64,000 nt of DNA from Verrucomicrobiia bacterium (GCA_035765895.1 DASTWL010000053.1:1-64000); one strand, 5' to 3'. Positions 1 to 64,000 are shown, numbered from the stretch's first letter. Made by a program: numbers and translations. The notes: generated from the letters alone by a model not told the origin.

Positions 1-1
1 C

Positions 2-70
2 CGCAGGCTCGTCGGCTACGGCCACCTGCGCAAGGTGCGCAAACAGCAGCGCTCGAGGGCGCAAAGCTGA
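2..70 (+). CDS. C-terminal tail of an unidentified protein (cut by window start)
   Basis: An open frame runs from the window edge to a TGA at 68-70 and encodes 22 residues rich in Arg, Lys and Gln (it ends RSRAQS). It is too short to identify. The next gene starts 108 bp downstream. It may equally be non-coding. Confidence 0.25.
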   Translation, partial: RRLVGYGHLRKVRKQQRSRAQS

Positions 71-137
71 CCCCGGCGGCCGGCGGTTCCGTGCCCGGTG
101 GCGCCTCGCCACGGCGGCGCGCCACTCAGAGCCAAAC

Positions 138-174
138 GATCCTTGATCCGACCGGCTGATCTGATCAATTGATC
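138..174. promoter_or_regulatory. Cluster of five GATC sites just upstream of the methyltransferase
   Basis: GATC occurs at 138, 145, 158, 163 and 171, five times in 37 bp, ending 4 bp before the GTG start of the methyltransferase at 179. The restriction partner belongs to the BglII/BstYI family, whose members recognise sequences with a GATC core. The cluster could therefore be an autoregulatory target whose methylation state or occupancy sets methyltransferase expression. That role is inference; only the cluster is seen. Confidence 0.4.
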
Positions 175-178
175 CTGC

Positions 179-1636
179 GTGCCGAAGCCCAAGACGCCAC
201 GCAAACCCAAGCCTCTTTACCGCACCAAACCGCCCCAGCCTCCGGCGGAACGCAGGTCTCCTGCTGACCCGCAGCGCCCCCGCAAGCACAAGCCGGCTGC
301 GGCCGCGAGGCGGCCTGAAGTCCGCGTCCCTCAGGAAACCCATTACCATCCCGTCGCCCCGGCGCACTTCACCCTGCGCGAGGATGGCAGCATCGAAGCC
401 TCGGGCTCCGACCCTCAACCCTCAACCCCGAACCATCAACCGCCCTCCCCGCCCCGGCTCCTCCACCACGACGCCGCGCACGGCCTCTGGCTTTACCACG
501 GCAACAGCCTCGAACTCCTCGACGCCATTGCCGCCAAATATCCCGAAGGCCGGTTCGACTGCATCTTTGCCGACCCGCCCTACTTCCTCTCCAACGGCGG
601 CATCACCTGCCACGCCGGCAAGATGGTGAAGGTGGACAAGGGCGACTGGGACAAATCCCGCGGCCCCGAGCTCAACCACGAATTCAACCTCGAATGGCTC
701 CGCCGCTGCCAGCGCGTCCTCAAGCCCAACGGCACCCTCTGGGTCAGCGGCACGCAACACGTCATCTTCAGCATTGGCTACGCGATGCAACAACTCGGCT
801 ACAAAATCCTCAACGACATCACCTGGGAAAAGCCCAATCCCCCGCCCAACCTCAGTTGCCGCTACTTCACCCACAGCACCGAGACCCTGCTCTGGGCCGC
901 CAAGAACGAGAAATCCAAGCACGTCTTCAACTATCAGGAGATGCGCAAAGTCACCGGCAAACAAATGAAGACCGTCTGGCGGAGAGAAGAATTTGGAGGT
1001 GGGGCGGGCAGTCCTCTGCCCGCCGCAGACTCCGATGCGGACGAACGGCGCGCAGGGGACTGCGCGCCCTACCTGGACCCCATCTGGACCCTGACCGCAC
1101 CCGGCAATGCGGAAAAGCAACACGGCAAGCACCCCACGCAAAAGCCCGTGGCCCTGATTGAGCGCTGCCTGCGCGCGGCCACGCAGGAAGGCGACCTGGT
1201 GCTCGACCCCTTTCTCGGCGGCGGCACCACCGCCGTGGCCGCGTTAAGCATCAAACGCCGCTGCGTCGGCATCGAAGCCGATGCCCGGCACGCCCAGCTC
1301 GCCGTGAAACGCACGGATGGCGAAACCATGCTCCTCTGGCTGCGTGAATTTCGCGTGAGCTTTGCCGTCGCGATCTTTTTGCAAAATGATCTTGATCCAC
1401 AGGGCCGAAAAATGGATCGGATCAACGGAGTGAAAGACGGCGAGCCCAAGACCGAATGCATCTTCCACGAGACGAAATACGTGTTTCTCTCGTGCGCTTC
1501 GGTGTCAGCGGCGAGCGTGGTTCACACGACCGTGGACGTGAGCCTGCAAGAAGCCTGGGCCAAAACGCCGACCGGAAAGCTGCGCGAGACAACGCACATT
1601 GTCAGATGCGTGACAGAGATTCTCCGGGTGAAATAG
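179..1636 (+). CDS. Type II DNA methyltransferase (beta-class, DPPY), partner of the BglII-like endonuclease
   Basis: 485 residues from a GTG start. Motif IV (ADPPY) is at about residues 131-135, followed by the target-recognition region and then motif X/I (HPTQKP at about 322; VLDPFLGGGTT at about 341-351). This IV-to-I order is that of beta-class amino-methyltransferases; DPPY favours N6-adenine. Residues 1-100 are an odd Pro/Lys/Arg-rich extension. About 35 residues between KTVW and TLTAPG are encoded by an inserted pair of palindromes (1003-1068) and are not expected in the family. The endonuclease gene starts 11 bp after the stop. The likely role is protection of GATC-containing sites from that enzyme. 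Family assignment is firm; sequence specificity is inferred from the partner. Confidence 0.9.
   Translation: MPKPKTPRKPKPLYRTKPPQPPAERRSPADPQRPRKHKPAAAARRPEVRVPQETHYHPVAPAHFTLREDGSIEASGSDPQPSTPNHQPPSPPRLLHHDAAHGLWLYHGNSLELLDAIAAKYPEGRFDCIFADPPYFLSNGGITCHAGKMVKVDKGDWDKSRGPELNHEFNLEWLRRCQRVLKPNGTLWVSGTQHVIFSIGYAMQQLGYKILNDITWEKPNPPPNLSCRYFTHSTETLLWAAKNEKSKHVFNYQEMRKVTGKQMKTVWRREEFGGGAGSPLPAADSDADERRAGDCAPYLDPIWTLTAPGNAEKQHGKHPTQKPVALIERCLRAATQEGDLVLDPFLGGGTTAVAALSIKRRCVGIEADARHAQLAVKRTDGETMLLWLREFRVSFAVAIFLQNDLDPQGRKMDRINGVKDGEPKTECIFHETKYVFLSCASVSAASVVHTTVDVSLQEAWAKTPTGKLRETTHIVRCVTEILRVK
1003..1068. repeat. Pair of palindromic REP-like hairpins inserted in frame in the methyltransferase gene
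   Basis: Two perfect 9-bp hairpins lie in tandem. GGCGGGCAG (1003-1011) pairs with CTGCCCGCC (1016-1024) around TCCT. GGCGCGCAG (1047-1055) pairs with CTGCGCGCC (1060-1068) around GGGA. A short CCGCA/TGCGG pairing lies between them. The reading frame stays open across the unit. Confidence 0.8.
1372..1423. other. Second GATC cluster, inside the 3' part of the methyltransferase gene
   Basis: GATC occurs at 1372, 1388, 1394, 1415 and 1420, five times in 52 bp, downstream of the conserved catalytic motifs. Two more sites follow at 1650 and 1661; the latter is a complete AGATCT (BglII) site at 1660-1665 within the first codons of the endonuclease gene. A regulatory function is speculative. Confidence 0.35.
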
Positions 1637-1647
1637 AAGTTGAACAC

Positions 1648-2148
1648 ATGATCCGAGCCAGATCTAATCTCGATGTGCAATTCGAGAGCTTCAGTTATCG
1701 CCACGCTGACGAAATCCTCAATGCCAATCTCTCCGTTAAAAAGGAGATCCAGAAAGTTTTGGGCGCAACCGAATCCGTCCCCGTTAAGCAGGGGGAAGAA
1801 GGATTGACCGCCAAGTTATCAGAGGCCTTTCGCGTCTCGGGCTGGAATGGCGAGGTTCCAGTCGTTGAAGGCAAGCACCACACGCAGTATTTCGATTTCT
1901 TCAAATCACGCGTCGCCATCGAAATTGAGTTTTCCCGCTACGAGTTCATCTACCGCGACTTCATCCGTTTCCTGGCCGCCTACAATGCCAACAAGATTGA
2001 TGTCGGTGTCATCATCACCAACACGCGTGAGGGCTTGAACCGCATCAAATACAAATCCTCCGGCCCGAACTTCGAGCGCGTCTGTGATGAACTTGACTGG
2101 CTCCGCCCCACGCTCACCGTCCCGCTCTGGGTCATCGGGCTGAAATAG
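1648..2148 (+). CDS. BglII/BstYI-family type II restriction endonuclease
   Basis: 166 residues. The ATG at 1648, 11 bp after the methyltransferase stop, is preferred. An in-frame ATG at 1606 would overlap the methyltransferase end. The nuclease core is visible as VAIEIEFSRYEFIYRDFIRF followed by IDVGVIITN, which matches the family pattern of an acidic beta-hairpin (E-x-E/Q) and a following hydrophobic strand. It presumably cuts a GATC-centred hexamer such as RGATCY or AGATCT. Codon use is visibly more AT-rich than in the flanking genes, which suggests transfer. The last codons and stop (TGAAATAG at 2141-2148) are also the left end of a repeated block seen again at 2413 and 3298, so the C-terminus may have been supplied by a repeat. 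Confidence 0.85.
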   Translation: MIRARSNLDVQFESFSYRHADEILNANLSVKKEIQKVLGATESVPVKQGEEGLTAKLSEAFRVSGWNGEVPVVEGKHHTQYFDFFKSRVAIEIEFSRYEFIYRDFIRFLAAYNANKIDVGVIITNTREGLNRIKYKSSGPNFERVCDELDWLRPTLTVPLWVIGLK

Positions 2149-2161
2149 CGTTTCACGTCCT

Positions 2162-2314
2162 CCCTCACCCCAACCCTCTCCCCATGGAGAGGGGGAAACC
2201 TTCGGCCGGCACCCGCGCGCCTTGCCGGCATCGGCGTTCGCACGGCAGCCGTGCCATCCACCACCGACAGCCGCCGCCATTCCCTCTCCCCGGGGGAGAG
2301 GGCCAGGGTGAGGG
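2162..2314. repeat. REP/MITE-like element, copy A
   Basis: The 153-bp unit begins CCCTCACCCCAACCCTCTCC and ends with the imperfect inverse, GGGGGAGAGGGCCAGGGTGAGGG. Internal hairpins are CCCTCTCC-CCAT-GGAGAGGG near the left end and CCCTCTCCCC/GGGGAGAGGG near the right end. It lies 13 bp after the endonuclease stop. Confidence 0.8.
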
Positions 2315-2433
2315 CGGGTGTTGACCAATCACTACCCGCAACACGTCCAAGTCCTGTGTGATGTCGCGTTGTTGAAGCACGGCGAACGCGGCGTGTGGCG
2401 TTTGCCGTAAGTTGAAATAGCGTTTCACGTCCT
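2315..2433. repeat. Spacer repeat S, copy 1
   Basis: 119 bp between elements A and B, nearly identical to 3199-3318 between elements C and D. Shared landmarks are TTGACCAATCAC, GTCCAAGTCCTGTG, ATGTCGCGTTGTTGAAGCAC and TTGAAATAGCG. No gene is recognisable in it; it may be a fragment of an ancestral sequence co-duplicated with the elements. Confidence 0.7.
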
Positions 2434-2585
2434 CCCTCACCCCAACCCTCTCCCCATGGAGAGGGGGAAACCTTCGGCCGGCACCGGCGCATCTTACCGG
2501 CATCGGCATTCGCGCGGCAGCCGTGCCATCCACCACCGACATCCGCCGCCATTCCCTCTCCCGGGGGAGAGGGTTAGGGTGAGGG
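2434..2585. repeat. REP/MITE-like element, copy B
   Basis: 152 bp, same inverted-repeat-bounded structure as copy A, ending CCCGGGGGAGAGGGTTAGGGTGAGGG. It lies immediately before the DUF559 gene. Confidence 0.8.
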
Positions 2586-2644
2586 CGGGTGTTGACCAAC
2601 AGGGCAGGCGTTGACAAATGGCATTTCCTTTGCACGCTCGTGCC

Positions 2645-3034
2645 ATGGCCGACATCGACCGCGCCCGGCAGTTGCGCCGCGACCAGACGTGGGCTGAGAA
2701 GCTCATGTGGCGCTGGCTGCGGGACCGGCGATTCAGCGGCTACAAATTCCGCCGCCAACATCCCCTGGGCCGTTATACTCTCGATTTTTTCTGCGAGGAG
2801 GCCGATTTGAACATCGAACTCGACGGGGGCCAGCACGGTTTTCCCGAGCAACGACAAAAGGATTTGGAGCGGGAGCAGTTTCTCCAATCACTGGGCATCA
2901 AGACGCTGCGGTTTTGGAATTCGCATCTGCGTCGGAATGCACAGGGCATTCGTGACACCATCTTCAACGAATTGCAGGCACGGGCGCCGCATCCATTGCC
3001 GGACTACACGCGAACGACAAAGTCGAAGAAGTAA
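2645..3034 (+). CDS. DUF559 domain endonuclease-like protein
   Basis: 129 residues from the ATG at 2645; an in-frame ATG at 2618 is possible but adds nine non-conserved residues. It matches the DUF559 family, which has a Vsr/PD-(D/E)XK-like fold: RARQLRRDQTWAEKLMW near the N-terminus, then YTLDFFCEEADLNIELDGGQH, where Asp and Glu are the likely metal ligands, and RFWNSHLR near the C-terminus. The substrate is unknown. The gene is bracketed by two near-identical repeat arrays (A-S-B and C-S-D), so it appears to have moved or duplicated with them. The tail after NELQARA is probably poorly conserved. Nuclease activity is inferred from the family. Confidence 0.85.
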   Translation: MADIDRARQLRRDQTWAEKLMWRWLRDRRFSGYKFRRQHPLGRYTLDFFCEEADLNIELDGGQHGFPEQRQKDLEREQFLQSLGIKTLRFWNSHLRRNAQGIRDTIFNELQARAPHPLPDYTRTTKSKK

Positions 3035-3045
3035 GTTTACGTCCT

Positions 3046-3198
3046 CCCTCACCCCAGCCCTCTCCCCAAGGAGAGGGAGAAACGCTCGGCCGGCGCCCGC
3101 GCGCATCACCTGCACCGGCATTCGCATGGCCTGCTCACAAGCCACCTTCGATGGACGTCGCCATCCCCTCTCCCCGGGGGAGAGGGTCAGGGTGAGGG
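3046..3198. repeat. REP/MITE-like element, copy C
   Basis: 153 bp, starting 11 bp after the DUF559 stop. Same layout as copies A and B, with CCCTCTCCCCGGGGGAGAGGG and GGGTGAGGG at the right end. Confidence 0.8.
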
Positions 3199-3318
3199 CG
3201 GGTGTTGACCAATCACCACCCCGCAACATGTCCAAGTCCTGTGCGATGTCGCGTTGTTGAAGCACGGCAAACGCGAAGCGTGGCGCTGGCCGTAAGTTGA
3301 AATAGCGTTTCACGTCCT
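3199..3318. repeat. Spacer repeat S, copy 2
   Basis: 120 bp, near-identical to 2315-2433. It ends with GTAAGTTGAAATAGCGTTTCACGTCCT, the same left flank that precedes copies A and B. Confidence 0.7.
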
Positions 3319-3412
3319 CCCTCACCCCAGCCCTCTCCCCATGGAGAGGGGGAAACCTTCGGCCGGCTTGGTCGCGTATCACCTGCATCGGCGTTCGCGC
3401 GGTCCGACGCCG
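3319..3412. repeat. REP/MITE-like element, truncated copy D
   Basis: The left arm and first hairpin (CCCTCTCC-CCAT-GGAGAGGG) are intact. The sequence then diverges and runs into the 3' end of hflX at 3413, so the right terminal repeat is missing. Confidence 0.7.
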
Positions 3413-4708
3413 TTACGCTGTCTGCAATTCCTTCACCACAAACTTCTGAAATTCGTGGTGGAAGTGCGGCGGGATGCGGGCTTTGAAGCGCGCGGTTTCG
3501 CCGGCGTAGTCGCGTTCCACCACCTGCCCGACTTCGTGCAGGCGCGCAATGACGTCCGAGCGTTCGTGCGGCACGGCGAGTTCGAGGAATTCGCGGATGG
3601 GCCGGAGTGCGGCGCCCAGTTCGGCCAGCAATTCCGGCACGCCCTGCCCCGTTTTGGCGGAAATCAACGCCGCATGCGGATGCCGTTCGAGAAAGCGGCT
3701 CAGCACGTCGCCGGGCGGAATGAGGTCCACCTTGTTGAAGACCATGAGCGTGGGCTTGCCCGCGGCGCCAATCTCGCCGAGCACGGCATTCACGGCCTCG
3801 ATGTGCTCCTCGGCCTGCGGATGACTGGCGTCCGCCACGTGCACGAGCAGGTCGGCCCGCACGACTTCTTCGAGCGTGGCCTTGAAGGCTTCCACGAGGT
3901 CGTGCGGCAGCTTGCGGATGAAGCCCACCGTGTCGGTGAGCAGCACGTTCTGGTTGGTGGGCAGGCGCAGCCGGCGCGTGGTGGGATCGAGCGTGGCGAA
4001 CAGCTTGTCCTCGGCGAGCACTGCGGCGCCGGTCAGCTGGTTGAGCAGCGTGGACTTGCCGGCGTTGGTGTAGCCGACAATGGAGGCGAGCGGCCATTGC
4101 TGGCGCTGCCGGGAAAGACGTTGCGTGGAGCGCTGACGCCGGACGATTTCGAGCTCCTCGATGATTTTGTCGATGCGCTCCTGGGTCTTGCGGCGGTCGG
4201 CTTCAAGCTGCGATTCGCCTTCGCCACCCCGCATGCCGATGCCGCCCTTTTGCCGCGACAAGTGCGTCCAGTAACGCGTCAGCCGCGGCAGCAGATGTTC
4301 CAGCTGCGCAAGCTCGATCTGGAGCTTGCCTTCGCGGGTGCGGGCGCGTTGGGCGAAGATGTCGAGGATGAGCGCCGTGCGGTCGAGCACTTTGCACTCG
4401 AAGATTTTTTCGAGGTTGCGGCTTTGCGCCGCCGTGAGTTCGTCGTCAAAGACGATCGTGTCCACCTGGTTTTCCTTGCACCAGGCGGCGAACTCGGCGG
4501 CCTTGCCCTTGCCGATGTAGGTGCCGGGGTTGGGCGTGTCGGTCTTCTGCACGCCCTCGCCCACCACGGTGCCGCCGGCGGTTTGGACCAGCTCGGCGAG
4601 TTCCGTGAGCGTTTCGCGGGTGGAACCGCCGGTGTGGCTTTTCAATTCGACACCGACGAGAAAGACGCGTTCGGTTCGCTGTGTGCGGGTTTCGATTAAA
4701 GCTCTCAT
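3413..4708 (-). CDS. hflX: Ribosome-associated GTPase HflX
   Basis: 431 residues. It has the HflX N-terminal domain with the glycine-rich linker (KGGIGMRGGEGESQLE), then a G domain with G1 GYTNAGKST, G3 DTVGF and G4 NKVD. The family splits or rescues stalled 50S/70S ribosomes, especially under heat or antibiotic stress. The ATG at 4708 overlaps the TGA of hicA by 4 bp (ATGA), so translation is probably coupled to the upstream toxin-antitoxin genes. The C-terminal tail runs into the truncated repeat D. Confidence 0.95.
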   Translation of the reverse strand: MRALIETRTQRTERVFLVGVELKSHTGGSTRETLTELAELVQTAGGTVVGEGVQKTDTPNPGTYIGKGKAAEFAAWCKENQVDTIVFDDELTAAQSRNLEKIFECKVLDRTALILDIFAQRARTREGKLQIELAQLEHLLPRLTRYWTHLSRQKGGIGMRGGEGESQLEADRRKTQERIDKIIEELEIVRRQRSTQRLSRQRQQWPLASIVGYTNAGKSTLLNQLTGAAVLAEDKLFATLDPTTRRLRLPTNQNVLLTDTVGFIRKLPHDLVEAFKATLEEVVRADLLVHVADASHPQAEEHIEAVNAVLGEIGAAGKPTLMVFNKVDLIPPGDVLSRFLERHPHAALISAKTGQGVPELLAELGAALRPIREFLELAVPHERSDVIARLHEVGQVVERDYAGETARFKARIPPHFHHEFQKFVVKELQTA

Positions 4709-4947
4709 GCCAGCCGCTGAAGAATGTCCTCCCGCGAAACACCCCGCGCCGTGGCAACCGAGCGCGGGATGGCATTGAGCGTTCCAATGCGCAGCGGAGC
4801 GTGGTTTGGAATCGCCAGGCGGTGCGTTGGCGGCCCGGGATGTTGCAGGATGATATGGCTCCCCACCTGATGAATCTTCAAATACCCGAAGTCACGGACG
4901 AGCAATTTCACCAATTCAGACCCACTCAGATCGCGCGGTAATTTCAT
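4705..4947 (-). CDS. hicA: HicA family mRNA interferase toxin
   Basis: 80 residues with the HicA signature: LSGSELVKLLVRDFGY, then the active-site GSH (QVGSHIIL), a P.H (IPNHAPLRIGTLNAI) and a C-terminal SREDILQRL helix. Family members cleave mRNA as a dsRBD-like fold with a catalytic His. The start at 4947 overlaps the hicB stop by 4 bp, and the stop overlaps the hflX start by 4 bp. The order antitoxin-toxin-hflX in one transcript is unusual. Confidence 0.85.
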   Translation of the reverse strand: MKLPRDLSGSELVKLLVRDFGYLKIHQVGSHIILQHPGPPTHRLAIPNHAPLRIGTLNAIPRSVATARGVSREDILQRLA

Positions 4948-5150
4948 TGCGACACCAACACCTCGTCGCGGACGAGGTGCAAACGCACCTGCGCGGGCTT
5001 CGGCTGGTCGAAAAAGTAGGCTTCGACCGCCTCGCGCACGTTCTGCCGCAAGCCATCCCAATCATCGCCCTGCGTGTAAATGTCATGGGAAAGGCATTCG
5101 GCGACGTAACCGCCATCACTTTTTTGCGTTACACTAAAGACAATTTCCAC
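4944..5150 (-). CDS. hicB: HicB family antitoxin (short form)
   Basis: 68 residues from a GTG start. The partial RNase-H-like HicB core is visible: GGYVAECLSHDIYTQGDDWDGLRQNVREAVEAYF. It is short and lacks an obvious C-terminal DNA-binding helix-turn-helix or ribbon-helix-helix, so it may neutralise HicA without binding the promoter strongly. It is translationally coupled to hicA. Confidence 0.8.
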   Translation of the reverse strand: MEIVFSVTQKSDGGYVAECLSHDIYTQGDDWDGLRQNVREAVEAYFFDQPKPAQVRLHLVRDEVLVSQ

Positions 5151-5229
5151 ATCGATAATCTGGCAGGTATTTGCCGGGGTGACAAGAGGGGTTGCACCCG
5201 CGGAAAACCGGAGAATGCAGCCCGTTTGC

Positions 5230-5997
5230 CTAAGCCGGCCGCCGCAGATAAGCGTCGTAAATCAGTTTGGCCGTGATGACGAGGACCACCGTGAGAAAGA
5301 TGGGCCGGATGAACCGCGCCCCGCGTTTGACGACCATTTGCGAGCCCAGCCGTGCCCCGAGCAACTGCCCCGCACCCATGACCAGTCCGGCCGCCAGAAC
5401 CACGTGCCCCAGCGCCGCGAACAGCATCAGTGACGCCGCGTTGCTCGCGAAGTTCATTACCTTCGTGTAGCCGGTCGCCTTGGTCAGATTGAACCCCAGT
5501 CCCAGCACGAACGCCATGGCCCAGAACGTGCCCGTGCCCGGACCAAAAAAACCGTCGTAAAAGCCCAGGGCCAGCCCGGCGAGGACATCAAATCCGCCGC
5601 GGGGCACACGGGGATGCGCATCCCATTCACCCAGCCTGGGCCGCAACCAGACGAGCAGGGCCGTGGCGCCCAGCATCACGGGAATGATTTTGCGCAGCAA
5701 CGACGGGTCCAGTTGTTGGACGGCAAGCACGCCCAGCAAAGCGCCGAGAAACGTGCAGCTGAATCCGCGGACGCAATCCCGGAGCGCCACTGTGCCCGCA
5801 CGGGAGTAATGCCACGTGGCGCTGGCCGAACCGAACGAGCTTTGGAGTTTGTTGGTGCCGAGCGCCGCGCGGGGCGCCAGCCCCAGGCCCAGCAACACCG
5901 GCAACGTGATCAGCCCGCCGCCGCCGGCGATGGCATCCACGAAGCCCGCAGCCAGCCCGGTCGCGAACAGCAACGGCCATTGCCAGGGTTGAAGCAC
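5230..5997 (-). CDS. TSUP (TauE/SafE) family membrane permease
   Basis: 255 residues if started at the GTG at 5997; no ATG is available without running into miaA, so the start is uncertain. It is polytopic and begins with FATGLAAGFVDAIAGGGGLITLP, the diagnostic glycine-rich first repeat. The second repeat, GFYDGFFGPGTGTFW, is the matching half. The family exports or imports sulfite, sulfoacetate or other organosulfur anions; the substrate here is unknown. It lies 50 bp downstream of miaA on the same strand and is probably co-transcribed with lgt-miaA. Confidence 0.85.
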   Translation of the reverse strand: MLQPWQWPLLFATGLAAGFVDAIAGGGGLITLPVLLGLGLAPRAALGTNKLQSSFGSASATWHYSRAGTVALRDCVRGFSCTFLGALLGVLAVQQLDPSLLRKIIPVMLGATALLVWLRPRLGEWDAHPRVPRGGFDVLAGLALGFYDGFFGPGTGTFWAMAFVLGLGFNLTKATGYTKVMNFASNAASLMLFAALGHVVLAAGLVMGAGQLLGARLGSQMVVKRGARFIRPIFLTVVLVITAKLIYDAYLRRPA

Positions 5998-6047
5998 GCG
6001 GCACGCTAGGCAGGAAGTGCGTCCCAGACAAGCCGGCGAAAGCCCGG

Positions 6048-7007
6048 TTATCGCCGGGCAGCGTGAATGCGTTGCGCCGTTTCCGCTACGCTTTCGGTCG
6101 CGCCAATTTCCAGCCAGACGGCCGGCTGGCGACGGAACCACGTCGCTTGCCGTTTCGCGAACTGGCGGGTGCGGAGTTTGACCAGTTCAATGGTTTCGGC
6201 CAGCGAACGCTCGCCGCGCAAATGCTCCACCACCTGACGGTAGCCAATGGCCTGCAGCGCGGTGGGATTCTTTTCCAAACCGCGCGCAAGCAATGACTGC
6301 GTCTCCGCGACCAAACCCGCCGCAAACATCGCGTCCACGCGGGCATTGATGCGGGCGTCGAGGTCCGGCTTGAGGCGGGAGAGAACAAAGAGCTGTGTCG
6401 CGTGCTGTGTATTGCGCGTTGCGTCCTGCCACGCCGAGCGCTGCGCGGAGAAGGGCCGCCCGGTCAGGCGGATGACTTCCACGGCGCGAATCACGCGGCG
6501 CGGATTTTGGCGGTCAATCTGGGCGAACGTGGTCGGATCGCGTTCCGCCAGCTCGCGGAGCAATGCGTCGAGCGGTGTCGCTTCCAAAGCCGCGCGGAGT
6601 GCGGCGTCGGCTGGCGGCGCCTCGCCCAGACCTTCGAGGTGGGCCTTGAAATAAAGCCCCGTGCCGCCGCAAAAAATCGGCACGCGGCCCCGCGCCTGAA
6701 TGTCCGCCACCGCCGCGGCCGCGAGGGCGCAAAACCGGGCCGCGTCAAACGGCTCCGTGAGTTCGACGACGTCGAGCAAATGATGCGGCACACGGGCGCG
6801 CTCGGCGGCCGTGGGTTTCGCCGTGCCGATGTCCAGCCCGCGATACACCTGCATCGAATCCACCGAGATGATTTCGCCGCCCAGGTGTTCCGCCAGCCAC
6901 AGAGCAACCTCGGATTTGCCGACCGCCGTGGGGCCGGCGAGGAACAGGGGCGCGGCGGGGGAATGATGAGTGGCCGATGGAGATCTGATTTCGCGCGCCC
7001 CGGCCAT
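6048..7007 (-). CDS. miaA: tRNA dimethylallyltransferase MiaA
   Basis: 319 residues, normal family length. P-loop AGPTAVGKSE, DSMQVYRGLDIGTAKP, and RRVIRAVEVIRLTGRP are the conserved segments for DMAPP and tRNA binding; QAIGYRQ and the KRQATWFR tail are also present. It transfers dimethylallyl to A37 of tRNAs reading UNN codons. It lies 24 bp after lgt on the same strand. Confidence 0.95.
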   Translation of the reverse strand: MAGAREIRSPSATHHSPAAPLFLAGPTAVGKSEVALWLAEHLGGEIISVDSMQVYRGLDIGTAKPTAAERARVPHHLLDVVELTEPFDAARFCALAAAAVADIQARGRVPIFCGGTGLYFKAHLEGLGEAPPADAALRAALEATPLDALLRELAERDPTTFAQIDRQNPRRVIRAVEVIRLTGRPFSAQRSAWQDATRNTQHATQLFVLSRLKPDLDARINARVDAMFAAGLVAETQSLLARGLEKNPTALQAIGYRQVVEHLRGERSLAETIELVKLRTRQFAKRQATWFRRQPAVWLEIGATESVAETAQRIHAARR

Positions 7008-7031
7008 TTTCCATCCTCCGTTTTCCCGCTG

Positions 7032-7838
7032 CTATCCTCGTTTTGCCGCCGCCCGCGGCAGCCAGACGAGCAGCGCAATGCCGGCCGCGAGGATGGCCAC
7101 GCCGACCAGTTGCGCCGGGGTGAACACGCCGAACTGGTGTTCGCCGTAATCACCGCGGAAGATTTCCACGAGCGAACGCAGCACGGCGTAACCGACCAGC
7201 CAGATCGCGAAGATTTGTCCGTCGAATTTCTTGCGGCGATACCACCACGCGAGGAGGCCATACAGCAGCAGGTTGGCCAGCAGGTCGTAGATTTGCGTTG
7301 GATGCACCGGCAACGCGGCGTCGCCGGGCCCGATAAGATGTTCGCGCTGCTGTTCCTCCCAGGCCAGCGAGCCCATCGGAAAGTGGATCGCCCAGGGAAG
7401 CGTGCAGACGCGGCCAAAACAGCACCCGGTCATCAGGCAGCCCACGCGCCCAAACGCACTGCCCAGCGCGATGCTGGGCGCCAGCGCATCGGCCATTTTG
7501 AACAGCGGCAGCCGTTTCCAGCGGATGAAGATGATGGCCGCCAGCGCCGCGCCGATGAACCCGCCGTAAAACACCAGGCCGCCGTTGCGGATCATGAAGA
7601 TGTCCCAAATTGGCCGGCCCCGAAATTCCTCCCAATACTCGACCACGTGCAGGGTTCGCGCGCCAATCAAGGCGCCCACCAAAATCCAGACGGCGAGATC
7701 GGAAATGCGTTCCGGCGCGAGACCGTCGCGCAGGCCACGCCGGCCGGCCGTCCACACGCCGACGAGAAACGCCAGCGCGATCATGATGCCATACCAATAG
7801 ATCGGCACCGAACCGAGATAGAATGCAACCGGATGCAC
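7032..7838 (-). CDS. lgt: Prolipoprotein diacylglyceryl transferase Lgt
   Basis: 268 residues with about seven membrane segments. The family signature includes RNGGLVFYGGFIG and GRVGCLMTGCCFG with the catalytic-site Arg and Gly, and HPTQIYD. It attaches diacylglycerol to the lipobox Cys of prolipoproteins in the inner membrane; substrates in this window include the lipobox proteins at 27231 and 36240. First gene of the leftward lgt-miaA-TSUP run. Confidence 0.95.
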   Translation of the reverse strand: MHPVAFYLGSVPIYWYGIMIALAFLVGVWTAGRRGLRDGLAPERISDLAVWILVGALIGARTLHVVEYWEEFRGRPIWDIFMIRNGGLVFYGGFIGAALAAIIFIRWKRLPLFKMADALAPSIALGSAFGRVGCLMTGCCFGRVCTLPWAIHFPMGSLAWEEQQREHLIGPGDAALPVHPTQIYDLLANLLLYGLLAWWYRRKKFDGQIFAIWLVGYAVLRSLVEIFRGDYGEHQFGVFTPAQLVGVAILAAGIALLVWLPRAAAKRG

Positions 7839-7852
7839 GGCGATTAGTTAAC

Positions 7853-7879
7853 CACGAAACACACGAAACACACGAAAAA
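7853..7879. repeat. Three tandem 9-bp CACGAAACA repeats
   Basis: CACGAAACA, CACGAAACA, CACGAAAAA in tandem within the 181-bp gap between divergent lgt and the oxidoreductase gene at 8020. No function is evident. Confidence 0.6.
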
Positions 7880-8019
7880 GAGACGGCGCACGGGCCACGG
7901 CGTTCAATACCAGGCGGAGGAAAATCCAAAACCGCCGTGCTCCGACGGGGCGAGCATCACCAATCCGGCGCGGGTTAAAAACAGTTTTCCCTGCCGATGC
8001 GCCGGCTAAACTCACCCTC

Positions 8020-9012
8020 ATGAAGGCTGCCTACATCACCCGCACCGGCCCGCCGGAAGTCATCGAATTTGGCGATCTGCCCGATCCCGTGCCGACGCCC
8101 ACGCAGTGCCGCATCCAGGTCCGCGCCGTGGACGTGAACCCGATTGACGTTTACTGGCGCAGCGGCGCGGTGTCCGCGCAGATGCCCTTCCCGTTCATCC
8201 TGGGCCGCGACCTCGCGGGCGTGGTCGTGGAATGCGGCGAACAGGTGCGGCATTTCCAGGTGGGCGACCGCGTGTGGTGCTCGAACCTTGGTTTCGCCGG
8301 ACGGCCGGGCAGCTTTGCCCAATTCGCCGCCGTGGACGAGGAATGGCTGCATCTCATCCCGCCGTCAGTGCGCGACGAGGACATCGTGGCCAACGCGTTG
8401 AGCGGCATCACCACGCACCTCGGCCTCGTCAGCCGCGCCCAGCTCAAGGCCGGCGAGACGTTGTTCGTCAACGGTGGCTCCGGCGGCGTTGGCTCCTGCG
8501 TGGTGCAGATGGCCAAAATCCTTGGCGCCCGCGTCATCACCACGGCGGGCAGCGAGGCGAAGGCGGCGATTTGCCGCGAACTGGGCGCGGACCTCGTGTT
8601 GAACTACCAAACGCAGGACGTGGACGCCGCCGTGCGGGAGTTTGCGCCGGATGGCGTGAACGTCTGGTGGGAGACCTTGCGCGAACCCGACTTCGATCGC
8701 GTGGTGGCGTTGCTCGCCAAACGCGGCCGGATGGTTTTGATGGCCGGGCGCGAGGCGCGGCCGGCCTTCCCTGTGGGGCCGTTCTACGTCAAGGACTGCG
8801 CCTTGCATGGCTTTGCCATGTTCAACGCCGGGGCCGAGGAGCAGCGGCCCGCAGCCGATGCCATCAACGACTGGATGGCGAAGGGCAAGCTCAAGGCGCG
8901 CATCGACCGTGTGCTGCCGCTGGCCGAGGCCGCACAGGCACACCGGCTGCAGGAGGAAAGCACCGTGCAGAAAACCGGCGTGCTGGCAGGGAAGATTGTC
9001 TTGAAGCCGTAG
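8020..9012 (+). CDS. MDR-superfamily quinone oxidoreductase (zinc-independent)
   Basis: 330 residues. GroES-like N-terminal half with VDVNPIDVYWRSGA and GRDLAGVVVECG; Rossmann half with NGGSGGVGSCVVQMAK as the NADPH-binding loop. It resembles NADPH:quinone reductase and zeta-crystallin type enzymes; the cysteine-rich structural zinc loop of alcohol dehydrogenases is absent. Substrate unknown. The stop (9010-9012) directly abuts the stop of the convergent DAHP synthase gene at 9013, with no intergenic base. Confidence 0.85.
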   Translation: MKAAYITRTGPPEVIEFGDLPDPVPTPTQCRIQVRAVDVNPIDVYWRSGAVSAQMPFPFILGRDLAGVVVECGEQVRHFQVGDRVWCSNLGFAGRPGSFAQFAAVDEEWLHLIPPSVRDEDIVANALSGITTHLGLVSRAQLKAGETLFVNGGSGGVGSCVVQMAKILGARVITTAGSEAKAAICRELGADLVLNYQTQDVDAAVREFAPDGVNVWWETLREPDFDRVVALLAKRGRMVLMAGREARPAFPVGPFYVKDCALHGFAMFNAGAEEQRPAADAINDWMAKGKLKARIDRVLPLAEAAQAHRLQEESTVQKTGVLAGKIVLKP

Positions 9013-10065
9013 TTACTTGAGCTTCGCCAGCATCTCGTAACCCTGCCGCAACATGCGTTCGGTGGTTTCCCACGAGATGCACGCGTCGGTGATGGAGACG
9101 CCGTAGGCCAGTTCGTTCGCCGGCTTCGGGAACGGTTGCGCGCCTTCGCTCAGAAAGCTTTCCACCATCAGGCCGATCAGGCATGGCGTGCCGCCAACGC
9201 GTTGCTCGATGACGCTGCGCCAGACGTCCTCCTGCCGCGCCGGCACCTTGCCCGAATTGGCGTGGCTGCAATCCACCATCAGGCCCGTGGGCAGCTTTGC
9301 CTTCACCAGCACCCCCTCGGCGTCGCGGATGCTGGCGGCGTCGTAATTGGTCCGGGCCCGGCCGCCGCGCAACACCACATGGCCCGCGGGATTGCCGTTC
9401 GTGCGGACAATGCTCGTGAAGCCATCCTGGTCAATGCCCAGAAAACTGTGCGACGTGCGCGCCGACGTCATGGCGTCCACGGCCACCTGCAGGCTGCCGT
9501 CCGTGCCGTTCTTGAAACCGACGGGCATGGAAAGGCCGCTGGCCATTTCGCGGTGCGTCTGGGATTCGGTGGTGCGCGCGCCGATGGCCGCCCACGTGAT
9601 GAGATCGGCGATGTATTGCGGCACGATGGGATCCAGGAATTCCGTTGCGGTGGGCAGCCCGAGGCCGGTGATGTCGAGCAGGAGCTGGCGCGCCATGCGC
9701 AGGCCGGTTTCGATGTCCTGCGTGCCGTCGAGATGCGGATCGTTGATCAGGCCCTTCCAACCGATGGTCGTGCGCGGCTTCTCGAAATAAACGCGCATGA
9801 CGATTTCCATGCGGTCGGCCACCTCCTGCCGGATGGCGGCCAGGCGCCGGGCGTATTCGAAGGCGCTGCGGACATCGTGAATCGAGCACGGCCCGACGAC
9901 GACCAGCATGCGCGGGTCTTGCTGCTGGAGGATGCGCGTCACACGTTCGCGGCTGGACGCGACGGTGCGATTGGCCGCCTCGGGCGTAGGCAGCTCGGCC
10001 TTCAGGGCGCGCGGCGAAATCAGCCGCACAATTTCCCGCACGCGCAAATCCTGTGTCTCAAACAT
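9013..10065 (-). CDS. 3-deoxy-7-phosphoheptulonate (DAHP) synthase, class I AroF/G/H type
   Basis: 350 residues from the ATG at 10065. Conserved blocks are [65 protein letters not shown] and DCSHANSGK. It condenses phosphoenolpyruvate with erythrose-4-phosphate to start the shikimate pathway. The feedback-inhibition type cannot be told from sequence here. It is divergent from kdsA, a member of the same PEP-aldolase superfamily, across about 236 bp. Confidence 0.95.
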
Positions 10066-10301
10066 CGGACGGGCAGCATACCCGGATTTGGCCGCGAAAC
10101 GGAAGCGAATTTGGCGCCGAAACGGGCGTCCGGGCAAGGCCTGCCAGCGTGACCGGCGCAGCGCCAAGGTTGCCGTGAGCAGCCCCAACGGCAGCCCCGG
10201 CCCCACCGGCCAATGACCCCTCCGGCTTGCCGCCCGCCCGAGCCAACCCCGCCCCGGCACCGCAGATTTACTTTGCGCCGTCCGGCTGCTACTTCTGGCG
10301 G

Positions 10302-11120
10302 GTGCCAAACAACGTCGCCGCCCTCTGGAAATCGCTGACCCGGCCGAACCGGCTGTTCCTCCTCGCCGGCCCGTGCGTCATCGAAAGCGAGGCCCTGTGC
10401 TTCAAAGTCGCCGCGTCCCTGCAACGGACGTGCGCCAAGCTCGGCCTCACCTACGTGTTCAAGGCCAGTTTCGACAAGGCCAACCGCACGTCAGGCAAGG
10501 CTTTTCGCGGCCCGGGCATCGCGGCGGGCTTGGCGACGCTCGCGCGCGTCAAAGCGAAGTTCGGCCTGCCGGTCGTCACGGACATTCACACCGCCGAACA
10601 GGCGCGGGCCGCGGGGGAGGTCGTGGACATCCTGCAAATTCCGGCCTTCCTGTGCCGGCAGACCGACCTGATCGAAGCCGCCGTGGCCACCGGCAAAATC
10701 GTGAACATCAAGAAGGGCCAGTTCCTTGCGCCGGGCGACATGGCCAACGTGGTCAACAAGGCGCGCGCCGCCGGCGGCGAACACCTGCTGCTCACGGAAC
10801 GGGGCGCGAGCTTCGGCTACCACAACCTGGTGGCCGACATGCGGTCCATTCCGATCCTGAAGCGCACGGGCTGCCCGGTGATTTTCGATGCGACGCACTC
10901 CGTGCAACTGCCCGGCGGCGGCGGCGACAAATCCGCCGGCCAGCGCGAATTCGCCCCGCTCCTCGCTCGTTGCGCGCTGGCGGCCGGCGCCGACGGCCTG
11001 TTCATCGAAACGCACCCCGAGCCAGACAGGGCTCTGAGCGACGGCCCAAACATGATTCCGCTCGGCGAAATGACAGGTGTGCTGAAGGGCTTGTTGAAGG
11101 TGTATGAGGCGGTGAGGTGA
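10302..11120 (+). CDS. kdsA: 3-deoxy-D-manno-octulosonate 8-phosphate synthase KdsA
   Basis: 272 residues from the GTG at 10302; a TTG at 10227 would add 25 unlikely residues. It shows [42 protein letters not shown] and [12 protein letters not shown], all KdsA signatures, and condenses PEP with arabinose-5-phosphate. It precedes kdsC with one small gene between, consistent with a Kdo/Lpt transcription unit running to hprK. Confidence 0.95.
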
Positions 11121-11163
11121 AGATCTAAATCGAACAACGAACCTCAGTAAAAATCAGGTTCTC

Positions 11164-11508
11164 ATGACAAAACGTGACTTGGTCATCATACTACCGTTAC
11201 TTGGACTTGCATTTCTCTGTTATCTAGTTGGCTACCGTGAGGCTTATCGCATCCAAAAGAAGAAAGACACCGAGTTTAACATTCGTCGTTCATTGCGCAT
11301 TCTCCATGAAGCGCAGGCTGGCGACATGGCAAAGATAACCAACGAATGCCGAATGTATTTGTTAGGGCACGTCAAAGTTTATGAAGATTTGGTCTCAGAG
11401 GCAGGCATCTCTGATTCGTTCCGTTCCAGTTTTGCAGAGGCGCGCCAAATCGCGCGCGATGTGCAAACAAACTTGGTAGTCCTAAATCCAAAAGTTCTTG
11501 GCCAATAA
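11164..11508 (+). CDS. Small membrane-anchored protein of unknown function
   Basis: 114 residues. An N-terminal membrane segment (LVIILPLLGLAFLCYLVGY) is followed by a basic stretch (RIQKKK) and a soluble, mostly helical domain, so it is probably type II oriented with the C-terminus outside. Not recognised. The base composition is clearly more AT-rich than kdsA and kdsC on either side, and it sits in an otherwise universal LPS operon with 8 bp to kdsC, so it is probably a later insertion. Confidence 0.65.
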   Translation: MTKRDLVIILPLLGLAFLCYLVGYREAYRIQKKKDTEFNIRRSLRILHEAQAGDMAKITNECRMYLLGHVKVYEDLVSEAGISDSFRSSFAEARQIARDVQTNLVVLNPKVLGQ

Positions 11509-11516
11509 AGACGCCA

Positions 11517-12053
11517 ATGCCCAACCCCAAACCCATTTCTCTTACCGCCCGCCTCCGCCGTGTAAAGCTGTTCCTCACCGACGTGGACGGCGTCATGACC
11601 GACGGCACCGTCATCATGGGGCCGGGCCTGGAGTTGAAGCGGTATGACATCCAGGACGGCCTGGGGCTCGTCATGCTGCGGCGGAACGGCATCAAGGTCG
11701 GCTGGGTTTCGGCCCGGCCCTCGGCGGCCACCCGCGCCCGCGCCGAAGATTTGAAAATTGATTTCCTCGCCCAGCCCACCGACGGCAAAGTGGCCGCGGT
11801 CGAACAAATCCTGGCGCAATGCGGTCTGACCTGGAGCGAAGCGTGCTTCGTGGGCGACGACGTCGTGGACATTGGCGTGTTCCGGCGCGTGGGGCTGGCG
11901 GTGGCCGTGGCCAACGCCCGGCCCGAAGCCCGGGCCGCCGCGCATCTCATTACGCGGGCCGCGGGCGGCCACGGCGCGGTGCGCGAAATCACGGACCAAA
12001 TACTGAAAGCCCAAGGCAAATGGCGAACCACCCTGGCCATGTTCGGAAACTGA
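11517..12053 (+). CDS. kdsC: Kdo-8-phosphate phosphatase KdsC
   Basis: 178 residues, HAD superfamily C0 type with no large cap. Motif I is FLTDVDGVMTDG with nucleophile Asp22 and Asp24; GWVSARPS and CFVGDDVVDIGVF are motifs II and IV. It dephosphorylates the KdsA product to Kdo. The stop overlaps the start of the next gene by one base (TGATG). Confidence 0.93.
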   Translation: MPNPKPISLTARLRRVKLFLTDVDGVMTDGTVIMGPGLELKRYDIQDGLGLVMLRRNGIKVGWVSARPSAATRARAEDLKIDFLAQPTDGKVAAVEQILAQCGLTWSEACFVGDDVVDIGVFRRVGLAVAVANARPEARAAAHLITRAAGGHGAVREITDQILKAQGKWRTTLAMFGN

Positions 12054-12529
12054 TGACTCCGCCCCCTGCTCCATGGAAGTCGCGGCGGTCCGGCCGGGGA
12101 TGGCTGGCGGGTGCCGGGATGGCGCTGGCGTTGATGGTGGGCGCCCAAACCCTGCCCGTCGCGAGCATCAATGAATTCAAGATCCGGGAATATTACGACG
12201 CTCCACACCAGAGCCAGTTGAAGGCGGTGCTGCGCAGCAGTGATGCGGTGCCGGAAGCGGATGGCCGCATCCGCATTCACAACCTGAAGGCCGAAACCTT
12301 CCGGGAAACGGGCGAGCGCGAAATGCTCGTCGAAGCGCCTGAATGCCTTTACGATACCAAGACGCGCGAGGCCAGTTCGGCCGGGCCGATCAAGGGTCAG
12401 ACCGGCGACGGCCGGCTGCAGATCGAAGGCACCGGATTTCTCCTCGTCATGACGAACAAAACATTGACCATTTCCAACAACGTCCGCACGGTCATCCGCG
12501 ACCTCGGCCGGCCAACCCCGAAACCATGA
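12053..12529 (+). CDS. lptC: LptC-like LPS export protein (single-pass periplasmic)
   Basis: 158 residues. An N-terminal hydrophobic segment (GWLAGAGMALALMVGAQ) anchors a periplasmic beta domain whose repeated strands (RIRIHNLKAETFRETG, ASSAGPIKGQTGDGRLQIEG) match the LptC/LptA jellyroll and place it in the Lpt bridge. Name by position between kdsC and lptA plus fold-like pattern; similarity is weaker than for its neighbours. It is translationally coupled on both sides. Confidence 0.7.
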   Translation: MTPPPAPWKSRRSGRGWLAGAGMALALMVGAQTLPVASINEFKIREYYDAPHQSQLKAVLRSSDAVPEADGRIRIHNLKAETFRETGEREMLVEAPECLYDTKTREASSAGPIKGQTGDGRLQIEGTGFLLVMTNKTLTISNNVRTVIRDLGRPTPKP

Positions 12530-13077
12530 AGCTGATCCTGTTCGCCCTGCTCGCCGGTGCCGCCGCGTCGCTCCACGCCGGCGTGGCGGGCCTGCCCTCG
12601 TTCGCCACCGCGACGAACGTGGAAACGCAAATCACCTCGCACAGTGTGGATTTCGACCTGAAATCCCGTGAAGCCTTTTACCACGGCGACGTGAAGGTGA
12701 CCGATCCGCGCGTGAGCCTGACCTGCGAGCGGTTGACAGTCACAATCCCGACCGAGGGGACCCGCGTGGACAAAATCGTGGCCGAGGACAAGGTCGTGCT
12801 GCTGATTCCCGAGAAGGGCGCCACCAACCGGGCGACCGCCGACAAGGCCACCTACACCTACTCGATCCGTGATGGACGGACCAACGAGGTGCTCGAACTG
12901 ACCGGCTCGCCGGCGATTGAAACGCCGCAGGGAACGCTGACCGGCGACCCGATCACCTGGGACCGGACGGCCAACGTCATTCGCGCCGTGAACCAGCACA
13001 TGATTTTCCGCACGGACACCGTGTCCACCAACGCGGCGTCCGCGACCACCAACGCCCCCGCGCCGGCCCAGCCATGA
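12526..13077 (+). CDS. lptA: LptA/OstA-like periplasmic LPS transport protein
   Basis: 183 residues with a signal peptide (LILFALLAGAAASLHA). The OstA-like core follows: FDLKSREAFYHGDVKVTDPRVSLTCERLTV, where alternating strands build the bridge groove that shields lipid A. It overlaps lptC and lptB by ATGA. An Ala/Thr/Pro tail closes it. Confidence 0.82.
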   Translation: MKLILFALLAGAAASLHAGVAGLPSFATATNVETQITSHSVDFDLKSREAFYHGDVKVTDPRVSLTCERLTVTIPTEGTRVDKIVAEDKVVLLIPEKGATNRATADKATYTYSIRDGRTNEVLELTGSPAIETPQGTLTGDPITWDRTANVIRAVNQHMIFRTDTVSTNAASATTNAPAPAQP

Positions 13078-13865
13078 GCCTCGAAACGCTCGCCCAACCG
13101 CAAATGACCGATCCCGGCGATCCCACGGCGCAGGCGACCGGGCAGGTTCTCCTCGCCACCGACAAGCTGGTCAAGGAATACAAGGGCCGCCGCGTGGTGA
13201 ATGGCGTGTCCATCACGGTCGGCGCCGGTGAAATCGTCGGCCTGCTCGGCCCGAACGGCGCGGGCAAGACGACTTCGTTCAACATGGTGGTCGGCGTGGT
13301 CAAGCCCGACGCCGGCGCCGTGCGGTTCAACGGCCGCGACATCACGCGGCTGCCCATGCACCGCCGCGCGCGGCTGGGCATCGGCTACCTCACGCAGGAG
13401 CCCAGCGTGTTCCGCAAGCTGACGGTGGAGCAGAACATTCTCGCCATCCTCGAAACCTGCGTCATGAAGCGCGCCGAGCGCGCGGTGCGCCTGAAGTATC
13501 ACCTGGAGGAACTCGACCTGGCCCGGCTGGCCAAAAGCAAGGCCTACACGCTCAGCGGCGGCGAGAAGCGGCGGCTGGAAATCACCCGCGCCCTGGTGAC
13601 GAGCCCGAAGCTGCTGCTGCTTGACGAGCCGCTGGCCGGCATTGACCCGATTGCCCAATACGAGGTCAGCAAGATCGTGCGCCGGCTGAAGGACCGCGGG
13701 CTCGGGATTTTGATCACGGACCATTCCGCCCGCGAGATGCTGAAGCTCGTGGACCGCGCGTATTTGATTCACAAGGGCGAAGTCGTTTACGAAGGCGCCG
13801 CCGAGGCGCTGGTCAACGACCCGAAGGCCCGCGAAATTTATCTCGGACCCGAATTCAACATGTAA
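13074..13865 (+). CDS. lptB: LPS export ABC transporter ATPase LptB
   Basis: 263 residues. Walker A GPNGAGKTT, Q-loop YLTQEPSVFRKLTVEQN typical of LptB, signature LSGGEKRRLEI, Walker B LLLDEPLAGIDP, H-loop ITDHS. It powers LPS extraction from the inner membrane with LptFG, which are not in this window. The family-typical C-terminal YLGPEF is present. Confidence 0.95.
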   Translation: MSLETLAQPQMTDPGDPTAQATGQVLLATDKLVKEYKGRRVVNGVSITVGAGEIVGLLGPNGAGKTTSFNMVVGVVKPDAGAVRFNGRDITRLPMHRRARLGIGYLTQEPSVFRKLTVEQNILAILETCVMKRAERAVRLKYHLEELDLARLAKSKAYTLSGGEKRRLEITRALVTSPKLLLLDEPLAGIDPIAQYEVSKIVRRLKDRGLGILITDHSAREMLKLVDRAYLIHKGEVVYEGAAEALVNDPKAREIYLGPEFNM

Positions 13866-13894
13866 CCCGGCGCCGCGCCGAACCGCATCCGAAC

Positions 13895-14848
13895 ATGGCC
13901 ACCCAACGCGAAACCGTCACCGTGGAGAGCTTCTACACCCGGAACGCCTCCCCCCTGCAGCTCCGGCTCATTGCGGGCGCCAGCGGGCTCAAACGCATCA
14001 TCCGCGAATCCACCGTCAACCGGCCCGGCCTGGCGCTGACCGGCTTCACCAAGTATTTCGCGATGAAGCGGGTGCAGGTGTTTGGCAACGCCGAATTCTA
14101 TTACCTGCGCTCGCTGCCCAAGGCCGAGCGCATCCGGCGTTACGAATATTTCTTCCACTACGCCGTGCCCTGCGTCGTGTTCAGCCGCGACCTGAAACCG
14201 GACCGGCTGTTCCTGCAGGCGGCGGAAAAGGCGGACGTGCCCGTGTTTCAAACCTCGTTGATCACGATGAAGTTCATCAACACGGCCACCATCGCGCTCG
14301 ACACGATGTTTGCGCCGCGCGGCACCGAGATGGGCAGCATGGTGGACATCCTCGGCGTCGGGGTGATCATCAAGGGCGAAAGCGGCATCGGCAAAAGCGA
14401 GAGCGTGCTGGCCCTGGTGGAACGCGGTTACAGCCTCGTGTCCGACGACGTCACGCTCGTCATGCTGGTGGACGGCCAGAAGGTGATGGGCACCAGCAAG
14501 GAACTCACCCGCAATCTCATGGAGGTGCGCGGCATCGGCATCGTGGACGTCGCCTCGATGTTCGGCGTGAAAAGCATCCGCAAGGACAAGCGCGTTGATC
14601 TCGTGGTTTCGCTGCGCGTCTGGGATCCGAAGGAGGATGTGGACCGCCTCGGGATGGAGCAGGCTTACACGAAGATTCTGGGCGTGGACGTGCCGCACAT
14701 GGTCATCCCGGTCCGGCCCGGCCGCGACCTCGCCCGGCTGATTGAAGTGGCCGCCTTTCACACCAAGCTGCGCATGTCCGGCCTCAACCCGGCCAAGGAT
14801 CTCAACGACCGGCTCCTGGCCCGGATGTCCGCCGGCAACCGGCTATAA
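13895..14848 (+). CDS. hprK: HPr kinase/phosphorylase HprK
   Basis: 317 residues. N-terminal Hpr_kinase_N domain, then P-loop GESGIGKSE (about residues 161-168), ERGYSLVSDD, and the HprK signature with MEVRGIGIVDV. It phosphorylates and dephosphorylates the regulatory Ser of HPr. The neighbouring HPr gene (14891) carries both His and Ser sites. The lptB-hprK adjacency resembles the proteobacterial lptB-rpoN-ptsN-hprK order. Confidence 0.95.
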   Translation: MATQRETVTVESFYTRNASPLQLRLIAGASGLKRIIRESTVNRPGLALTGFTKYFAMKRVQVFGNAEFYYLRSLPKAERIRRYEYFFHYAVPCVVFSRDLKPDRLFLQAAEKADVPVFQTSLITMKFINTATIALDTMFAPRGTEMGSMVDILGVGVIIKGESGIGKSESVLALVERGYSLVSDDVTLVMLVDGQKVMGTSKELTRNLMEVRGIGIVDVASMFGVKSIRKDKRVDLVVSLRVWDPKEDVDRLGMEQAYTKILGVDVPHMVIPVRPGRDLARLIEVAAFHTKLRMSGLNPAKDLNDRLLARMSAGNRL

Positions 14849-14890
14849 CATTGCCAAATCCCCGCATCTGGGTTACTCACCCTGTCAGCG

Positions 14891-15184
14891 ATGAGCGCCA
14901 AGACGGCATCTGACGGAAAAGTTTCGAAACACGTGGTGGTCTTGAACAAGCTGGGCATCCATGCCCGCCCCGCCGCGCTTTTCGCCAAGACGGCCAACCG
15001 CTTCAAGTCCGACGTCTTCGTCGAAAAGGACGGCGAAACCATCAATGCCAAGAGCATCATGGGCCTCATGATGCTGGCGGCCGGTCCGGGCAGCAAACTC
15101 CTCATCATCGCCCAGGGACCGGATGCAGCCGAGGCGGTCAAAGCCATCGAGGAAGTTGTGCAAAGCAAGTTCGGCGAGGAGTAG
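14891..15184 (+). CDS. HPr family phosphocarrier
   Basis: 97 residues. His24 in GIHARPA is the phospho-His site, and Ser55 in AKSIMGLMML is the HprK target. No EI or EII gene is nearby, so this pair probably serves regulation rather than sugar uptake; that is inference. Confidence 0.93.
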   Translation: MSAKTASDGKVSKHVVVLNKLGIHARPAALFAKTANRFKSDVFVEKDGETINAKSIMGLMMLAAGPGSKLLIIAQGPDAAEAVKAIEEVVQSKFGEE

Positions 15185-15279
15185 CCCGCCGCTCCGGTTC
15201 ATCGCTCCCGAGGTGCGCGTTTTCGCAACGGAGCCACTTTGAACCTTGAACCACCGCCGGCGAATCTTAGTCTGGGCGC

Positions 15280-15567
15280 ATGGCAAGCGGTGATTTCGAT
15301 GTCCCCTACGTGGCGCACCTCGCGCGGCTGAAACTGACCCCGGAAGAGGAGCAGAAGATTGGCGCCCAGCTTGGCGACATCCTCGGCTACATCGAAAAAC
15401 TCAAGCAGGTGGACGTCGCCGGCGTCGAGCCGACGGCGCATCCGTTTCCGCTCGTCAACGTCACCCGCCCCGACGAGGCCCGCCCCTCCCTGCCGCACGA
15501 AGCGGCGCTCCGCAATGCGCCCCAGCAGGCCGGCGGCCTGTTCGTGGTGCCGAAGATTGTCGAGTAA
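15280..15567 (+). CDS. gatC: Asp/Glu-tRNA amidotransferase subunit C
   Basis: 95 residues: VAHLARLKLTPEEEQKI and the conserved linker with DVAGVEPTAHPFP and RPDEARPSLPHEAALRNAP. It stabilises GatA in the GatCAB complex that amidates misacylated Glu-tRNA(Gln) or Asp-tRNA(Asn). It lies 24 bp before gatA. gatB is not in this window. Confidence 0.93.
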   Translation: MASGDFDVPYVAHLARLKLTPEEEQKIGAQLGDILGYIEKLKQVDVAGVEPTAHPFPLVNVTRPDEARPSLPHEAALRNAPQQAGGLFVVPKIVE

Positions 15568-15591
15568 AGCGGCCCGTCATCCCTTCCCCCA

Positions 15592-17058
15592 ATGCTGAAC
15601 GCTTCCTCCATTGCTGAACTCACGGCGGCACTGGCGCGCCGCGAAACCAGCTCGCGCGACATTACGCAGGCCTGCCTCGATCAAATCCAGCGGCAGGACG
15701 GGCAACTGCATGCGTTTCTGAACTGTGATATCGCGGATGCCCTGGCCCAGGCGGACGCCGCGGACCAGGCGCTGGCCGCCGGCACCACGCACGCACAACA
15801 GCCGCTGCTCGGCGTGCCCGTGGCCATCAAGGACGTCATTGCCGTCAAAGGTCAGCCCCTGACCTGCGCCTCGAAAATTCTCGAGAACTTCATTTCGCCC
15901 TACGATGCCACCGTGACGGAAAAGCTCCGCGCCGCGGGCGCCATCCTGCTCGGCCGGTGCAACACCGATGAATTTGCCATGGGCAGTTCGACGGAAAACT
16001 CCGCCTTCGGCCGCTCGTGCAATCCATGGGATCCGACGCGCGTGCCGGGCGGTTCATCCGGCGGCTCCGCCGTCGCGGTGGCCGCGCGGATGGCTCCCGC
16101 CGCACTCGGCTCCGACACCGGCGGTTCCATCCGGCAGCCGGCCGCCTTCTGCGGCTGTGTCGGATTGAAGCCCACCTACGGCCGGGTTTCGCGCTTTGGC
16201 CTGGTGGCCTACGCCTCGTCCCTCGACCAGATCGGCTGTTTCACCCGGGACACCCGCGACGCCGCCACGGTGCTGCAGGCGATTGCCGGCCACGACGGGC
16301 GCGATTCAACCAGCGTGCCGCAGGTCGTGCCCGACTATGCCGCGGCGCTGACCGGCGATTTGAAGGGGCTCAAGATCGGCCTCGCCCGCGAATACCTCGT
16401 GGGCGGGCTCGACGCCGTGGTGAAGCAGGCCATTGAAGCGGCGGTGAAGGAACTCACCCGCCTGGGGGCGGCAGTGGAGGAAGTGTCGTTGCCACACACG
16501 GAATACGCGCTCGCCACCTATTACATCATCGCCACAGCCGAAGCCTCGGCGAACCTCGCGCGCTTTGATGGCATCCGCTATGGCCGGCGCGTGGCGGGGG
16601 CCGATCCGGTCGAGCTTTACGCCAACACCCGCGGCGCGGGCTTTGGCGCCGAGGTGAAGCGCCGCATCATTCTGGGCACCTACGTGCTGAGCAGCGGTTA
16701 CTACGACGCCTACTACCTGCGCGCCCAGAAGGTCCGCACCCTCATCCGGCAGGATTTTCTCAAGGCCTTCGAACGCGTGGACGCCATCGTGACGCCCACC
16801 ACACCCACGGCCGCCTTCCGCGCCGGCGAAAAGGCCGATGATCCGCTCCAGATGTATTTGCAGGACATCTTCACGATTCCCTGCAACCTCGCCGGCATCT
16901 GCGGCCTCAGCGTGCCCTGCGGTTTCACGACCAATCCGAAGCTGCCCCTCGGCTTGCAGTTGCTCGGCAAGCCGTTCGGCGAAGAAACGATTCTGAAAAT
17001 TGCCCACGCCTACGAGCAGGCCACACCGTGGCATCGCGAGCCGCCACCGGCGGGTTGA
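15592..17058 (+). CDS. gatA: Asp/Glu-tRNA amidotransferase subunit A
   Basis: 488 residues. Amidase signature with catalytic Lys80 (VAIKDVI), cis-Ser155 (GGSSGGSA) and nucleophile Ser179 ([11 protein letters not shown]). It releases ammonia from glutamine for the GatB kinase/transamidation step. The C-terminal CGLSVPCGF and [11 protein letters not shown] blocks are intact. Confidence 0.96.
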
Positions 17059-17108
17059 AGGAGAGCGGATTCAAGGGGCGGCGCCCGGCCGACGCGTAAA
17101 CCGGCCGC

Positions 17109-18419
17109 TTACTTTCCGCCCAGCTTCCACTCGGAGTCCTGCTTCACGTAGAGCGTTCGCGACGGGAAGGCGAAACTGATGCCCTCGGCATCGAAGCGTT
17201 CCTTGACGACCAGGTTCAGCTCCTGCATGCCCGCCAGGTATTCCTTGTAGTCGGTGGAATTCCACCAGTGCACCACCAGAATGTTCAACGAACTGTCAGC
17301 GAATTGATTGAAGCTGACGATCAGATCCGCGGTCCGGGGATGTGCCTTGTAAATCTCGGTCAACAGCGCGACGGCCCGCCGCAGTTTCTCGGTCGAGGTG
17401 TCGTAGGTCACGCCGATGTTCATCACGGTCTTGATGTTCGGCCGGCGGGTCACGTTGGTGATGGTGGCGTTGCCCATCGTCTTGTTCGGAATCGTGATCA
17501 GGTGCCCGTCGAGATTGCGGACGCGCGTGCTGCGGAGGCCGATGGATTCCACCGTGCCGTCCACGGCGTCCAGTTGCACGCGGTCGCCGATGCGGAAGGG
17601 CTTGTCCAGCAGAATGGACACCGCACCAAAGACGTTGGCCACCGTGTCCTGTGCCGCGAGCCCCAGCGCCAGGCCGCCGACGGACAGCGACGCGATGGCC
17701 GCCGTCACGTTAACCCCGATGTTGGAAAGCGTCACCAACGTCGCCACGATGACCACGAACACCTTCAGGGTTTTCCGGATGATGGGAAACAACTGCTCGT
17801 TGAACTCCTTGTCGGCATCCGCCGCACTGCGCAGGTGCCAGAAGCCCATGAACAAATCCACCACCTTGAGGACGGTGTAGGTGATGGTGACCGCCACGAT
17901 GACGGCGAAGCCCTTGTTGATGACCGACTGCACCAGCGGCGGCCAGGCAAACACCTCCAGCCCGACGCGCAGAAAAATGACGAAGGAAACGATTTTGGTC
18001 GGCCCGTTGAGCAGTTGCAGCAGCAGGTCATCAAACTGCGTGGCCGTCCGCTCCGCCCAGCGCTTGAGCCAGACGCGCGTCAAATAGTCGAGCACCTTGG
18101 AAACGTAGAATGCGAGGAAGACGTAGATGAGCGAGAAGAGATACTTCCACAGGGGGTTGCCGAGGAATGGATGCTTGAGCGCGGGCACGTCCGAAATCAA
18201 ATACTCCACCCACTCGGGCGTCGGTGGCACGGCGTTCGTCTCCGCGACGGAAGGGCTGCGGCCACCGCTCGCGTCGGCTGTCGAAACCGCCCCGCTGGCG
18301 GCGGCATTGGTCGCCGCGGCACGATTGGTCTGCCCTTCCGCAACCCAGACGGACCAGAGCAGGATGGCCAGCAAGACGATGACAAAACTGCGAAAAACGT
18401 TTTCCAGCTTCCATTTCAT
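17109..18419 (-). CDS. MscS-family mechanosensitive channel
   Basis: 436 residues; the ATG at 18419 is chosen because a signal-like helix (NVFRSFVIVLLAILLWSVWV) follows. Several membrane spans are followed by the pore helix AIASLSVGGLALGLAAQDTVANVFG and the MscS beta domain DKPFRIGDRVQLDAVDGTV, LITIPNKTM. It likely opens on hypo-osmotic shock in the inner membrane. Larger than E. coli MscS because of an N-terminal periplasmic/linker region of about 130 residues. Confidence 0.92.
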   Translation of the reverse strand: MKWKLENVFRSFVIVLLAILLWSVWVAEGQTNRAAATNAAASGAVSTADASGGRSPSVAETNAVPPTPEWVEYLISDVPALKHPFLGNPLWKYLFSLIYVFLAFYVSKVLDYLTRVWLKRWAERTATQFDDLLLQLLNGPTKIVSFVIFLRVGLEVFAWPPLVQSVINKGFAVIVAVTITYTVLKVVDLFMGFWHLRSAADADKEFNEQLFPIIRKTLKVFVVIVATLVTLSNIGVNVTAAIASLSVGGLALGLAAQDTVANVFGAVSILLDKPFRIGDRVQLDAVDGTVESIGLRSTRVRNLDGHLITIPNKTMGNATITNVTRRPNIKTVMNIGVTYDTSTEKLRRAVALLTEIYKAHPRTADLIVSFNQFADSSLNILVVHWWNSTDYKEYLAGMQELNLVVKERFDAEGISFAFPSRTLYVKQDSEWKLGGK

Positions 18420-18483
18420 GGCGGGCGGGATTATTGGCGGCAGGCCGCGGCCGACAAGGTTTTTTGCGCCACCCGCGGCGGGC

Positions 18484-18687
18484 TCAACCGCCGGCCACAA
18501 TCTTCACGATTTCCAGCCGGTCACCGGCCTGCAACGGCCGGCGTGCGAATTCTGACGGCGCCACGGCCTCGCCGTTATGCTCGACGACCACACTGCGGGG
18601 ACGCAGATTCTGCGCGACCAGGAACTGCTCCACCGTGCAGGGAAACTGCGTCTCAACGGGTTTGCCGTTGGCGGTAATCTGACTCAT
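18484..18687 (-). CDS. thiS: Sulfur carrier protein ThiS
   Basis: 67 residues, ubiquitin-like beta-grasp protein starting MSQITANGKP and ending VAGG; the C-terminal Gly-Gly is thiocarboxylated to donate sulfur to the thiamin thiazole. No thiG, thiF or thiH is adjacent, so it stands alone here. It diverges from the GH26 gene over 226 bp containing the palindrome at 18861. Confidence 0.85.
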   Translation of the reverse strand: MSQITANGKPVETQFPCTVEQFLVAQNLRPRSVVVEHNGEAVAPSEFARRPLQAGDRLEIVKIVAGG

Positions 18688-18860
18688 GACATTCACAAGA
18701 TTGACTCGACGAAATTCCCAACCGACGACCGCTGGCGTGAAGATCAACCGGCTTTGCCGTCCGTCCGTCACCTGCGGCTGCCCTGACGATACCGTTGCCG
18801 GCCGGCTTTGCAAAGTGACGACTGTCGCCCGCCCGCTCCACGCCACAATTACCGGTGTCG

Positions 18861-18877
18861 CATGTTTTGACGACATG
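18861..18877. promoter_or_regulatory. Palindromic site GCATGT-N7-ACATGC, motif copy 1
   Basis: CATGTTTTGACGACATG (reverse CATGTCGTCAAAACATG) with outer G/C extending the arms to 6 bp. It lies 37 bp before the GH26 start. The core CATGTCGTCAAAAC recurs, with 0-2 changes, at 26274, 27692 and 30954. Probably an operator. Confidence 0.5.
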
Positions 18878-18913
18878 CCGGCCCCGACGGGCACAACCTA
18901 GATTGAACGGCAA

Positions 18914-20821
18914 ATGCGCACCCTTGGTGGTCCTGCGTCCGGTGGATTCGCCCGCCTGTTTTCGTGCGCCGGCACCGGCTGGCGGACGCGGTGCGGCGGC
19001 GGGATGCTGTTGCTGTTTGGGCTGGCCCCGTTGCTGGCCGACACGCCCATCACCCCGGGAGCCTCGCCGGAAGCACAAGCCCTGTTCGCCTTTTTGGAAC
19101 ACACCTACGGCCGAAACATCATCGCCGGCCAGCATGAAGGATGGCGTGGCACGAACGAACTCGGGCCCGAATTGCGCCGTATCCAGCAGGTCAGCGGACG
19201 CCTGCCCGCCCTGCTGTCGTTGGATCTCGCCCCTTACACACGGGGGCGCACCGCCCGCCGGCCGGAGCGGCCCGACATCACGGACCACGCGATCGACTGG
19301 TCGGTGAACCGCCACGGCCTCGTGTCGTTGTGCTGGCATTGGACGGCGCCCATGAACGAACCGGCCTTTTACACCAAGGACACGGCATTCGACGTGGCCC
19401 GGGCCGTGACGCCGGGCACGCCGGAATACGCGGCCACGCTGCGCGACATCGACCGGATCGCCGGCGAACTGGAGCGCCTGCGCGATGCACACGTCCCGGT
19501 GCTGTGGCGGCCGTTGCACGAAGCCAACGGCCGCTGGTTCTGGTGGGGGGCCGGCGGACCGGAACCCTTCAAACAGCTCTGGCAGCTCCTGTTCGCGCGT
19601 CTTACGGAGCAGCATCACCTCACCAACCTGATCTGGGTCTTCTCCCCGGGCGCGGGCATCGACCTGGCCGACTGGTATCCGGGCGACGCCTTCGTGGACC
19701 TCGTCGCGCCGGACCATTATCCGCTTGATCACAATCATGGTCCGGCACGCGACATCTTCACCGAGATGGTGGCGCTGACGGGTGGCGTCAAACCCGTTGG
19801 CTTCGGCGAGAACGGTCCGCTGCCGGCGCCGTTTTCGCTGACGCAGGAAAAGGCGGGCTGGCTGTTTTTCATCGCCTGGTCCGGCCAAACCTTCAACGAC
19901 AACAACACGGCGGACCAGATCCGGGAAACCTACGCCGCGCCCGACGTGCTCACGCTGGAAGACCTGCCCGACTTGAAACGTTATCCGGTTGCCGTCGTGG
20001 GCCAGCCCGCCCGACTGGCATTTCGTCCGCCGCCTGATTTCGCCATCGACAGCCCCGCCCGGCGTCCATTGGTGGTGGCGGTGCAGGATGCGGCCGGTCA
20101 GACCGTTCGTGAGGGGCACCACCGCGTGCGACTGACCTTGGGCGCGCATCCCAACAAAGCCGGGCTCCGGGGCACCACCACCGTCACTTCCACGAACGGG
20201 ATCGCCGTGTTTTCCGATCTGGCCATCAACCGGGCCGGGGAACATTACACGCTGGAGGCTTCCGTGGAGGGTTTGCCCGGCGCCACCAGCCCCGCGTTTC
20301 GCGTCGGGCCCGGCGACGGCATCGTGCGTGAATCGTGGGCATATGGCGGCACGCAACTGCCGGCCATGGCCGCGCTGGCCTCGCACCCGGCAAACGTCAC
20401 CCGCCTGGGCCGGGCGTTGGAGACGCCGGTGGCGCTGGCCACCAACTTTGTCGCGCGTTACCGTGGTTACGTGCTGCCGCCCGCAACGGGCGACTACGTT
20501 TTCCAGGTCGCCAGCGCGAGTGCCGTCCAGTTTTGGCTGGGCACGGACGCCACGACGACGAACAAATCCGTGATTGTGGAGATCAACGGCCGCACGCCCT
20601 ACGCGAAGTGGCCGCACACGAATGAAGCGCAGTCACGGGCGGTTCATCTGGAGGCGGACCGGCGTTATTATCTTGAAATCGTGCAACGCCAGCCAGCGGG
20701 TTCAACGCATCTGTGCGTCCGTTGGCGGCTGCCCGACGGCCGCATGGAAGGACCGATTCCCGGCAGCCGGCTGGCGAGCATTGCGGATGCAGCGACCGCG
20801 GACCACAACACCGCGCCGTAA
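18914..20821 (+). CDS. Secreted GH26 beta-mannanase-like protein with C-terminal PA14-like domain
   Basis: 635 residues. N-terminal signal peptide (GMLLLFGLAPLLA). GH26 core of about residues 45-350 with acid/base Glu203 in WRPLHEANGRWFWWG and nucleophile Glu299 in GFGENG, plus HEGW and WHW substrate-site aromatics. A beta-sandwich linker follows (about 375-465), then a PA14-like domain (YRGYVLPPATGDYVFQVAS). It probably cleaves beta-1,4-mannan outside the cell or in the periplasm. The stop abuts the convergent gene at 20822 with no gap. Confidence 0.88.
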   Translation: MRTLGGPASGGFARLFSCAGTGWRTRCGGGMLLLFGLAPLLADTPITPGASPEAQALFAFLEHTYGRNIIAGQHEGWRGTNELGPELRRIQQVSGRLPALLSLDLAPYTRGRTARRPERPDITDHAIDWSVNRHGLVSLCWHWTAPMNEPAFYTKDTAFDVARAVTPGTPEYAATLRDIDRIAGELERLRDAHVPVLWRPLHEANGRWFWWGAGGPEPFKQLWQLLFARLTEQHHLTNLIWVFSPGAGIDLADWYPGDAFVDLVAPDHYPLDHNHGPARDIFTEMVALTGGVKPVGFGENGPLPAPFSLTQEKAGWLFFIAWSGQTFNDNNTADQIRETYAAPDVLTLEDLPDLKRYPVAVVGQPARLAFRPPPDFAIDSPARRPLVVAVQDAAGQTVREGHHRVRLTLGAHPNKAGLRGTTTVTSTNGIAVFSDLAINRAGEHYTLEASVEGLPGATSPAFRVGPGDGIVRESWAYGGTQLPAMAALASHPANVTRLGRALETPVALATNFVARYRGYVLPPATGDYVFQVASASAVQFWLGTDATTTNKSVIVEINGRTPYAKWPHTNEAQSRAVHLEADRRYYLEIVQRQPAGSTHLCVRWRLPDGRMEGPIPGSRLASIADAATADHNTAP

Positions 20822-22984
20822 TCAAGGTTGCCACGCCGCCCGCCAGTATTTCCGGGGCGGCGCCGTGCTGGGATTGGTCACGTTCAGCGTGGAGCCCACC
20901 AAGATGTTCGTGGAAACCGAGACCCAATCGTTCAAGTCGTCAGAGGATTGCACGACGTAACGCACGTGCGGCTGGCCCCGAATCTGAAAGATGAACTGGC
21001 CCGGCGGCGACGGGCCAACGACCGCGAGTTCCGGCGCGGCCGGCGTGAGCGTCACCACGGAGGCCGACAACTTCGGGAAGTTGAGGGCAAACTGCGCCGC
21101 GGCATTGGTGATGGCCTGCATGGAAACATCCTGGGCGACGGCCGGGCCGTTGGTGCGCGCCGCTTCGTCGTTGGGAATTCCGTAGGAGCGCACGGTGGCC
21201 GCTTCGGCCGGCAGAAAACCGTCCAGGCCGATTTGCGCGTTGAGATCCGTGACCAGCGATTTGTTGATCACCAACAGCGCGAGGGAGCCGTCGGCGTGGC
21301 GGGCCGCACCGACCGAGAGCCAGGGATAATCCGTCGTAGCGTTCAAAACCGCATCGCCGGGCCGGGCGAACCATTGCATCAACTTGGCCATGTAAAAGGT
21401 GGGGTGCCGCGTGTTCAAGCCATTGACCATCCCGAGGTCGCCGTAGCTGCGCCAGCCGTAAACCCCGTCGCCGAAGTAACCGCCGTGGTCCGTGCCGTTG
21501 CGAAAATCCCACCAGATGAACCCTTTGAATTCGGTCTTCAGCAACTGGGCGAGACTGTCGGCGTAATACACGCCATTGACGAGGCTGGTGGACTGACGGC
21601 CCTGGGCGCCGGCATCGCTGTTGTTCTCCGTGCAGACCAGCTCAATGTTGGTTCCGCCCGCGCCGAAGTAATCGGTGATTTGTTGCCGCAAATCCGCCGC
21701 GTCCGCGGCCCAGTTGCCGGTGGATTGCAGGAGCGTCGTGTCGTTGTCCGGCGAACCCGCCGGGTTGTTGGGATCGGTCCACTCGGGATAAACATGATGC
21801 ACCAGAAAATCCGGCGTGACCCCGAGGCTCTTCAGCGTGGCCAGCAGCACCGGCGTCCAGCCGTAACTGGTCCGGCCCGTGCGGGCGTTGTAGGCCGGGT
21901 GCAGCACGCTGAACTGGTTCGAATAGGTGTTCTCGCCGGGCACGGAAACCACGCCGATCTTGATGCTGGGATCGGCCGCGCGCATTTGCGCCAGGTAGGC
22001 CGCCGCCCGCACAGCGTAGGTGTAGGGGTCGTGCGGATTCGTGTTCGCGTCGGTTTCCCACGTGCCGTAGCATTCGTTGCCGATTTCCCAATACTTGTAG
22101 CCGAGCTGGTTGGTGACGTTGGCGTGGCGCACCCAGGCGGCCGCTTCTTCGGGCGTGCCGGTGCCGTAGTTGACGGTGACGCAGGCCTGCACGCCCGCGT
22201 TGGTGCAGACCCGGACCAAGTCGGCGAAGGACGCCGCCCATTGCCACGTGTTGGTCAGCGTGGTGCCGGTTGCCCAGTGATATTCATCCGACAACGAGCC
22301 GCCCGGCAGCCGCACCAGCGTGCAGCCCATTTCCTGCAACAACGCCGTGGTCGTCGTGTCGTTCGGCGGATCGTAGTAACCATCCCACACGGCCAGGTTC
22401 ACTCCGAAGTGCCGTTCATCGACGGTCGCCACCGTTTGCGTGGCGACGACCGCCACGTTGACCATCGCCGGCACGGGATTGGGCTGAAACGAAAGGTCAT
22501 CCACGTAAAACGTGCCTGTGGCACCGTCGCTCCGCAGTTGGAGGCTGATGCGGTTGAAATCGGGCCGGTTCGCGATGCCGAGCGTGGTCAATGGAATGGC
22601 ATACTGCTGCCAAGTGCCGGCCGGCAGGGTGCCGGGCAGGGTGTAGGCGGGCGCCGCATTCGTGCCGTATTCGGCGTAAATCTGCAGCCGCTGCCCGCCC
22701 GCTGCGCCGCCGTTGGCCCAGAATGTGAAGTTCGTGTAGGGCGCGGTGTCGAACGGCGCGTGATGAAATGAGATGGCCTCCCATGCGTTGGCCGACACGC
22801 TGATGGAATGGCTGCCGCCGTGGACGGGCGTGGTGTTGGCCAGGTTGTGCGACGCCCAGCTCCAATCGTCGAATGAATTGGTCAGGGAATCCCGGTAAAC
22901 ATCGAGCGCCGACTGGGACCTCCCGTTCGAGGTCAACAGTCCGGCCGTCGCCAGTCCGGCCAGCAACACGATTTGCCTGCGCAT
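20822..22984 (-). CDS. Secreted clan GH-A glycosidase, alpha-L-arabinofuranosidase-like
   Basis: 720 residues; the ATG at 22984 begins a signal peptide (QIVLLAGLATAGLLTS). Residues about 25-165 are a carbohydrate-binding-like beta sandwich, followed by a (beta/alpha)8 domain with VDERHFGVNLAVWDG, RLPGGSLSDEYHW, the acid/base region YWEIGNECYGTW and candidate nucleophile ELVCTENNSD. The C-terminal about 70 residues (VRYVVQSSDDLNDW) form the short beta domain common on secreted verrucomicrobial proteins. Substrate likely an arabinose- or xylose-containing glycan; GH family number (51/39-like) not fixed. Last gene of a five-gene leftward run from 27596. Confidence 0.75.
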   Translation of the reverse strand: MRRQIVLLAGLATAGLLTSNGRSQSALDVYRDSLTNSFDDWSWASHNLANTTPVHGGSHSISVSANAWEAISFHHAPFDTAPYTNFTFWANGGAAGGQRLQIYAEYGTNAAPAYTLPGTLPAGTWQQYAIPLTTLGIANRPDFNRISLQLRSDGATGTFYVDDLSFQPNPVPAMVNVAVVATQTVATVDERHFGVNLAVWDGYYDPPNDTTTTALLQEMGCTLVRLPGGSLSDEYHWATGTTLTNTWQWAASFADLVRVCTNAGVQACVTVNYGTGTPEEAAAWVRHANVTNQLGYKYWEIGNECYGTWETDANTNPHDPYTYAVRAAAYLAQMRAADPSIKIGVVSVPGENTYSNQFSVLHPAYNARTGRTSYGWTPVLLATLKSLGVTPDFLVHHVYPEWTDPNNPAGSPDNDTTLLQSTGNWAADAADLRQQITDYFGAGGTNIELVCTENNSDAGAQGRQSTSLVNGVYYADSLAQLLKTEFKGFIWWDFRNGTDHGGYFGDGVYGWRSYGDLGMVNGLNTRHPTFYMAKLMQWFARPGDAVLNATTDYPWLSVGAARHADGSLALLVINKSLVTDLNAQIGLDGFLPAEAATVRSYGIPNDEAARTNGPAVAQDVSMQAITNAAAQFALNFPKLSASVVTLTPAAPELAVVGPSPPGQFIFQIRGQPHVRYVVQSSDDLNDWVSVSTNILVGSTLNVTNPSTAPPRKYWRAAWQP

Positions 22985-23036
22985 GATCACGCCTGAGGAT
23001 GAGCAAAATCGGCGCCAAAGGCGATGGCAACGCACG

Positions 23037-23957
23037 TCAATAATGGGCGGAAGTCCAGGACGCGAGCAGCGAGGTGTCGATCGTGCCATTGGCCGCCATC
23101 GAACTGCTGCTGCCAATCGTCCCGGCCGGCGGGTCGCTGGTGAAGGCATCGTGCCACTTTTGAATGATCGAATGGCCGTCGGCGAACGCGATGCCGGCCG
23201 CGTTGTTGTGATAGCGGGCCGGAAAGTCCACGACTTTGTGGATGTCCATGCTGACGGCGAGCAACGCATCGTTGATGGAGACGGAGTTTTCATCCATCAG
23301 CACCCACGTGTTGGCCGGTCCGGGATTGTTGAAGGCGGAAAGCTTGCCGTAAGTGCGGTAGTTGGGATCGGGATCCAGGTAGGTGCCGGACAACCAACCG
23401 CCCCCGACAGCGGCGCCGACGGGATACGAGCCGGCCCCCGCCACACTGGAATACCACCGGGTGCCGACGGCGGCGTTCATGGACACGCTGCGCGCGCGCG
23501 GCCGGCCCTGGGTCATGCTGGTGTCGGCCGGGCATTTGAACAGCTCGGCGGATTTGACGTATTCGCCGAGCATCGAAAAGTGTCCGTCCGTGAGGATCGC
23601 GGTGTTGTAGGAATCAAACGGCTGGGCCAGCGTGGACATGGTGCCCACCACCCAGTTCCGCATCTTCTCCTTGTCCGCGGCGGAAGCCGTCGTGAACACG
23701 GTCAGGTAGGGATAATCATTCGGGGCCAGCCGGTCTTCATTGTCGTCGGCATACATGCGCCAGGCCAGCATGAGCTGGCGGGTGTTGTTCATGCACTTGA
23801 TGCCCTGCGCCTTGGCCTTCGCTTTCGACAAGGCGGGCAGCAGCATCGCGGCGAGGATGGCAATGATCGCGATGACCACGAGCAGTTCGATCAGCGTAAA
23901 GGCCGACCGCCGCCTTCCGGGGCCCCGGTTTTCGCAACGTCCGTTCATGACACTCAA
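23037..23957 (-). CDS. Pseudopilin-like protein with prepilin cleavage motif
   Basis: 306 residues. [29 protein letters not shown] is the type IV prepilin signal with cleavage before F-T-L-I-E. The C-terminal beta-rich domain contains H-X9-DG ([12 protein letters not shown]). Family members are abundant in Verrucomicrobiota and Planctomycetota and are thought to use a type II secretion/pilin route; function unknown. It lies 52 bp before the glycosidase gene. Confidence 0.9.
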
Positions 23958-24056
23958 TGCTTAAACGTTCAGCGGCGGCGGGCCGGTCGGATCGAACAGC
24001 GGGTGCCAGCCCTTCCTGGCACCCGCACAACCCCCAACCCACCATCGATTGGCACC

Positions 24057-26087
24057 TCAAGGTCCCACCGTCACGGGGGCGCTGGTCCCCGGCGTCTTCG
24101 TGCCGTCGGACACGTCCGAGACGGTGATCGTCCAGTTTCCTTCGGCGCCAAATTGCACGTAGAAGGAGTTCGTGCCGCCCACGAGCGCGCCGTCGAGCGG
24201 GGTCACGGCGCTCAGATCGTCGGTGGTGACGTGCACCACGTCGCGCACGGTCGAAATGAGATTCCAATTGTCGTCCACGGCCCGGATGGTCACGTTCACC
24301 AGACCGCCCGCGCCCAGGCTGACGGGATCAGGCGTGCCGGTTTTGCCGGTGGGCGTGTTGGGCGCCGGGCTTTCGCCGGGCAGCAATACCTGAAGTTTGG
24401 TGAAGGCGCGCTTGATGAGCCGGAAGAACGCGCTGTTGCCCGCGGGCAGTTCGCTGCTTGCGACCAACTGTGCCCGCTGGTTGACCAGGCCCACGACCGG
24501 CCCGGCCAAGGGCGTCCAGCCGGCGGAATTGGTGAGCGTCCCCGCGGCCTCGGCGGCGAACCCGGTGTCCGGCAGGCTCCAGTTCAGCCAGTAGGCCGAA
24601 CCCGCCGGAACGATGCGGACGCCGTTCGGGCCGCTGGATACGCTGGTGTCCCAGGTGCTGACGGTGTCCAACGCGCTCTCCGCCATGAAGTCCTCGTTGA
24701 AGGCGGAAGGCGCCCCTTCGACGGCGAAGCTTGAGAAGACCGCCGCCCGGTTGAGCGAGGCCTGGTTGTTGGCCTGGAAGCCGAGGTAGAGATTGAAGCC
24801 CGCATCCGTCGGCGCCAGCTTGCCGGCGTTGTAGGGCGGAATGACCAGGTTCGTGGAGGTGTTGTCCGGCGCGATCAGGGTGATGTTGGTGTCGGACGTG
24901 AACTTGATGGACCACGTGCCCAGCAGGGTGGGACAAGTGACGGCCCCGAGGTTGCCGCTTTCGAGATAATTGGCCGTGACGCCATCCCAACTGCCGGGCG
25001 CATTGGTGTAGGCGCCCCGGGGTTCGGTGCCGCCGCCATACATCGCATTCTGGTTGTCTTCATTCACCTTGTATTGGAACCGCAGCGTGGCGCCGTCCCC
25101 GCCGAACTGCAGCACGGCCATCGCACAGTTGGTGTTGTTCCAGTCGGGCGCGGATGGATTCCAGCCCGCATTGGGGCTGAAGAAGAGGTAGGCGATGCAG
25201 CCATAGGTCGCCGGGTCGGTCGGAAAATTGGTAACGGTGAAGCTGTAGGTGACCGGGTTCCCCGCCGTCGCGTTGCCAATCCAGCTCAGGCCGGAGGTCT
25301 GGCGCGACATGATTTCCTGCCGGTCGTAATAGCTGTTACCCTGCGTGCTGGCGAAAACGTTCAACCCCTGAACCGCCCTGGCCAGCGGCTTCACCGTGGG
25401 CGGCGGCGGCGGACCGGCCGTGCCTTCCAAAATGACGTTGTCCACCCAGAAGTTGGCCGTGTGGGTGCCGGTGATGGAGCTGTTGTTGTTCAACCATTTT
25501 TTGAACATGATGCCCACGCTGGGATCGATGCCGGACTGCGTGGGGTTGATGGGGATGGTCATGTGCACCCAGCCGCTGGCGGCCGCCGCCGGAATGTTCG
25601 TGGTCACGACCGCGGTCACGCTGCCGTCACCCGCCGCCGCGTCAATCTCCAGTCCGGGAATGCTCCCGCCCAGGCTGCCGTTCGGGAAGGTCGAAGGATC
25701 GTTCCACTGGGCGATGGTGACATCCGAGTTGGTGTCCCACTTGAGGTCGAACTGGATGGATTTGTATTCCGAGAGATTGTAGGTGCCCGCGCCCTGCCAC
25801 CACAGATTGTTGCCCGGCAGGCACACGTATTCCGTCAGCGGCGTATCGCCCCCACCCCAGGTCGTCTGGATGTAAAGCGAGCCGCCGCCATTGCCCGTGG
25901 CATCTTCCGCGGCATCCCATCCCGCGGTGCCGGTGCCATACCAAAAGCCGCATCCGTCCGGCTGCACGGCCTGCGTGCCCGTGTCAAAAGTGTTGATGGT
26001 CCGGTCGGGCGTTTGCGCGCCGGCAAAAAACGCCGACGCCGCGAAGACCGCCGCGAAGGCAATGTGGTTGGCTAGTTTGATCTTCAT
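24057..26087 (-). CDS. Large secreted protein, carbohydrate-binding-like, function unknown
   Basis: 676 residues. Signal peptide IAFAAVFAASAFFAGA. Tandem beta-sandwich regions: residues about 27-225 resemble a carbohydrate-binding module, 240-500 a second jellyroll-like region, then the family short C-terminal segment (LVASSELPAGNSAFFRLI) and a final Ig-like domain ending in TSAPVTVGP. No catalytic motif seen. Position between two pseudopilins and the glycosidase suggests a surface polysaccharide-binding or display role (inference). Confidence 0.65.
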   Translation of the reverse strand: MKIKLANHIAFAAVFAASAFFAGAQTPDRTINTFDTGTQAVQPDGCGFWYGTGTAGWDAAEDATGNGGGSLYIQTTWGGGDTPLTEYVCLPGNNLWWQGAGTYNLSEYKSIQFDLKWDTNSDVTIAQWNDPSTFPNGSLGGSIPGLEIDAAAGDGSVTAVVTTNIPAAAASGWVHMTIPINPTQSGIDPSVGIMFKKWLNNNSSITGTHTANFWVDNVILEGTAGPPPPPTVKPLARAVQGLNVFASTQGNSYYDRQEIMSRQTSGLSWIGNATAGNPVTYSFTVTNFPTDPATYGCIAYLFFSPNAGWNPSAPDWNNTNCAMAVLQFGGDGATLRFQYKVNEDNQNAMYGGGTEPRGAYTNAPGSWDGVTANYLESGNLGAVTCPTLLGTWSIKFTSDTNITLIAPDNTSTNLVIPPYNAGKLAPTDAGFNLYLGFQANNQASLNRAAVFSSFAVEGAPSAFNEDFMAESALDTVSTWDTSVSSGPNGVRIVPAGSAYWLNWSLPDTGFAAEAAGTLTNSAGWTPLAGPVVGLVNQRAQLVASSELPAGNSAFFRLIKRAFTKLQVLLPGESPAPNTPTGKTGTPDPVSLGAGGLVNVTIRAVDDNWNLISTVRDVVHVTTDDLSAVTPLDGALVGGTNSFYVQFGAEGNWTITVSDVSDGTKTPGTSAPVTVGP

Positions 26088-26273
26088 ATTTGGCTTTGTT
26101 GGATTGCGTGAGTCCGCAGTGAAGTCGCCCGACGCCCGGCTTCCCGTTTACGTCCGCCCGCCCCGTTCCCGAAGGACCACCGTGACCAGGGCAGGCAAAC
26201 GGAAAGCCTCGAACGAATCGCAATCACGCGGAAGGGGTTCACGGCGACATCCTAGCATTCAGGCCCGCCGGCT

Positions 26274-26292
26274 CATGTCGTCAAAAAACATG
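26274..26292. promoter_or_regulatory. Palindromic site CATGT-N9-ACATG, motif copy 2
   Basis: CATGTCGTCAAAAAACATG, with arms CATGT and ACATG. It lies between the pseudopilin gene at 26334 and the large secreted protein, 187 bp upstream of the latter's start, and is related to the sites at 18861, 27692 and 30954. Confidence 0.45.
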
Positions 26293-26333
26293 ACAACTGC
26301 GAAGGTGCCGATGACATGCCGGCAACCGGGCCA

Positions 26334-27224
26334 TCAATCACCCGCGGTCATGGTCCACATGCCCTTCGGCGCGTTGGTCGTGCCCGTTCCCACGGTGGCC
26401 GTAATGGGCAGCGTGCTCACGTGCCCGTCATGGAACAGGTAATTGAACCGTTTGCCATGCAGGCCGTAGGCGGCGGCGCCGTAACCCCACGTCGTGCTGG
26501 CGATTTGAAAGCAATCCGCCGTCAGCCCGGAAAACACCGCGCTGCTGTAAACCGGCCCCGCGCAGAACGAGGGCCAGTCATTGCCTGCCGCATTGCGGCC
26601 GTTGGGCTCCTCCGCCAGCAGAATGGTGTCGGACGGCGCCTGGACGACGCTGGATTTATAGCCGGGCGGATCCCACGGCGGCAGCGAGCCGTCGCTCTTG
26701 TAAATGTAAACGCCCACGCCATGCGTCGCGGCCGGCAACACCTGCCGGGGCGCCGCGCTCACCGAGCCGGCGAAGTTCATCGCGTAAGTGCGCCGCACCG
26801 CGAAGTCCTTGATGTAGGAAATGCTGATTTCAATACGGTCCGCCGGGCACTTGAGAATCCGCGGCGTGAACTTGGGATCGCTCAACGCCCCGGAAATGCC
26901 CACCAGCAAATCGGCATCCGAGTCCGTGCCGCCAATGTAGCGATGCAGATAATCGTCCCAGCTCAATTGATATTGATACGCGCCCGTCGAATAGGCCGCC
27001 GGCGGATATTGATCGTCATGGTCCGAGGCGAACAGGGTGAAGCCCAGCCCCAGCTGCTTCATTTGTGAGGTGCACTGAATGCGCCACGCCCGCGCCTTGG
27101 CCGCGGACAACGCCGGCAGCAGCAGCGCCGCGAGAATCGCGATGATGGCAATGACCACCAGCAGTTCAATCAGGGTGAAAGCCGCCGCGCGGCAGCGCCA
27201 ACGTGTCTGGTTCCGCTTCATCAA
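26334..27224 (-). CDS. Pseudopilin-like protein with prepilin cleavage motif (second copy)
   Basis: 296 residues with the [30 protein letters not shown] prepilin segment and C-terminal H-X9-DG ([12 protein letters not shown]). It follows the lipoprotein gene by 6 bp, so the two are likely one unit. Function unknown. Confidence 0.9.
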
Positions 27225-27230
27225 GACATC

Positions 27231-27596
27231 TCACTGGTTGACCAGCACCACGCGGCTGGTGCGCTGGTCGATTTCAAATCGCCGGCCCGCCGGGGCGGCC
27301 GGCAGGTTGCTGACGTAACCCGCGGCCACCACTTCGGCGAGCGACCGGGGCCGGACCTGCCGCTCGACGGCATATCGCCGGACGGCCTGCGTCAGCGCCT
27401 CCAAAACCGCCGCAGAATCGGCCGCCGCCGTGGCGGGCACGACGACCGGATTGGCCGGAGCCGCACTGACCACCGGACGGACATTCGTTTCGGGTCCGGC
27501 GGCCGTGGCCGGGCCCGGCTTTTTGCCGCAACTCACCCCCAGCCACAGCAGGCCGCCAAGCGCCAGCCAGCTCGCGTCGTTCAGCTTTATCCGCAT
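27231..27596 (-). CDS. Small lipoprotein upstream of the pseudopilin
   Basis: 121 residues from the ATG at 27596. Lipoprotein signal with lipobox LGVSC; Ala/Pro/Val-rich linker; then a short domain (ALTQAVRRYAVERQVRPRSL, YVSNLPAAPAGRRFEID) of a kind often found beside verrucomicrobial pseudopilins. Probably lipid-anchored in the outer membrane or periplasm. Function unknown. Confidence 0.7.
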   Translation of the reverse strand: MRIKLNDASWLALGGLLWLGVSCGKKPGPATAAGPETNVRPVVSAAPANPVVVPATAAADSAAVLEALTQAVRRYAVERQVRPRSLAEVVAAGYVSNLPAAPAGRRFEIDQRTSRVVLVNQ

Positions 27597-27691
27597 GGTT
27601 GTATGAGGCCTCACTGTGCGCCACCAGCACGTTGCGTCGTCCGCGTGGCGGTCAGGGATCAACGGAAAATAGCCCCGCCCGCGCGCCCCTT

Positions 27692-27705
27692 CACGTCATC
27701 AAAAC
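27692..27705 (+). promoter_or_regulatory. Motif copy 3, CACGTCATCAAAAC
   Basis: Twelve of 14 bases match CATGTCGTCAAAAC. It lies in the 199-bp divergent gap, about 95 bp from both the lipoprotein start and the sensor kinase start. No second arm is clear. Confidence 0.35.
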
Positions 27706-27795
27706 AGAGGACATCGCCGGGCGTGGGCGCGGGCGAACAACGGCCGAAAGTTCGCTGGAGGCGGCTGCCCGCCTTCGCTACTGTGCGCTCAACCC

Positions 27796-30700
27796 ATGAA
27801 CGGCTTCGGCCAAACTCGCTCGCTGCTGGCCACCGCCCGGCGCGGCTTCCGCCGGGCCGGTCGAACGCTGACACTCGCGACAGCGCTGGGGCTGGCGTTT
27901 GGCGCCGGGGCCCGCGCGGCACCAGCCCCCGACCCGGCGAGCCGGTTCGCCATCGAAACGTGGACAACCGAACACGGGCTGCCGCAAAACAGCATCACCG
28001 CCCTGCTCCAGACGCGCGCCGGTTACATCTGGGCCAGCACCTACAACGGCATCGCCCAGTTTGACGGCGTGCGCTTCACGGTGTTCGATTCCGCAAACAC
28101 CAAGGGCCTGCCCAACAGCCGCATTACCAGCCTTTTCGAGGACGCCCAGGGCGACATCTGGATCGGCCACGACACGGGCGACATCACCCGCTACGCGCAC
28201 GGCATTTTCCAGCCCGTGCCCATTCATGCGCATTGGAGCGGCGGCACCATCAGCGGCATCAGCGCCGATGCCGCGGGCGACATCTGGGCACTGGACATCC
28301 GCGGCGAAGCCCTGCGGCTGCGGGACGGACGAGTCATCGCCCCGCCGCCCGAACTGTCGGCGGACCCATCCGTCGTGCCGCAACTGGCCGCGGACCAGGC
28401 GCACCATCTGCTGGTCGTCCGCAACGGCGGCGTGGCGGAAATCACTCCTGCGGGCAGTCACAAGATTGATTTCCAAAGCACCTCGACACCGCCGTATTTC
28501 GCGCGCGTCGCCCCCGCACGGGCCGGGGGTTGGTGGGTGACGGGCGACGGCCGGGTGCGGCGTTGGGCCAATCACGCGTGGCAGGAGGATTTGGGGGCGT
28601 TCCCGTGGGGCGACGCGTTCGTCACCACGCTGATGGAATCGTCCTCCGGGCGCGTGCTGGTGGGGACGTTGGAACGGGGATTGTTCATTCACGACCCGCA
28701 GCTCGGCTGGATGAATTTGAACCGCAGCAACGGGCTGCCGCAGGACTGGGTGCGTTCGCTCGCGGAGGACCGGGAACAAAACCTCTGGGTCGGCAACAGC
28801 GGCGGCCTGGTCGTTCTGCGGCCGCGTCAGGTGGTGATGCAGAGTCCGCCGGATGGCTGGCAGGGCTGGCCGGTGCAGGCCATTGCGCAGGCGCATGACG
28901 GCGCCGTCTGGGCCGCCACCGAAGGCGCGGGCGTGTATCGGCTGGCCGGCCAATCATGGACGCACTTCGACGCCAGCGCGGGATTATCCAACGAGTTTGC
29001 CTGGTCCGTCATGGAAGACAGCCGCGAACAGATTTGGGCGGGCACCTGGGGCGGCGGTTTGTTCCGGTTTGAAGGCGGCCGGTTCGTGCGGCAATTCGAC
29101 CTCGCCGAACACGGCGAACCCGTCACCGCCCTGCTCGAAAATCCGCCCGGCACGCTTTGGATTGGGACGGCGGCGGGCTTGATCCGCTGGGATGGAAGCC
29201 GGTTGGAGCGCTTCGCCGCGCTGGGTGGCGCCGCGGCCGGCGACGTGCGCGCGCTGGCCGCCGGGCACGGCGGCGCCTTATGGATCGGCACGCAGGGCAG
29301 CGGTCTGGGTCTGATTAAGGACGGCAAACTGCGCACCTACCGGCGCGCGGAGGGTCTGCCCCGCGACTACATTCTTTCTCTTTACGAGGAGCCGGATGGC
29401 ACCCTGTGGATTGGCACCTTGGACCGCGGCCTGTGCCGGTTTCGCAACGGGCAGTTTGCCTCCATCACGACCGACCAGGGCCTGCCCAACAACGTGATCG
29501 GCCACATCGAGGATGATCAGCTCGGCAACTTGTGGTTCAACTCGCAGCAGGGTTTGTTTCGCGTGAGCCGGCAGGACTTGAACGACTGCGCCGACGGCAA
29601 GATCCCCACGCTGCGCGCGCTGGTGTTCGGCAAGGCCGAAGGCCTGATCACCCCCGCGGGCTCGAGCGGCTTCACGCCTTCGGGATTCCGTTCGCCGGAC
29701 GGCCGATTGTGGTTTCCCACCGCGCACGGCATCGCCGTGGTCGATCCCCGTTCGGTCCGGCGCAACGACGTGCCGCCACCGGTCTGGATCGAGGAGGTGC
29801 TGGTGGAAGGCCAGCCGGCCGCGTTCACCGCGAACACCGAAACGCATTCCCACACCGAAGCCCCGGCGTTGCGGTCGGTGACCCTGAGCCCCGGCCAGCG
29901 TCATCTGGACCTGCTCTTCACGGGCATCAGCTTCACCTCGCCCGAGCGCGTGCAGTTCCGTTACCAACTCGAGGGCCTGGACGCGGACTGGAGCGAAGTC
30001 AGCTCCCGGCGGCGCGTCACCTACCCGTTTCTGCCGCCGGGTCAATACACCTTTCGCGTGCGCGCCTGCAACAGCGATGGCTTGTGGAACGAAACCGGCG
30101 ACGCGGTGGGCATCGTCGTGCTGCCCCACGTCTGGCAGACGTGGTGGTTCAAAACCGGGCTCGTCATCGCGGGCTTCGCTGCGGTCGGCGGGCTGGTGCA
30201 CCTCAACGCCCGGCGCCGGCACCGGTTCAAGCTCGAACGCATCGCCCGGGAACGCGAACTCGAACGCGAACGCGCCCGCATCGCGCAGGACATTCATGAC
30301 GACCTCGGCGCCAGCCTGACCCGCATCGGCATGTTGAGCCAGTCGGCCGCGGGTGATTTGAATGATCCCCCGCGCGCCGCGGCGAACCTGAACCACATCT
30401 ACGCCACGGCCCGCGACCTGACCCGCGCGATGGATGAAATCGTGTGGGCGGTGAACCCACGGCACGACACGCTGGAAAGTCTCACCAACTACCTCACACG
30501 CTTTGCGCATGACTTTCTGAGCGCGGCCGGCATCCGCTGCCGCCTGGACGCGCCGGTGGAATTGCCGGACCTTGTCGTGCGCTCGGAAGTGCGCCACAAC
30601 CTCTTTCTCGCCTTCAAGGAAACCCTCAACAACGCCGTCAAACATTCCGGCGCCACGGAGGTGCGGGTGACCGTTGAACTGCTGCCCGACCGCCTGCGCG

Positions 30701-30933
30701 TGGCCGTGGCCGACAACGGCGCCGGCTTCGACCCCGCCCGCGTCACCACGGCACGGACCGGCAACCGCGTGGTATCGGGCTATGGCGTGACCGGCATCCA
30801 GGCGCGCCTCGAACAGATTGGCGGCCGCATGGAATTGCGCAGCCGGCCGGGCGAAGGCACGCAGGTGGAGTTTTACGTGCCCATGAAACGAACCGGCCCC
30901 CGGCCGGCCCCGCCCACCGCGCCAACCAGCTGA
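27796..30933 (+). CDS. Sensor histidine kinase with Reg_prop beta-propeller periplasmic domain
   Basis: 1045 residues. Signal or anchor helix at the N-terminus, then about twelve Reg_prop repeats (each containing a W-G or LWIGT turn) forming one or two seven-bladed propellers (residues about 45-640), a Y_Y_Y domain (about 695-770), one membrane segment (FKTGLVIAGFAAVGGLVHL) and a HisKA_3/HATPase kinase. The phospho-acceptor is His834 in IAQDIHDDLG. The ATPase N-box is about 939 (ETLNNAVKHSG). This architecture, as in Bacteroidetes HTCS but split, senses oligosaccharides. The response regulator follows 65 bp downstream. Confidence 0.92.
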   Translation: MNGFGQTRSLLATARRGFRRAGRTLTLATALGLAFGAGARAAPAPDPASRFAIETWTTEHGLPQNSITALLQTRAGYIWASTYNGIAQFDGVRFTVFDSANTKGLPNSRITSLFEDAQGDIWIGHDTGDITRYAHGIFQPVPIHAHWSGGTISGISADAAGDIWALDIRGEALRLRDGRVIAPPPELSADPSVVPQLAADQAHHLLVVRNGGVAEITPAGSHKIDFQSTSTPPYFARVAPARAGGWWVTGDGRVRRWANHAWQEDLGAFPWGDAFVTTLMESSSGRVLVGTLERGLFIHDPQLGWMNLNRSNGLPQDWVRSLAEDREQNLWVGNSGGLVVLRPRQVVMQSPPDGWQGWPVQAIAQAHDGAVWAATEGAGVYRLAGQSWTHFDASAGLSNEFAWSVMEDSREQIWAGTWGGGLFRFEGGRFVRQFDLAEHGEPVTALLENPPGTLWIGTAAGLIRWDGSRLERFAALGGAAAGDVRALAAGHGGALWIGTQGSGLGLIKDGKLRTYRRAEGLPRDYILSLYEEPDGTLWIGTLDRGLCRFRNGQFASITTDQGLPNNVIGHIEDDQLGNLWFNSQQGLFRVSRQDLNDCADGKIPTLRALVFGKAEGLITPAGSSGFTPSGFRSPDGRLWFPTAHGIAVVDPRSVRRNDVPPPVWIEEVLVEGQPAAFTANTETHSHTEAPALRSVTLSPGQRHLDLLFTGISFTSPERVQFRYQLEGLDADWSEVSSRRRVTYPFLPPGQYTFRVRACNSDGLWNETGDAVGIVVLPHVWQTWWFKTGLVIAGFAAVGGLVHLNARRRHRFKLERIARERELERERARIAQDIHDDLGASLTRIGMLSQSAAGDLNDPPRAAANLNHIYATARDLTRAMDEIVWAVNPRHDTLESLTNYLTRFAHDFLSAAGIRCRLDAPVELPDLVVRSEVRHNLFLAFKETLNNAVKHSGATEVRVTVELLPDRLRVAVADNGAGFDPARVTTARTGNRVVSGYGVTGIQARLEQIGGRMELRSRPGEGTQVEFYVPMKRTGPRPAPPTAPTS

Positions 30934-30953
30934 AACGGGCCGGCGAGTTTCAC

Positions 30954-30967
30954 GATGTCGTCAAAAC
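30954..30967 (+). promoter_or_regulatory. Motif copy 4, GATGTCGTCAAAAC
   Basis: Thirteen of 14 bases match CATGTCGTCAAAAC. It lies between the kinase stop (30933) and the regulator start (30999). Confidence 0.4.
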
Positions 30968-30998
30968 TGATTACAATGCAACCGGAGCAAATGGTGCT

Positions 30999-31676
30999 AT
31001 GAGTAGGCGGATGGCCATCAAGGTGTCCATTGTCGAGGATGATCCCAAGGCCCGCGAGATCCTGGTGGACTGGATCAATCGCGCCGAGGGCTTCCGCTGC
31101 GTGAGCAGCCACGGCTCCGGTGAGGACGCCGTGGAGTCCCTGCCCGCCGGGGCGCCGGATGTGGTGCTCATGGACATCAACCTTCCCGGCATGAACGGCC
31201 CCGAATGCGTCCGCCGCCTCAAGCCGCGGCTGCCGCAAACGCAGTTCGTCATGCTGACCGTGTATGAGGACTCGGACCACATTTTTCAGGCGTTGCAGGC
31301 AGGCGCGTCCGGTTACCTGCTCAAGCAAACGCAGCGCGGCGAACTCATCTCCGCCCTGCGCGACGTGCATGCCGGCGGCTCACCGATGACGGCCAACATT
31401 GCCCGCAAAGTGGTGCAATGCTTCCATCAGCCACTCGCCCGGCCCGGCGCTGAGGATCTGACGCCCTCGCCGCGCGAGCGTGAAGTGCTCGAGCTGCTGG
31501 CGCGCGGCTACCTTTACAAGGAGATTGCGGATTCCCTGAACATCAGCCTGCCCACGGTGAACACCTACATCCGGCGGATTTACGAAAAGCTCCACGTCCA
31601 CTCGCGTTCCCAGGCCATCGCGAAATACGCGCGCATCCCGCGGGCCGGCGAACTGCCACCCGCCCCGCCGCATTGA
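30999..31676 (+). CDS. NarL/FixJ-type response regulator with LuxR HTH
   Basis: 225 residues (an ATG at 31011 would give MAIKVSIVEDD directly and is also plausible). Receiver domain with VEDD acidic pocket, phospho-site Asp in VLMDINLPGMNG and Lys in YLLKQTQ. C-terminal LuxR helix-turn-helix: TPSPREREVLELLARGYLYKEIADSLNISLPTVNTY. It pairs with the kinase just upstream. It may bind the CATGTCGTCAAAAC sites (inference). Confidence 0.93.
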   Translation: MSRRMAIKVSIVEDDPKAREILVDWINRAEGFRCVSSHGSGEDAVESLPAGAPDVVLMDINLPGMNGPECVRRLKPRLPQTQFVMLTVYEDSDHIFQALQAGASGYLLKQTQRGELISALRDVHAGGSPMTANIARKVVQCFHQPLARPGAEDLTPSPREREVLELLARGYLYKEIADSLNISLPTVNTYIRRIYEKLHVHSRSQAIAKYARIPRAGELPPAPPH

Positions 31677-31725
31677 GCGGCTTTGCACCCGGAGGCCGTT
31701 GAAAGAAGCGCGGAGCCCGGCCCGG

Positions 31726-32457
31726 TTACTTCAGCAACTTGTCCAAGGTGGGGCCCATGGCGTCCGCCCAGATTTGGTAGCCCCTTTCATTCGGATGCAG
31801 GAGGTCGGGCATGATGTCGCGTGACAAGGTGCCGTCTGCAGCGAGAAATTTCGGACCGATGTCGAGGTAGGTGATCTTCCGGCCATCATCCAATTGCGCG
31901 AGCACCCGGTTGACCTCGGCGATCTGGTCGCGCACGGGATTGCCTTTTTGCCCGCGGGGAAAGATGGCCAGCAACAGAATTTTGCTGTCGGGCAGCTTGG
32001 CGCGCAATTCCTTCACAACCGCCGTGACGCCCGCAATGATTTCGGGCGTCGTGTTGCGGATCGTCTTGCCGTCCTTTTCCTTGCCGGTGTTGTTGGTGCC
32101 AATCATCAACACCACGGCCTTCGGATGGATGCCGTCCAGCTCGCCATGGTCGAGCCGCCACAAGACATGCTGCGTCCGGTCCGCGCTGATGCCGAAGTTG
32201 GCCGCAGGCAGCGGCGCGTAATAACGGTTCCAGACGTTCGACCCGCGATCGCGCCAGTGGTCGGTGATGGAGTCGCCCAGAAACAGGACGTTGATGCCGC
32301 CTTGTTTCGCCTCGCGGACAAATCCCTCGTGCCGGGCAACCCATTTTTTGTCGCGCGGCACCGGCGTGGTGGCCGTGTTTTCCGCCCGCGCCGCCCAGGG
32401 AACCAACAGTCCGCCGAGCGCCAGTGCCGTGATCAGTGATGCGAGTGATGTTTTCAT
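31726..32457 (-). CDS. Secreted SGNH/GDSL hydrolase
   Basis: 243 residues with signal peptide ALALGGLLVPWAARA. Block I LFLGDSIT has nucleophile Ser; block III GTNNTG; block V DLLHPNERGY has the Asp/His pair. It resembles the PAF-acetylhydrolase-like esterases that remove acetyl groups from plant polysaccharides. It sits near the GH35 gene and remnant regulator. Confidence 0.88.
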   Translation of the reverse strand: MKTSLASLITALALGGLLVPWAARAENTATTPVPRDKKWVARHEGFVREAKQGGINVLFLGDSITDHWRDRGSNVWNRYYAPLPAANFGISADRTQHVLWRLDHGELDGIHPKAVVLMIGTNNTGKEKDGKTIRNTTPEIIAGVTAVVKELRAKLPDSKILLLAIFPRGQKGNPVRDQIAEVNRVLAQLDDGRKITYLDIGPKFLAADGTLSRDIMPDLLHPNERGYQIWADAMGPTLDKLLK

Positions 32458-32499
32458 AAAAAGTCACCTTCCCCCAGCCCGCCGGCGTTGCCAAGTCAC

Positions 32500-32932
32500 A
32501 ACCCCGGCCGGTGATCTCGAGAGCGAAGGGGGCTTTCGCGAAGCGGGCCACGCCGCCGGGCCGGAGGTGGAAACCATCGTTGCCCAGCACGACAGCACGG
32601 TGGCCAACATCTGCGCCCGGCTGGACCAGCTGCTGGCCCGGCCGCGGCGCCCCACCGCCTTTCTCGTCTCGCGCCCCACCCATGCGCTGACCGCGCTCGG
32701 GCACCTGGTGCAACGCGGCATCCACTTCCCGCGCGAAGCGGCGTTGATCGCCCGCGACCACGATTCGTTTCTCGAACACGTGGTGCCATCCATGGCGCGT
32801 TACCAGGCGGACCCCAATTTGTTTGCGCACAAGCTCTCGCGCGTCGTGCGGGAAATGGCCTCCGGCGGCAATGCGCGGCCGCGGGATTACCGCATCATTC
32901 CCCGGCTCATTGCGGGCGCAACGCTGGAGTAG
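32500..32932 (+). pseudogene. Remnant of a LacI/GalR-like regulator: sugar-binding domain only
   Basis: The frame encodes a typical effector-domain C-terminal half: PTAFLVSRPTHALTALGHL, REAALIARDHDSFLEHVVPSM, RYQADPNLFAHKLSR and IPRLIAGATLE. No helix-turn-helix or upstream half exists; the frame upstream overlaps the 5' end of the SGNH gene on the other strand. The last 26 bp overlap the 3' end of the GH35 gene. Best read as a truncated regulator, not a working gene. The left boundary is approximate. Confidence 0.7.
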
Positions 32933-35669
32933 CGCCCGCCGGACGGACTTCGGCAAAGGACGCGTAAGGCTCCACCGACGCGGCTTCGATGGCGGTGCCC
33001 CGGCCGTCCGGGCGCAGGCTAAGGGTGACCACGTTGCGCTGGCCAGGACCGAAATTGAGCCAGCACTCGGGCAGGAAGAAATCGTGCTGCGGTCCCACCT
33101 GCCAATAACGCCCCAACGCGTGCCCGTTCAGGTAGAGGAAGCCGTTGCCCGCCGCAGCGAGATGCAGCCGCCACGGCACCCATTCACCGGGTTGCGGGGC
33201 GGGCAATGCAAACGCCAGCCGATACCAGGTGAGCAAGGCGGATGCGCCGTTCGTTGCCGTGCTGCCGACCGTCGTCGCCGTCCACGATTGATCATCGAAC
33301 CCGGGCGCAAACCACTGCGCTTCGACGCCGGCGGGGCTGCCGCAGGCCGTAAGTGACAACGGCGCGCCGTCACTGCTCTGGCCCAAACTCGGCTGCCCCA
33401 GGCCACCGGCGCCATCCGTGTTCTGCACGATCACCGCAACGCAGTTCGTGCCTGCATGCAACTGCGCGGTGATGTCAAACTTGCAGGCGCGCGCCCAGTC
33501 GGTGGCTTCGCCGACAAACCGGCCGTTGACATACACCCAGCCGTGATCGTCGATGCGCCCGAATTGCAGGTTCAGGCCGCCGCTGCGCAGTTCGGCCGTG
33601 CTCACAGGCACGAGCGCGCGGAACACCGCCGTGCGCCCGGCACGCAGTTGATTGGCGTCCACGTCATCCGCGTTCACGGTGCGCCACGTGTCCACGTTGA
33701 AATCCGGCTGCACCTCCGGCCGGTTCGTTGCCTCCGGCACTTCGTGCATGCGCCAGCCCGTGATCGGCCGGCCACCGCCAAGCGGCCGGGCGGAGACTTC
33801 CGCGTGCTGAATGCCCGAGGCCCGTTCCATGTCGAGACCGCCGTTCGCATGACCGCGGTTTTCGTAGAGCAGCAACAACGGGTGCGGTCCCGGCGGCAGG
33901 GCCACTGTCGTCAAGCCGCCCCGCGTGTTGACGCCGGCCGCCGCGCGGCCATCCACCGCCGCCAGCACCGCATCGCCCGGCGCATGCTCGATCAGCAGAT
34001 TCGTCTTCGTGGCGCTGTCCGTTTCCGCCCGGTAATAGATGAAGCGGCTGTCGTAGAGGCCCGCTTCGGCGAGCGTTTCGCCCGGACGAAGGGCCAGCCA
34101 GTGAGCCGGCCCGGAATCCGGCTGCTGACGCGCCGTGAGAAGCTTCACCGGCGCCGGGACGCGGGCGGGGCGCACCACTTCCGGCGCCGGCTTGGGCAGC
34201 CACTCGCCGGCCGCCGGTTCATTCGCCCCCGCGGGCAGGTAAAGAACTTTGGCGCCGAACGGTTCAAGGGTGTAGGCAATGGCCAGTTCCGTCGTGTCTC
34301 CTGCGGTGGCCTTGACGCGGGCGGTTCCGGTGCGGGATTCCGCATGTTGGGAAGTGCGAATGAAAAAGTAGCGCCCGCCGTCTGCGGCCTGGCGGAGAAC
34401 GACGCTGACGTCCGACGGTGTGCCGGTCACCGTGCAAGGGACCACTTTGGACCGCGCGAGCCGCGCGCCGTGTTCGCGCAACAGGTGACCCAACGCCCAG
34501 ACGCGCTGATAACGGTCGCCCACCCCGCCCCATTCGCGGATCGGCGCGTTGTAATCGTAGGTCGTCGTCATGTCCCGCGCGCCCCAGTCACCCGGATTGG
34601 AGCCGCCAAAGAGCATGTAGTAGTTCAACAAGGTGTCGCCGTTCTGGATGGCAAACAACGTCAGGTTGTTGATCTGTGCCGCCGTCAAACCGTCCTGCTG
34701 GTCGCTGAGCTGCCCGCCGACGCGGGAAAACCAGCCGCCCTGCAATTCCGTGGTCATGCGCGGGGCATCGGGCTGTTCGCGTCCCAGCTTTGCGATGTCA
34801 TTGGCGATGCCGTCCACGCCCCAGCGCGGATAAAAATTGCAGGAATCGAAAACCTGCCGCAGCAGTGGATCGCTCTGGCCGCGCACGCAATGCGTCCAGC
34901 AGGTGAACAACGGCACGTCGATGCCGTTGGCCAGCGCGGCGCGCCCGAGCGCCCGGACCTGGTTGCGCTTCACGTCGTCGGAAAAGCCGGCGTAGTCGTA
35001 TTCGTTTTCCAACTGCACGAGGATGACGCCGGGCTGGCCGGGCGCCTTGCGGGTGATCTGGTGCCGGGCAATGACCGGGCAGACCGCATCATACCAGTGC
35101 TTGCACCAGGCGAGATACGTGGGGTCGTCGCCCCGCAGCCAGGCCTGGCCCGCGGGCACACTGGCCGGCCGTTTCGTCAACAGCCACTGCGGATAGCCGC
35201 CGGTGTCCCACTCCGCGCAGATGTAGGGCCCGGGCCGCACGATGATGTAAAACCCGAAGGACTCCGCCAGCTTCAGCCAGTCTTCCAAATCCGTCAGGTC
35301 CATCTGGGAAAAATCATCCAAGCCCGCGGGCTGCGCGCGTTCGTGCCAGTTCCACGCCGCGTAGGTTTCGACGGCGTTGAAGCCCGCGTCCTTGATCTTT
35401 TGAAAGCGGTCGCGCCAGAGCGGTTTCGGGCAGCGGAAATAATGAAACGCCCCGCTGTAAATAAAGACATCGCGGCCATCAATGGTCAGACATTGCCCGT
35501 CGTAGCGAATGCGGTCGGGGTGCGCAAACGTCCGCGCCGGCAGGGCCTCAGCCTCCCCCCGAACCGAACTGATTCCCGCGCCGCCGAGCAGTCCGGCCAT
35601 GGCGCAGGCGAACCACGCCGCGCGCCGGTTGATGTTGCGTTTCCCGCCCCTGCCCGGTTCCGTTTTCAT
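32907..35669 (-). CDS. Secreted GH35 beta-galactosidase
   Basis: 920 residues from the ATG at 35669; an upstream ATG at 35720 or TTG at 35756 would add non-conserved residues. Signal helix (WFACAMAGLLGGAG). GH35 barrel with AFHYFRCPKPLWRDRF, acid/base region VQLENEYD and nucleophile in TELQGGWFSR; two C-terminal jellyroll domains ending near FFLPECWLNFGPGQRN. Probably removes beta-galactosyl units from a glycan in the periplasm. A paralogue lies at 43788. Confidence 0.9.
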   Translation of the reverse strand: MKTEPGRGGKRNINRRAAWFACAMAGLLGGAGISSVRGEAEALPARTFAHPDRIRYDGQCLTIDGRDVFIYSGAFHYFRCPKPLWRDRFQKIKDAGFNAVETYAAWNWHERAQPAGLDDFSQMDLTDLEDWLKLAESFGFYIIVRPGPYICAEWDTGGYPQWLLTKRPASVPAGQAWLRGDDPTYLAWCKHWYDAVCPVIARHQITRKAPGQPGVILVQLENEYDYAGFSDDVKRNQVRALGRAALANGIDVPLFTCWTHCVRGQSDPLLRQVFDSCNFYPRWGVDGIANDIAKLGREQPDAPRMTTELQGGWFSRVGGQLSDQQDGLTAAQINNLTLFAIQNGDTLLNYYMLFGGSNPGDWGARDMTTTYDYNAPIREWGGVGDRYQRVWALGHLLREHGARLARSKVVPCTVTGTPSDVSVVLRQAADGGRYFFIRTSQHAESRTGTARVKATAGDTTELAIAYTLEPFGAKVLYLPAGANEPAAGEWLPKPAPEVVRPARVPAPVKLLTARQQPDSGPAHWLALRPGETLAEAGLYDSRFIYYRAETDSATKTNLLIEHAPGDAVLAAVDGRAAAGVNTRGGLTTVALPPGPHPLLLLYENRGHANGGLDMERASGIQHAEVSARPLGGGRPITGWRMHEVPEATNRPEVQPDFNVDTWRTVNADDVDANQLRAGRTAVFRALVPVSTAELRSGGLNLQFGRIDDHGWVYVNGRFVGEATDWARACKFDITAQLHAGTNCVAVIVQNTDGAGGLGQPSLGQSSDGAPLSLTACGSPAGVEAQWFAPGFDDQSWTATTVGSTATNGASALLTWYRLAFALPAPQPGEWVPWRLHLAAAGNGFLYLNGHALGRYWQVGPQHDFFLPECWLNFGPGQRNVVTLSLRPDGRGTAIEAASVEPYASFAEVRPAGATPALRPQ

Positions 35670-35787
35670 GTTCACGTGATGCTTGGAAGTTGCTGCCCGC
35701 CCCATCCGCCGGCCGGCCATGCTTTGGTTCTGTGCGTCCCGCGAGCATCCCGCCAACGAACGTCCCGGTCAACGCGGAATCGGCAAA

Positions 35788-35920
35788 GGCCTTCGGCCAC
35801 CCTCTCTCCATCGGATATAGCAGTTTCATAAATACTGTAGCCGTCCTGACGGCAGCAGCCCCTCACCCCGTCCCTCTCCCCATCCGATGGGGAGAGGGTG
35901 GCCGAAGGCCGGGTGAGGGG
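35788..35920. repeat. Inverted REP-like repeats between GH35 and the DUF2959 gene
   Basis: A perfect 12-bp hairpin, CCCTCTCCCCAT (35872-35883) with ATGGGGAGAGGG (35887-35898), sits inside CCCTCACCCCGT...GGGTGAGGGG (35859-35920). A partial inverted copy (GGCCTTCGGCCACCCTCTC) lies at about 35788-35816. It is related to the elements near 2-3 kb. Confidence 0.65.
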
Positions 35921-36160
35921 CCGGCGAATAACCCGACGGCTACGACATTATCTAAACCGCTCTAGAGGGAGGGACGGGGTGAGAATTGCCCGAACGGTTT
36001 GCGCATTGCCCCCCGAACCGCGAGGTGGCCGCTCTAGTGGGACAGGCAGGATGCCTGTCCCACTACGCCGGTTCGGGGGAGGGGGTTCTGCTGCCTTACG
36101 GCGGCAAAATTTGTGAAACGGCTCCGCGCACGATGCCGGCACACGAACGACCGCCCTCCC
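35921..36160. other. Gene-free stretch with palindromes
   Basis: Together with 35670-35920 this makes about 570 bp with no supported gene. It holds a partial inverse of the same repeat (GAGGGAGGGACGGGGTGAG at about 35966-35984) and the 13-bp palindrome at 36035-36065. Otherwise nothing is recognised. Confidence 0.5.
36035..36065. repeat. Perfect 13-bp palindrome, TAGTGGGACAGGC type
   Basis: TAGTGGGACAGGC (36035-36047), loop AGGAT, GCCTGTCCCACTA (36053-36065). A REP-like hairpin, not followed by a T tract on either strand, so probably not a terminator. Confidence 0.7.
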
Positions 36161-36198
36161 AAAAAGCAAAGTGGAGCCGGCGTTGCACCGGCTCCACT
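36161..36198 (-). terminator. Rho-independent terminator of the DUF2959 gene
   Basis: Reading leftward, AGTGGAGCCGG pairs perfectly with CCGGCTCCACT around a 7-base loop, followed by TTTGCTTTTT. It starts 42 bp after the stop codon of the gene at 36240. Confidence 0.85.
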
Positions 36199-36239
36199 GC
36201 CCTGTTGAAATTGTTCCGTCAGTGTGTTTGTTGCGCAGA

Positions 36240-36890
36240 TTACTTCGCCGGCGTCGGGGTGCCGGAAGACAGCGAGGCGCCGAGGTTCCGGAAATCCGCG
36301 CCCAGCTTGGTCAACGCGTCACCGGCGGTCGCGCCGTCGCTTTGCGCCTTGCTCACGCTGCCTTGAATGGCGGCCAGCCCTTGCGCAGTGAGATCCGCGC
36401 TCAACGCCGTGCGGATGTCGTTCAATTCGGAAACCAGCGGCCCCAGCGCGTCGCGCGCCGCGATGTAGCTCGTCTTGACGCCCTCGAACTGGGCCATCAC
36501 TTCGGACCGGCGCTGGGCGCTGCGCTGGCGGATGTCCTCGTTCTGGATCTTGGCCAGCTCCTCATCCCACGTCTGGAAATACGCCGCGCCACGCTTTTGC
36601 ATCGCCGCCGCCTTCGCGCTGATGTCCTTCGTCACCGAAGCGAGCTGCCGCAGGTTCTGGTCGAACGTTGCGAACTGCGTCTTCAAATCGCCGCCCGGGT
36701 TGTTGGCCAGATTGGTCAGCGCGGTCAGCGTGGCGCTCAACTGTCCGGTGCCTTGATCCACGCGCTGCGCGGCCGTCTGCAGCGTGGCCGCCGTGCGGTC
36801 CGCCTGGTTGTAACCTTTGGTGGCGCAGCCGGCCAGCAGGGCGGCCGCACCGAAACATGCGATGAGCGTTTTGCAGTTTTTCATGGTCAA
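36240..36890 (-). CDS. DUF2959-like lipoprotein
   Basis: 216 residues (an ATG at 36884 is an equal start). Lipobox ALLAGC gives an N-terminally acylated protein. The rest is one long helical, coiled-coil-rich domain (QTAAQRVDQGTGQLSATLTAL...EELAKIQNEDIRQRSAQRR), a DUF2959 feature. Function unknown; probably periplasmic or inner-face of the outer membrane. It is followed by a strong terminator. Confidence 0.8.
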   Translation of the reverse strand: MTMKNCKTLIACFGAAALLAGCATKGYNQADRTAATLQTAAQRVDQGTGQLSATLTALTNLANNPGGDLKTQFATFDQNLRQLASVTKDISAKAAAMQKRGAAYFQTWDEELAKIQNEDIRQRSAQRRSEVMAQFEGVKTSYIAARDALGPLVSELNDIRTALSADLTAQGLAAIQGSVSKAQSDGATAGDALTKLGADFRNLGASLSSGTPTPAK

Positions 36891-36999
36891 AGGGAAAGGG
36901 CGGCCGCCGTCTCCATCAACGACCGGCCCGCCGCCCTCAATGTGCCCGGCTTCGGGTGCTTGTCAAATGGACCCACGCCGTGCCGCCCCCGTGCAACAC

Positions 37000-37419
37000 T
37001 CACTCGCCAATGATTTTCACCAGCACGCGCTTGCGGCGGTGGCCGTCAAACTCCCCGTAGAAGATTTGCTCCCACGGGCCGAAATCCAGCTTGCCATTCG
37101 TGATCGCCACCACGACTTCCCGCCCCATGACCTGCCGCTTGAGATGCGCATCCGCGTTGTCCTCGCCCGTGCGGTTGTGCTGGTATTGCGACGTGGGCGC
37201 GTGCGGCGCCAGCCCTTCCAGCCACACCTCGTAATCCTGCAGCAGCCCGTCCTCGGCGTCGTTGATGAAGACGGACGCGGTGATGTGCATGGCGTTGACC
37301 AGGCAGAGCCCCTCGCGCACGCCGCTCCGGCGCACCAGCGACTCGACCGTGGGCGTGATGTTCACAAAACCCCGGCGCCCCGGAACCTCAAACCAAAGCT
37401 GTTCAGTCAGACTTTTCAT
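37000..37419 (-). CDS. YjbQ family protein (UPF0047, secondary thiamin-phosphate synthase-like)
   Basis: 139 residues from the ATG at 37419. Family blocks: [51 protein letters not shown], with conserved His and Glu residues. Some members show weak thiamin-phosphate synthase activity, but the true role is unsettled. Confidence 0.9.
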
Positions 37420-37909
37420 GACGGAAGAAATGCCCGCACCCGGGCACGCACTCAAGCCTGCGGAACGGCGTTGCGCACATCCGAAAATTCAAGACGCGCA
37501 CGAACCTCGGAAAAAAGCAACGGTGTCGGTCGCGAAGAACCCGGAGCGTCTCGATGACCAGGTGAAAACGGGTTTCCGCCGGTCGCGTGCTTCACGACCT
37601 GATCCATCGCGCCCGGATATTCGACCCGCCGCTGGCCAGGGCATGCGCAGTGTCAACCCCGCCGCCGTCGGGTCAGCCGCGAAAACCCTTAGCGGGCCAC
37701 CCCCGAAACGGATCCCGCAACGCGACCTGGGGATTGGGCACCAAGCCGCCGAGGGGTGTCGTAGTTGCCGGAAGCATATTCATGCCGCCATGATGTCCAA
37801 ATCCCTCTTGACCAGCAAGAAAGACGGACTTACGGTCAAATCATGACCACCGGGATAGATTGCAAACTGCAATCCACTTAGATGTTAGGCCCTGTGACCG
37901 CGCCTTGAT
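37420..37909. other. 490-bp stretch without a recognisable gene
   Basis: Open frames here are shadows without family signatures, and composition is mixed. No strong hairpin with a T tract, no tRNA-like cloverleaf, and no repeat shared with the rest of the window were seen. Confidence 0.5.
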
Positions 37910-38287
37910 ATGTTCGACCTCGCTATCGCATCGAAAGAGAGACACGAGCGTTTTATTCAGCGTGTCACTGCTTCGCGCGAAGTTTGGGGACTCAAGAGCG
38001 CAGATGGTTGGGCGGTTTCGACTTCGACGGCAGATGGTCATGCAGGCCGGAGCGTCATGCCATTCTGGTCTGATCGAGCCTACGCGAAGCAGTGCGCCAA
38101 GGAAGATTGGGCGCATTACGAGCCGACGCCGATTCCGTTGGAGTTATTTCTTGAGCGTTGGTTGGTCGGCATGACGGCAGATGGCTGTCTTGTCGGCACC
38201 AACTGGAACGCGCAGCTTTGCGGGCACGAGAGCGATCCGTCAGATTTGAAGCAGGAGTTAGAGAGTCACGATGAACACATGGCCTAA
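37910..38287 (+). CDS. DUF2750 domain protein
   Basis: 125 residues. The pattern RVTASREVWGLKSADGWAV, MPFWSDRAYAKQCAKEDWAHYEP, IPLELFLERWLVGMTADGCLVGTNWN matches DUF2750 across its whole length. It is soluble, with no signal; function unknown. It is isolated between a gene desert and IS debris and is AT-richer than the housekeeping genes. Confidence 0.8.
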   Translation: MFDLAIASKERHERFIQRVTASREVWGLKSADGWAVSTSTADGHAGRSVMPFWSDRAYAKQCAKEDWAHYEPTPIPLELFLERWLVGMTADGCLVGTNWNAQLCGHESDPSDLKQELESHDEHMA

Positions 38288-38320
38288 CACAAAATCTGAG
38301 GGGAGCCGTCAAACGATTTT

Positions 38321-38560
38321 CTAGTTGGATTTTTCATAAGTGAGTTTGAGCAACGAGGGGTTTTTGAGGGCGAGGCGTTTGAGGTAGCGGGCTTCATCAT
38401 AGGGGGTGCGATCCTGCCAGCATTTCCAGAGGATCCGAATCCATTTGAAAGCGAGGGAACGGAGGATGGCGTGATGTTGTTTGCCGCGGGCTTTTTGGCG
38501 GGTGTAAAACGCGCCGGCCCAGGTGGAGTGGTAGATGGATTGATTGGCCATTCGACCCAT
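38321..38560 (-). pseudogene. Truncated IS110-type transposase, C-terminal part
   Basis: About 79 residues: FYTRQKARGKQHHAILRSLAFKWIRILWKCWQDRTPYDEARYL is typical of the extreme C-terminus of IS110/IS116 transposases. The N-terminal DEDD and the rest are absent. A frame at 38565-38655 (VQLACLLWHLLKFKQPF) may be more transposase debris. Points to past insertion at the 3' edge of the polysaccharide operon. Confidence 0.7.
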
Positions 38561-38651
38561 GACTCCTTCGCGAACACTTCCGGGTTGAACGGCTGTTTGA
38601 ACTTCAGCAGGTGCCACAAGAGGCATGCCAGTTGGACCCGTTCGCTTCCGC

Positions 38652-38840
38652 TCATTCGGCCCCGTGGGCCGTCTCCCCGCGGTCGAATCCGTTCGCAACC
38701 GTTTCCCGAATCTGAACCCGGTCGGCCGCTTCAACGACCGGAGCCGGCCGGGAATCCGCCCCGAAGGACGGAAGGCTCGCAAAAACGGAAAGCCCGGCGG
38801 CCACGGAGAAAAGCCCTCGTCCAAAACCGTTGTTCATCAT
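38652..38840 (-). pseudogene. Possible broken secreted-protein N-terminus
   Basis: 62 residues beginning MMNNGFGRGLFSVAAGLSVF with a signal-peptide-like helix ending SFGA, then a short charged stretch before a stop at the IS debris. Possibly a gene start cut by the insertion. Could be chance coding. Confidence 0.3.
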
Positions 38841-38881
38841 TGGGCGGTGCATCGTTTGCTTCGTAATTGAATAGTGCTGCA

Positions 38882-40525
38882 TTAACGATCCGCCGGTTTC
38901 CCCTGTTCCCGGCCGGAGCGCACGGCCTGTCCCGATTCAGCGGGCGAGTCGTGGCGGTAGGAAAACGAATCGCAGTCCACCTGGCCCGCTTCGGTGTCGT
39001 TGTTGTAGGTGAAGAGGCCGATGCGGTCGCCGCGATAATCGCCCCAGCCCAGTTGATACGGCTCGCCCAACGGCGTGAAGGCAGTTCCGTTGGTGCTATA
39101 GGAATAGCGACTTTGGCCATCGAGCCCCCACGTCGAGCGCAGCCACAGCTTGTGCGTCGCCAATACCGGCCCATTTTTGATGGCTTGATTGCGCGCGGTT
39201 TCCAGCGTCAACACGCCGCCTTCGCGCCGGACGGCGATGGTGCCGTAGTCCTTCGAGTAATGACACAGCCCGGCGACCTGGCCATCCGCCATGCCGCTCA
39301 AGTCGAGCGCCAGCGTGACGACGTTGGTGCTGGTGCGAAGGGAGCGTTGCGTGAGGGTGTTGCCCGCCTTTTTGAGATTGTCGTGCTCCAGCGGCTTGAA
39401 GGCATGCAGACGCAGAAAACCGGGCCGCTCCGTAAGCGACCACTTGTCCGCGCGCGGCTGGTAGTTCCATTCCCACTGCACGCCGAGTTTCGCACCGTTG
39501 AAATCATCATCCGTCTGCGGCGTGAGGATGGGCGTGTTCGCGACCGGTTTGCGCCCCGACCAAACCATGTTGCCCACGCCGTCGCTGCCGACTTCGCCGA
39601 GAATCGGCCAGCCGTCCACCCACGTCACCGGCAACAGACTCGCGCAGCGGCCTTCCCAATCGCCCGCGCCATGATGCGTGAGGAAATACCAGCCGCCCTG
39701 CTCCGTCTGCACGATGCCGCCTTGATTCGGCTCGTGCGCCTCGGGCTGCGCATGACTGAGCTGACGCTTCTCAAGATAGGGTCCGGCAATGTTGGTCGCG
39801 CGTTGCATCATCACATAGCGGCCCACGCCCGGCCGATGTTCGCTGTAAAGGTGGTAGTAGGTGCCGTTGATCTTGTAGAGCTTGTTGGCCTCGCGCCCCG
39901 AACCTTCATTCAGTAATACGCGCCAGCCGGGGACGAGATCACGTCCGTCCGCCGTCAGTTTGAACAACCAGGTTTTGTAGCCGTCCTTGAAACAGGTGCC
40001 CACGAAATATCCCTGCCCGTCGTCGTCCCAGAACGGACAGCAATCATCCCAGCCCGCCTCACGTTGCACACAGTGCAAGGGCGCCCACGGGCCCGCCGGA
40101 TCTGTCGCCGTGCTCATGAAATAACCTTCGTCCGGCGTGCCGAAATACACCCAGAATCTTCCGTCGTGATAACGAATCGCGCCCGCCCACACGCCGCGAC
40201 CGTAGCGGTTCATGCGGTTCCAGTTCAGCTCCGGCCCGATTTGCGTCACGTCGTCGATGACGTGCCCGAGAATTTTCCAATTCACCAAATCCTTCGACCG
40301 CAAAACCACCATGCCGGGCGAATATTGGAACGTGGAGGAAATGGCGTAGTAGTCCGGGCCGACGCGGATGCAGTCAATGTCGCTGTAATCCGCCGGCAAC
40401 ACGGGATTGCGGTAGGTGCCGTCGCCTTGGTCGCCCCAACGCTGCCATTCGCCCCATTGAATCGGTGCGGCCAGAGCGCCGGCTGAGAACAGCAACGCGA
40501 AAATAAGAAGGTTCATTTGCTTCAT
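38882..40525 (-). CDS. Secreted GH43 family beta-xylosidase/arabinofuranosidase-like protein
   Basis: 547 residues from the ATG at 40525; a second ATG follows at 40516. Signal peptide LLIFALLFSAGALA. Five-bladed propeller with RNPVLPADYSDIDCIRVG (base Asp), an ISSTFQYSPGMVVLRSKDLVNW block and EGSGREANKLYKINGTYYHLY (acid Glu region), followed by a C-terminal beta sandwich (WEWNYQPRADKW, GLCHYSKDYG). Probably cuts xylose or arabinose side units. The start overlaps the upstream lyase gene stop by ATGA. Confidence 0.88.
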   Translation of the reverse strand: MKQMNLLIFALLFSAGALAAPIQWGEWQRWGDQGDGTYRNPVLPADYSDIDCIRVGPDYYAISSTFQYSPGMVVLRSKDLVNWKILGHVIDDVTQIGPELNWNRMNRYGRGVWAGAIRYHDGRFWVYFGTPDEGYFMSTATDPAGPWAPLHCVQREAGWDDCCPFWDDDGQGYFVGTCFKDGYKTWLFKLTADGRDLVPGWRVLLNEGSGREANKLYKINGTYYHLYSEHRPGVGRYVMMQRATNIAGPYLEKRQLSHAQPEAHEPNQGGIVQTEQGGWYFLTHHGAGDWEGRCASLLPVTWVDGWPILGEVGSDGVGNMVWSGRKPVANTPILTPQTDDDFNGAKLGVQWEWNYQPRADKWSLTERPGFLRLHAFKPLEHDNLKKAGNTLTQRSLRTSTNVVTLALDLSGMADGQVAGLCHYSKDYGTIAVRREGGVLTLETARNQAIKNGPVLATHKLWLRSTWGLDGQSRYSYSTNGTAFTPLGEPYQLGWGDYRGDRIGLFTYNNDTEAGQVDCDSFSYRHDSPAESGQAVRSGREQGKPADR

Positions 40526-42528
40526 GGGTCGAGACTCACATGATCGAACACGTTGCTGATGGACTTCTCCGCGCTTCCAGTGCTCACGGCAAAACCAACC
40601 GAGCAAGACGTCGAGAGCACAGCCTCGGCTGAACCTGCCTTGAACCAATTCGTGCCATCCACGGATTGATAGCCGGTGAAGGTATCACCCTTGCGTTCGA
40701 TCTTGAACCACACGGGCAGCCACGTGTAATCGCAACCCGGCTGCCAGTTCATTTTGGCGGAAGTTTCTGAGCGCGCGCCAAACCGGCACTGGCGTCCGCC
40801 GATTTCCCCGAGCGTCAGCGCCACCGCCTTCGCTTCGGGCTTCAACGAGTCGCGCACCATCAGACCGACCTTGTCGCGCCCGGTCCACTTCGCCTCGATC
40901 AAGCGCGCGATGAACACGAAATCGTTGGTTACATTACGATGAACGAAAGTAAGCGAATCCGATTTCCCTCCAATGTCCCCGCCCGTGACTTCGGTGACGA
41001 ATGTATTCCCGCTTGCGGCGGAATAAGTCGCGCCGACGCCCTTCGCAGTTTTGCCAATCGTTGAACAAGTCCAGCCCGGCGGCAGCGTCCCGGCGGCGAG
41101 CGGTTGCGCGGCGACGACTTTGGAATTTCCGCCGAGGCCGGCCTGATTGGTCGCCGCCACAGTGTAGTAATAAACCGTGCCGTTCGAGACTGTGGTGTCG
41201 GTGTATTGCGGGTCGGTGTTATTGTTCCACGCAGCGACCGGAACGAATGGGCCTCGCGCGCGCGTCGCGCGTTGGACCACGTAACCTTGGGCGCTGTCGT
41301 CGGGAGATTTCTCCCAACGCAGGAAAACCCGCGAGACACCGCCGGTCGCGGTCAAGCCCCCCGGAATCGGCGGCACCGGATGGGGCGGCAGCGGCGACGC
41401 GTCGGCGCGCAGCGTGAACGTCAGCGTGCCGTAACCGAAATGATCCCAACTGCCTAATTCAGGCCGGACCAGTTCCGTCATTTTTTTGGTGTAAGGCGCG
41501 GGCAAGCCACGCAAAACCGCGTAATGATTGTAAATCAATTCCCAGACAGGCCAGCCGATCCGGCCACGCCCATTGATCGTGAGATTAAACTGCCGGGCAT
41601 CGGCGCAGTTGTTGTAAAACGTGTAGGGAATTTCCGAGGCAGGATACGAAAGGTTGCACTTGGCCACGTATTCCGCGCCGGCCAACAAACGATTGTTCGC
41701 GTAGCCAAACAAATCCACGCCCTGATTCCACGCCACCTGACACGCGCTGCCCAACAGGCCCACGCCAAGTTGCGCGTGGGCTTGATCGCGCCCGCTTTCC
41801 TGCCACTGGCCGCAATTTTCCGAGTAAAGAAACGGCACGGCGTTGGAAATGGCGCCATTCCCCTGCCCGTGTTTGAAGTATTCGACGCCTTCATTGAAGA
41901 TGTTCGTGCTGTCACACAATACGCCCATGGCGATCAGCGCGCCGATGTTGCAGGCGTCCCAGTTCGCCCAGAAGTAACTGATGCATCGTCCGGCATGATT
42001 GGAAAGGAAACCGTGGCACTGGGGATAAAAGTATTTCACCATCATGTTGGTGAACGCATTGAAATCCTTCGCCTGCCACCCGGGATAAATGCGCAACAAT
42101 TCACCGGCCATCGCGAAGTCAAATATGGGAATGCCGCTCAAGCCGGGAATGTCCGCGCCATGCGGAATTTGATCCACCGACGACGACCACGCGTTGCAAA
42201 TCCGCACGGCGCACTCGGCGTTGTTGGTGTCGCCAGAAATGGCCCAGCGCAGCGCGTTGAGATAAGCGGCGTGGGCATCGCGGTCGGCGCGCTGACGACT
42301 CACACCGAGATTGGCTTGCGCGGCGGGCTTCCAATTGCTTTGCGCTTGCGGATCGCGCAAGAGCTGCTGCCAGTCGTCAATCCACGGATGATTCCCCGCC
42401 AGCACGTTGGTGCGCATCCGCTCAAGATCCGCCCTCGTGTGCAAGCCGCCGGGATGCACGAATGGCTGCACGGCAGCGAGATTTCCAGCGACGCATAATG
42501 CTGCCGATATCGCTATTATTTTGATCAT
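40522..42528 (-). CDS. Secreted alginate-lyase-fold protein with Fn3 and C-terminal lectin-like domain
   Basis: 668 residues from the ATG at 42528. Signal IIAISAALCVAGNLAA. Residues about 24-375 form an all-alpha (alpha/alpha) toroid of the PF05426 alginate-lyase type, starting FVHPGGLHTRADLERMR, with WANWDACN and CGQWQESGRDQAH as putative active-site segments. Then one Fn3 (about 385-475) and a DUF1349-like beta domain (WKIE-type, YQSVDGTNW). Likely a uronate-polysaccharide lyase; not tied to a PL number. Paralogous to the lyase module in 46322-51259. Confidence 0.78.
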   Translation of the reverse strand: MIKIIAISAALCVAGNLAAVQPFVHPGGLHTRADLERMRTNVLAGNHPWIDDWQQLLRDPQAQSNWKPAAQANLGVSRQRADRDAHAAYLNALRWAISGDTNNAECAVRICNAWSSSVDQIPHGADIPGLSGIPIFDFAMAGELLRIYPGWQAKDFNAFTNMMVKYFYPQCHGFLSNHAGRCISYFWANWDACNIGALIAMGVLCDSTNIFNEGVEYFKHGQGNGAISNAVPFLYSENCGQWQESGRDQAHAQLGVGLLGSACQVAWNQGVDLFGYANNRLLAGAEYVAKCNLSYPASEIPYTFYNNCADARQFNLTINGRGRIGWPVWELIYNHYAVLRGLPAPYTKKMTELVRPELGSWDHFGYGTLTFTLRADASPLPPHPVPPIPGGLTATGGVSRVFLRWEKSPDDSAQGYVVQRATRARGPFVPVAAWNNNTDPQYTDTTVSNGTVYYYTVAATNQAGLGGNSKVVAAQPLAAGTLPPGWTCSTIGKTAKGVGATYSAASGNTFVTEVTGGDIGGKSDSLTFVHRNVTNDFVFIARLIEAKWTGRDKVGLMVRDSLKPEAKAVALTLGEIGGRQCRFGARSETSAKMNWQPGCDYTWLPVWFKIERKGDTFTGYQSVDGTNWFKAGSAEAVLSTSCSVGFAVSTGSAEKSISNVFDHVSLDP

Positions 42529-42568
42529 GCTGAGGAAAATGCGATTGATTGGCCGCACCTGGATTCGA

Positions 42569-43663
42569 CTACTTTGAAGCATTTTTCAAATCACGATCCA
42601 GCGCTTTACCGTCAAACGGAATCACGATGATTTTGCTGCCGTGGCCATCATTGCCATGTTCCTGCTCCTTCTCCACATCGATCACAGCCAGCGTGATCGC
42701 CGCGACATGACCGTTCTCAATGTAAACTCCAGGCCGCTCCAGCTTCGGCCAGCGGTTGACAGTGCCATCGGTGTAGCGCAAAAAGTCTTGCGCGGGTGTG
42801 TAGGCAAGACCGCGATAAATCCAGCCATCGATGCCGTTGGTGGAAGTGAGGTGATACGCTTTGCGGTCGCTCCAGTTATTGACGGTAACATGATAGAAAC
42901 CGCCGCTGAACCAGAGCACAGGATCTTCCAGATTTTGCCGGGCGTGTTGCGGCATTCCAGCGATGCCCGGGTAAATACTCGGGCCTTGGGCCACATACGG
43001 TCCGAGCACACCGTTGGTGCTGATCATGACAATGCCAGGGCGTCCAAACATTTCGTAGTTGCCGTCCGGCCGAAGCAAAATGATTTCGTTCGATGCGCGC
43101 CATTTGGGATTATCGGCCACGGCAATTTTGCCGAGCAATTCCCACGGGCCGTCCAACGATTTTGAAACATACACTGTTCCCGGCCGTGTTTCGCTGATGA
43201 CGATCGCGTAACGACCGTCGGCCAGTTGCAACGCCGTGACGTTGTGGCCTCGACCGCCTTCGCTGTCTGGCCAGCAAAGGCCCTTGTCCACATACGGGCC
43301 GTAAAGGTTGTCGCTGACCGCGTGAATGGCTTTGGAGTTCCACCATTCGTTGTGGCCGCGCGCCTGGTCCCAACGGCTGCCAAATAAATGATATTTTCCG
43401 TCCGGTCCCTTGATGATTTTTCCGTCCCAATAATCCCATTGCTTCATCGTCACGTCTTCGAGTCCGTTCTTCGTGTCCCGCGGCCCGACGCTGGCCGCGC
43501 CCCAGACATTAGTAGTCAACAGACTGAGAATCGGCATTGGCTGGAAATAGTCGATGAACGTCTTCGCCGATTTTGGTTCAGCAGCACAAGCACCGTTGCT
43601 GGCGGCCAATAGAGCCAAACCAGCTCCGAGGGAGCATAATTTTCGATGGTTGATCATTGTCAC
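42569..43663 (-). CDS. Secreted five-bladed propeller glycosidase-like protein (GH43-like)
   Basis: 364 residues with a signal peptide (GLALLAASNGACA). Propeller-type repeats: WDYWDGKIIKGPDGKYHLFGSRWDQ, WNSKAIHAVSDNLYGPYVDKG, GRYAIVISETRPGTVYVSKS, ARQNLEDPVLWFSGGFYHVTVNNW. Aspartates in DYWD and EDP fit the GH43/117-type active site. Family number uncertain. Placed third in the operon, 124 bp after GH35 and 40 bp before the lyase gene. Confidence 0.75.
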   Translation of the reverse strand: MTMINHRKLCSLGAGLALLAASNGACAAEPKSAKTFIDYFQPMPILSLLTTNVWGAASVGPRDTKNGLEDVTMKQWDYWDGKIIKGPDGKYHLFGSRWDQARGHNEWWNSKAIHAVSDNLYGPYVDKGLCWPDSEGGRGHNVTALQLADGRYAIVISETRPGTVYVSKSLDGPWELLGKIAVADNPKWRASNEIILLRPDGNYEMFGRPGIVMISTNGVLGPYVAQGPSIYPGIAGMPQHARQNLEDPVLWFSGGFYHVTVNNWSDRKAYHLTSTNGIDGWIYRGLAYTPAQDFLRYTDGTVNRWPKLERPGVYIENGHVAAITLAVIDVEKEQEHGNDGHGSKIIVIPFDGKALDRDLKNASK

Positions 43664-43787
43664 ATTTATACTTGCGAATTAATGCCGCCCCATACATTTG
43701 GCTTTCAGAGCTGGAACGCCAAGCGCGGGAAATTAGGCGGAAAACTTTTCATTTCTATGTTTCGTCCTGCGTTATGGAAAACATGCG

Positions 43788-46325
43788 CTATTGCCGCGAG
43801 TCTCGCGATGCCAATTCCGCCGCGGCGGGATAAGGTGACACCTCGGCCGCCCCAATGATCGCGCCGTTGATCGTCTGGCGCAGCGCGAACACCAGCACGT
43901 TCTTCTCACCGTTGCCAAACTTCAGCCAGCACTCCGGCAAATAGAATTCCCGCTGCGGCCCGGCCTCCCAATGCCTCCCAATGTCATGGCCGTTCAGCCA
44001 CATGAAGCCGTTCCCCGACGCGTTGATCAGCAGTCGCCACGGAATCCACTCGTCCATCGGCGTCGCCGGCAATTCAAATTCGACGCGATACCAGGTCAGC
44101 AGCGCGTCATGATGCCCCTTCGGTTGAATGTCATTTCCCCTGCGCGCAATCGGCGTTTGCGTTTCAAGCGGGATCTTTTCCCAATCAGCTGCGGAGACAT
44201 TCGGATTCGGTTGGTTCCAACCGGCGGTGACGCCCCCAAGATTTGTGGCGACCTCCCAATCGAGCGGTTCGGCGATGGCCTGGTCATTGCCAGACAGGCC
44301 CGCTCGCCGGATGCCGCTGAGTTCCTCCATTGGAATGTAGCCATGCTCGAATCCGATGTTCTCGTAGAGCAGCACGATTTCGTTCGTTCCGGCGCGCAAC
44401 AGTCCACTGACGTCGAATCGGTTGTCGAACTCGTTTGGCAGGATGCGGTCGAAGGATTTCTTCGTGTTGCGCGTTGCAGCGGCAGCATACTCATCCGATG
44501 GATAAAGGCGCTTCGCAATGCGTCCGTTCACCTGAGCGGAAACAATGTCCCGGGTGAATGTGTTGATCAGCAGCTTCGTGAAATTCGTCGCTTCGTTGAT
44601 CGGAGAAGTGGCAAGCGCAAACCGCGCACGGTAGATGACGTAACGCTGGTCGCTCACGCCAAGTTCCGGCAGCGATTTGCCGGAAGGCAACGGCTGCCAC
44701 GGACCGTTGAGCGGATCGTTCCGCTTGAGCGCCGTGGCGATTCGCACCGGCGTGGGCAATGCGGCCGGACGCGCAATCGGTTCTTGTTGCTTGGGATACC
44801 AAACGCCTTCCGCCGGTGTTTTCCCAGGCGCAATCACCAGCACCTTCGCGCCCAGCGGCGCAAGATCGTAGTCCACATCAAAGGGCGGAATGATCGCGGA
44901 AGCCACAACAGCGTCCGCTGTTTTTATCATCACGCGGTTACCGTCCTGGTCAATGTTGTAAATCGGCTCCGTCGGCTTCACGATTTTTCCCGGCACCACG
45001 GCAACCTTGCCAGAGACCGGATTTTTAGGATCGCTGTTGTCCAGAAACACAAAGCGCGTGCCGTCCGGGCCAACGCGCACACCGCCGAACAGATTCGTCG
45101 GCGCGCCTTGCAGTTCACACGGCCCGCCATTGGCGCGGAGCAATTGCGTTTCGTTTTCGCGAATGAACTGGTTCACGCCCCCGGCCGCGAGGTATTTCGC
45201 GCCGCGCGCGCCCCACTCGCGAATCGGCGCATTGTAATCGTAAGTGGTCGTCTGGCCGCGCGCCTGCCAGCCACCAAAATGCGTGCCGCCGACAAACATG
45301 TAGGTGTTCAGCCCCGTTGCGCCGCCCAGCAGCGACATCAGACTGATGGCATTGTAATGGCGAGCATCGGAATAATTGTCCTCGCTCAATTGGCCGCCGA
45401 CCAACGAAAACCAGCCGCCCTGCAATTCGGTGACAAAGCCCGGCGCATCCGGCTGCTTGGCGCGCAGCGACATCATGCGTTGTGCGCAGCTCGGCGCGGC
45501 GGTGAGGCCGACGTAATAATTGTCGCAATCGAACACTTGCGAAAGCACCGGATCGCTGCTCTGGCGACATTCACGGGTTAGGCAGGTGAAGATGGGAACA
45601 TTGACGCCGGAATTGGTCGCCGCCTCATACAAGGCACGCAGCATTTTCGGTTTATGGCCGCACTTGAAAGCGTCGTATTCGTTTTCAATTTGCATCAGGA
45701 CGATGCCTTTGCCGCCCTTTGGCTTGCGGGTGATCTGTTCCCGGGCAATCAACTTACACACGGCGTCATACCAGTGAACGCTCCAAGTAATGTCGGAATC
45801 CTCCGGGCTGCGCAGCCAGAAATGATCGCCCGCAGTCGGTGCGAACTTCGCGAGCCAGCGCGGATAACCGCCGCCCGCCCACTCGGCGCAGATGAACGGG
45901 CCGGGACGAACGATGGTGTAAAATCCGAATTCATTTTGCGCCATGTCCAGCCACGCTTTGAACTCGGAAAGGTCCACCTTGGAAAAATCGTTCAAGCCGG
46001 CGGGCATTTCGCGTTCGTGCCAGTTCCACGGAACATAGGTGTCCACGGTATTGAAACCGGCTTCCTTAATTTTCTGGAAACGGTCGCGCCACATCTCGCG
46101 GGGCGTGCGGAAGTAATGAAACTCCGCGCTGCGGATGAAGGTGTCCCTGCCATCAATGGTCAGACATTGCCCGTCATAACGAATGCGATTCGGATGCGAA
46201 AAATATTTGGCCGTCCCAGCCGTTGTTTGTGCCATGAGGCTTGCGCTCGTGGCCGATGCAACAACACACAGAATCCCAAAAGGCTTGCGCAATCGCCTCA
46301 CGACCGCTGATCCCATAGTGATCAT
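43788..46325 (-). CDS. Secreted GH35 beta-galactosidase (paralogue)
   Basis: 845 residues. Signal-like N-terminus (FGILCVVASATSASLMAQ). GH35 barrel: EFHYFRTPREMWRDRF, VRPGPFICAEWAGGGYPRWL, acid/base VLMQIENEYDAF and nucleophile TELQGGWFSLVGG. The C-terminal jellyrolls end FYLPECWLKFGNGEKN. Same domain layout as the copy at 32907 but clearly diverged. The start at 46325 overlaps the upstream gene's stop by ATGA. Confidence 0.9.
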   Translation of the reverse strand: MITMGSAVVRRLRKPFGILCVVASATSASLMAQTTAGTAKYFSHPNRIRYDGQCLTIDGRDTFIRSAEFHYFRTPREMWRDRFQKIKEAGFNTVDTYVPWNWHEREMPAGLNDFSKVDLSEFKAWLDMAQNEFGFYTIVRPGPFICAEWAGGGYPRWLAKFAPTAGDHFWLRSPEDSDITWSVHWYDAVCKLIAREQITRKPKGGKGIVLMQIENEYDAFKCGHKPKMLRALYEAATNSGVNVPIFTCLTRECRQSSDPVLSQVFDCDNYYVGLTAAPSCAQRMMSLRAKQPDAPGFVTELQGGWFSLVGGQLSEDNYSDARHYNAISLMSLLGGATGLNTYMFVGGTHFGGWQARGQTTTYDYNAPIREWGARGAKYLAAGGVNQFIRENETQLLRANGGPCELQGAPTNLFGGVRVGPDGTRFVFLDNSDPKNPVSGKVAVVPGKIVKPTEPIYNIDQDGNRVMIKTADAVVASAIIPPFDVDYDLAPLGAKVLVIAPGKTPAEGVWYPKQQEPIARPAALPTPVRIATALKRNDPLNGPWQPLPSGKSLPELGVSDQRYVIYRARFALATSPINEATNFTKLLINTFTRDIVSAQVNGRIAKRLYPSDEYAAAATRNTKKSFDRILPNEFDNRFDVSGLLRAGTNEIVLLYENIGFEHGYIPMEELSGIRRAGLSGNDQAIAEPLDWEVATNLGGVTAGWNQPNPNVSAADWEKIPLETQTPIARRGNDIQPKGHHDALLTWYRVEFELPATPMDEWIPWRLLINASGNGFMWLNGHDIGRHWEAGPQREFYLPECWLKFGNGEKNVLVFALRQTINGAIIGAAEVSPYPAAAELASRDSRQ

Positions 46326-49300
46326 GGATAAATAAGCCGGAAAAATGCGTTGCCGTTGGTTGGCAGAAGCGAAACCGCGTTGGTTGCCTCCGTTCCGGCG
46401 ATATCCTGCCAGTTGGTTGTATTCAGATTGGTGCTCACCTGCAAACGCCAGCCGGTGTGGTCCGCCGGCCAGCTCAATTGAAGTTGGTTGCCAGTCAAGG
46501 TTGCGGAACTCGTCAGGCGCGCCGCCGATGTCGGCCGGGCGCTGACCTGAATCGAACTGGGGCTTTCGCCCACAACATTCGCGGCGCGGACGACGTAGTA
46601 ATACATCACACCGTTCGCCAGCGCAGTATCCGTGAACGTGGTCGCCGTCACGTTCGTAATCTGCGTGTAAGGTCCACCATTCGTAAGCGAGCGAAGGAGG
46701 CTGTAGCTGCTGGCGCTCGTGACGCCATTCCAGCTCAACACGATCTGGCCGTCGCCCGGCATCGCCGCCAGGCCGGTCGGCGCGGCGAGCGGCGTGACGA
46801 ACGTGGCCACATCCGCCGCGCTCAAAGCGCCGTTGTAGATGCGGAAATCGTCCACTTGGCCGTTCAAATACGGATCGTTGTATTGCGATTTTCCGATGTA
46901 ATTCTGCGTCGTGGTCCCGAGGAAGCTTGGGACCAGAGTCATCGCGCTGTTCGTGCCGACGGGGACGCCGTCCACGTAGAGAACACCCCCGTTGCCGCCG
47001 ATGGTCACCGCGACGTGTTTCCAGACGCCGGTGGGCAGTTCGCTGGCGCCGTCAATGATCTGCTCGCCGGCGCCCCCGCTGGTGGTGATGGCGAATCGAA
47101 TGGCATTATTGGTCGTCCCGTTGCGCGGGGTGAGGAACATGTAAACGCTCTGGCCCGTGCCGAAGTCGAAAATCCGCGACCACGTGCTGCTGCTGGTCAG
47201 CTTTACCCAGGCGGCAATGCTGACCGCATCCAGATTCGAGACCACGCCGCCGGGCAGGGTCACATATTGAAAGGAGTTACTGCTCAAGTTCACCGCATTG
47301 TTGCTGTAACCAGCGACGCGCGTCGGGGAGTTGACCAGCGTTCCGTCCCAACCGTTACCCGTCGCGTCGGCTGCGGTCGTGCCGCTGGTTTCGTCGAATT
47401 TCAAATAAGCTTGAAGCATGGGTGGCACCTGAGCGGCCGCCGGCGCGGGCATTCCCTCGAATTGCAACTCCGCCGTGTTGCAATAGCCATTGGGCGGACC
47501 GATGTAGCGCACATAACGATAGCCGCCCGTGTTGGTGACCGTCTGGACCGTGGTCGTTCCTGGCGCCGGCGTGCTGCCAATCGTGCAGAGCGTCACCACG
47601 CCGCTGCTGAAGTCGGCCACGTTGCAGCCCTGGAATCTGCCGCCGGTCATCCGGTCGGGAAAGTTCGCGCGCGGATAATACCCGACCTTTGTGATGCGAT
47701 ACGAAGCGCCCAAGTCCAATCCGGCCCACCCGCCGCTCGGCGCGGAACAGTCGAACCAGGTGATCGGCGCGTTGTCGAACAGTTGATCTTTCCACTGGCC
47801 GTTGACGAAGACGGAGTCCGTGCCAATCACCGTTCCGGTCAACCGCTGATTCGCCGTCACGCTCACCGGCAGACTGTTGGTCGTTTCCACGCCGTTAATG
47901 ATCGCTGAAACGACATAATAATACGCCGTGTCCGGCGTCAGGTTGGTGTCCGTGTAGAGAAAGTCGGTGGCGGATTGATTCGCAGCAATGACCGTGTAAG
48001 GTCCGTCGACGCTCGTGGCGCGCTTGACGTTGTAACCGGTGGCGTAGGCGCTGCCATACCACCAGACTCTTGCCGTGCCGGCCAGCGGCGCATCCGCCTG
48101 CAACGCGCTCGGCGCGGGTGAATTCGTGATGCGATCCAGCGCGTGCGTCAGGGTCGTGAAACCGATTTGATCGAAGCCGCCGCTGTTGCCGCCGTAATTG
48201 CCGCCGCCGCCTTCGGGCCGATTGGCCAGGGCCGAGGCCATCGTGTAAGGCGCGGACAAGCCTTTGATGTTCAAGTAGTGATTCCAGATCATGTCCAAGC
48301 CCGCGCGATAATTGCTGCCGACGGCCGGCCCCGTTGCGGTGGCATCGCAGCCCGCGTAATTCACCCAGGGAACGCCATTGGTTGTCATTGCCCGGCAGGT
48401 GTATTCGCTCATCGCCAGCACGGCATTGTTGTCGTAGCCGAACAAGTCGTCGCCCTGGTTCCACGCCACCTCGCAAAGTTCCGCCAGCAACACCGGATCC
48501 AGCGAGGCATGCCCCATGTCGCGTCCCATTTCCTGGCTCTGCCCCAGATAGCCGGGATGCATGAAATACACCGCGTTCGTCACCATGCCATTGCCCGCAC
48601 CGCTGCCCTTGTAGTAATTGACGGCGAAGTCGTAAATGTCCCTCCGGTCACACACCACGCCAATCGCCGCCGCGGCGCTCAACGCAAACCCGTCCCAGTT
48701 CAGCCAGTAATGCGACCAGCACGTGCCATTGTGTGCCATCAGAAACCAATAGATGCCGTTGCCGTTGAACGCATCCGTGTAAAACCGATACACCAGAAAA
48801 TTTTGGAACCGCGCAAAGCCGCCGGAGTCCACCCACGGCTGGTAATCCCGCAGCAATTCCGCCGCGCAGGCAAAATCAAATCCTTGCGCACCCATCAACA
48901 ACAGCGCATTGGAATTCCCCCGGATTTGCACCACCGTTTTGGCATACGAATCCATGTTCCGCATCGCGCATTCGGCAAAGTTCGTGTCCCCGGTCAGGCG
49001 GTAGCGCAATGCACATTCATAGGCAGCCGCGGCGTCGTTCATCATGGGAGCGTAGTTGTCGTTGACGCCGCGAGAGGGATACGCAATGGGATTGGCCGTG
49101 TAGGACGCCGAGGAATGGCCGTTGTTGGTCAGCACGGCATAAGCCGACGCCCACGGCTCGGCCCCGGCGGCAATTTTCGCCTTCATGCGATCAATGTCCG
49201 CCTGCGTGCTCATGCAGCCCGGATGCACGAATGGCCCGTAATGGCTATCCAAATTGGTGACCGTGTAAAAAACCGTCGAACCAATCACCGTCAGCTGGCC

Positions 49301-51259
49301 CGAATAGCCAAGCGGCTGCGAGCCCAACGCGAGATTTCCCGAACTGTAACCGGTGAACAGCGGATAACTGTTCGTCGCAAACGGACAGTTGGCGATGTTG
49401 ATTGTCGCCGTGCCGTGGATCGTCACCGTGCCCGCTTCAATCGGCGCATGGTTCGTTCCCGTCAGGCCCGGCTCGGAAATGCCCGTCATGCCAAACTGCA
49501 GCGTCGCCCCTGTGCTGCTGCCGATGATCAAATGATTCGGCGACACGTAATTCGTATCCGCCCGGGCCAGCACACCGAACGTCGCACCGTCCCGCACCGA
49601 GATCGTCGAGCCGATGGATTGACTCGGCGCATAAGCGACAAACAGCGACCCGTTGCTCACCGTCGTGGTGCCGGTCAGGTTGTTCGCGCCCCAGAGCACC
49701 ATTGGCCCAACCACCCCGCCGTTCGTAGAGACAACCAAATTGCCCGCGCCCGAAAACGGGCTCGTGACGAGTCGGAAACTGTCATTCAACAGTTGCAACG
49801 CGCCCGATTGAATCACGGTGTTGCCGCTGTAAGACGCCGGCGGATTGAATGGCAGCGAAATCGTCAGCGTGCCGGTGCCCGTCTGCACCACGCCGCCAGA
49901 ACCCGTCAGCATGCCGTTCAGCGTAATGTCGCCGCTGCCAGCGAACGTCACGGTGTTGCCGTTATTGTTGATGTTCTGCCCGAAGATCAAATTGCCGACC
50001 GCCGCGTTGATCGGCTGCGTCGTGCTCAAGGTCACCGGCACATTGATGGTTTGCGCACTGGCCGAATTGTTCGTCAGCCCGCCATTCAGTCCCAGTGTAT
50101 TGGCCGCATTGGTGAGGTTGTAACTGCCCGCATTGTTGCTGAAAGTCAGCGAACCAACGTAACTGCCGGCATCCAGGTTCACCGTCGTTTGGGTGTTGCC
50201 CGCAAAAATCACGACGTCGTCGTAAGCCGGCGCGTTGGTCGCAGTCCAGTTTTCCACCGTGCTCCAATGGTTATCCGCGCCGGCGCCATTCCAAACAAAA
50301 GTCTTATCCGCCGGAAGCTGACTTTGAATTGCTGCAACGCTGGCACCCACTCCGAGGTTATGAATATTCGTCACCTCCGAGGCCGAGAGCGCCCCGCGAT
50401 ACAGCAGAAAACTTTTGGTCGTGGAAAGGGCCGAATTATCCCCCCACGTTTGCGTAGCCGTGCCGCCGCCGACGGTGAAGTTCTGCGCCTGGGCCAGGCT
50501 GTTCTGGCTGAAATCATTCGTCTGCGATCCCGTCAACGCCCCGTTCACATACTGCCGGAAAATATGCGTCCCGGCGTCATAGGTCAGAACGATGTCATAC
50601 AGCGTTCCCGCCGTCATTGAATAGGCCAATCCCGCCGTCTGCCCGTAACGATTGTAGGCTATGCCGGTCGCATTGCCCGCTCCGCCACCGCTGAGGCAGC
50701 TTCCCCATTTGAAACCGTAAACGGCTGCGTAGCCATCATAGCCAGTCGCGATGTAGCCATTGGCGGGGCCGTTGTTCGCGGCATACAGGACCACGCCGCC
50801 CCCGCCCTGAACGGTGACCCAAGTCTGAATCGTGAAGCTGCCGGTGAAACCGTTGAGCGCGCCCGCCGCCAGATTCAGCCCGGTGGTGCGGGAATTGCCG
50901 CCGGAAATCGTCAGGCCGCTGCTGGTCAGGGACGTGTTGGCATCCGGGTTCAGCGTGGCTTGGGCATTTCCCAGCGCATCCGTGATCGTCTGTCCCCCGG
51001 CGACCGTGCCATAACTCTGCAAATCGAAATAATCCACCAAAGCGACCGCTCCCGGACACACGTTCCCAATGAACAACGCAGCGATCAACAACAGCCCGGA
51101 CAATGCCGAACGCGGCACAAACACCCTTTGCCGGCACTTGGGCCTGGCAAAACATTCATTGGCCAGACTGGCCGTGTTGCGGCGCGGTGTGCGCACGCGC
51201 TCTTCGGAGGCCCGCACGGAGGACGGGACGCGCCTTGGTTTGCAGCAAACGGCTGACAT
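46322..51259 (-). CDS. Giant secreted mosaic lyase (LamG - autotransporter repeats - alginate-lyase domain - Fn3 - F5/8 C - LamG - Fn3)
   Basis: 1645 residues; first gene of the operon. Visible order: basic N-terminal extension of about 50 residues, signal helix (LSGLLLIAALFIGNVCPGAVA), LamG-like (about 75-300), autotransporter-associated beta-strand repeats (about 320-680; FVWNGAGADNHWSTVENW, VIQSGALQLLN, TTTVSNGSLFVAYA), alginate-lyase-type helical domain (about 690-1065; FVHPGCMSTQADIDRMK, WLNWDGFALSAAA, GQSQEMGRDMGHA), Fn3 (to about 1150), discoidin-like (about 1155-1260), LamG (about 1280-1460), Fn3 and a short beta C-terminal domain (WRLQVSTNLNTTNW). No outer-membrane autotransporter barrel follows. 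Probably captures and cleaves an acidic polysaccharide. True start may be a GTG nearer the signal helix. Confidence 0.85.
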   Translation of the reverse strand: MSAVCCKPRRVPSSVRASEERVRTPRRNTASLANECFARPKCRQRVFVPRSALSGLLLIAALFIGNVCPGAVALVDYFDLQSYGTVAGGQTITDALGNAQATLNPDANTSLTSSGLTISGGNSRTTGLNLAAGALNGFTGSFTIQTWVTVQGGGGVVLYAANNGPANGYIATGYDGYAAVYGFKWGSCLSGGGAGNATGIAYNRYGQTAGLAYSMTAGTLYDIVLTYDAGTHIFRQYVNGALTGSQTNDFSQNSLAQAQNFTVGGGTATQTWGDNSALSTTKSFLLYRGALSASEVTNIHNLGVGASVAAIQSQLPADKTFVWNGAGADNHWSTVENWTATNAPAYDDVVIFAGNTQTTVNLDAGSYVGSLTFSNNAGSYNLTNAANTLGLNGGLTNNSASAQTINVPVTLSTTQPINAAVGNLIFGQNINNNGNTVTFAGSGDITLNGMLTGSGGVVQTGTGTLTISLPFNPPASYSGNTVIQSGALQLLNDSFRLVTSPFSGAGNLVVSTNGGVVGPMVLWGANNLTGTTTVSNGSLFVAYAPSQSIGSTISVRDGATFGVLARADTNYVSPNHLIIGSSTGATLQFGMTGISEPGLTGTNHAPIEAGTVTIHGTATINIANCPFATNSYPLFTGYSSGNLALGSQPLGYSGQLTVIGSTVFYTVTNLDSHYGPFVHPGCMSTQADIDRMKAKIAAGAEPWASAYAVLTNNGHSSASYTANPIAYPSRGVNDNYAPMMNDAAAAYECALRYRLTGDTNFAECAMRNMDSYAKTVVQIRGNSNALLLMGAQGFDFACAAELLRDYQPWVDSGGFARFQNFLVYRFYTDAFNGNGIYWFLMAHNGTCWSHYWLNWDGFALSAAAAIGVVCDRRDIYDFAVNYYKGSGAGNGMVTNAVYFMHPGYLGQSQEMGRDMGHASLDPVLLAELCEVAWNQGDDLFGYDNNAVLAMSEYTCRAMTTNGVPWVNYAGCDATATGPAVGSNYRAGLDMIWNHYLNIKGLSAPYTMASALANRPEGGGGNYGGNSGGFDQIGFTTLTHALDRITNSPAPSALQADAPLAGTARVWWYGSAYATGYNVKRATSVDGPYTVIAANQSATDFLYTDTNLTPDTAYYYVVSAIINGVETTNSLPVSVTANQRLTGTVIGTDSVFVNGQWKDQLFDNAPITWFDCSAPSGGWAGLDLGASYRITKVGYYPRANFPDRMTGGRFQGCNVADFSSGVVTLCTIGSTPAPGTTTVQTVTNTGGYRYVRYIGPPNGYCNTAELQFEGMPAPAAAQVPPMLQAYLKFDETSGTTAADATGNGWDGTLVNSPTRVAGYSNNAVNLSSNSFQYVTLPGGVVSNLDAVSIAAWVKLTSSSTWSRIFDFGTGQSVYMFLTPRNGTTNNAIRFAITTSGGAGEQIIDGASELPTGVWKHVAVTIGGNGGVLYVDGVPVGTNSAMTLVPSFLGTTTQNYIGKSQYNDPYLNGQVDDFRIYNGALSAADVATFVTPLAAPTGLAAMPGDGQIVLSWNGVTSASSYSLLRSLTNGGPYTQITNVTATTFTDTALANGVMYYYVVRAANVVGESPSSIQVSARPTSAARLTSSATLTGNQLQLSWPADHTGWRLQVSTNLNTTNWQDIAGTEATNAVSLLPTNGNAFFRLIYP

Positions 51260-51613
51260 TTGATGTGCGTGGTTCTCGGAAAGCCAGTCGCTGCCCGTCA
51301 GACGGCGACCCGTCCGACGGGCGTGACGGCGATGGCTTCAGTGGCGGCATCGTCACACGACCTCCCCACGCCCACAACAACCACGCCACTAACGCTGTAA
51401 AGTAGAGGCCCTGCCCAAATCGAGAGGCGGACGCACGGATCATGATAAAACGCTGCTCATCATGGCGACGCCCAGACTGCCGCCGCAGCGAAGCGAAGTG
51501 GTGTGAAAGCAAACGCGGCCGATTTGCCGGCGTTCATGCGCGGAGGTTGGCCAGCCGTCCGGCCCGGGCGCAATGCTGGTAGCGACCACCGGCTGACCCG
51601 TTGGCAGGTTAAA
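51260..51613. other. 354-bp region upstream of the mosaic lyase
   Basis: Leader/promoter space for the leftward polysaccharide operon and 3' region of the membrane protein gene at 51614. It contains nested palindromes: GCCCGTC (51293-51299) with GACGGGC (51316-51322), enclosing GACGG/CCGTC. No gene is supported. Promoter elements could not be set with confidence. Confidence 0.45.
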
Positions 51614-52432
51614 TCACGATCCCTCCGGCAGCCGCCGGTAGAGACCCCAGATGCCAATCACGGCGAGCAACACCAGGTCGGGAAACAGCATGGGCGCGAA
51701 CACCGGCGCGCCATATACAACGCGGTCAAACAACGTCGGCCCCACGCCCGTCACATCCGCGTGCAAGTGGAGTCCGAAGCCCACGAGGCCCACCAGCGCC
51801 TGCAGCAGCATCAGGCCGAGACAAAACCGCAGATAGGACCGGTTGATGCGCATCACCAGCGGCACCAGCATGAAACCGACCGCCAGCGCGCTGCTGGCCA
51901 CGGGAATCCATTCGGTGACATGGTAAAACCCATTTTGCGCGTGGTCCGTCACGCTGAAAACGAAGTTGCCCAGGAATCCGCCCAGCGCCAGGAAGATGAC
52001 CCATTGCGGCCACTCGAGCGCCTCCGCGTCCACCATGCGGTTCATCACGAGCAGCAGGCCAATGCCCGTGTAAGCGAGGGGTGCGGCAAACGGCGCCGCG
52101 TAAACCAGGCTCGCCAGCGTCCAGCGCTGGAAGAACTGGCTCTCGAGATGCCACACCAAACCCGTAATGCCGATCAAGATGGCGGCCCAGCCGACCGCAA
52201 ATCCCAGACGCCGCCACCAGCGCAGGTTGCCGCGCGCCAGGCAGACCACGGCCGGAATCAGCACCAGCGGCGACAGGACCGAGAAGACCAGCGGGATGTA
52301 TTCCGTGCGATGCCGGAAGAAGTTGGTGCTGTGCGCCAGAAAGATGTCCGGGGCGAGCCCGCCCAGGTTGAACAGCGCGAAGCATTCAACCCACATCCGC
52401 GGGCTGCGATACCACTTAACGACCGGCTGCAT
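51614..52432 (-). CDS. Polytopic membrane protein paired with the octaheme cytochrome
   Basis: 272 residues, about 7-8 membrane helices (YIPLVFSVLSPLVLIPAVVCL, LGFAVGWAAILIGITGLVWHL, WVIFLALGGFLGNFVFSV, LVPLVM). His residues near helix ends (LVWHLES, FSVTDHAQNGFYHVTEW, GFGLHLHADVT) could bind heme or quinone. Not recognised as a named family. The start lies inside the 3' end of the cytochrome gene (17-bp overlap), which implies a common function, perhaps quinol oxidation or membrane anchoring (inference). Confidence 0.7.
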   Translation of the reverse strand: MQPVVKWYRSPRMWVECFALFNLGGLAPDIFLAHSTNFFRHRTEYIPLVFSVLSPLVLIPAVVCLARGNLRWWRRLGFAVGWAAILIGITGLVWHLESQFFQRWTLASLVYAAPFAAPLAYTGIGLLLVMNRMVDAEALEWPQWVIFLALGGFLGNFVFSVTDHAQNGFYHVTEWIPVASSALAVGFMLVPLVMRINRSYLRFCLGLMLLQALVGLVGFGLHLHADVTGVGPTLFDRVVYGAPVFAPMLFPDLVLLAVIGIWGLYRRLPEGS

Positions 52433-53654
52433 GTTCCTGGCGCAGTTGCTCCGCTTCCGCGCGGATTTCGACGAGGTGCTGCAAAATCGGGTAATTGCCG
52501 TGCCACTGCACGAAGTCCGCGCCGCCCATGAACGCACCGTGCTTGGCGGTGCGGCCGTAATAATGCCAGAGGTCGAAATACTTGAACGCAATGGGCTGGC
52601 TGTAAGGTTCGCCCTTCAGCAGACCGTCCTGCTGCAACTGGTCCATGATGGCCTTGGCGGCCAGCACTTTTTCGTTCGTTGACTTGACCACTTCGTCCGC
52701 CTCGCGATAGACGCGGTCCACCAGCGCCGGCGTGTGGCATTGCAGGCAGATGTTCTTCATCTTGGCCTGCGCCCGCGCGGCGTCGGGCCGGGGCTTGGTC
52801 ACTTCGGCAAACAAATAGTAGGACAGGCGTTCCGAGGGATCATGCGTCACGCCCGTGCCATTGATGCCGCTCATGTGGCAGGTGGCGCACGTGGGAACGA
52901 ACATGTCATGCGTCGTCAGCTTGTCCGGCGGTGCGGACAGATTGAGCAACTGCCTCTGCGCCGCAAACATCACGCCGTGCTTGGATTCGGTGTAAATTTC
53001 CATCTGCGAATGGTCCGGCCCCAGATGGCACTGGCCGCAGGTGGACGGCAGGCGGGCCAGTTCCACCGAGGACGTGTGCCGCGTGTGACAGGCCGTGCAG
53101 TTGCCGATGGTTCCGTCCGGGTTGGGCCGCCCGACGCTGTGGCAACTGGCGCAGCCGCTCGTCGTCGCGGCCGCGCCTTCCAGCGTGGTGAGCGCGTTCG
53201 GCGGCCGCTTGACAGCGCCCGGTTGATAATGTTCGCCAAAGGCCACCTGCTCCGGCGTGAAATCCTTGTCACCGGCCACCGCGGCCCACGATGCCGCCGC
53301 ATGCCGGCTGTGCAGGAATTGCTGGTAGATGGCCTCGTGGCAGGTGCGGCAGTTGGCCGGCGTCACCGCCGTGTTGATGACAAAGCCATTGTGGTTGGTG
53401 CCCTGCTGGCCTGCCGCCACCTGGTGGCAATCAAGGCAGTTCACACCCTTCCGGGCATGCACGCTCATCTCAAATTCGTGGACGATGGAGTATTGCGCGT
53501 TGCGGTGGCATTCGGCGCATTTGCCGCTGGCCCGGATGAGCGCCGCGCTGGGCTGTTCGACCACCACGCGGGGCCGGCGGGAATTCACCAGGTAGGCCGC
53601 CACGATCATGGCCGTGGCCATGGCGATGGCGATGAAGACGCCGCGGAAGTGCAT
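52416..53654 (-). CDS. Octaheme c-type cytochrome, hydroxylamine oxidoreductase-like
   Basis: 412 residues. N-terminal membrane anchor (FIAIAMATAMIVAAYLV). Eight CXXCH motifs: CAECH 46, CLDCH 73, CRTCH 102, CASCH 168, CTACH 186, CGQCH 206, CATCH 256, CLQCH 303. The C-terminal segment FDLWHYYGRTAKHGAFMGGADFVQWHGNY matches the HAO family tail. HAO-type proteins oxidise hydroxylamine or, in the epsilon-type, reduce nitrite or hydroxylamine; direction cannot be set from this sequence alone. It lies about 3 kb from the nos operon. Confidence 0.88.
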   Translation of the reverse strand: MHFRGVFIAIAMATAMIVAAYLVNSRRPRVVVEQPSAALIRASGKCAECHRNAQYSIVHEFEMSVHARKGVNCLDCHQVAAGQQGTNHNGFVINTAVTPANCRTCHEAIYQQFLHSRHAAASWAAVAGDKDFTPEQVAFGEHYQPGAVKRPPNALTTLEGAAATTSGCASCHSVGRPNPDGTIGNCTACHTRHTSSVELARLPSTCGQCHLGPDHSQMEIYTESKHGVMFAAQRQLLNLSAPPDKLTTHDMFVPTCATCHMSGINGTGVTHDPSERLSYYLFAEVTKPRPDAARAQAKMKNICLQCHTPALVDRVYREADEVVKSTNEKVLAAKAIMDQLQQDGLLKGEPYSQPIAFKYFDLWHYYGRTAKHGAFMGGADFVQWHGNYPILQHLVEIRAEAEQLRQEHAAGR

Positions 53655-53729
53655 GACCTTTAGTTGACGACGCCCGTTGATGGCGTCAAGCCATTTTGCC
53701 CCGCGAGCCGCATTTCATCGCGGAAGCGG

Positions 53730-54149
53730 TCACCCGCGCAAGCGCGCCAGCAAATCCGCCAGTTGCGGTCCGACGCGGTGCAACTGTTCCCGGTGCGCTG
53801 CCGAGAGCTGCTCCAGCAATGCCTCACCGCGCACGGTCAGGGCCAGATAAACGCGCCGGCGATCCTGCGTGTCCGGTTCGCGCCGCGCCAGACGGGCGGA
53901 CACGAGCCGGTTCGCCAGCCCCACGGCGCTGTGATGCCGGAGCTGCAGCCGTTCGGCGAATTCGCTGATGGTCACACGGTCGCGCCCGGGAAAGCCCTTG
54001 ATGGCGAGCAAGGCCTGATGTTGTTGCGGCGTCAGCCCGGCGCCGCCGGCCGCCGCTTCGCTGAAGTGGAGGAACTGGCGCAGCGCATACCGCAGGGCGG
54101 CCAGCGTTTCATATTCCGCCTTGGAAATGTGGGTCGGTTTCGTCGGCAT
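53730..54149 (-). CDS. MarR family transcriptional regulator
   Basis: 139 residues from the ATG at 54149 (an upstream start at 54164 adds 5). Winged HTH: LTPQQHQALLAIKGFP, ISEFAERLQLRHHSAVGLANRLVSARLARREPDTQDRRRVYLALT, with the DxRxxx wing. Divergent from the ClC channel gene over 107 bp containing a perfect palindrome (54204-54222) that fits a MarR operator. Confidence 0.93.
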   Translation of the reverse strand: MPTKPTHISKAEYETLAALRYALRQFLHFSEAAAGGAGLTPQQHQALLAIKGFPGRDRVTISEFAERLQLRHHSAVGLANRLVSARLARREPDTQDRRRVYLALTVRGEALLEQLSAAHREQLHRVGPQLADLLARLRG

Positions 54150-54203
54150 GGCTTCGGTGAGCAAACGAGCAAACCATCCGGGCCGTCCAAAATCCAGTTG
54201 TTT

Positions 54204-54222
54204 TATATCGCACTACGATATA
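54204..54222. promoter_or_regulatory. Palindrome TATATCG-CACTA-CGATATA, likely MarR operator
   Basis: Perfect 7-bp arms around 5 bases, centred between the MarR start (54149) and the ClC start (54257). The AT-rich half-sites could overlap -10/-35 elements of either gene. Confidence 0.65.
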
Positions 54223-54256
54223 TTTTTCCGGCGTCCGGGTGCTCCCGGCCATCATC

Positions 54257-56044
54257 ATGACTCATTCTCAAGCTACGCCGGATCGGCTGTCGGATTTCCG
54301 CGCGGACCGGCGCATGTTGTTGCTCGCCGGTTTCGCCGTGCCCATCGGCGCCATCAGCGCCCTCGTTGCCAAAGCGTTGCTGTGGCTGATTGCGCTGATC
54401 ACCAACCTCGCCTTCTTTCACCGCTGGTCGATCGCGCCCACCCTGCCCCAGGACCATCACCTTGGCTGGTGGGTGGTGCTGGTGCCGGTCGCCGGCGCCC
54501 TGATAATCGGGCTCATGGCGCGTTATGGCTCGGAAAAAATCCGGGGCCACGGCATCCCTGAAGCGATTGAGGCCATCCTGATGGGGAAAAGTTTGATCCA
54601 GGCACGCGTCGCCATCCTGAAGCCCATTTCGTCGGCCATCTCAATCGGCACGGGCGGCCCGTTCGGTGCGGAGGGGCCGATCATCATGACCGGCGGCGCC
54701 TTTGGCTCGCTGTTCGCGCAGTTCTTTCACCTGTCGGCAGCGGAGCGCAAAACCCTGCTGGCCGCAGGTGCGGCGGGCGGCATGGCGGCCGTGTTCGCCA
54801 CCCCCGTGGCGGCCGTGCTGCTCGCGGTGGAGCTTCTGCTGTTCGAATGGAAGCCACGCAGCTTCGTGCCGGTGGCGGTCGCCGCTGTCGTGGCCGCGGC
54901 GTTGCGGGTGCCACTGCTCGGGGAAGGTCCCATTTTCCCCGTGTTGCCGCATGACAGCCTGAGCGGCTCGACCCTGCTGATGGCCGGCGGCGTCGGCATC
55001 ATCGTGGGGCTGGTGGCCACGCTGCTGACTTTGCTGGTGTATGCGTGTGAAGACCTGTTCGAACGCTTTTCCATTCACTGGATGTGGTGGCCGGCACTGG
55101 GCGCCGTTGTCGTTGGCATCGGCGGCGTCATCGATCCGCGTGTGCTGGGCGTGGGCTACAACACGATTCACGCATTGATGCGCGGGGAAATTCTGGGCGC
55201 GGCGCTGATTGGCCTGCTGATTGCCAAGGCCATTGTCTGGTCCGTGGCGCTGGGCTCGGGCACTTCCGGCGGCGTGCTGGCGCCATTGCTCATCATTGGC
55301 GGCGCGGTGGGTGCGTTGCTGGGGCAATGGCTGCCCGCGGGCGACCCGCGCCTGTGGGCGCTGGCGGGCATGGCGGCAATGATGGCCGGCATGATGAACG
55401 CCCCGCTGACCGGGATGATTTTTGCCCTGGAACTGTCGCACGATCTGAACACCCTGCCCGTGCTGCTGATCGGCTGCACCGCCGCCTTCGGCGTCGCGAT
55501 TCTGCTCCTGCGCCGCTCCATCCTGACCGAAAAACTGGCGCGGCGCGGCCAGCACATCGCCCGTGAATACAGCGTCGACACCTTTGAACTGATGCGCGTG
55601 GCGGATGTCATGGACCCGTCGCCGCCGACCATTCACTGCGATCTCACCATCGCCCGGCTGTCGGATTTGATCGCCCGGGGCGACACGTCCGTGTCCCGCC
55701 GGCAGGGAACGCTCATCGTGGACCCGCAAAATCGCCTGGCGGGCATCATCACCCGTGGCGATGTCGTGCGGGCGCTGCAAGCCGACCCCACGGGCGCGAC
55801 CACCGTGCTGGCCGTGGGCAAACGCGAACTGGTCGTCGCCCACCCCGACGAACTGCTGCGCGACGCGCTGGGCCGGATGTTGCGTCACAACATCGGCCGG
55901 CTGCCCGTCGTGGAGCGCGACCATCCCGAGCACGCGGTGGGTTATCTCGGCCGCTCGTGCATTCTCGCCGCCCGCCTGCGCCAGCATGACGAGGAAGAGG
56001 TGCGGGAGCGCAGCCGCATGCTTCATTCATTGATTCCCGGTTAA
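54257..56044 (+). CDS. ClC-type chloride channel/antiporter with C-terminal CBS pair
   Basis: 595 residues from the ATG at 54257 (the upstream GTG at 54239 adds 6). Membrane part with GHGIPEAI, GTGGPFGAEGPIIMTGGAFGS and GTSGGVLAPLLIIGGAVGA, the anion-site loops; then two CBS domains (about residues 460-585; GIITRGDVVRAL, LPVVERD). The first ClC motif reads GHGIP where many have GSGIP, so the anion specificity may differ. CBS domains probably bind adenine nucleotides. Regulated by the divergent MarR gene (inference). Confidence 0.92.
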   Translation: MTHSQATPDRLSDFRADRRMLLLAGFAVPIGAISALVAKALLWLIALITNLAFFHRWSIAPTLPQDHHLGWWVVLVPVAGALIIGLMARYGSEKIRGHGIPEAIEAILMGKSLIQARVAILKPISSAISIGTGGPFGAEGPIIMTGGAFGSLFAQFFHLSAAERKTLLAAGAAGGMAAVFATPVAAVLLAVELLLFEWKPRSFVPVAVAAVVAAALRVPLLGEGPIFPVLPHDSLSGSTLLMAGGVGIIVGLVATLLTLLVYACEDLFERFSIHWMWWPALGAVVVGIGGVIDPRVLGVGYNTIHALMRGEILGAALIGLLIAKAIVWSVALGSGTSGGVLAPLLIIGGAVGALLGQWLPAGDPRLWALAGMAAMMAGMMNAPLTGMIFALELSHDLNTLPVLLIGCTAAFGVAILLLRRSILTEKLARRGQHIAREYSVDTFELMRVADVMDPSPPTIHCDLTIARLSDLIARGDTSVSRRQGTLIVDPQNRLAGIITRGDVVRALQADPTGATTVLAVGKRELVVAHPDELLRDALGRMLRHNIGRLPVVERDHPEHAVGYLGRSCILAARLRQHDEEEVRERSRMLHSLIPG

Positions 56045-56071
56045 ACCTTCAGCCCAACACCCACCGAACCT

Positions 56072-56137
56072 ATGATGCTCTGCTTGAAATTCGCCGTCGC
56101 GGTCACCTTCGGCCTTGGCATTCTCGCCTTGTTGTAA
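56072..56137 (+). CDS. Possible 21-residue hydrophobic peptide
   Basis: Reads MMLCLKFAVAVTFGLGILALL and stops one base before the convergent DGC gene's stop. No Shine-Dalgarno is obvious. Could be a small membrane peptide or chance. Confidence 0.25.
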   Translation: MMLCLKFAVAVTFGLGILALL

Positions 56138-56138
56138 T

Positions 56139-56585
56139 TCAACCCACCGCCGCCCCGGCGGCCGGCGCGGGCGCGGGGCCCGGCGCATCCAGAACGCGCC
56201 GGGCCGCCGCCACGCCGGCGGCAATGCGCTCGTCGTTCGGCGGACAGTTTCCTTTGCGCAGGCCGATTTCGTGCAATTGCAAATGCGCGAACGTGTTCAG
56301 GCCGGCGAGTTCGAGCGTCTTCCGGGCGCAATTCAGCGGGCAGCCGTCGATGACGAGAATGCGTTGCGCCTTTTCACCCTTGTTCAACAACGGCTTCACG
56401 CGCCCGCCGATGCCGGCCAGGCAGGACATTTCGCCGCCGCCTTCGCGGCTCAACTGCCGCGCGATGCGGTCGGCCAGTTCACCCGCATCCGAACATCCGG
56501 AGCAGGCATAGACAATCGGTTTCGCGGGCAGCGCGGGCTGCGGCGCGGACGCCGGCGAAGTCGCGGGAGGATTTGTCGGATTCAT
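56139..56585 (-). CDS. DGC-domain zinc/metal-binding protein at the end of the nos operon
   Basis: 148 residues. Cys pattern ACSGCSDAGELAD, MSCLAGIGG, DGCPLNCARK fits the PF08859 DGC domain (putative zinc-binding). Ala/Pro-rich tails at both ends. The start overlaps the SCO1 gene's stop by ATGA, so it is part of the nos run. It may handle a metal or persulfide for NosZ maturation (inference). Confidence 0.8.
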   Translation of the reverse strand: MNPTNPPATSPASAPQPALPAKPIVYACSGCSDAGELADRIARQLSREGGGEMSCLAGIGGRVKPLLNKGEKAQRILVIDGCPLNCARKTLELAGLNTFAHLQLHEIGLRKGNCPPNDERIAAGVAAARRVLDAPGPAPAPAAGAAVG

Positions 56586-57508
56586 CGCACCGCCACCTCC
56601 TGACTTCCGGTCAACGTTTCACGCACCCTGCGCTGCACCTCGTAAGGCGTCCACACGTTGCTCTTCCACAAATGCACCAGCCGCCCGTCCGGCCCGATGA
56701 GCGCCGTGCGCAGGTCGTGCGAGATCAGGCCATTTTCGCGGACGTAATAAAGCCCGAGCAGTTGCGCCACCGTGTCAATCTGCCCGGCGTCGCCCGTCGC
56801 AAAGGTCCAGTCCGCCGTGCGGGCCTCGTAGCGCGACGCATACTCCTTGAGCACGGCCGGCGTATCGAACTCCGGATCCATGCTGATGCTCAACAAGTGA
56901 TAACGGCCCGGCAGCTCCTTGTTCAGACGCTGCTCCAATTCGGCAAAATGCTTCGACATGAGCGGGCAAAAATTCGGCAGCGGGCAGCGCGTGTAAATGA
57001 ACGTCAGCACGACCGCCCGACCGCGATAATCGCTGAGCCGGACGGCGCGCCCGTCCTGATCCACCAGTTGGAAGTCCGGCACGGTTTCGCCCACTTGCAC
57101 GCGTTCCGCTTCACGGTCGGCCAATGTCGCGGCGGAAGCATCCACCGCAGCGGCTTCCGCGGGCGCGGCACTGCCCAGCTTTTGCACGCGTGCGATCCAG
57201 GAATCATCATCCGTCACGGCCAGTTCAAACTGCACCTCGTCCCCCGGCGCCAACCCGTTGAGGACCGCGACATCCTTCACCTCAAACGGCATCGTCATGG
57301 CCGGCATGTAATCCGGAATGGCCTCGTGCGTGATGCGCACCGTGCGGTTGGTCAGGTCGAGGCTGCGCACCTGCCCCCGCACCACAAACGTCTTCACGCC
57401 CGCGTTCATCACCGCGGTGGTTGATTGCTGATGGCGCAGCGCCAGCACGGACGACACGGCCACGAGGGTCAACAGCCCCAGTCCAGCGAGGATTACTTTC
57501 GTTTTCAT
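56582..57508 (-). CDS. SCO1/SenC copper chaperone fused to a CusF-like domain
   Basis: 308 residues. Membrane anchor at the N-terminus, CusF/CopZ-like OB fold (about 40-110; HEAIPDYMPAMTMPFEVKD, Met-rich), then SCO thioredoxin-like domain (about 135-300). The copper Cys pair is RCPLPNFCPLM, CX5C rather than the usual CX3C; distal His in ISHDLRTALIG. Likely delivers copper to CuA of NosZ or reduces its Cys. It lies 7 bp after the nosY stop. Confidence 0.88.
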   Translation of the reverse strand: MKTKVILAGLGLLTLVAVSSVLALRHQQSTTAVMNAGVKTFVVRGQVRSLDLTNRTVRITHEAIPDYMPAMTMPFEVKDVAVLNGLAPGDEVQFELAVTDDDSWIARVQKLGSAAPAEAAAVDASAATLADREAERVQVGETVPDFQLVDQDGRAVRLSDYRGRAVVLTFIYTRCPLPNFCPLMSKHFAELEQRLNKELPGRYHLLSISMDPEFDTPAVLKEYASRYEARTADWTFATGDAGQIDTVAQLLGLYYVRENGLISHDLRTALIGPDGRLVHLWKSNVWTPYEVQRRVRETLTGSQEVAVR

Positions 57509-57515
57509 AGGCGAA

Positions 57516-58517
57516 TCACAAATCGGCCCGGCGCAATCGCCACAAACTGCCGCCCAGGGCCACCGTCAACCACAGCGCCGTCGTCAGCCACGGCAACAGC
57601 CGGGGCACGCGCACGCCGGTTGGCTGCGGCAGGTTCATGGCACGGAACACATCAACCGGATTGAGCGCCAGCCAGCCCAGGGTCAGGGCCGGGCTGGCGG
57701 CCGCCGCGCGCGCCGCCGCATCGGGCACCTCGTCGTAAGCGGAATGCAAATCCGCCGCGGCATTCACATGCGTGGCATCGCAGACCACTTCGATTTCCCG
57801 GGTCGCCGCCGGGGCCTGGGTGGAGACCAGCACGCCCAGCGCCACCAGATCGAACACAAAGACCGCCGCACACCATGCCAGCAGCGCGAGCACCAGCGCC
57901 TGCACGCGTGTGCGGCTGAAGCTGGAAAGCGTCAACCCGATGCCGAGAAACACGATGCCCAGCCCCAAACCCGAAAACGCCAGCCGCAGAAACGGGCCGC
58001 AGCCGCGATCCTTCGCCGCGAGGCCAATGGCCACGCCCGCGATGACAAATCCGAGCACGAGCGGCACGCTGAGCGTGAGGCAGCCGCCCAGAAATTTGCC
58101 CAGCACCAGCCGCGTCCGGCTCACGCCGCTGGCCAGCGTCAGCCGCAAGGTGCGTTCGTCCGCTTCGCTGACAATGAGGTCATGCCCGAGCAGCAGGCCC
58201 AGCAACGGCACCAGATACTGGACCAGGTTGAGCAGGCTGATCACGGTGCGCTCGTAACCTTGCACGCCGATCCGGCCAATCTGGAGCAGGCCAAAGCAGC
58301 TCGTCAGGCCAATCGCACCGAGCCACACCAGCACACACGCCAGCACCCAGCCGCTGCGCAGCCGGTCGCCAAACTCCTTCGTGGCCAGCAACGCCACCTG
58401 CGCGCCGGCGCGCCGGCGCTGGGCAAATCCCGCGCGCGAACAGGCGGGCACCCGCATGGATGTTGCGGCGGCCACGGCATCGGGGCTGACGCGCAATGGC
58501 AGGGCGGAATCGTTCAT
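57516..58517 (-). CDS. nosY: Nos ABC transporter permease NosY
   Basis: 333 residues, about six membrane helices. It has the ABC-2 permease layout with the NosY hallmark LNPVDVFRAMNLPQP near the C-terminus. Works with NosF and NosD to mature the copper centre of N2O reductase. Starts on the last base of the nosF stop (TGATG). Confidence 0.9.
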   Translation of the reverse strand: MNDSALPLRVSPDAVAAATSMRVPACSRAGFAQRRRAGAQVALLATKEFGDRLRSGWVLACVLVWLGAIGLTSCFGLLQIGRIGVQGYERTVISLLNLVQYLVPLLGLLLGHDLIVSEADERTLRLTLASGVSRTRLVLGKFLGGCLTLSVPLVLGFVIAGVAIGLAAKDRGCGPFLRLAFSGLGLGIVFLGIGLTLSSFSRTRVQALVLALLAWCAAVFVFDLVALGVLVSTQAPAATREIEVVCDATHVNAAADLHSAYDEVPDAAARAAAASPALTLGWLALNPVDVFRAMNLPQPTGVRVPRLLPWLTTALWLTVALGGSLWRLRRADL

Positions 58518-59245
58518 CAGGCGAACACCTCCTCCCGCTGCTGCTCGCGGGCGATGCGTTGATACATCGCCTCCAGTGATTCGCCGCCGTGCTCCGCGCG
58601 CAACGCGCCGAGCGGGCCGGCCGCCGCCAGACGTCCGCGCAACAGCACCGCGACGTGCGTGGCAAGCGGTTCCACCGCCGACATCGTGTGCGTGGAAATC
58701 AACAACGTCGCGCCGCGTTCGCTTTCCTCGCGCAACAGCATTTGCAGCGTGTCGAGCAACGCCGGATCGAGGCCGTTGAAAGGTTCATCGAGCACCAGCA
58801 CCTCCGGCTGCCCGCACAAGGCAATGGCCAGGCCGAGCCGTTGCAACATGCCTTTCGACAACTCGCGCACCGGACGCCGCCGCACCGCGAGCAGGCCCAC
58901 GCGCGCCAGTTGCCGGTCGGTCTCGGCAGCCGTCAATCCTTTGAGCCGGCCAAAGAACGCCGCGTTGTCCGCCACGGTGCGGTGCGGATAAAGCGAAACC
59001 CGCTCGGCGACATAACCGAACCACGCCCGATCGGCGTCGCTGAGCAGACGTCCGTGCCACTGAATCGTGCCGTGCGTCGGCAACGTCAGCCCCAGCAGGC
59101 AACCGAACAGCGTGGATTTGCCCGCGCCGTTGGGACCGAGCACGGCCAGCACGCTGCCGCGTTCGACGGACAGCGACACGTCGTCCAGGGCGCACGTCGC
59201 GCCGTAGCACTTCGTCAGGCGGGAGATGTCGAGTCGGCCGTTCAT
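58517..59245 (-). CDS. nosF: Nos ABC transporter ATPase NosF
   Basis: 242 residues from the ATG at 59245. Walker A GPNGAGKST, signature region ELSKGMLQRLGLAIAL, Walker B VLVLDEPFNGLDP, H-loop ISTHTMS. Energises NosY. Overlaps nosD by ATGA. Confidence 0.93.
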   Translation of the reverse strand: MNGRLDISRLTKCYGATCALDDVSLSVERGSVLAVLGPNGAGKSTLFGCLLGLTLPTHGTIQWHGRLLSDADRAWFGYVAERVSLYPHRTVADNAAFFGRLKGLTAAETDRQLARVGLLAVRRRPVRELSKGMLQRLGLAIALCGQPEVLVLDEPFNGLDPALLDTLQMLLREESERGATLLISTHTMSAVEPLATHVAVLLRGRLAAAGPLGALRAEHGGESLEAMYQRIAREQQREEVFA

Positions 59246-60630
59246 GGTTTGCCCGTTACGGCGAGCGCCGAAAGCGGCGCGGTTGAGATTGGGAAAGGGT
59301 TTGTGCCGGCCTGCGCCCATGGACCGCGATTCGCGGGGGGCACCACGCGCACCCGGTCCGGCCGCATCAGCGGCGCCAAATCCGTCACGCCCGTCGTGTC
59401 GAGCAGCGGCATGAGTTCCTCGCCCTTGCGCAGCAACCCCAACGCCGGACTCAGCGCCAGCACGCGCGCCTGCGGATGCCGGTCCACGAGGTAACCGAAG
59501 ACATCCGTCTCGTGATACGGCGTGTCGCCGAGGCCGTCGCCATTCCGGTCGCTGCCCGTGTAATCGCTCCAATAATTGCCCGTGCCGCGCTCGGAAAACT
59601 GGTTTGGTCCGCGCCGGCCCTGCTCCGTTTCAAACGGCGGCTGCCAGACCTGATCGGTGTTCCGGATGAAGGCGTTGGCGACGAAAATGTTCTGCTCGGA
59701 GCCGTTGCTCAGGTAGAGGCCGATGTCGTTCGTGGCGATGACATTTCCCACAAAGCGGTTCTGGTTGGCCTGCTGGACGAAAAAGCCGCGGTTCTGGCCC
59801 GCCGCCACGTTCCGCAGGAAACGCGAGGTGTCGATTTGCTTGAGCACGAGGCCGTGACGCCGGTTGGCCGTCATCACGTTGCCTTCCACCAGCAGGTCCC
59901 GGCTGAACATGAGCGTCGCGCCCACGGCGTTCCGGCTCAGCGTGTTCGTCAACAGCCGGTTCCGGTGCGAATACATGTAGTGAATGCCGAAACGCGTGTC
60001 CCAAACGCGGTTGTCGGCGATGAGCGTGTCATCGGCGTAGGACATATAGATGCCGTCGCGCTTGTCATGAATGACGTTCGCCGTGATGCTGTTGCCCCGC
60101 GTCTTCCACAAATGAATGCCGTTGCCGCGGCGCGCCGATGGCAGGCGGGCGTCCCCGACAATTTCATTCGCCGCCACCACGCAATTGCTGACGCCCCGCA
60201 CGTAAATGCCAAACGCATCGTTCTCAATGCGGCAGCCGCGCACCTCGGCTTCCGGCGCGGCCATCAGGATGCCGCAGTCAAACGCCGTCAAATCGCGGCC
60301 GGAATGGCGGACGGTGAAACCTGTCACCGTTACGTGTGATCCCGTGATCGTCAGGGCCGTGCCCGTGCCGTCGCCATCGAGCACGGGCGCATTGGTGCCG
60401 ACGAGCCGAATGGACCGGGTCAGCGTCAGCTTTCCGTGAAACACCGCGGGACCTTCGACCAGAATCGTGTCGCCCGCGCCCGCCTGGTCGATCGCCGCCT
60501 GGAGCACGGCCGCGGAGGAGGCGGTCGTCGTCGCGCGCACCACGCAGGCCGCGGAGGGTGGCCGGGTTTCCGACCACAGCCGCGCGCCAGCCAGGCCGGT
60601 CAGCACCAGAATGAGGGTCAGGGTTCGCAT
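59242..60630 (-). CDS. nosD: Periplasmic copper-maturation protein NosD
   Basis: 462 residues from the ATG at 60630. Signal peptide LTLILVLTGLAGARLWS. A parallel beta-helix with NosD/carbohydrate-binding-like repeats (GNSITANVIHDKRDGIYMSY, NRLLTNTLSRNAVGATLMFS, VFGYLVDRHP). Known role: cooperates with NosFY in copper-sulfide cluster assembly for NosZ. The stop overlaps nosF. Confidence 0.92.
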   Translation of the reverse strand: MRTLTLILVLTGLAGARLWSETRPPSAACVVRATTTASSAAVLQAAIDQAGAGDTILVEGPAVFHGKLTLTRSIRLVGTNAPVLDGDGTGTALTITGSHVTVTGFTVRHSGRDLTAFDCGILMAAPEAEVRGCRIENDAFGIYVRGVSNCVVAANEIVGDARLPSARRGNGIHLWKTRGNSITANVIHDKRDGIYMSYADDTLIADNRVWDTRFGIHYMYSHRNRLLTNTLSRNAVGATLMFSRDLLVEGNVMTANRRHGLVLKQIDTSRFLRNVAAGQNRGFFVQQANQNRFVGNVIATNDIGLYLSNGSEQNIFVANAFIRNTDQVWQPPFETEQGRRGPNQFSERGTGNYWSDYTGSDRNGDGLGDTPYHETDVFGYLVDRHPQARVLALSPALGLLRKGEELMPLLDTTGVTDLAPLMRPDRVRVVPPANRGPWAQAGTNPFPISTAPLSALAVTGKP

Positions 60631-62156
60631 CACAGTTTGGCCAGCGCGCCGGCCGGATCGCCGCCGAGTGCGGAGAGCACGGTGAACACAACGGAGTTGA
60701 TGACGCGGGTATGGTCGAAGGCGACGAGCACCGCGACCGAAATCATCACCACCGCGCTGGCCCATTGCAGGCCGCGGGTCAGCCACGGCCGGTGCACGAA
60801 CTGCCAGGTCCAGTTGCCGACGGCCACCGCAATGGCCGCCATCGGCACCGCCAGCGCCAGCGAATACGTGCCGAGAATCAGCGCCCCCCAATACCACGTC
60901 GAGGTGCCGACAAAAATCAGCAGCGGATACAAAATCGCGCCGCCCATGCAGGTGAGACAACCCACGGACAGGCCAAGCCCGGCGCAGAAGGAATTCAGCG
61001 GGGTGATGTTGCCCGGTTCGCGCAGGCTTTGTCCCGGCGCGCGAATGATCGCGGCGCGCCGCGGTGAAACCCAGCCAACCACCGCCGCCAGTCCGAGGCG
61101 GAATTTGCGTCCCAGTTGGCCCAGCCAGACATAGCACTGGCTGCCCCGCTTCAACACGCCCACGGATTTCAAGGCGAAGAACACCAGGAACGAGGCGCCC
61201 ACCCAGTTGGCGTAACGCGCCCACGGACCAAACAGGCCGTGACCGGCGTGCGGCGCGTGCACTTCTTCGTCGGCGCCGGTCGCGCCCGCCGTGGCCGGCG
61301 GCCGGCCGCAAAACACTTCTTCAAGTTTGGCGCCGCCCTGCAGTTTGGTTTGCATCCCTAGCAGTTGCTGGCCCATGAGCGCGACGGTGGCGCCGCTGGC
61401 CATGTAAAGCACCGTGAAGCCCGCCACGAACGCCGCGAGGTTGCGCAGAATTCGGGCCCGCACCGCCACAGGCAGCCGCGTGCCGCGTTCGGCGAGCGCC
61501 GCCGAGCTGACCACGCCCGCGATGATGCCGGTGTAATACGTGGTCAGTTCAATCGCGCACGGGCTGAGGATGACCATCAACGCGCCAATGACACCGAGCG
61601 CGAGCATGAGCGTGCTGGCCAGCGTCCGCGCGGGGGTGGGTTCGATCACGGGCAGTTTCCATTCAAACACCCGCTCGGGCGTCTTGCCGACGCCGTCCAC
61701 CAACAGGCGGAAATGGCCGCGGGACGGCGCGAAAATGGCCTGGCCCGTGTTGTCCACGAGCGGGAACACGAGCAGATACATGTTGTGATGCTCGCTCAAC
61801 ACCACCGGTGTGCCCAACGACGGATAGCGGTCGCCGTGGCTGTCCTCGAGCAGCACCTTGCCGCGCAGGTCGAGGTCGGCAATCGTGCCGACGTGCGTGT
61901 TGATGCCGATCAGGAACGGCTGCGCCCGGCCCTCCCACTTCTGGAGATACGGCTCCAGCTTCACGCGCTTCACAAACTCCGGCGTCGCGTAGGTCGCGTC
62001 CACAAACACGTCCGCAAGCGAAACCCGGGACGCATCGCTCTGCCGTGCGGTGGCCGGGCTGCCCGACTGAACCTTGGGCACGACGTAAATGCCGACCGCG
62101 AAAACGGCAAGCAGCAGTGTGACTCCGAAGACAAAGAGAATGCGCGTGGCTTTCAT
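60630..62156 (-). CDS. DsbD/CcdA-like membrane protein with N-terminal periplasmic domain (nos operon)
   Basis: 508 residues. One membrane anchor, a periplasmic beta domain (about 40-180; LIGINTHVGTIADL, LGTPVVLSEHHNMYLLVF), then a polytopic part with SPCAIELTTYYTGIIAG and CAGLGLSVGCLTCMGGAILYPLL, giving Cys residues in membrane helices as in CcdA/DsbD. Probably passes reducing equivalents to the periplasm for NosZ or SCO1 thiols. Inference from context and topology; the name is not fixed. Confidence 0.78.
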   Translation of the reverse strand: MKATRILFVFGVTLLLAVFAVGIYVVPKVQSGSPATARQSDASRVSLADVFVDATYATPEFVKRVKLEPYLQKWEGRAQPFLIGINTHVGTIADLDLRGKVLLEDSHGDRYPSLGTPVVLSEHHNMYLLVFPLVDNTGQAIFAPSRGHFRLLVDGVGKTPERVFEWKLPVIEPTPARTLASTLMLALGVIGALMVILSPCAIELTTYYTGIIAGVVSSAALAERGTRLPVAVRARILRNLAAFVAGFTVLYMASGATVALMGQQLLGMQTKLQGGAKLEEVFCGRPPATAGATGADEEVHAPHAGHGLFGPWARYANWVGASFLVFFALKSVGVLKRGSQCYVWLGQLGRKFRLGLAAVVGWVSPRRAAIIRAPGQSLREPGNITPLNSFCAGLGLSVGCLTCMGGAILYPLLIFVGTSTWYWGALILGTYSLALAVPMAAIAVAVGNWTWQFVHRPWLTRGLQWASAVVMISVAVLVAFDHTRVINSVVFTVLSALGGDPAGALAKL

Positions 62157-62872
62157 AAACGGGTGGTGACGGCCGCACGGACCGCCTGGTCCGCCAGCGT
62201 GTTTGCGTGTTCAAGGTTCGCGCGGACCAGGCGGTCCGCACTTTTCGCGGGCAGCGCCTGCGGCCGGGTCCGCCGGCCGAAACCGGCCGCGCCCAGTTGC
62301 AGGGCCAGCGCGGCACCGATGAGCCAGGCGCCCAGGCCAAAGCGTGAACTCACTTCGAACTGCGCGATCTTTTCCGTGCCGAGAAACGGCGGCGTGAAAT
62401 CCTGCACGCCCACCAAGGCCGCCTTCGGATCGCGCTCGTGGCCGATGGCGCACATCTGCGTCCGGGCCTGCCCGGCCGCCAGCGCCAGGGCAGCCACCAG
62501 CGCGATCACGCTGCCCGCCAGGGCCCGGCGACGCACCACACCCGGCAGCAGGCTGGCCAGCACGCCGCAAACGGCGCCGGCAACCAGCACGGCGGGCAGC
62601 CACTTGAACTGCGGCAACGTCGGCGGGATGTGCACGCCGATGTATTGATTGAGCACGGCCAGCTCCTTGAGATCGCCGCGCAGGGCATTCGGATGCACGG
62701 CGACATGAAGCGCTTCTTTACCGCGATATTGCGGTGCCTCCAGGCGCATCTGCCAGAGCGGGAACTTGAGGCTCACCAGCAGCAAACCAGCCGCCGTGAG
62801 CGTGAACAGCAGCCCAACGATCCGTCGTCCGGCGCTGCGCGAATGATTCCCCTGCCGTGTTGCATCACTCAT
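62153..62872 (-). CDS. Nos-associated membrane protein of unknown function
   Basis: 239 residues, about four to five helices. The N-terminal block FPLWQMRLEAPQYRGKEALHVAV and LAVLNQYIGVHI are visible. No enzyme motif. Overlaps nosZ by 8 bp and the DsbD-like gene by 4, so it is core to the operon. The last about 25 residues (RLVRANLEHANTLADQAVRA) are encoded by an inserted palindrome (62178-62238), so the native end may have been lost. Confidence 0.75.
   Translation of the reverse strand: MSDATRQGNHSRSAGRRIVGLLFTLTAAGLLLVSLKFPLWQMRLEAPQYRGKEALHVAVHPNALRGDLKELAVLNQYIGVHIPPTLPQFKWLPAVLVAGAVCGVLASLLPGVVRRRALAGSVIALVAALALAAGQARTQMCAIGHERDPKAALVGVQDFTPPFLGTEKIAQFEVSSRFGLGAWLIGAALALQLGAAGFGRRTRPQALPAKSADRLVRANLEHANTLADQAVRAAVTTRL
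62178..62238. repeat. Inverted repeat inside the 3' end of the nos-associated membrane gene
   Basis: CGGACCGCCTGGTCCGC (62178-62194) is the exact inverse of 62222-62238, with 27 bp between. Each arm is itself near-palindromic (GGACC-GCCT-GGTCC). REP-like and read in frame. Confidence 0.8.
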
Positions 62873-64000
62873 ACGACGACGCCTCCTTGGCCGCGGCGCT
62901 CGCGACCTTGTCGACCTGGCTCACCGGGCCCAGGGCATCATTAAGTTCGGCACCCGCGGGTTTGACCAGCATCCGGCCGCGCATCTCGAGGTGCAGTGCC
63001 GAGCAGAACCACGTGCAGTAATACCAATAGGTGCCGAGCTTGTTCGCGACGAAGGTCGTCTCCGTCGTCTGGCCGGGGTCCACCGCCACGTTGATGCCGT
63101 AGCGCGAGAGGGCGAAGCCGTGCGTCATGTCGCGGACCGTCTCCACGTTTGTCAGGTGCAACGTCACCTCGTCGCCCTGGTGCACCTCGAACTGTTCCGG
63201 CATGAACTTCGACCGGATGCAGGTCATATACACGTCGACCTTGGAGCCGTTCCGGACGACCTTTTCCTCGCCGAGCTTCACGGCGACCGGCCGGGGCTCG
63301 TAGGTTTGCACCACGTAATCCTCCAGCACCTTCCGCGGAATCATCACGGCGTCGTGCGGCTCGGGCAGCGAGGGGAACGCCTGCACCAGCCGCATCTTCT
63401 CGCCCGAAATGTCGATCAGTTCCTGGGATTCCGGCATGGCGGGACCGACCGGCAGGAACATGCCCTTGCTGAGTTTGTTCAATGATATCAGCCAGTCGCC
63501 ACTGGGATAACTGGTGTCGCCGCCGGCCGCCTTCGTGTGGCCCACGTTGTAGTGAACGTCCACGCGGTCCACGATGTAATCGGGCGCGCCCTGAATCGCC
63601 TTTTCAATGTTCCACTTCACAATCTGCGAATCGACGAAGAGCGAGGTGTAGGCGTTGCCGCGGCCGTCAAACGTGGTGTGCAGCGGCCCCAGCCCCACTT
63701 CGGGCTCGGCGATGACCTTCAGGGTTTTGGCATCGATGATCGTGACGGTGGGCGACAGTTTGCCGCTGGCCAGGACGTATTTGCCGTCGGGCGTGACGTT
63801 GCAGCCGTGCGGATTTTTCGGCACCGGAATCAACGTCAGCACGCCCGGCACCTTTTCGGATTCGATGACGGGCACGCCGTTGATCTTGGTGAACCTGCCT
63901 TCCGCCAGCGCCTTTTCCGCCAGCGGCACGTCAATCGCGGCGACGGCGTCGCGGTCGCGCTCGATCATGCCCTCGGACGACACGGCATTCTCGGTGTTAT
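62865..64000 (-). CDS. nosZ: Nitrous-oxide reductase NosZ, C-terminal part (gene continues past window end)
   Basis: 378 residues are present; the 5' end lies beyond 64000, and the frame stays open to the edge. Propeller part with NPHGCNVTPDGKY, GLGPLHTTFDG, and PEPHDAVM (CuZ His candidates). C-terminal cupredoxin with MTHGF and the CuA site YYCTWFCSALHLEMRGRM (two Cys, His, Met). The NosZ-membrane protein-redox-NosDFY order with no nosR fits the clade II type. It reduces N2O to N2 in the periplasm. Confidence 0.93.
   Translation of the reverse strand, partial: NTENAVSSEGMIERDRDAVAAIDVPLAEKALAEGRFTKINGVPVIESEKVPGVLTLIPVPKNPHGCNVTPDGKYVLASGKLSPTVTIIDAKTLKVIAEPEVGLGPLHTTFDGRGNAYTSLFVDSQIVKWNIEKAIQGAPDYIVDRVDVHYNVGHTKAAGGDTSYPSGDWLISLNKLSKGMFLPVGPAMPESQELIDISGEKMRLVQAFPSLPEPHDAVMIPRKVLEDYVVQTYEPRPVAVKLGEEKVVRNGSKVDVYMTCIRSKFMPEQFEVHQGDEVTLHLTNVETVRDMTHGFALSRYGINVAVDPGQTTETTFVANKLGTYWYYCTWFCSALHLEMRGRMLVKPAGAELNDALGPVSQVDKVASAAAKEASSYE

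Follow-up and report, generated by a model that had tools for sequence, protein, structure and literature searches.

What does a single small nuclease gene have to do with the array of palindromic repeats that surrounds it? The window, a stretch of 64,000 nucleotides from a Verrucomicrobiia bacterium (GCA_035765895.1), carries at 2159-3400 three complete and one truncated copies of a ~158-bp element around a DUF559 gene (Table 1). The original prediction had described this region as four units of about 150 bp in the order A-S-B, DUF559, C-S-D, and had suggested that nuclease and repeats make up a composite mobile unit, with the nuclease helping to spread the repeats. We examined the composition of the array, the association of its two components in other genomes, and the sites at which they occur.

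The array and its components

The predicted order is present in the window sequence, and so are the near-identical spacers (S), which measure 119 and 120 bp if counted from CCCTCACCC to GGGTGAGGG. Elements A, B and C are complete; element D lacks its right half and borders directly on an hflX-like GTPase gene (3413-4708, minus strand) at that gene's 3' end. All four elements start with CCTCCCTCACCCCRRCCCTCTCCCC, and the inverted GGGGGAGAGGGYYRGGGTGAGGGCGG forms the end of A, B and C. The DUF559 gene occupies the place that is taken elsewhere in the array by the spacer. On its other side the array is flanked by a BglII-like restriction-modification pair (179-2148), which comprises an N6_N4 methylase (179-1636) and, directly upstream of the array, an endonuclease that ends at 2148 and matches the BglII family (PF09195, E = 4e-20).

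Table 1. Features of the array and a related isolated unit in the window
Feature	Position	Strand	Description
Element A (BoxC/triplex REP dimer)	2159..2317	+	Tag CCTCACCC and hairpin, ~100-bp core, inverted hairpin and tag
Element A half-sites	2165, 2311	+ (2165), - (2311)	Found by half-site search
Spacer S1	2318..2430	unstranded	Right end TGAAATAGCGTTTCACGTCCTC is also found at 2142-2163, at the 3' end of the endonuclease gene upstream
Element B (second REP dimer)	2431..2588	+	Tag towards the nuclease gene
DUF559 nuclease gene (YcjD-like, Vsr/EDxHD-fold)	2645..3034	+	129 aa
Element C (REP dimer)	3043..3201	+	Tag towards the nuclease gene; 9 bp past its stop codon
Spacer S2	3202..3315	unstranded	Spacer-containing direct repeat, 90% identity to the S1 copy
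Element D, truncated	3316..3400	+	Left half only; single half-site (3322)
Compact isolated unit, same motif	35859..35922	unstranded	CCCTCACCCCGTCCCTCTCCCCATCCGATGGGGAGAGGG...GGGTGAGGGG; without a nuclease gene alongside

The inverted termini that had been predicted were found in A, B and C, but they are more than simple inverted ends. Each is a small hairpin (CCCTCTCC..GGAGAGGG, also written CCCTCTCCCC..GGAGAGGG) with an unpaired tag before it, the outer unpaired tag in the window being CCTCACCCCRR. Because each element end is itself a hairpin with an unpaired tag, the complete element reads as a head-to-head dimer of tagged hairpins, which is REPIN-like rather than a simple MITE. Folded as single-stranded DNA, element B is predicted to reach -45.9 kcal/mol (z = -5.4). 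The array repeats are beyond chance, because the 4.6-Mb genome has 49 copies of the half-site TCWCCCNNNCCCTCTCCC and none of its reversed control; seven of the 49 lie inside the 1.2-kb array. The compact unit elsewhere in the window belongs to a CCGT class and contains a second small palindrome, GGCCGAAGGCC. The CCGT half-site has many copies in the window genome, and none of this class was found among the half-sites beside the DUF559 genes at loci C33, C53 (the window, 2-3.4 kb) and C63.

The BoxC/triplex repeats of E. coli were already known in the 1990s. By its sequence, the window element is such a repeat: both the hairpin and the conserved unpaired third-strand tag, YCACCCYRR, are present at 2159-3400, and the E. 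coli BoxC copy beside ycjD has the same sequence as the window repeat. BoxC/PIT, the 'intrastrand triplex motif', has 23 copies in E. coli MG1655, is found in more than 260 genomes and forms a stable triplex in vitro, and no transposase, integrase, mobility gene or functional neighbour was reported for it (Holder et al. 2015, PMC4666352). The window repeat shares with BoxC/PIT a G/C-rich hairpin, a third-strand tag, an arrangement in inverted pairs and an intergenic position. What sets the present observations apart from those of Holder et al. is the bracketing of DUF559 genes across phyla, the in-frame insertions and the covariation of tag and stem, all described below.

A second family of repeats invites comparison. 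The CGTC-tagged REPs are mostly head-to-head dimers of tagged palindromes, have been described without a dedicated transposase, and include CCTC among their tag variants (Di Nocera et al. 2013, PMC3733652). The BoxC stem, CCCTCTCC, differs from theirs, which is of the ATTCCCGC type and has AT at its start. At 13 annotated loci, no CGTC tag on a ATTCCCGC-type stem was adjacent to the DUF559 gene. The idea that CGTC-ATTCCCGC repeats have their missing partner in DUF559 was dropped, no such repeat being present beside the DUF559 genes examined.

The window gene matches DUF559 (PF04480, E = 9e-35; 119 bits against a curated cut-off of 20.6), and likely starts at 2645 rather than at the alternative in-frame position 2618. 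E. coli ycjD is a member of the same family, and YcjD has been grouped with Vsr in the PD-(D/E)XK superfamily (PMC1189080). An AlphaFold model of the window protein (pLDDT 84.7) matched the solved gonococcal relative 3hrl (Z 15.2), the EDxHD homing endonuclease I-Bth0305I (3r3p; Z 13.8) and Vsr bound to DNA (1cw0; Z 10.6). Four DUF559 residues (E67, D69, H73 and D82) are invariant. The modelled fold together with these acidic and histidine residues places the window protein, as a prediction, in the Vsr/EDxHD nuclease superfamily. The likeness to I-Bth0305I and Vsr lies in the catalytic-domain fold, and the conserved E, D, H and D are compatible with the EDxHD name. Unlike EDxHD homing endonucleases, the window protein is a bare catalytic domain bracketed by repeats, with no apparent intron or intein and no long DNA-binding extension. 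A PADLOC match to DpdF (E = 5e-10) was rejected as an indication of function, as it covers a short stretch only, and the toxin-B-subunit rows in a PDB profile search were regarded as weak, chance matches of a 50-residue stretch.

Association of DUF559 genes with the repeat

Relatives were sampled as 58 genomes of the window organism's order, in which DUF559 genes were split into strong, short genes and weak ones, the latter mostly parts of long proteins. The motif occurred within 1.5 kb of the gene at all 21 strong loci retrieved and in at least two copies at 19 of them; two or more units were found at 2/60 control loci (Fisher p = 3e-14). Motif density reached 1.39/kb at the strong loci, compared with 0.14/kb at 12 weak or long DUF559/MTES loci, 0.09/kb at 30 Y1 transposase loci and 0.05/kb at 30 PIN-domain loci. 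In the window genome itself, the repeat lies ~50 bp from the DUF559 gene at C33 and at 0.7 kb at C63, and forms the array at C53.

A scan of GTDB species by protein alone yielded more than 500 relatives, from which we took 80 loci, 32 of them from Verrucomicrobiota and hence not independent. A canonical tag-stem unit lay within 600 bp at 69 of these loci, compared with 17/234 control windows in the same loci, and its median distance from the DUF559 gene was 64-74 bp. Perfect hairpins followed the same course, with 2.7/kb within 500 bp of the gene and ~0.3/kb at 500-4000 bp. Several loci that lack a perfect hairpin or a canonical tag have an imperfect or variant unit. Loci with the repeat belong to Verrucomicrobiota, Pseudomonadota, Chloroflexota, Thermodesulfobacteriota, Cyanobacteriota, Bacteroidota, Bacillota and others, and the repeat also occurs at DUF559 genes of Sinorhizobium, Azospirillum, Deinococcus, Synechocystis, Klebsiella and Neisseria. 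In E. coli, ycjD is located between sapF and fabI and adjoins a BoxC copy. DUF559 genes and BoxC repeats are associated across phyla, and their enrichment beside each other in relatives, on which the original prediction had been staked beforehand, is strong against several controls. A search of the open-access full-text literature, with subscription papers outside its reach, returned no paper that joins BoxC repeats with DUF559.

A copy in Klebsiella pneumoniae (L045, 3000-3420) lies between cysP and a Dyp-type peroxidase gene. It has no gene annotation and seems to carry a frameshift, and its BoxC copies are kept.

Nuclease and repeat load also co-occur at the level of whole genomes in two clades, with p-values computed without correction for shared ancestry. 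In the window's order, the median number of half-sites is 30 in genomes with a strong DUF559 gene and 1 in those without (p = 2e-5). In Phytobacter's family, at least four half-sites were found in 12/13 genomes with DUF559, intact or broken, versus 6/106 without it (p = 2e-11). Against a joint unit stand some repeat-rich genomes without the nuclease (G054 and G040 in the order, G083 and G142 in Phytobacter's family) and one genome, G132, with the nuclease and without the canonical repeat; loss, incomplete assemblies or variant tags could explain these discordant cases. E. coli provides another imperfect fit. There, 3,352 of 5,426 complete genomes have ycjD, yet those genomes without it that we inspected have the efflux operon eef (PMC12817139) between sapF and fabI. 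The presence of ycjD is polymorphic, but the alternative allele is an operon and not a clean insertion site, and sapF-fabI was rejected as an empty site.

The tag and the stem of the repeat vary together. For tag TCAYCC and stem CC(C/T)TCTCC, the variable positions agree in 242/244 units (p = 1e-39), TCACCC accompanying CCCTCTCC in 208 units and TCATCC accompanying CCTTCTCC in 34, with 2 exceptions; loci that hold both tag types (n = 14; 57 units) have none. The substitutions in tag and stem mirror each other, as they would have to if a third strand lay on the purine arm (G.GC to A.AT). Under this mirror rule, tags scored 7.45 with their own stems and 7.00 (sd 0.03) with shuffled ones, above 300 flank shuffles among hairpins; the test scores the better side of each hairpin, as hairpins are readable from either strand. 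The tag is thus predicted to be able to pair as a third strand with the stem, and this predicted shape is kept through compensatory change, although the covariation could partly reflect a few old repeat lineages.

The repeat also varies with the enzyme. A divergent DUF559 gene at C19 in the window genome (L066, 870-1915) has its own palindromic repeat, CCCACCCCTAACCCCTCCAAGGAGGGG, in which tag CCCACCCC is mirror-related to stem CCCCTCC. On the nuclease tree, tag type (TCA or TCT) is clustered, with 0/500 shuffles as low, in a set of few rows that includes some near-copies.

Filled, solo and empty insertion sites

Repeat-nuclease-repeat units are found in frame inside genes, with the reading frame open throughout. 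In the window's order they occur in hsdR at several positions and in hsdM at two, and 13 of the 80 loci from the wider scan have open frames of at least 150 residues on both sides of DUF559. From their sequences, we take the host genes to include metH (methionine synthase), valS (valyl-tRNA synthetase), several DNA methylases, one hsdS, the helicase gene hrpA (twice, at the same site) and metG (methionyl-tRNA synthetase; three loci, at the same site). No intein domain was detected around the nuclease by Pfam. The in-frame units consist of repeat-derived linkers and DUF559 only, and in the lack of an intein they differ from intron- or intein-borne homing endonucleases.

Some host genes are visibly altered. 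In one hsdR restriction gene of the window's genome (L047, 2167-4857), the unit stands where the end of the HSDR_N domain and the first helicase motifs would be, and the gene is therefore probably dead. In Methylococcus capsulatus, a DNA methylase (L151, 1193-5881) has an in-frame unit with tandem repeat-derived peptides (ENESPSPAGSGG...) alongside, and a cyanobacterial methylase ORF (L145, 3-3806) starts with a GGQE tandem peptide and also holds an in-frame unit.

Empty alleles were sought by searching the joined flanks of insertion sites. The hrpA site is filled in G183 and G184 and continuous in G186, G190, G191 and G060. At metG, the unit is present in G185, G186, G187 and G190, a solo repeat in G191, and the site is empty in G183, G184 and G060. 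The two sites are reciprocal, genomes that are filled at one being empty at the other. Two hsdM genes (77% identical) share a site that holds a solo repeat in one and a repeat-nuclease-repeat unit in the other, and the second gene has two more solo repeats that are cleanly absent from the first. Repeat and nuclease have been inserted together at sites that are empty in relatives, and the empty sites anticipated by the original prediction were found for whole units at hrpA and metG. Same-site occupancy with empty alleles, as for a free-standing homing endonuclease, was observed at both.

Purifying selection acts on the inserted nucleases in both cases tested (hrpA and metG); for the pair inside hrpA, dN is 0.086 and dS is 1.34. 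The metG inserts are more divergent than their host protein (66-75% versus 83-90%), and the insertion may therefore be old and inherited. This counts against frequent recent movement, as it fits one old insertion that was passed on vertically; repeated homing at the site would be the alternative. Target duplications of the start of a neighbouring gene flank stand-alone units, with 133 bp on both sides at C19 and 87 bp in L115, and direct words of at least 16 nt were found across the gene at 12/56 loci versus 1/95 controls, some of them being parts of the repeat spacer. The duplications occur in few loci only and have no constant length, which counts against the mobile unit.

Palindromic repeats that are inserted in frame in coding genes and translated are also known from Rickettsia (the Rickettsia palindromic elements, including RPE-4 and RPE-6). 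These elements are not known to have a nuclease gene with them. They are unrelated to BoxC in sequence and alike in the in-frame translated insertion.

A candidate two-part mobile unit and its alternatives

We hypothesize that a homing-type nuclease and triplex-forming repeats constitute one mobile unit, with solo repeats as MITE- or REPIN-like derivatives, and assign this reading a probability of roughly 0.6. The window array would be a copy of this two-part unit, composed of a DUF559 nuclease and BoxC repeats with their tags facing the gene, and the scattered solo repeat dimers would be its non-autonomous derivatives. On an exposed strand, for example the lagging-strand template, the repeat could fold to a hairpin whose purine arm is lined by the tag as a third strand. 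The nuclease, coevolving with the folded repeat shape, might cut at the tag and hairpin or at the target, and host repair would fill the break with a copy of the whole unit or of a repeat by itself, in some cases with long target duplications (~90-130 bp) as a trace. Insertions would survive in intergenic DNA or, within conserved genes, as in-frame additions to tolerant linkers, where the repeats may be translated as linkers rich in Pro, Gly, Ser and Glu. Adjacency, co-occurrence and insertions at empty sites support the composite mobile unit that had been proposed for the window. Beyond this, we infer a catalytic role of the nuclease in the spread of the repeats: that it cuts the folded repeat or its target, that cutting drives copying of the unit or the repeat, and that solo repeats are moved by the same enzyme.

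The main rival holds that some other mover spreads BoxC and that the nuclease is a parasite that homes into existing repeats as its recognition site. The modelled closeness of the nuclease fold to a homing endonuclease would suit such a parasite, as would the solo repeats, which far outnumber nuclease copies and in hsdM, and at metG in G191, occupy the same site as filled relatives. Yet the repeat load depends on the presence of the nuclease in two clades, the divergent nuclease at C19 has its own, different repeat in the same genome, and fully empty sites exist beside filled ones. Moreover, no other candidate mover was found beside the repeats, Y1 being the one family tested and not adjacent. 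We regard this account as unlikely, if still worth serious attention. It is improbable that the nuclease is instead a Vsr-like host repair enzyme that resolves triplex or hairpin obstacles and is selected to lie near them, with nothing mobile involved. The Vsr-like fold of the model agrees with such a role, and the Caulobacter DUF559 protein VsrA, which acts on genomic DNA and damages it in vivo, is responsible for the SOS response upon loss of cytosine methylation (PMC12907096). However, a repair enzyme works in trans and has no need of repeats at its own gene, and the patchy presence, the in-frame insertions with empty sites in relatives and the target duplications point to mobility.

Movement of the repeats by RAYT/Y1 tyrosine transposases, as for known REPs, would make DUF559 incidental. 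Y1_Tnp genes are present in 50/58 relatives, and their copy number correlates weakly with the number of repeats (rho 0.29). This explanation is nevertheless very doubtful, and RAYT was rejected as the BoxC mover by the lack of the repeat at Y1 loci: the exact motif was found at 1/30 Y1 loci and two fuzzy motifs at 0/30, as against 17/21 and 19/21 DUF559 loci, and some repeat-rich genomes have no Y1 match (G021, with 226 half-sites). Chance meetings of repeats and accessory nucleases that both accumulate in variable regions would account for the many copies beside or inside restriction-modification genes, including the window copy next to the BglII-like system. But the repeats are missing from control accessory genes of the same genomes, the distance to the gene is tight, flanks beyond 500 bp are at background, and core genes, metG and valS among them, have insertions too; the controls as run refute this idea, and we give it almost no credence.

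The two-part unit that we favour resembles RAYT/REPIN systems in that a small nuclease gene is flanked by tagged hairpin repeats, many non-autonomous dimers are scattered in the genome, and the repeat type follows the enzyme clade. The analogy to RAYTs and REPs drawn in the original prediction extends this far; the repeats themselves are BoxC/triplex motifs and not REPs of the RAYT type. The DUF559 enzyme has, by its model, a Vsr/EDxHD fold and not an HUH/Y1 one, the BoxC tag is pyrimidine-rich and mirror-related to its stem (CTCAYCC/CTCTCCC, not GTAG), and DUF559-BoxC units also occur in frame inside essential genes. The system would act much as RAYT/REPIN and homing endonucleases do, but it has no Y1 enzyme or GTAG tag, and no intein was found, which sets it apart from both. 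Its components are known, and a joint mobile unit was not found described. New here are the in-frame units with empty, solo and filled sites, the covariation of tag and stem, and the fold match to I-Bth0305I and Vsr.

A broader reading, on which we would place an even bet, is that DUF559/YcjD nucleases and BoxC repeats form one previously unrecognised class of bacterial mobile element. In such a class, an EDxHD nuclease would recognise a third-strand-tagged hairpin, spread itself and the repeat across phyla, and invade essential genes in frame without splicing, the repeats serving as protein linkers. The in-frame units in metG, valS, hrpA and metH would be a non-splicing counterpart of inteins. 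The covariation of tag and stem offers evolutionary evidence that the triplex-like shape matters in cells, a relevance beyond the reach of published footprinting. The DUF559 nucleases are widespread, E. coli YcjD among them, and no function has so far been assigned to the family. BoxC and DUF559 each gain a candidate partner, and the origin of the repeat becomes directly testable in E. coli. If the proposal is true, each of two orphans, a repeat lacking a mover and a nuclease family lacking a function, would account for the other.
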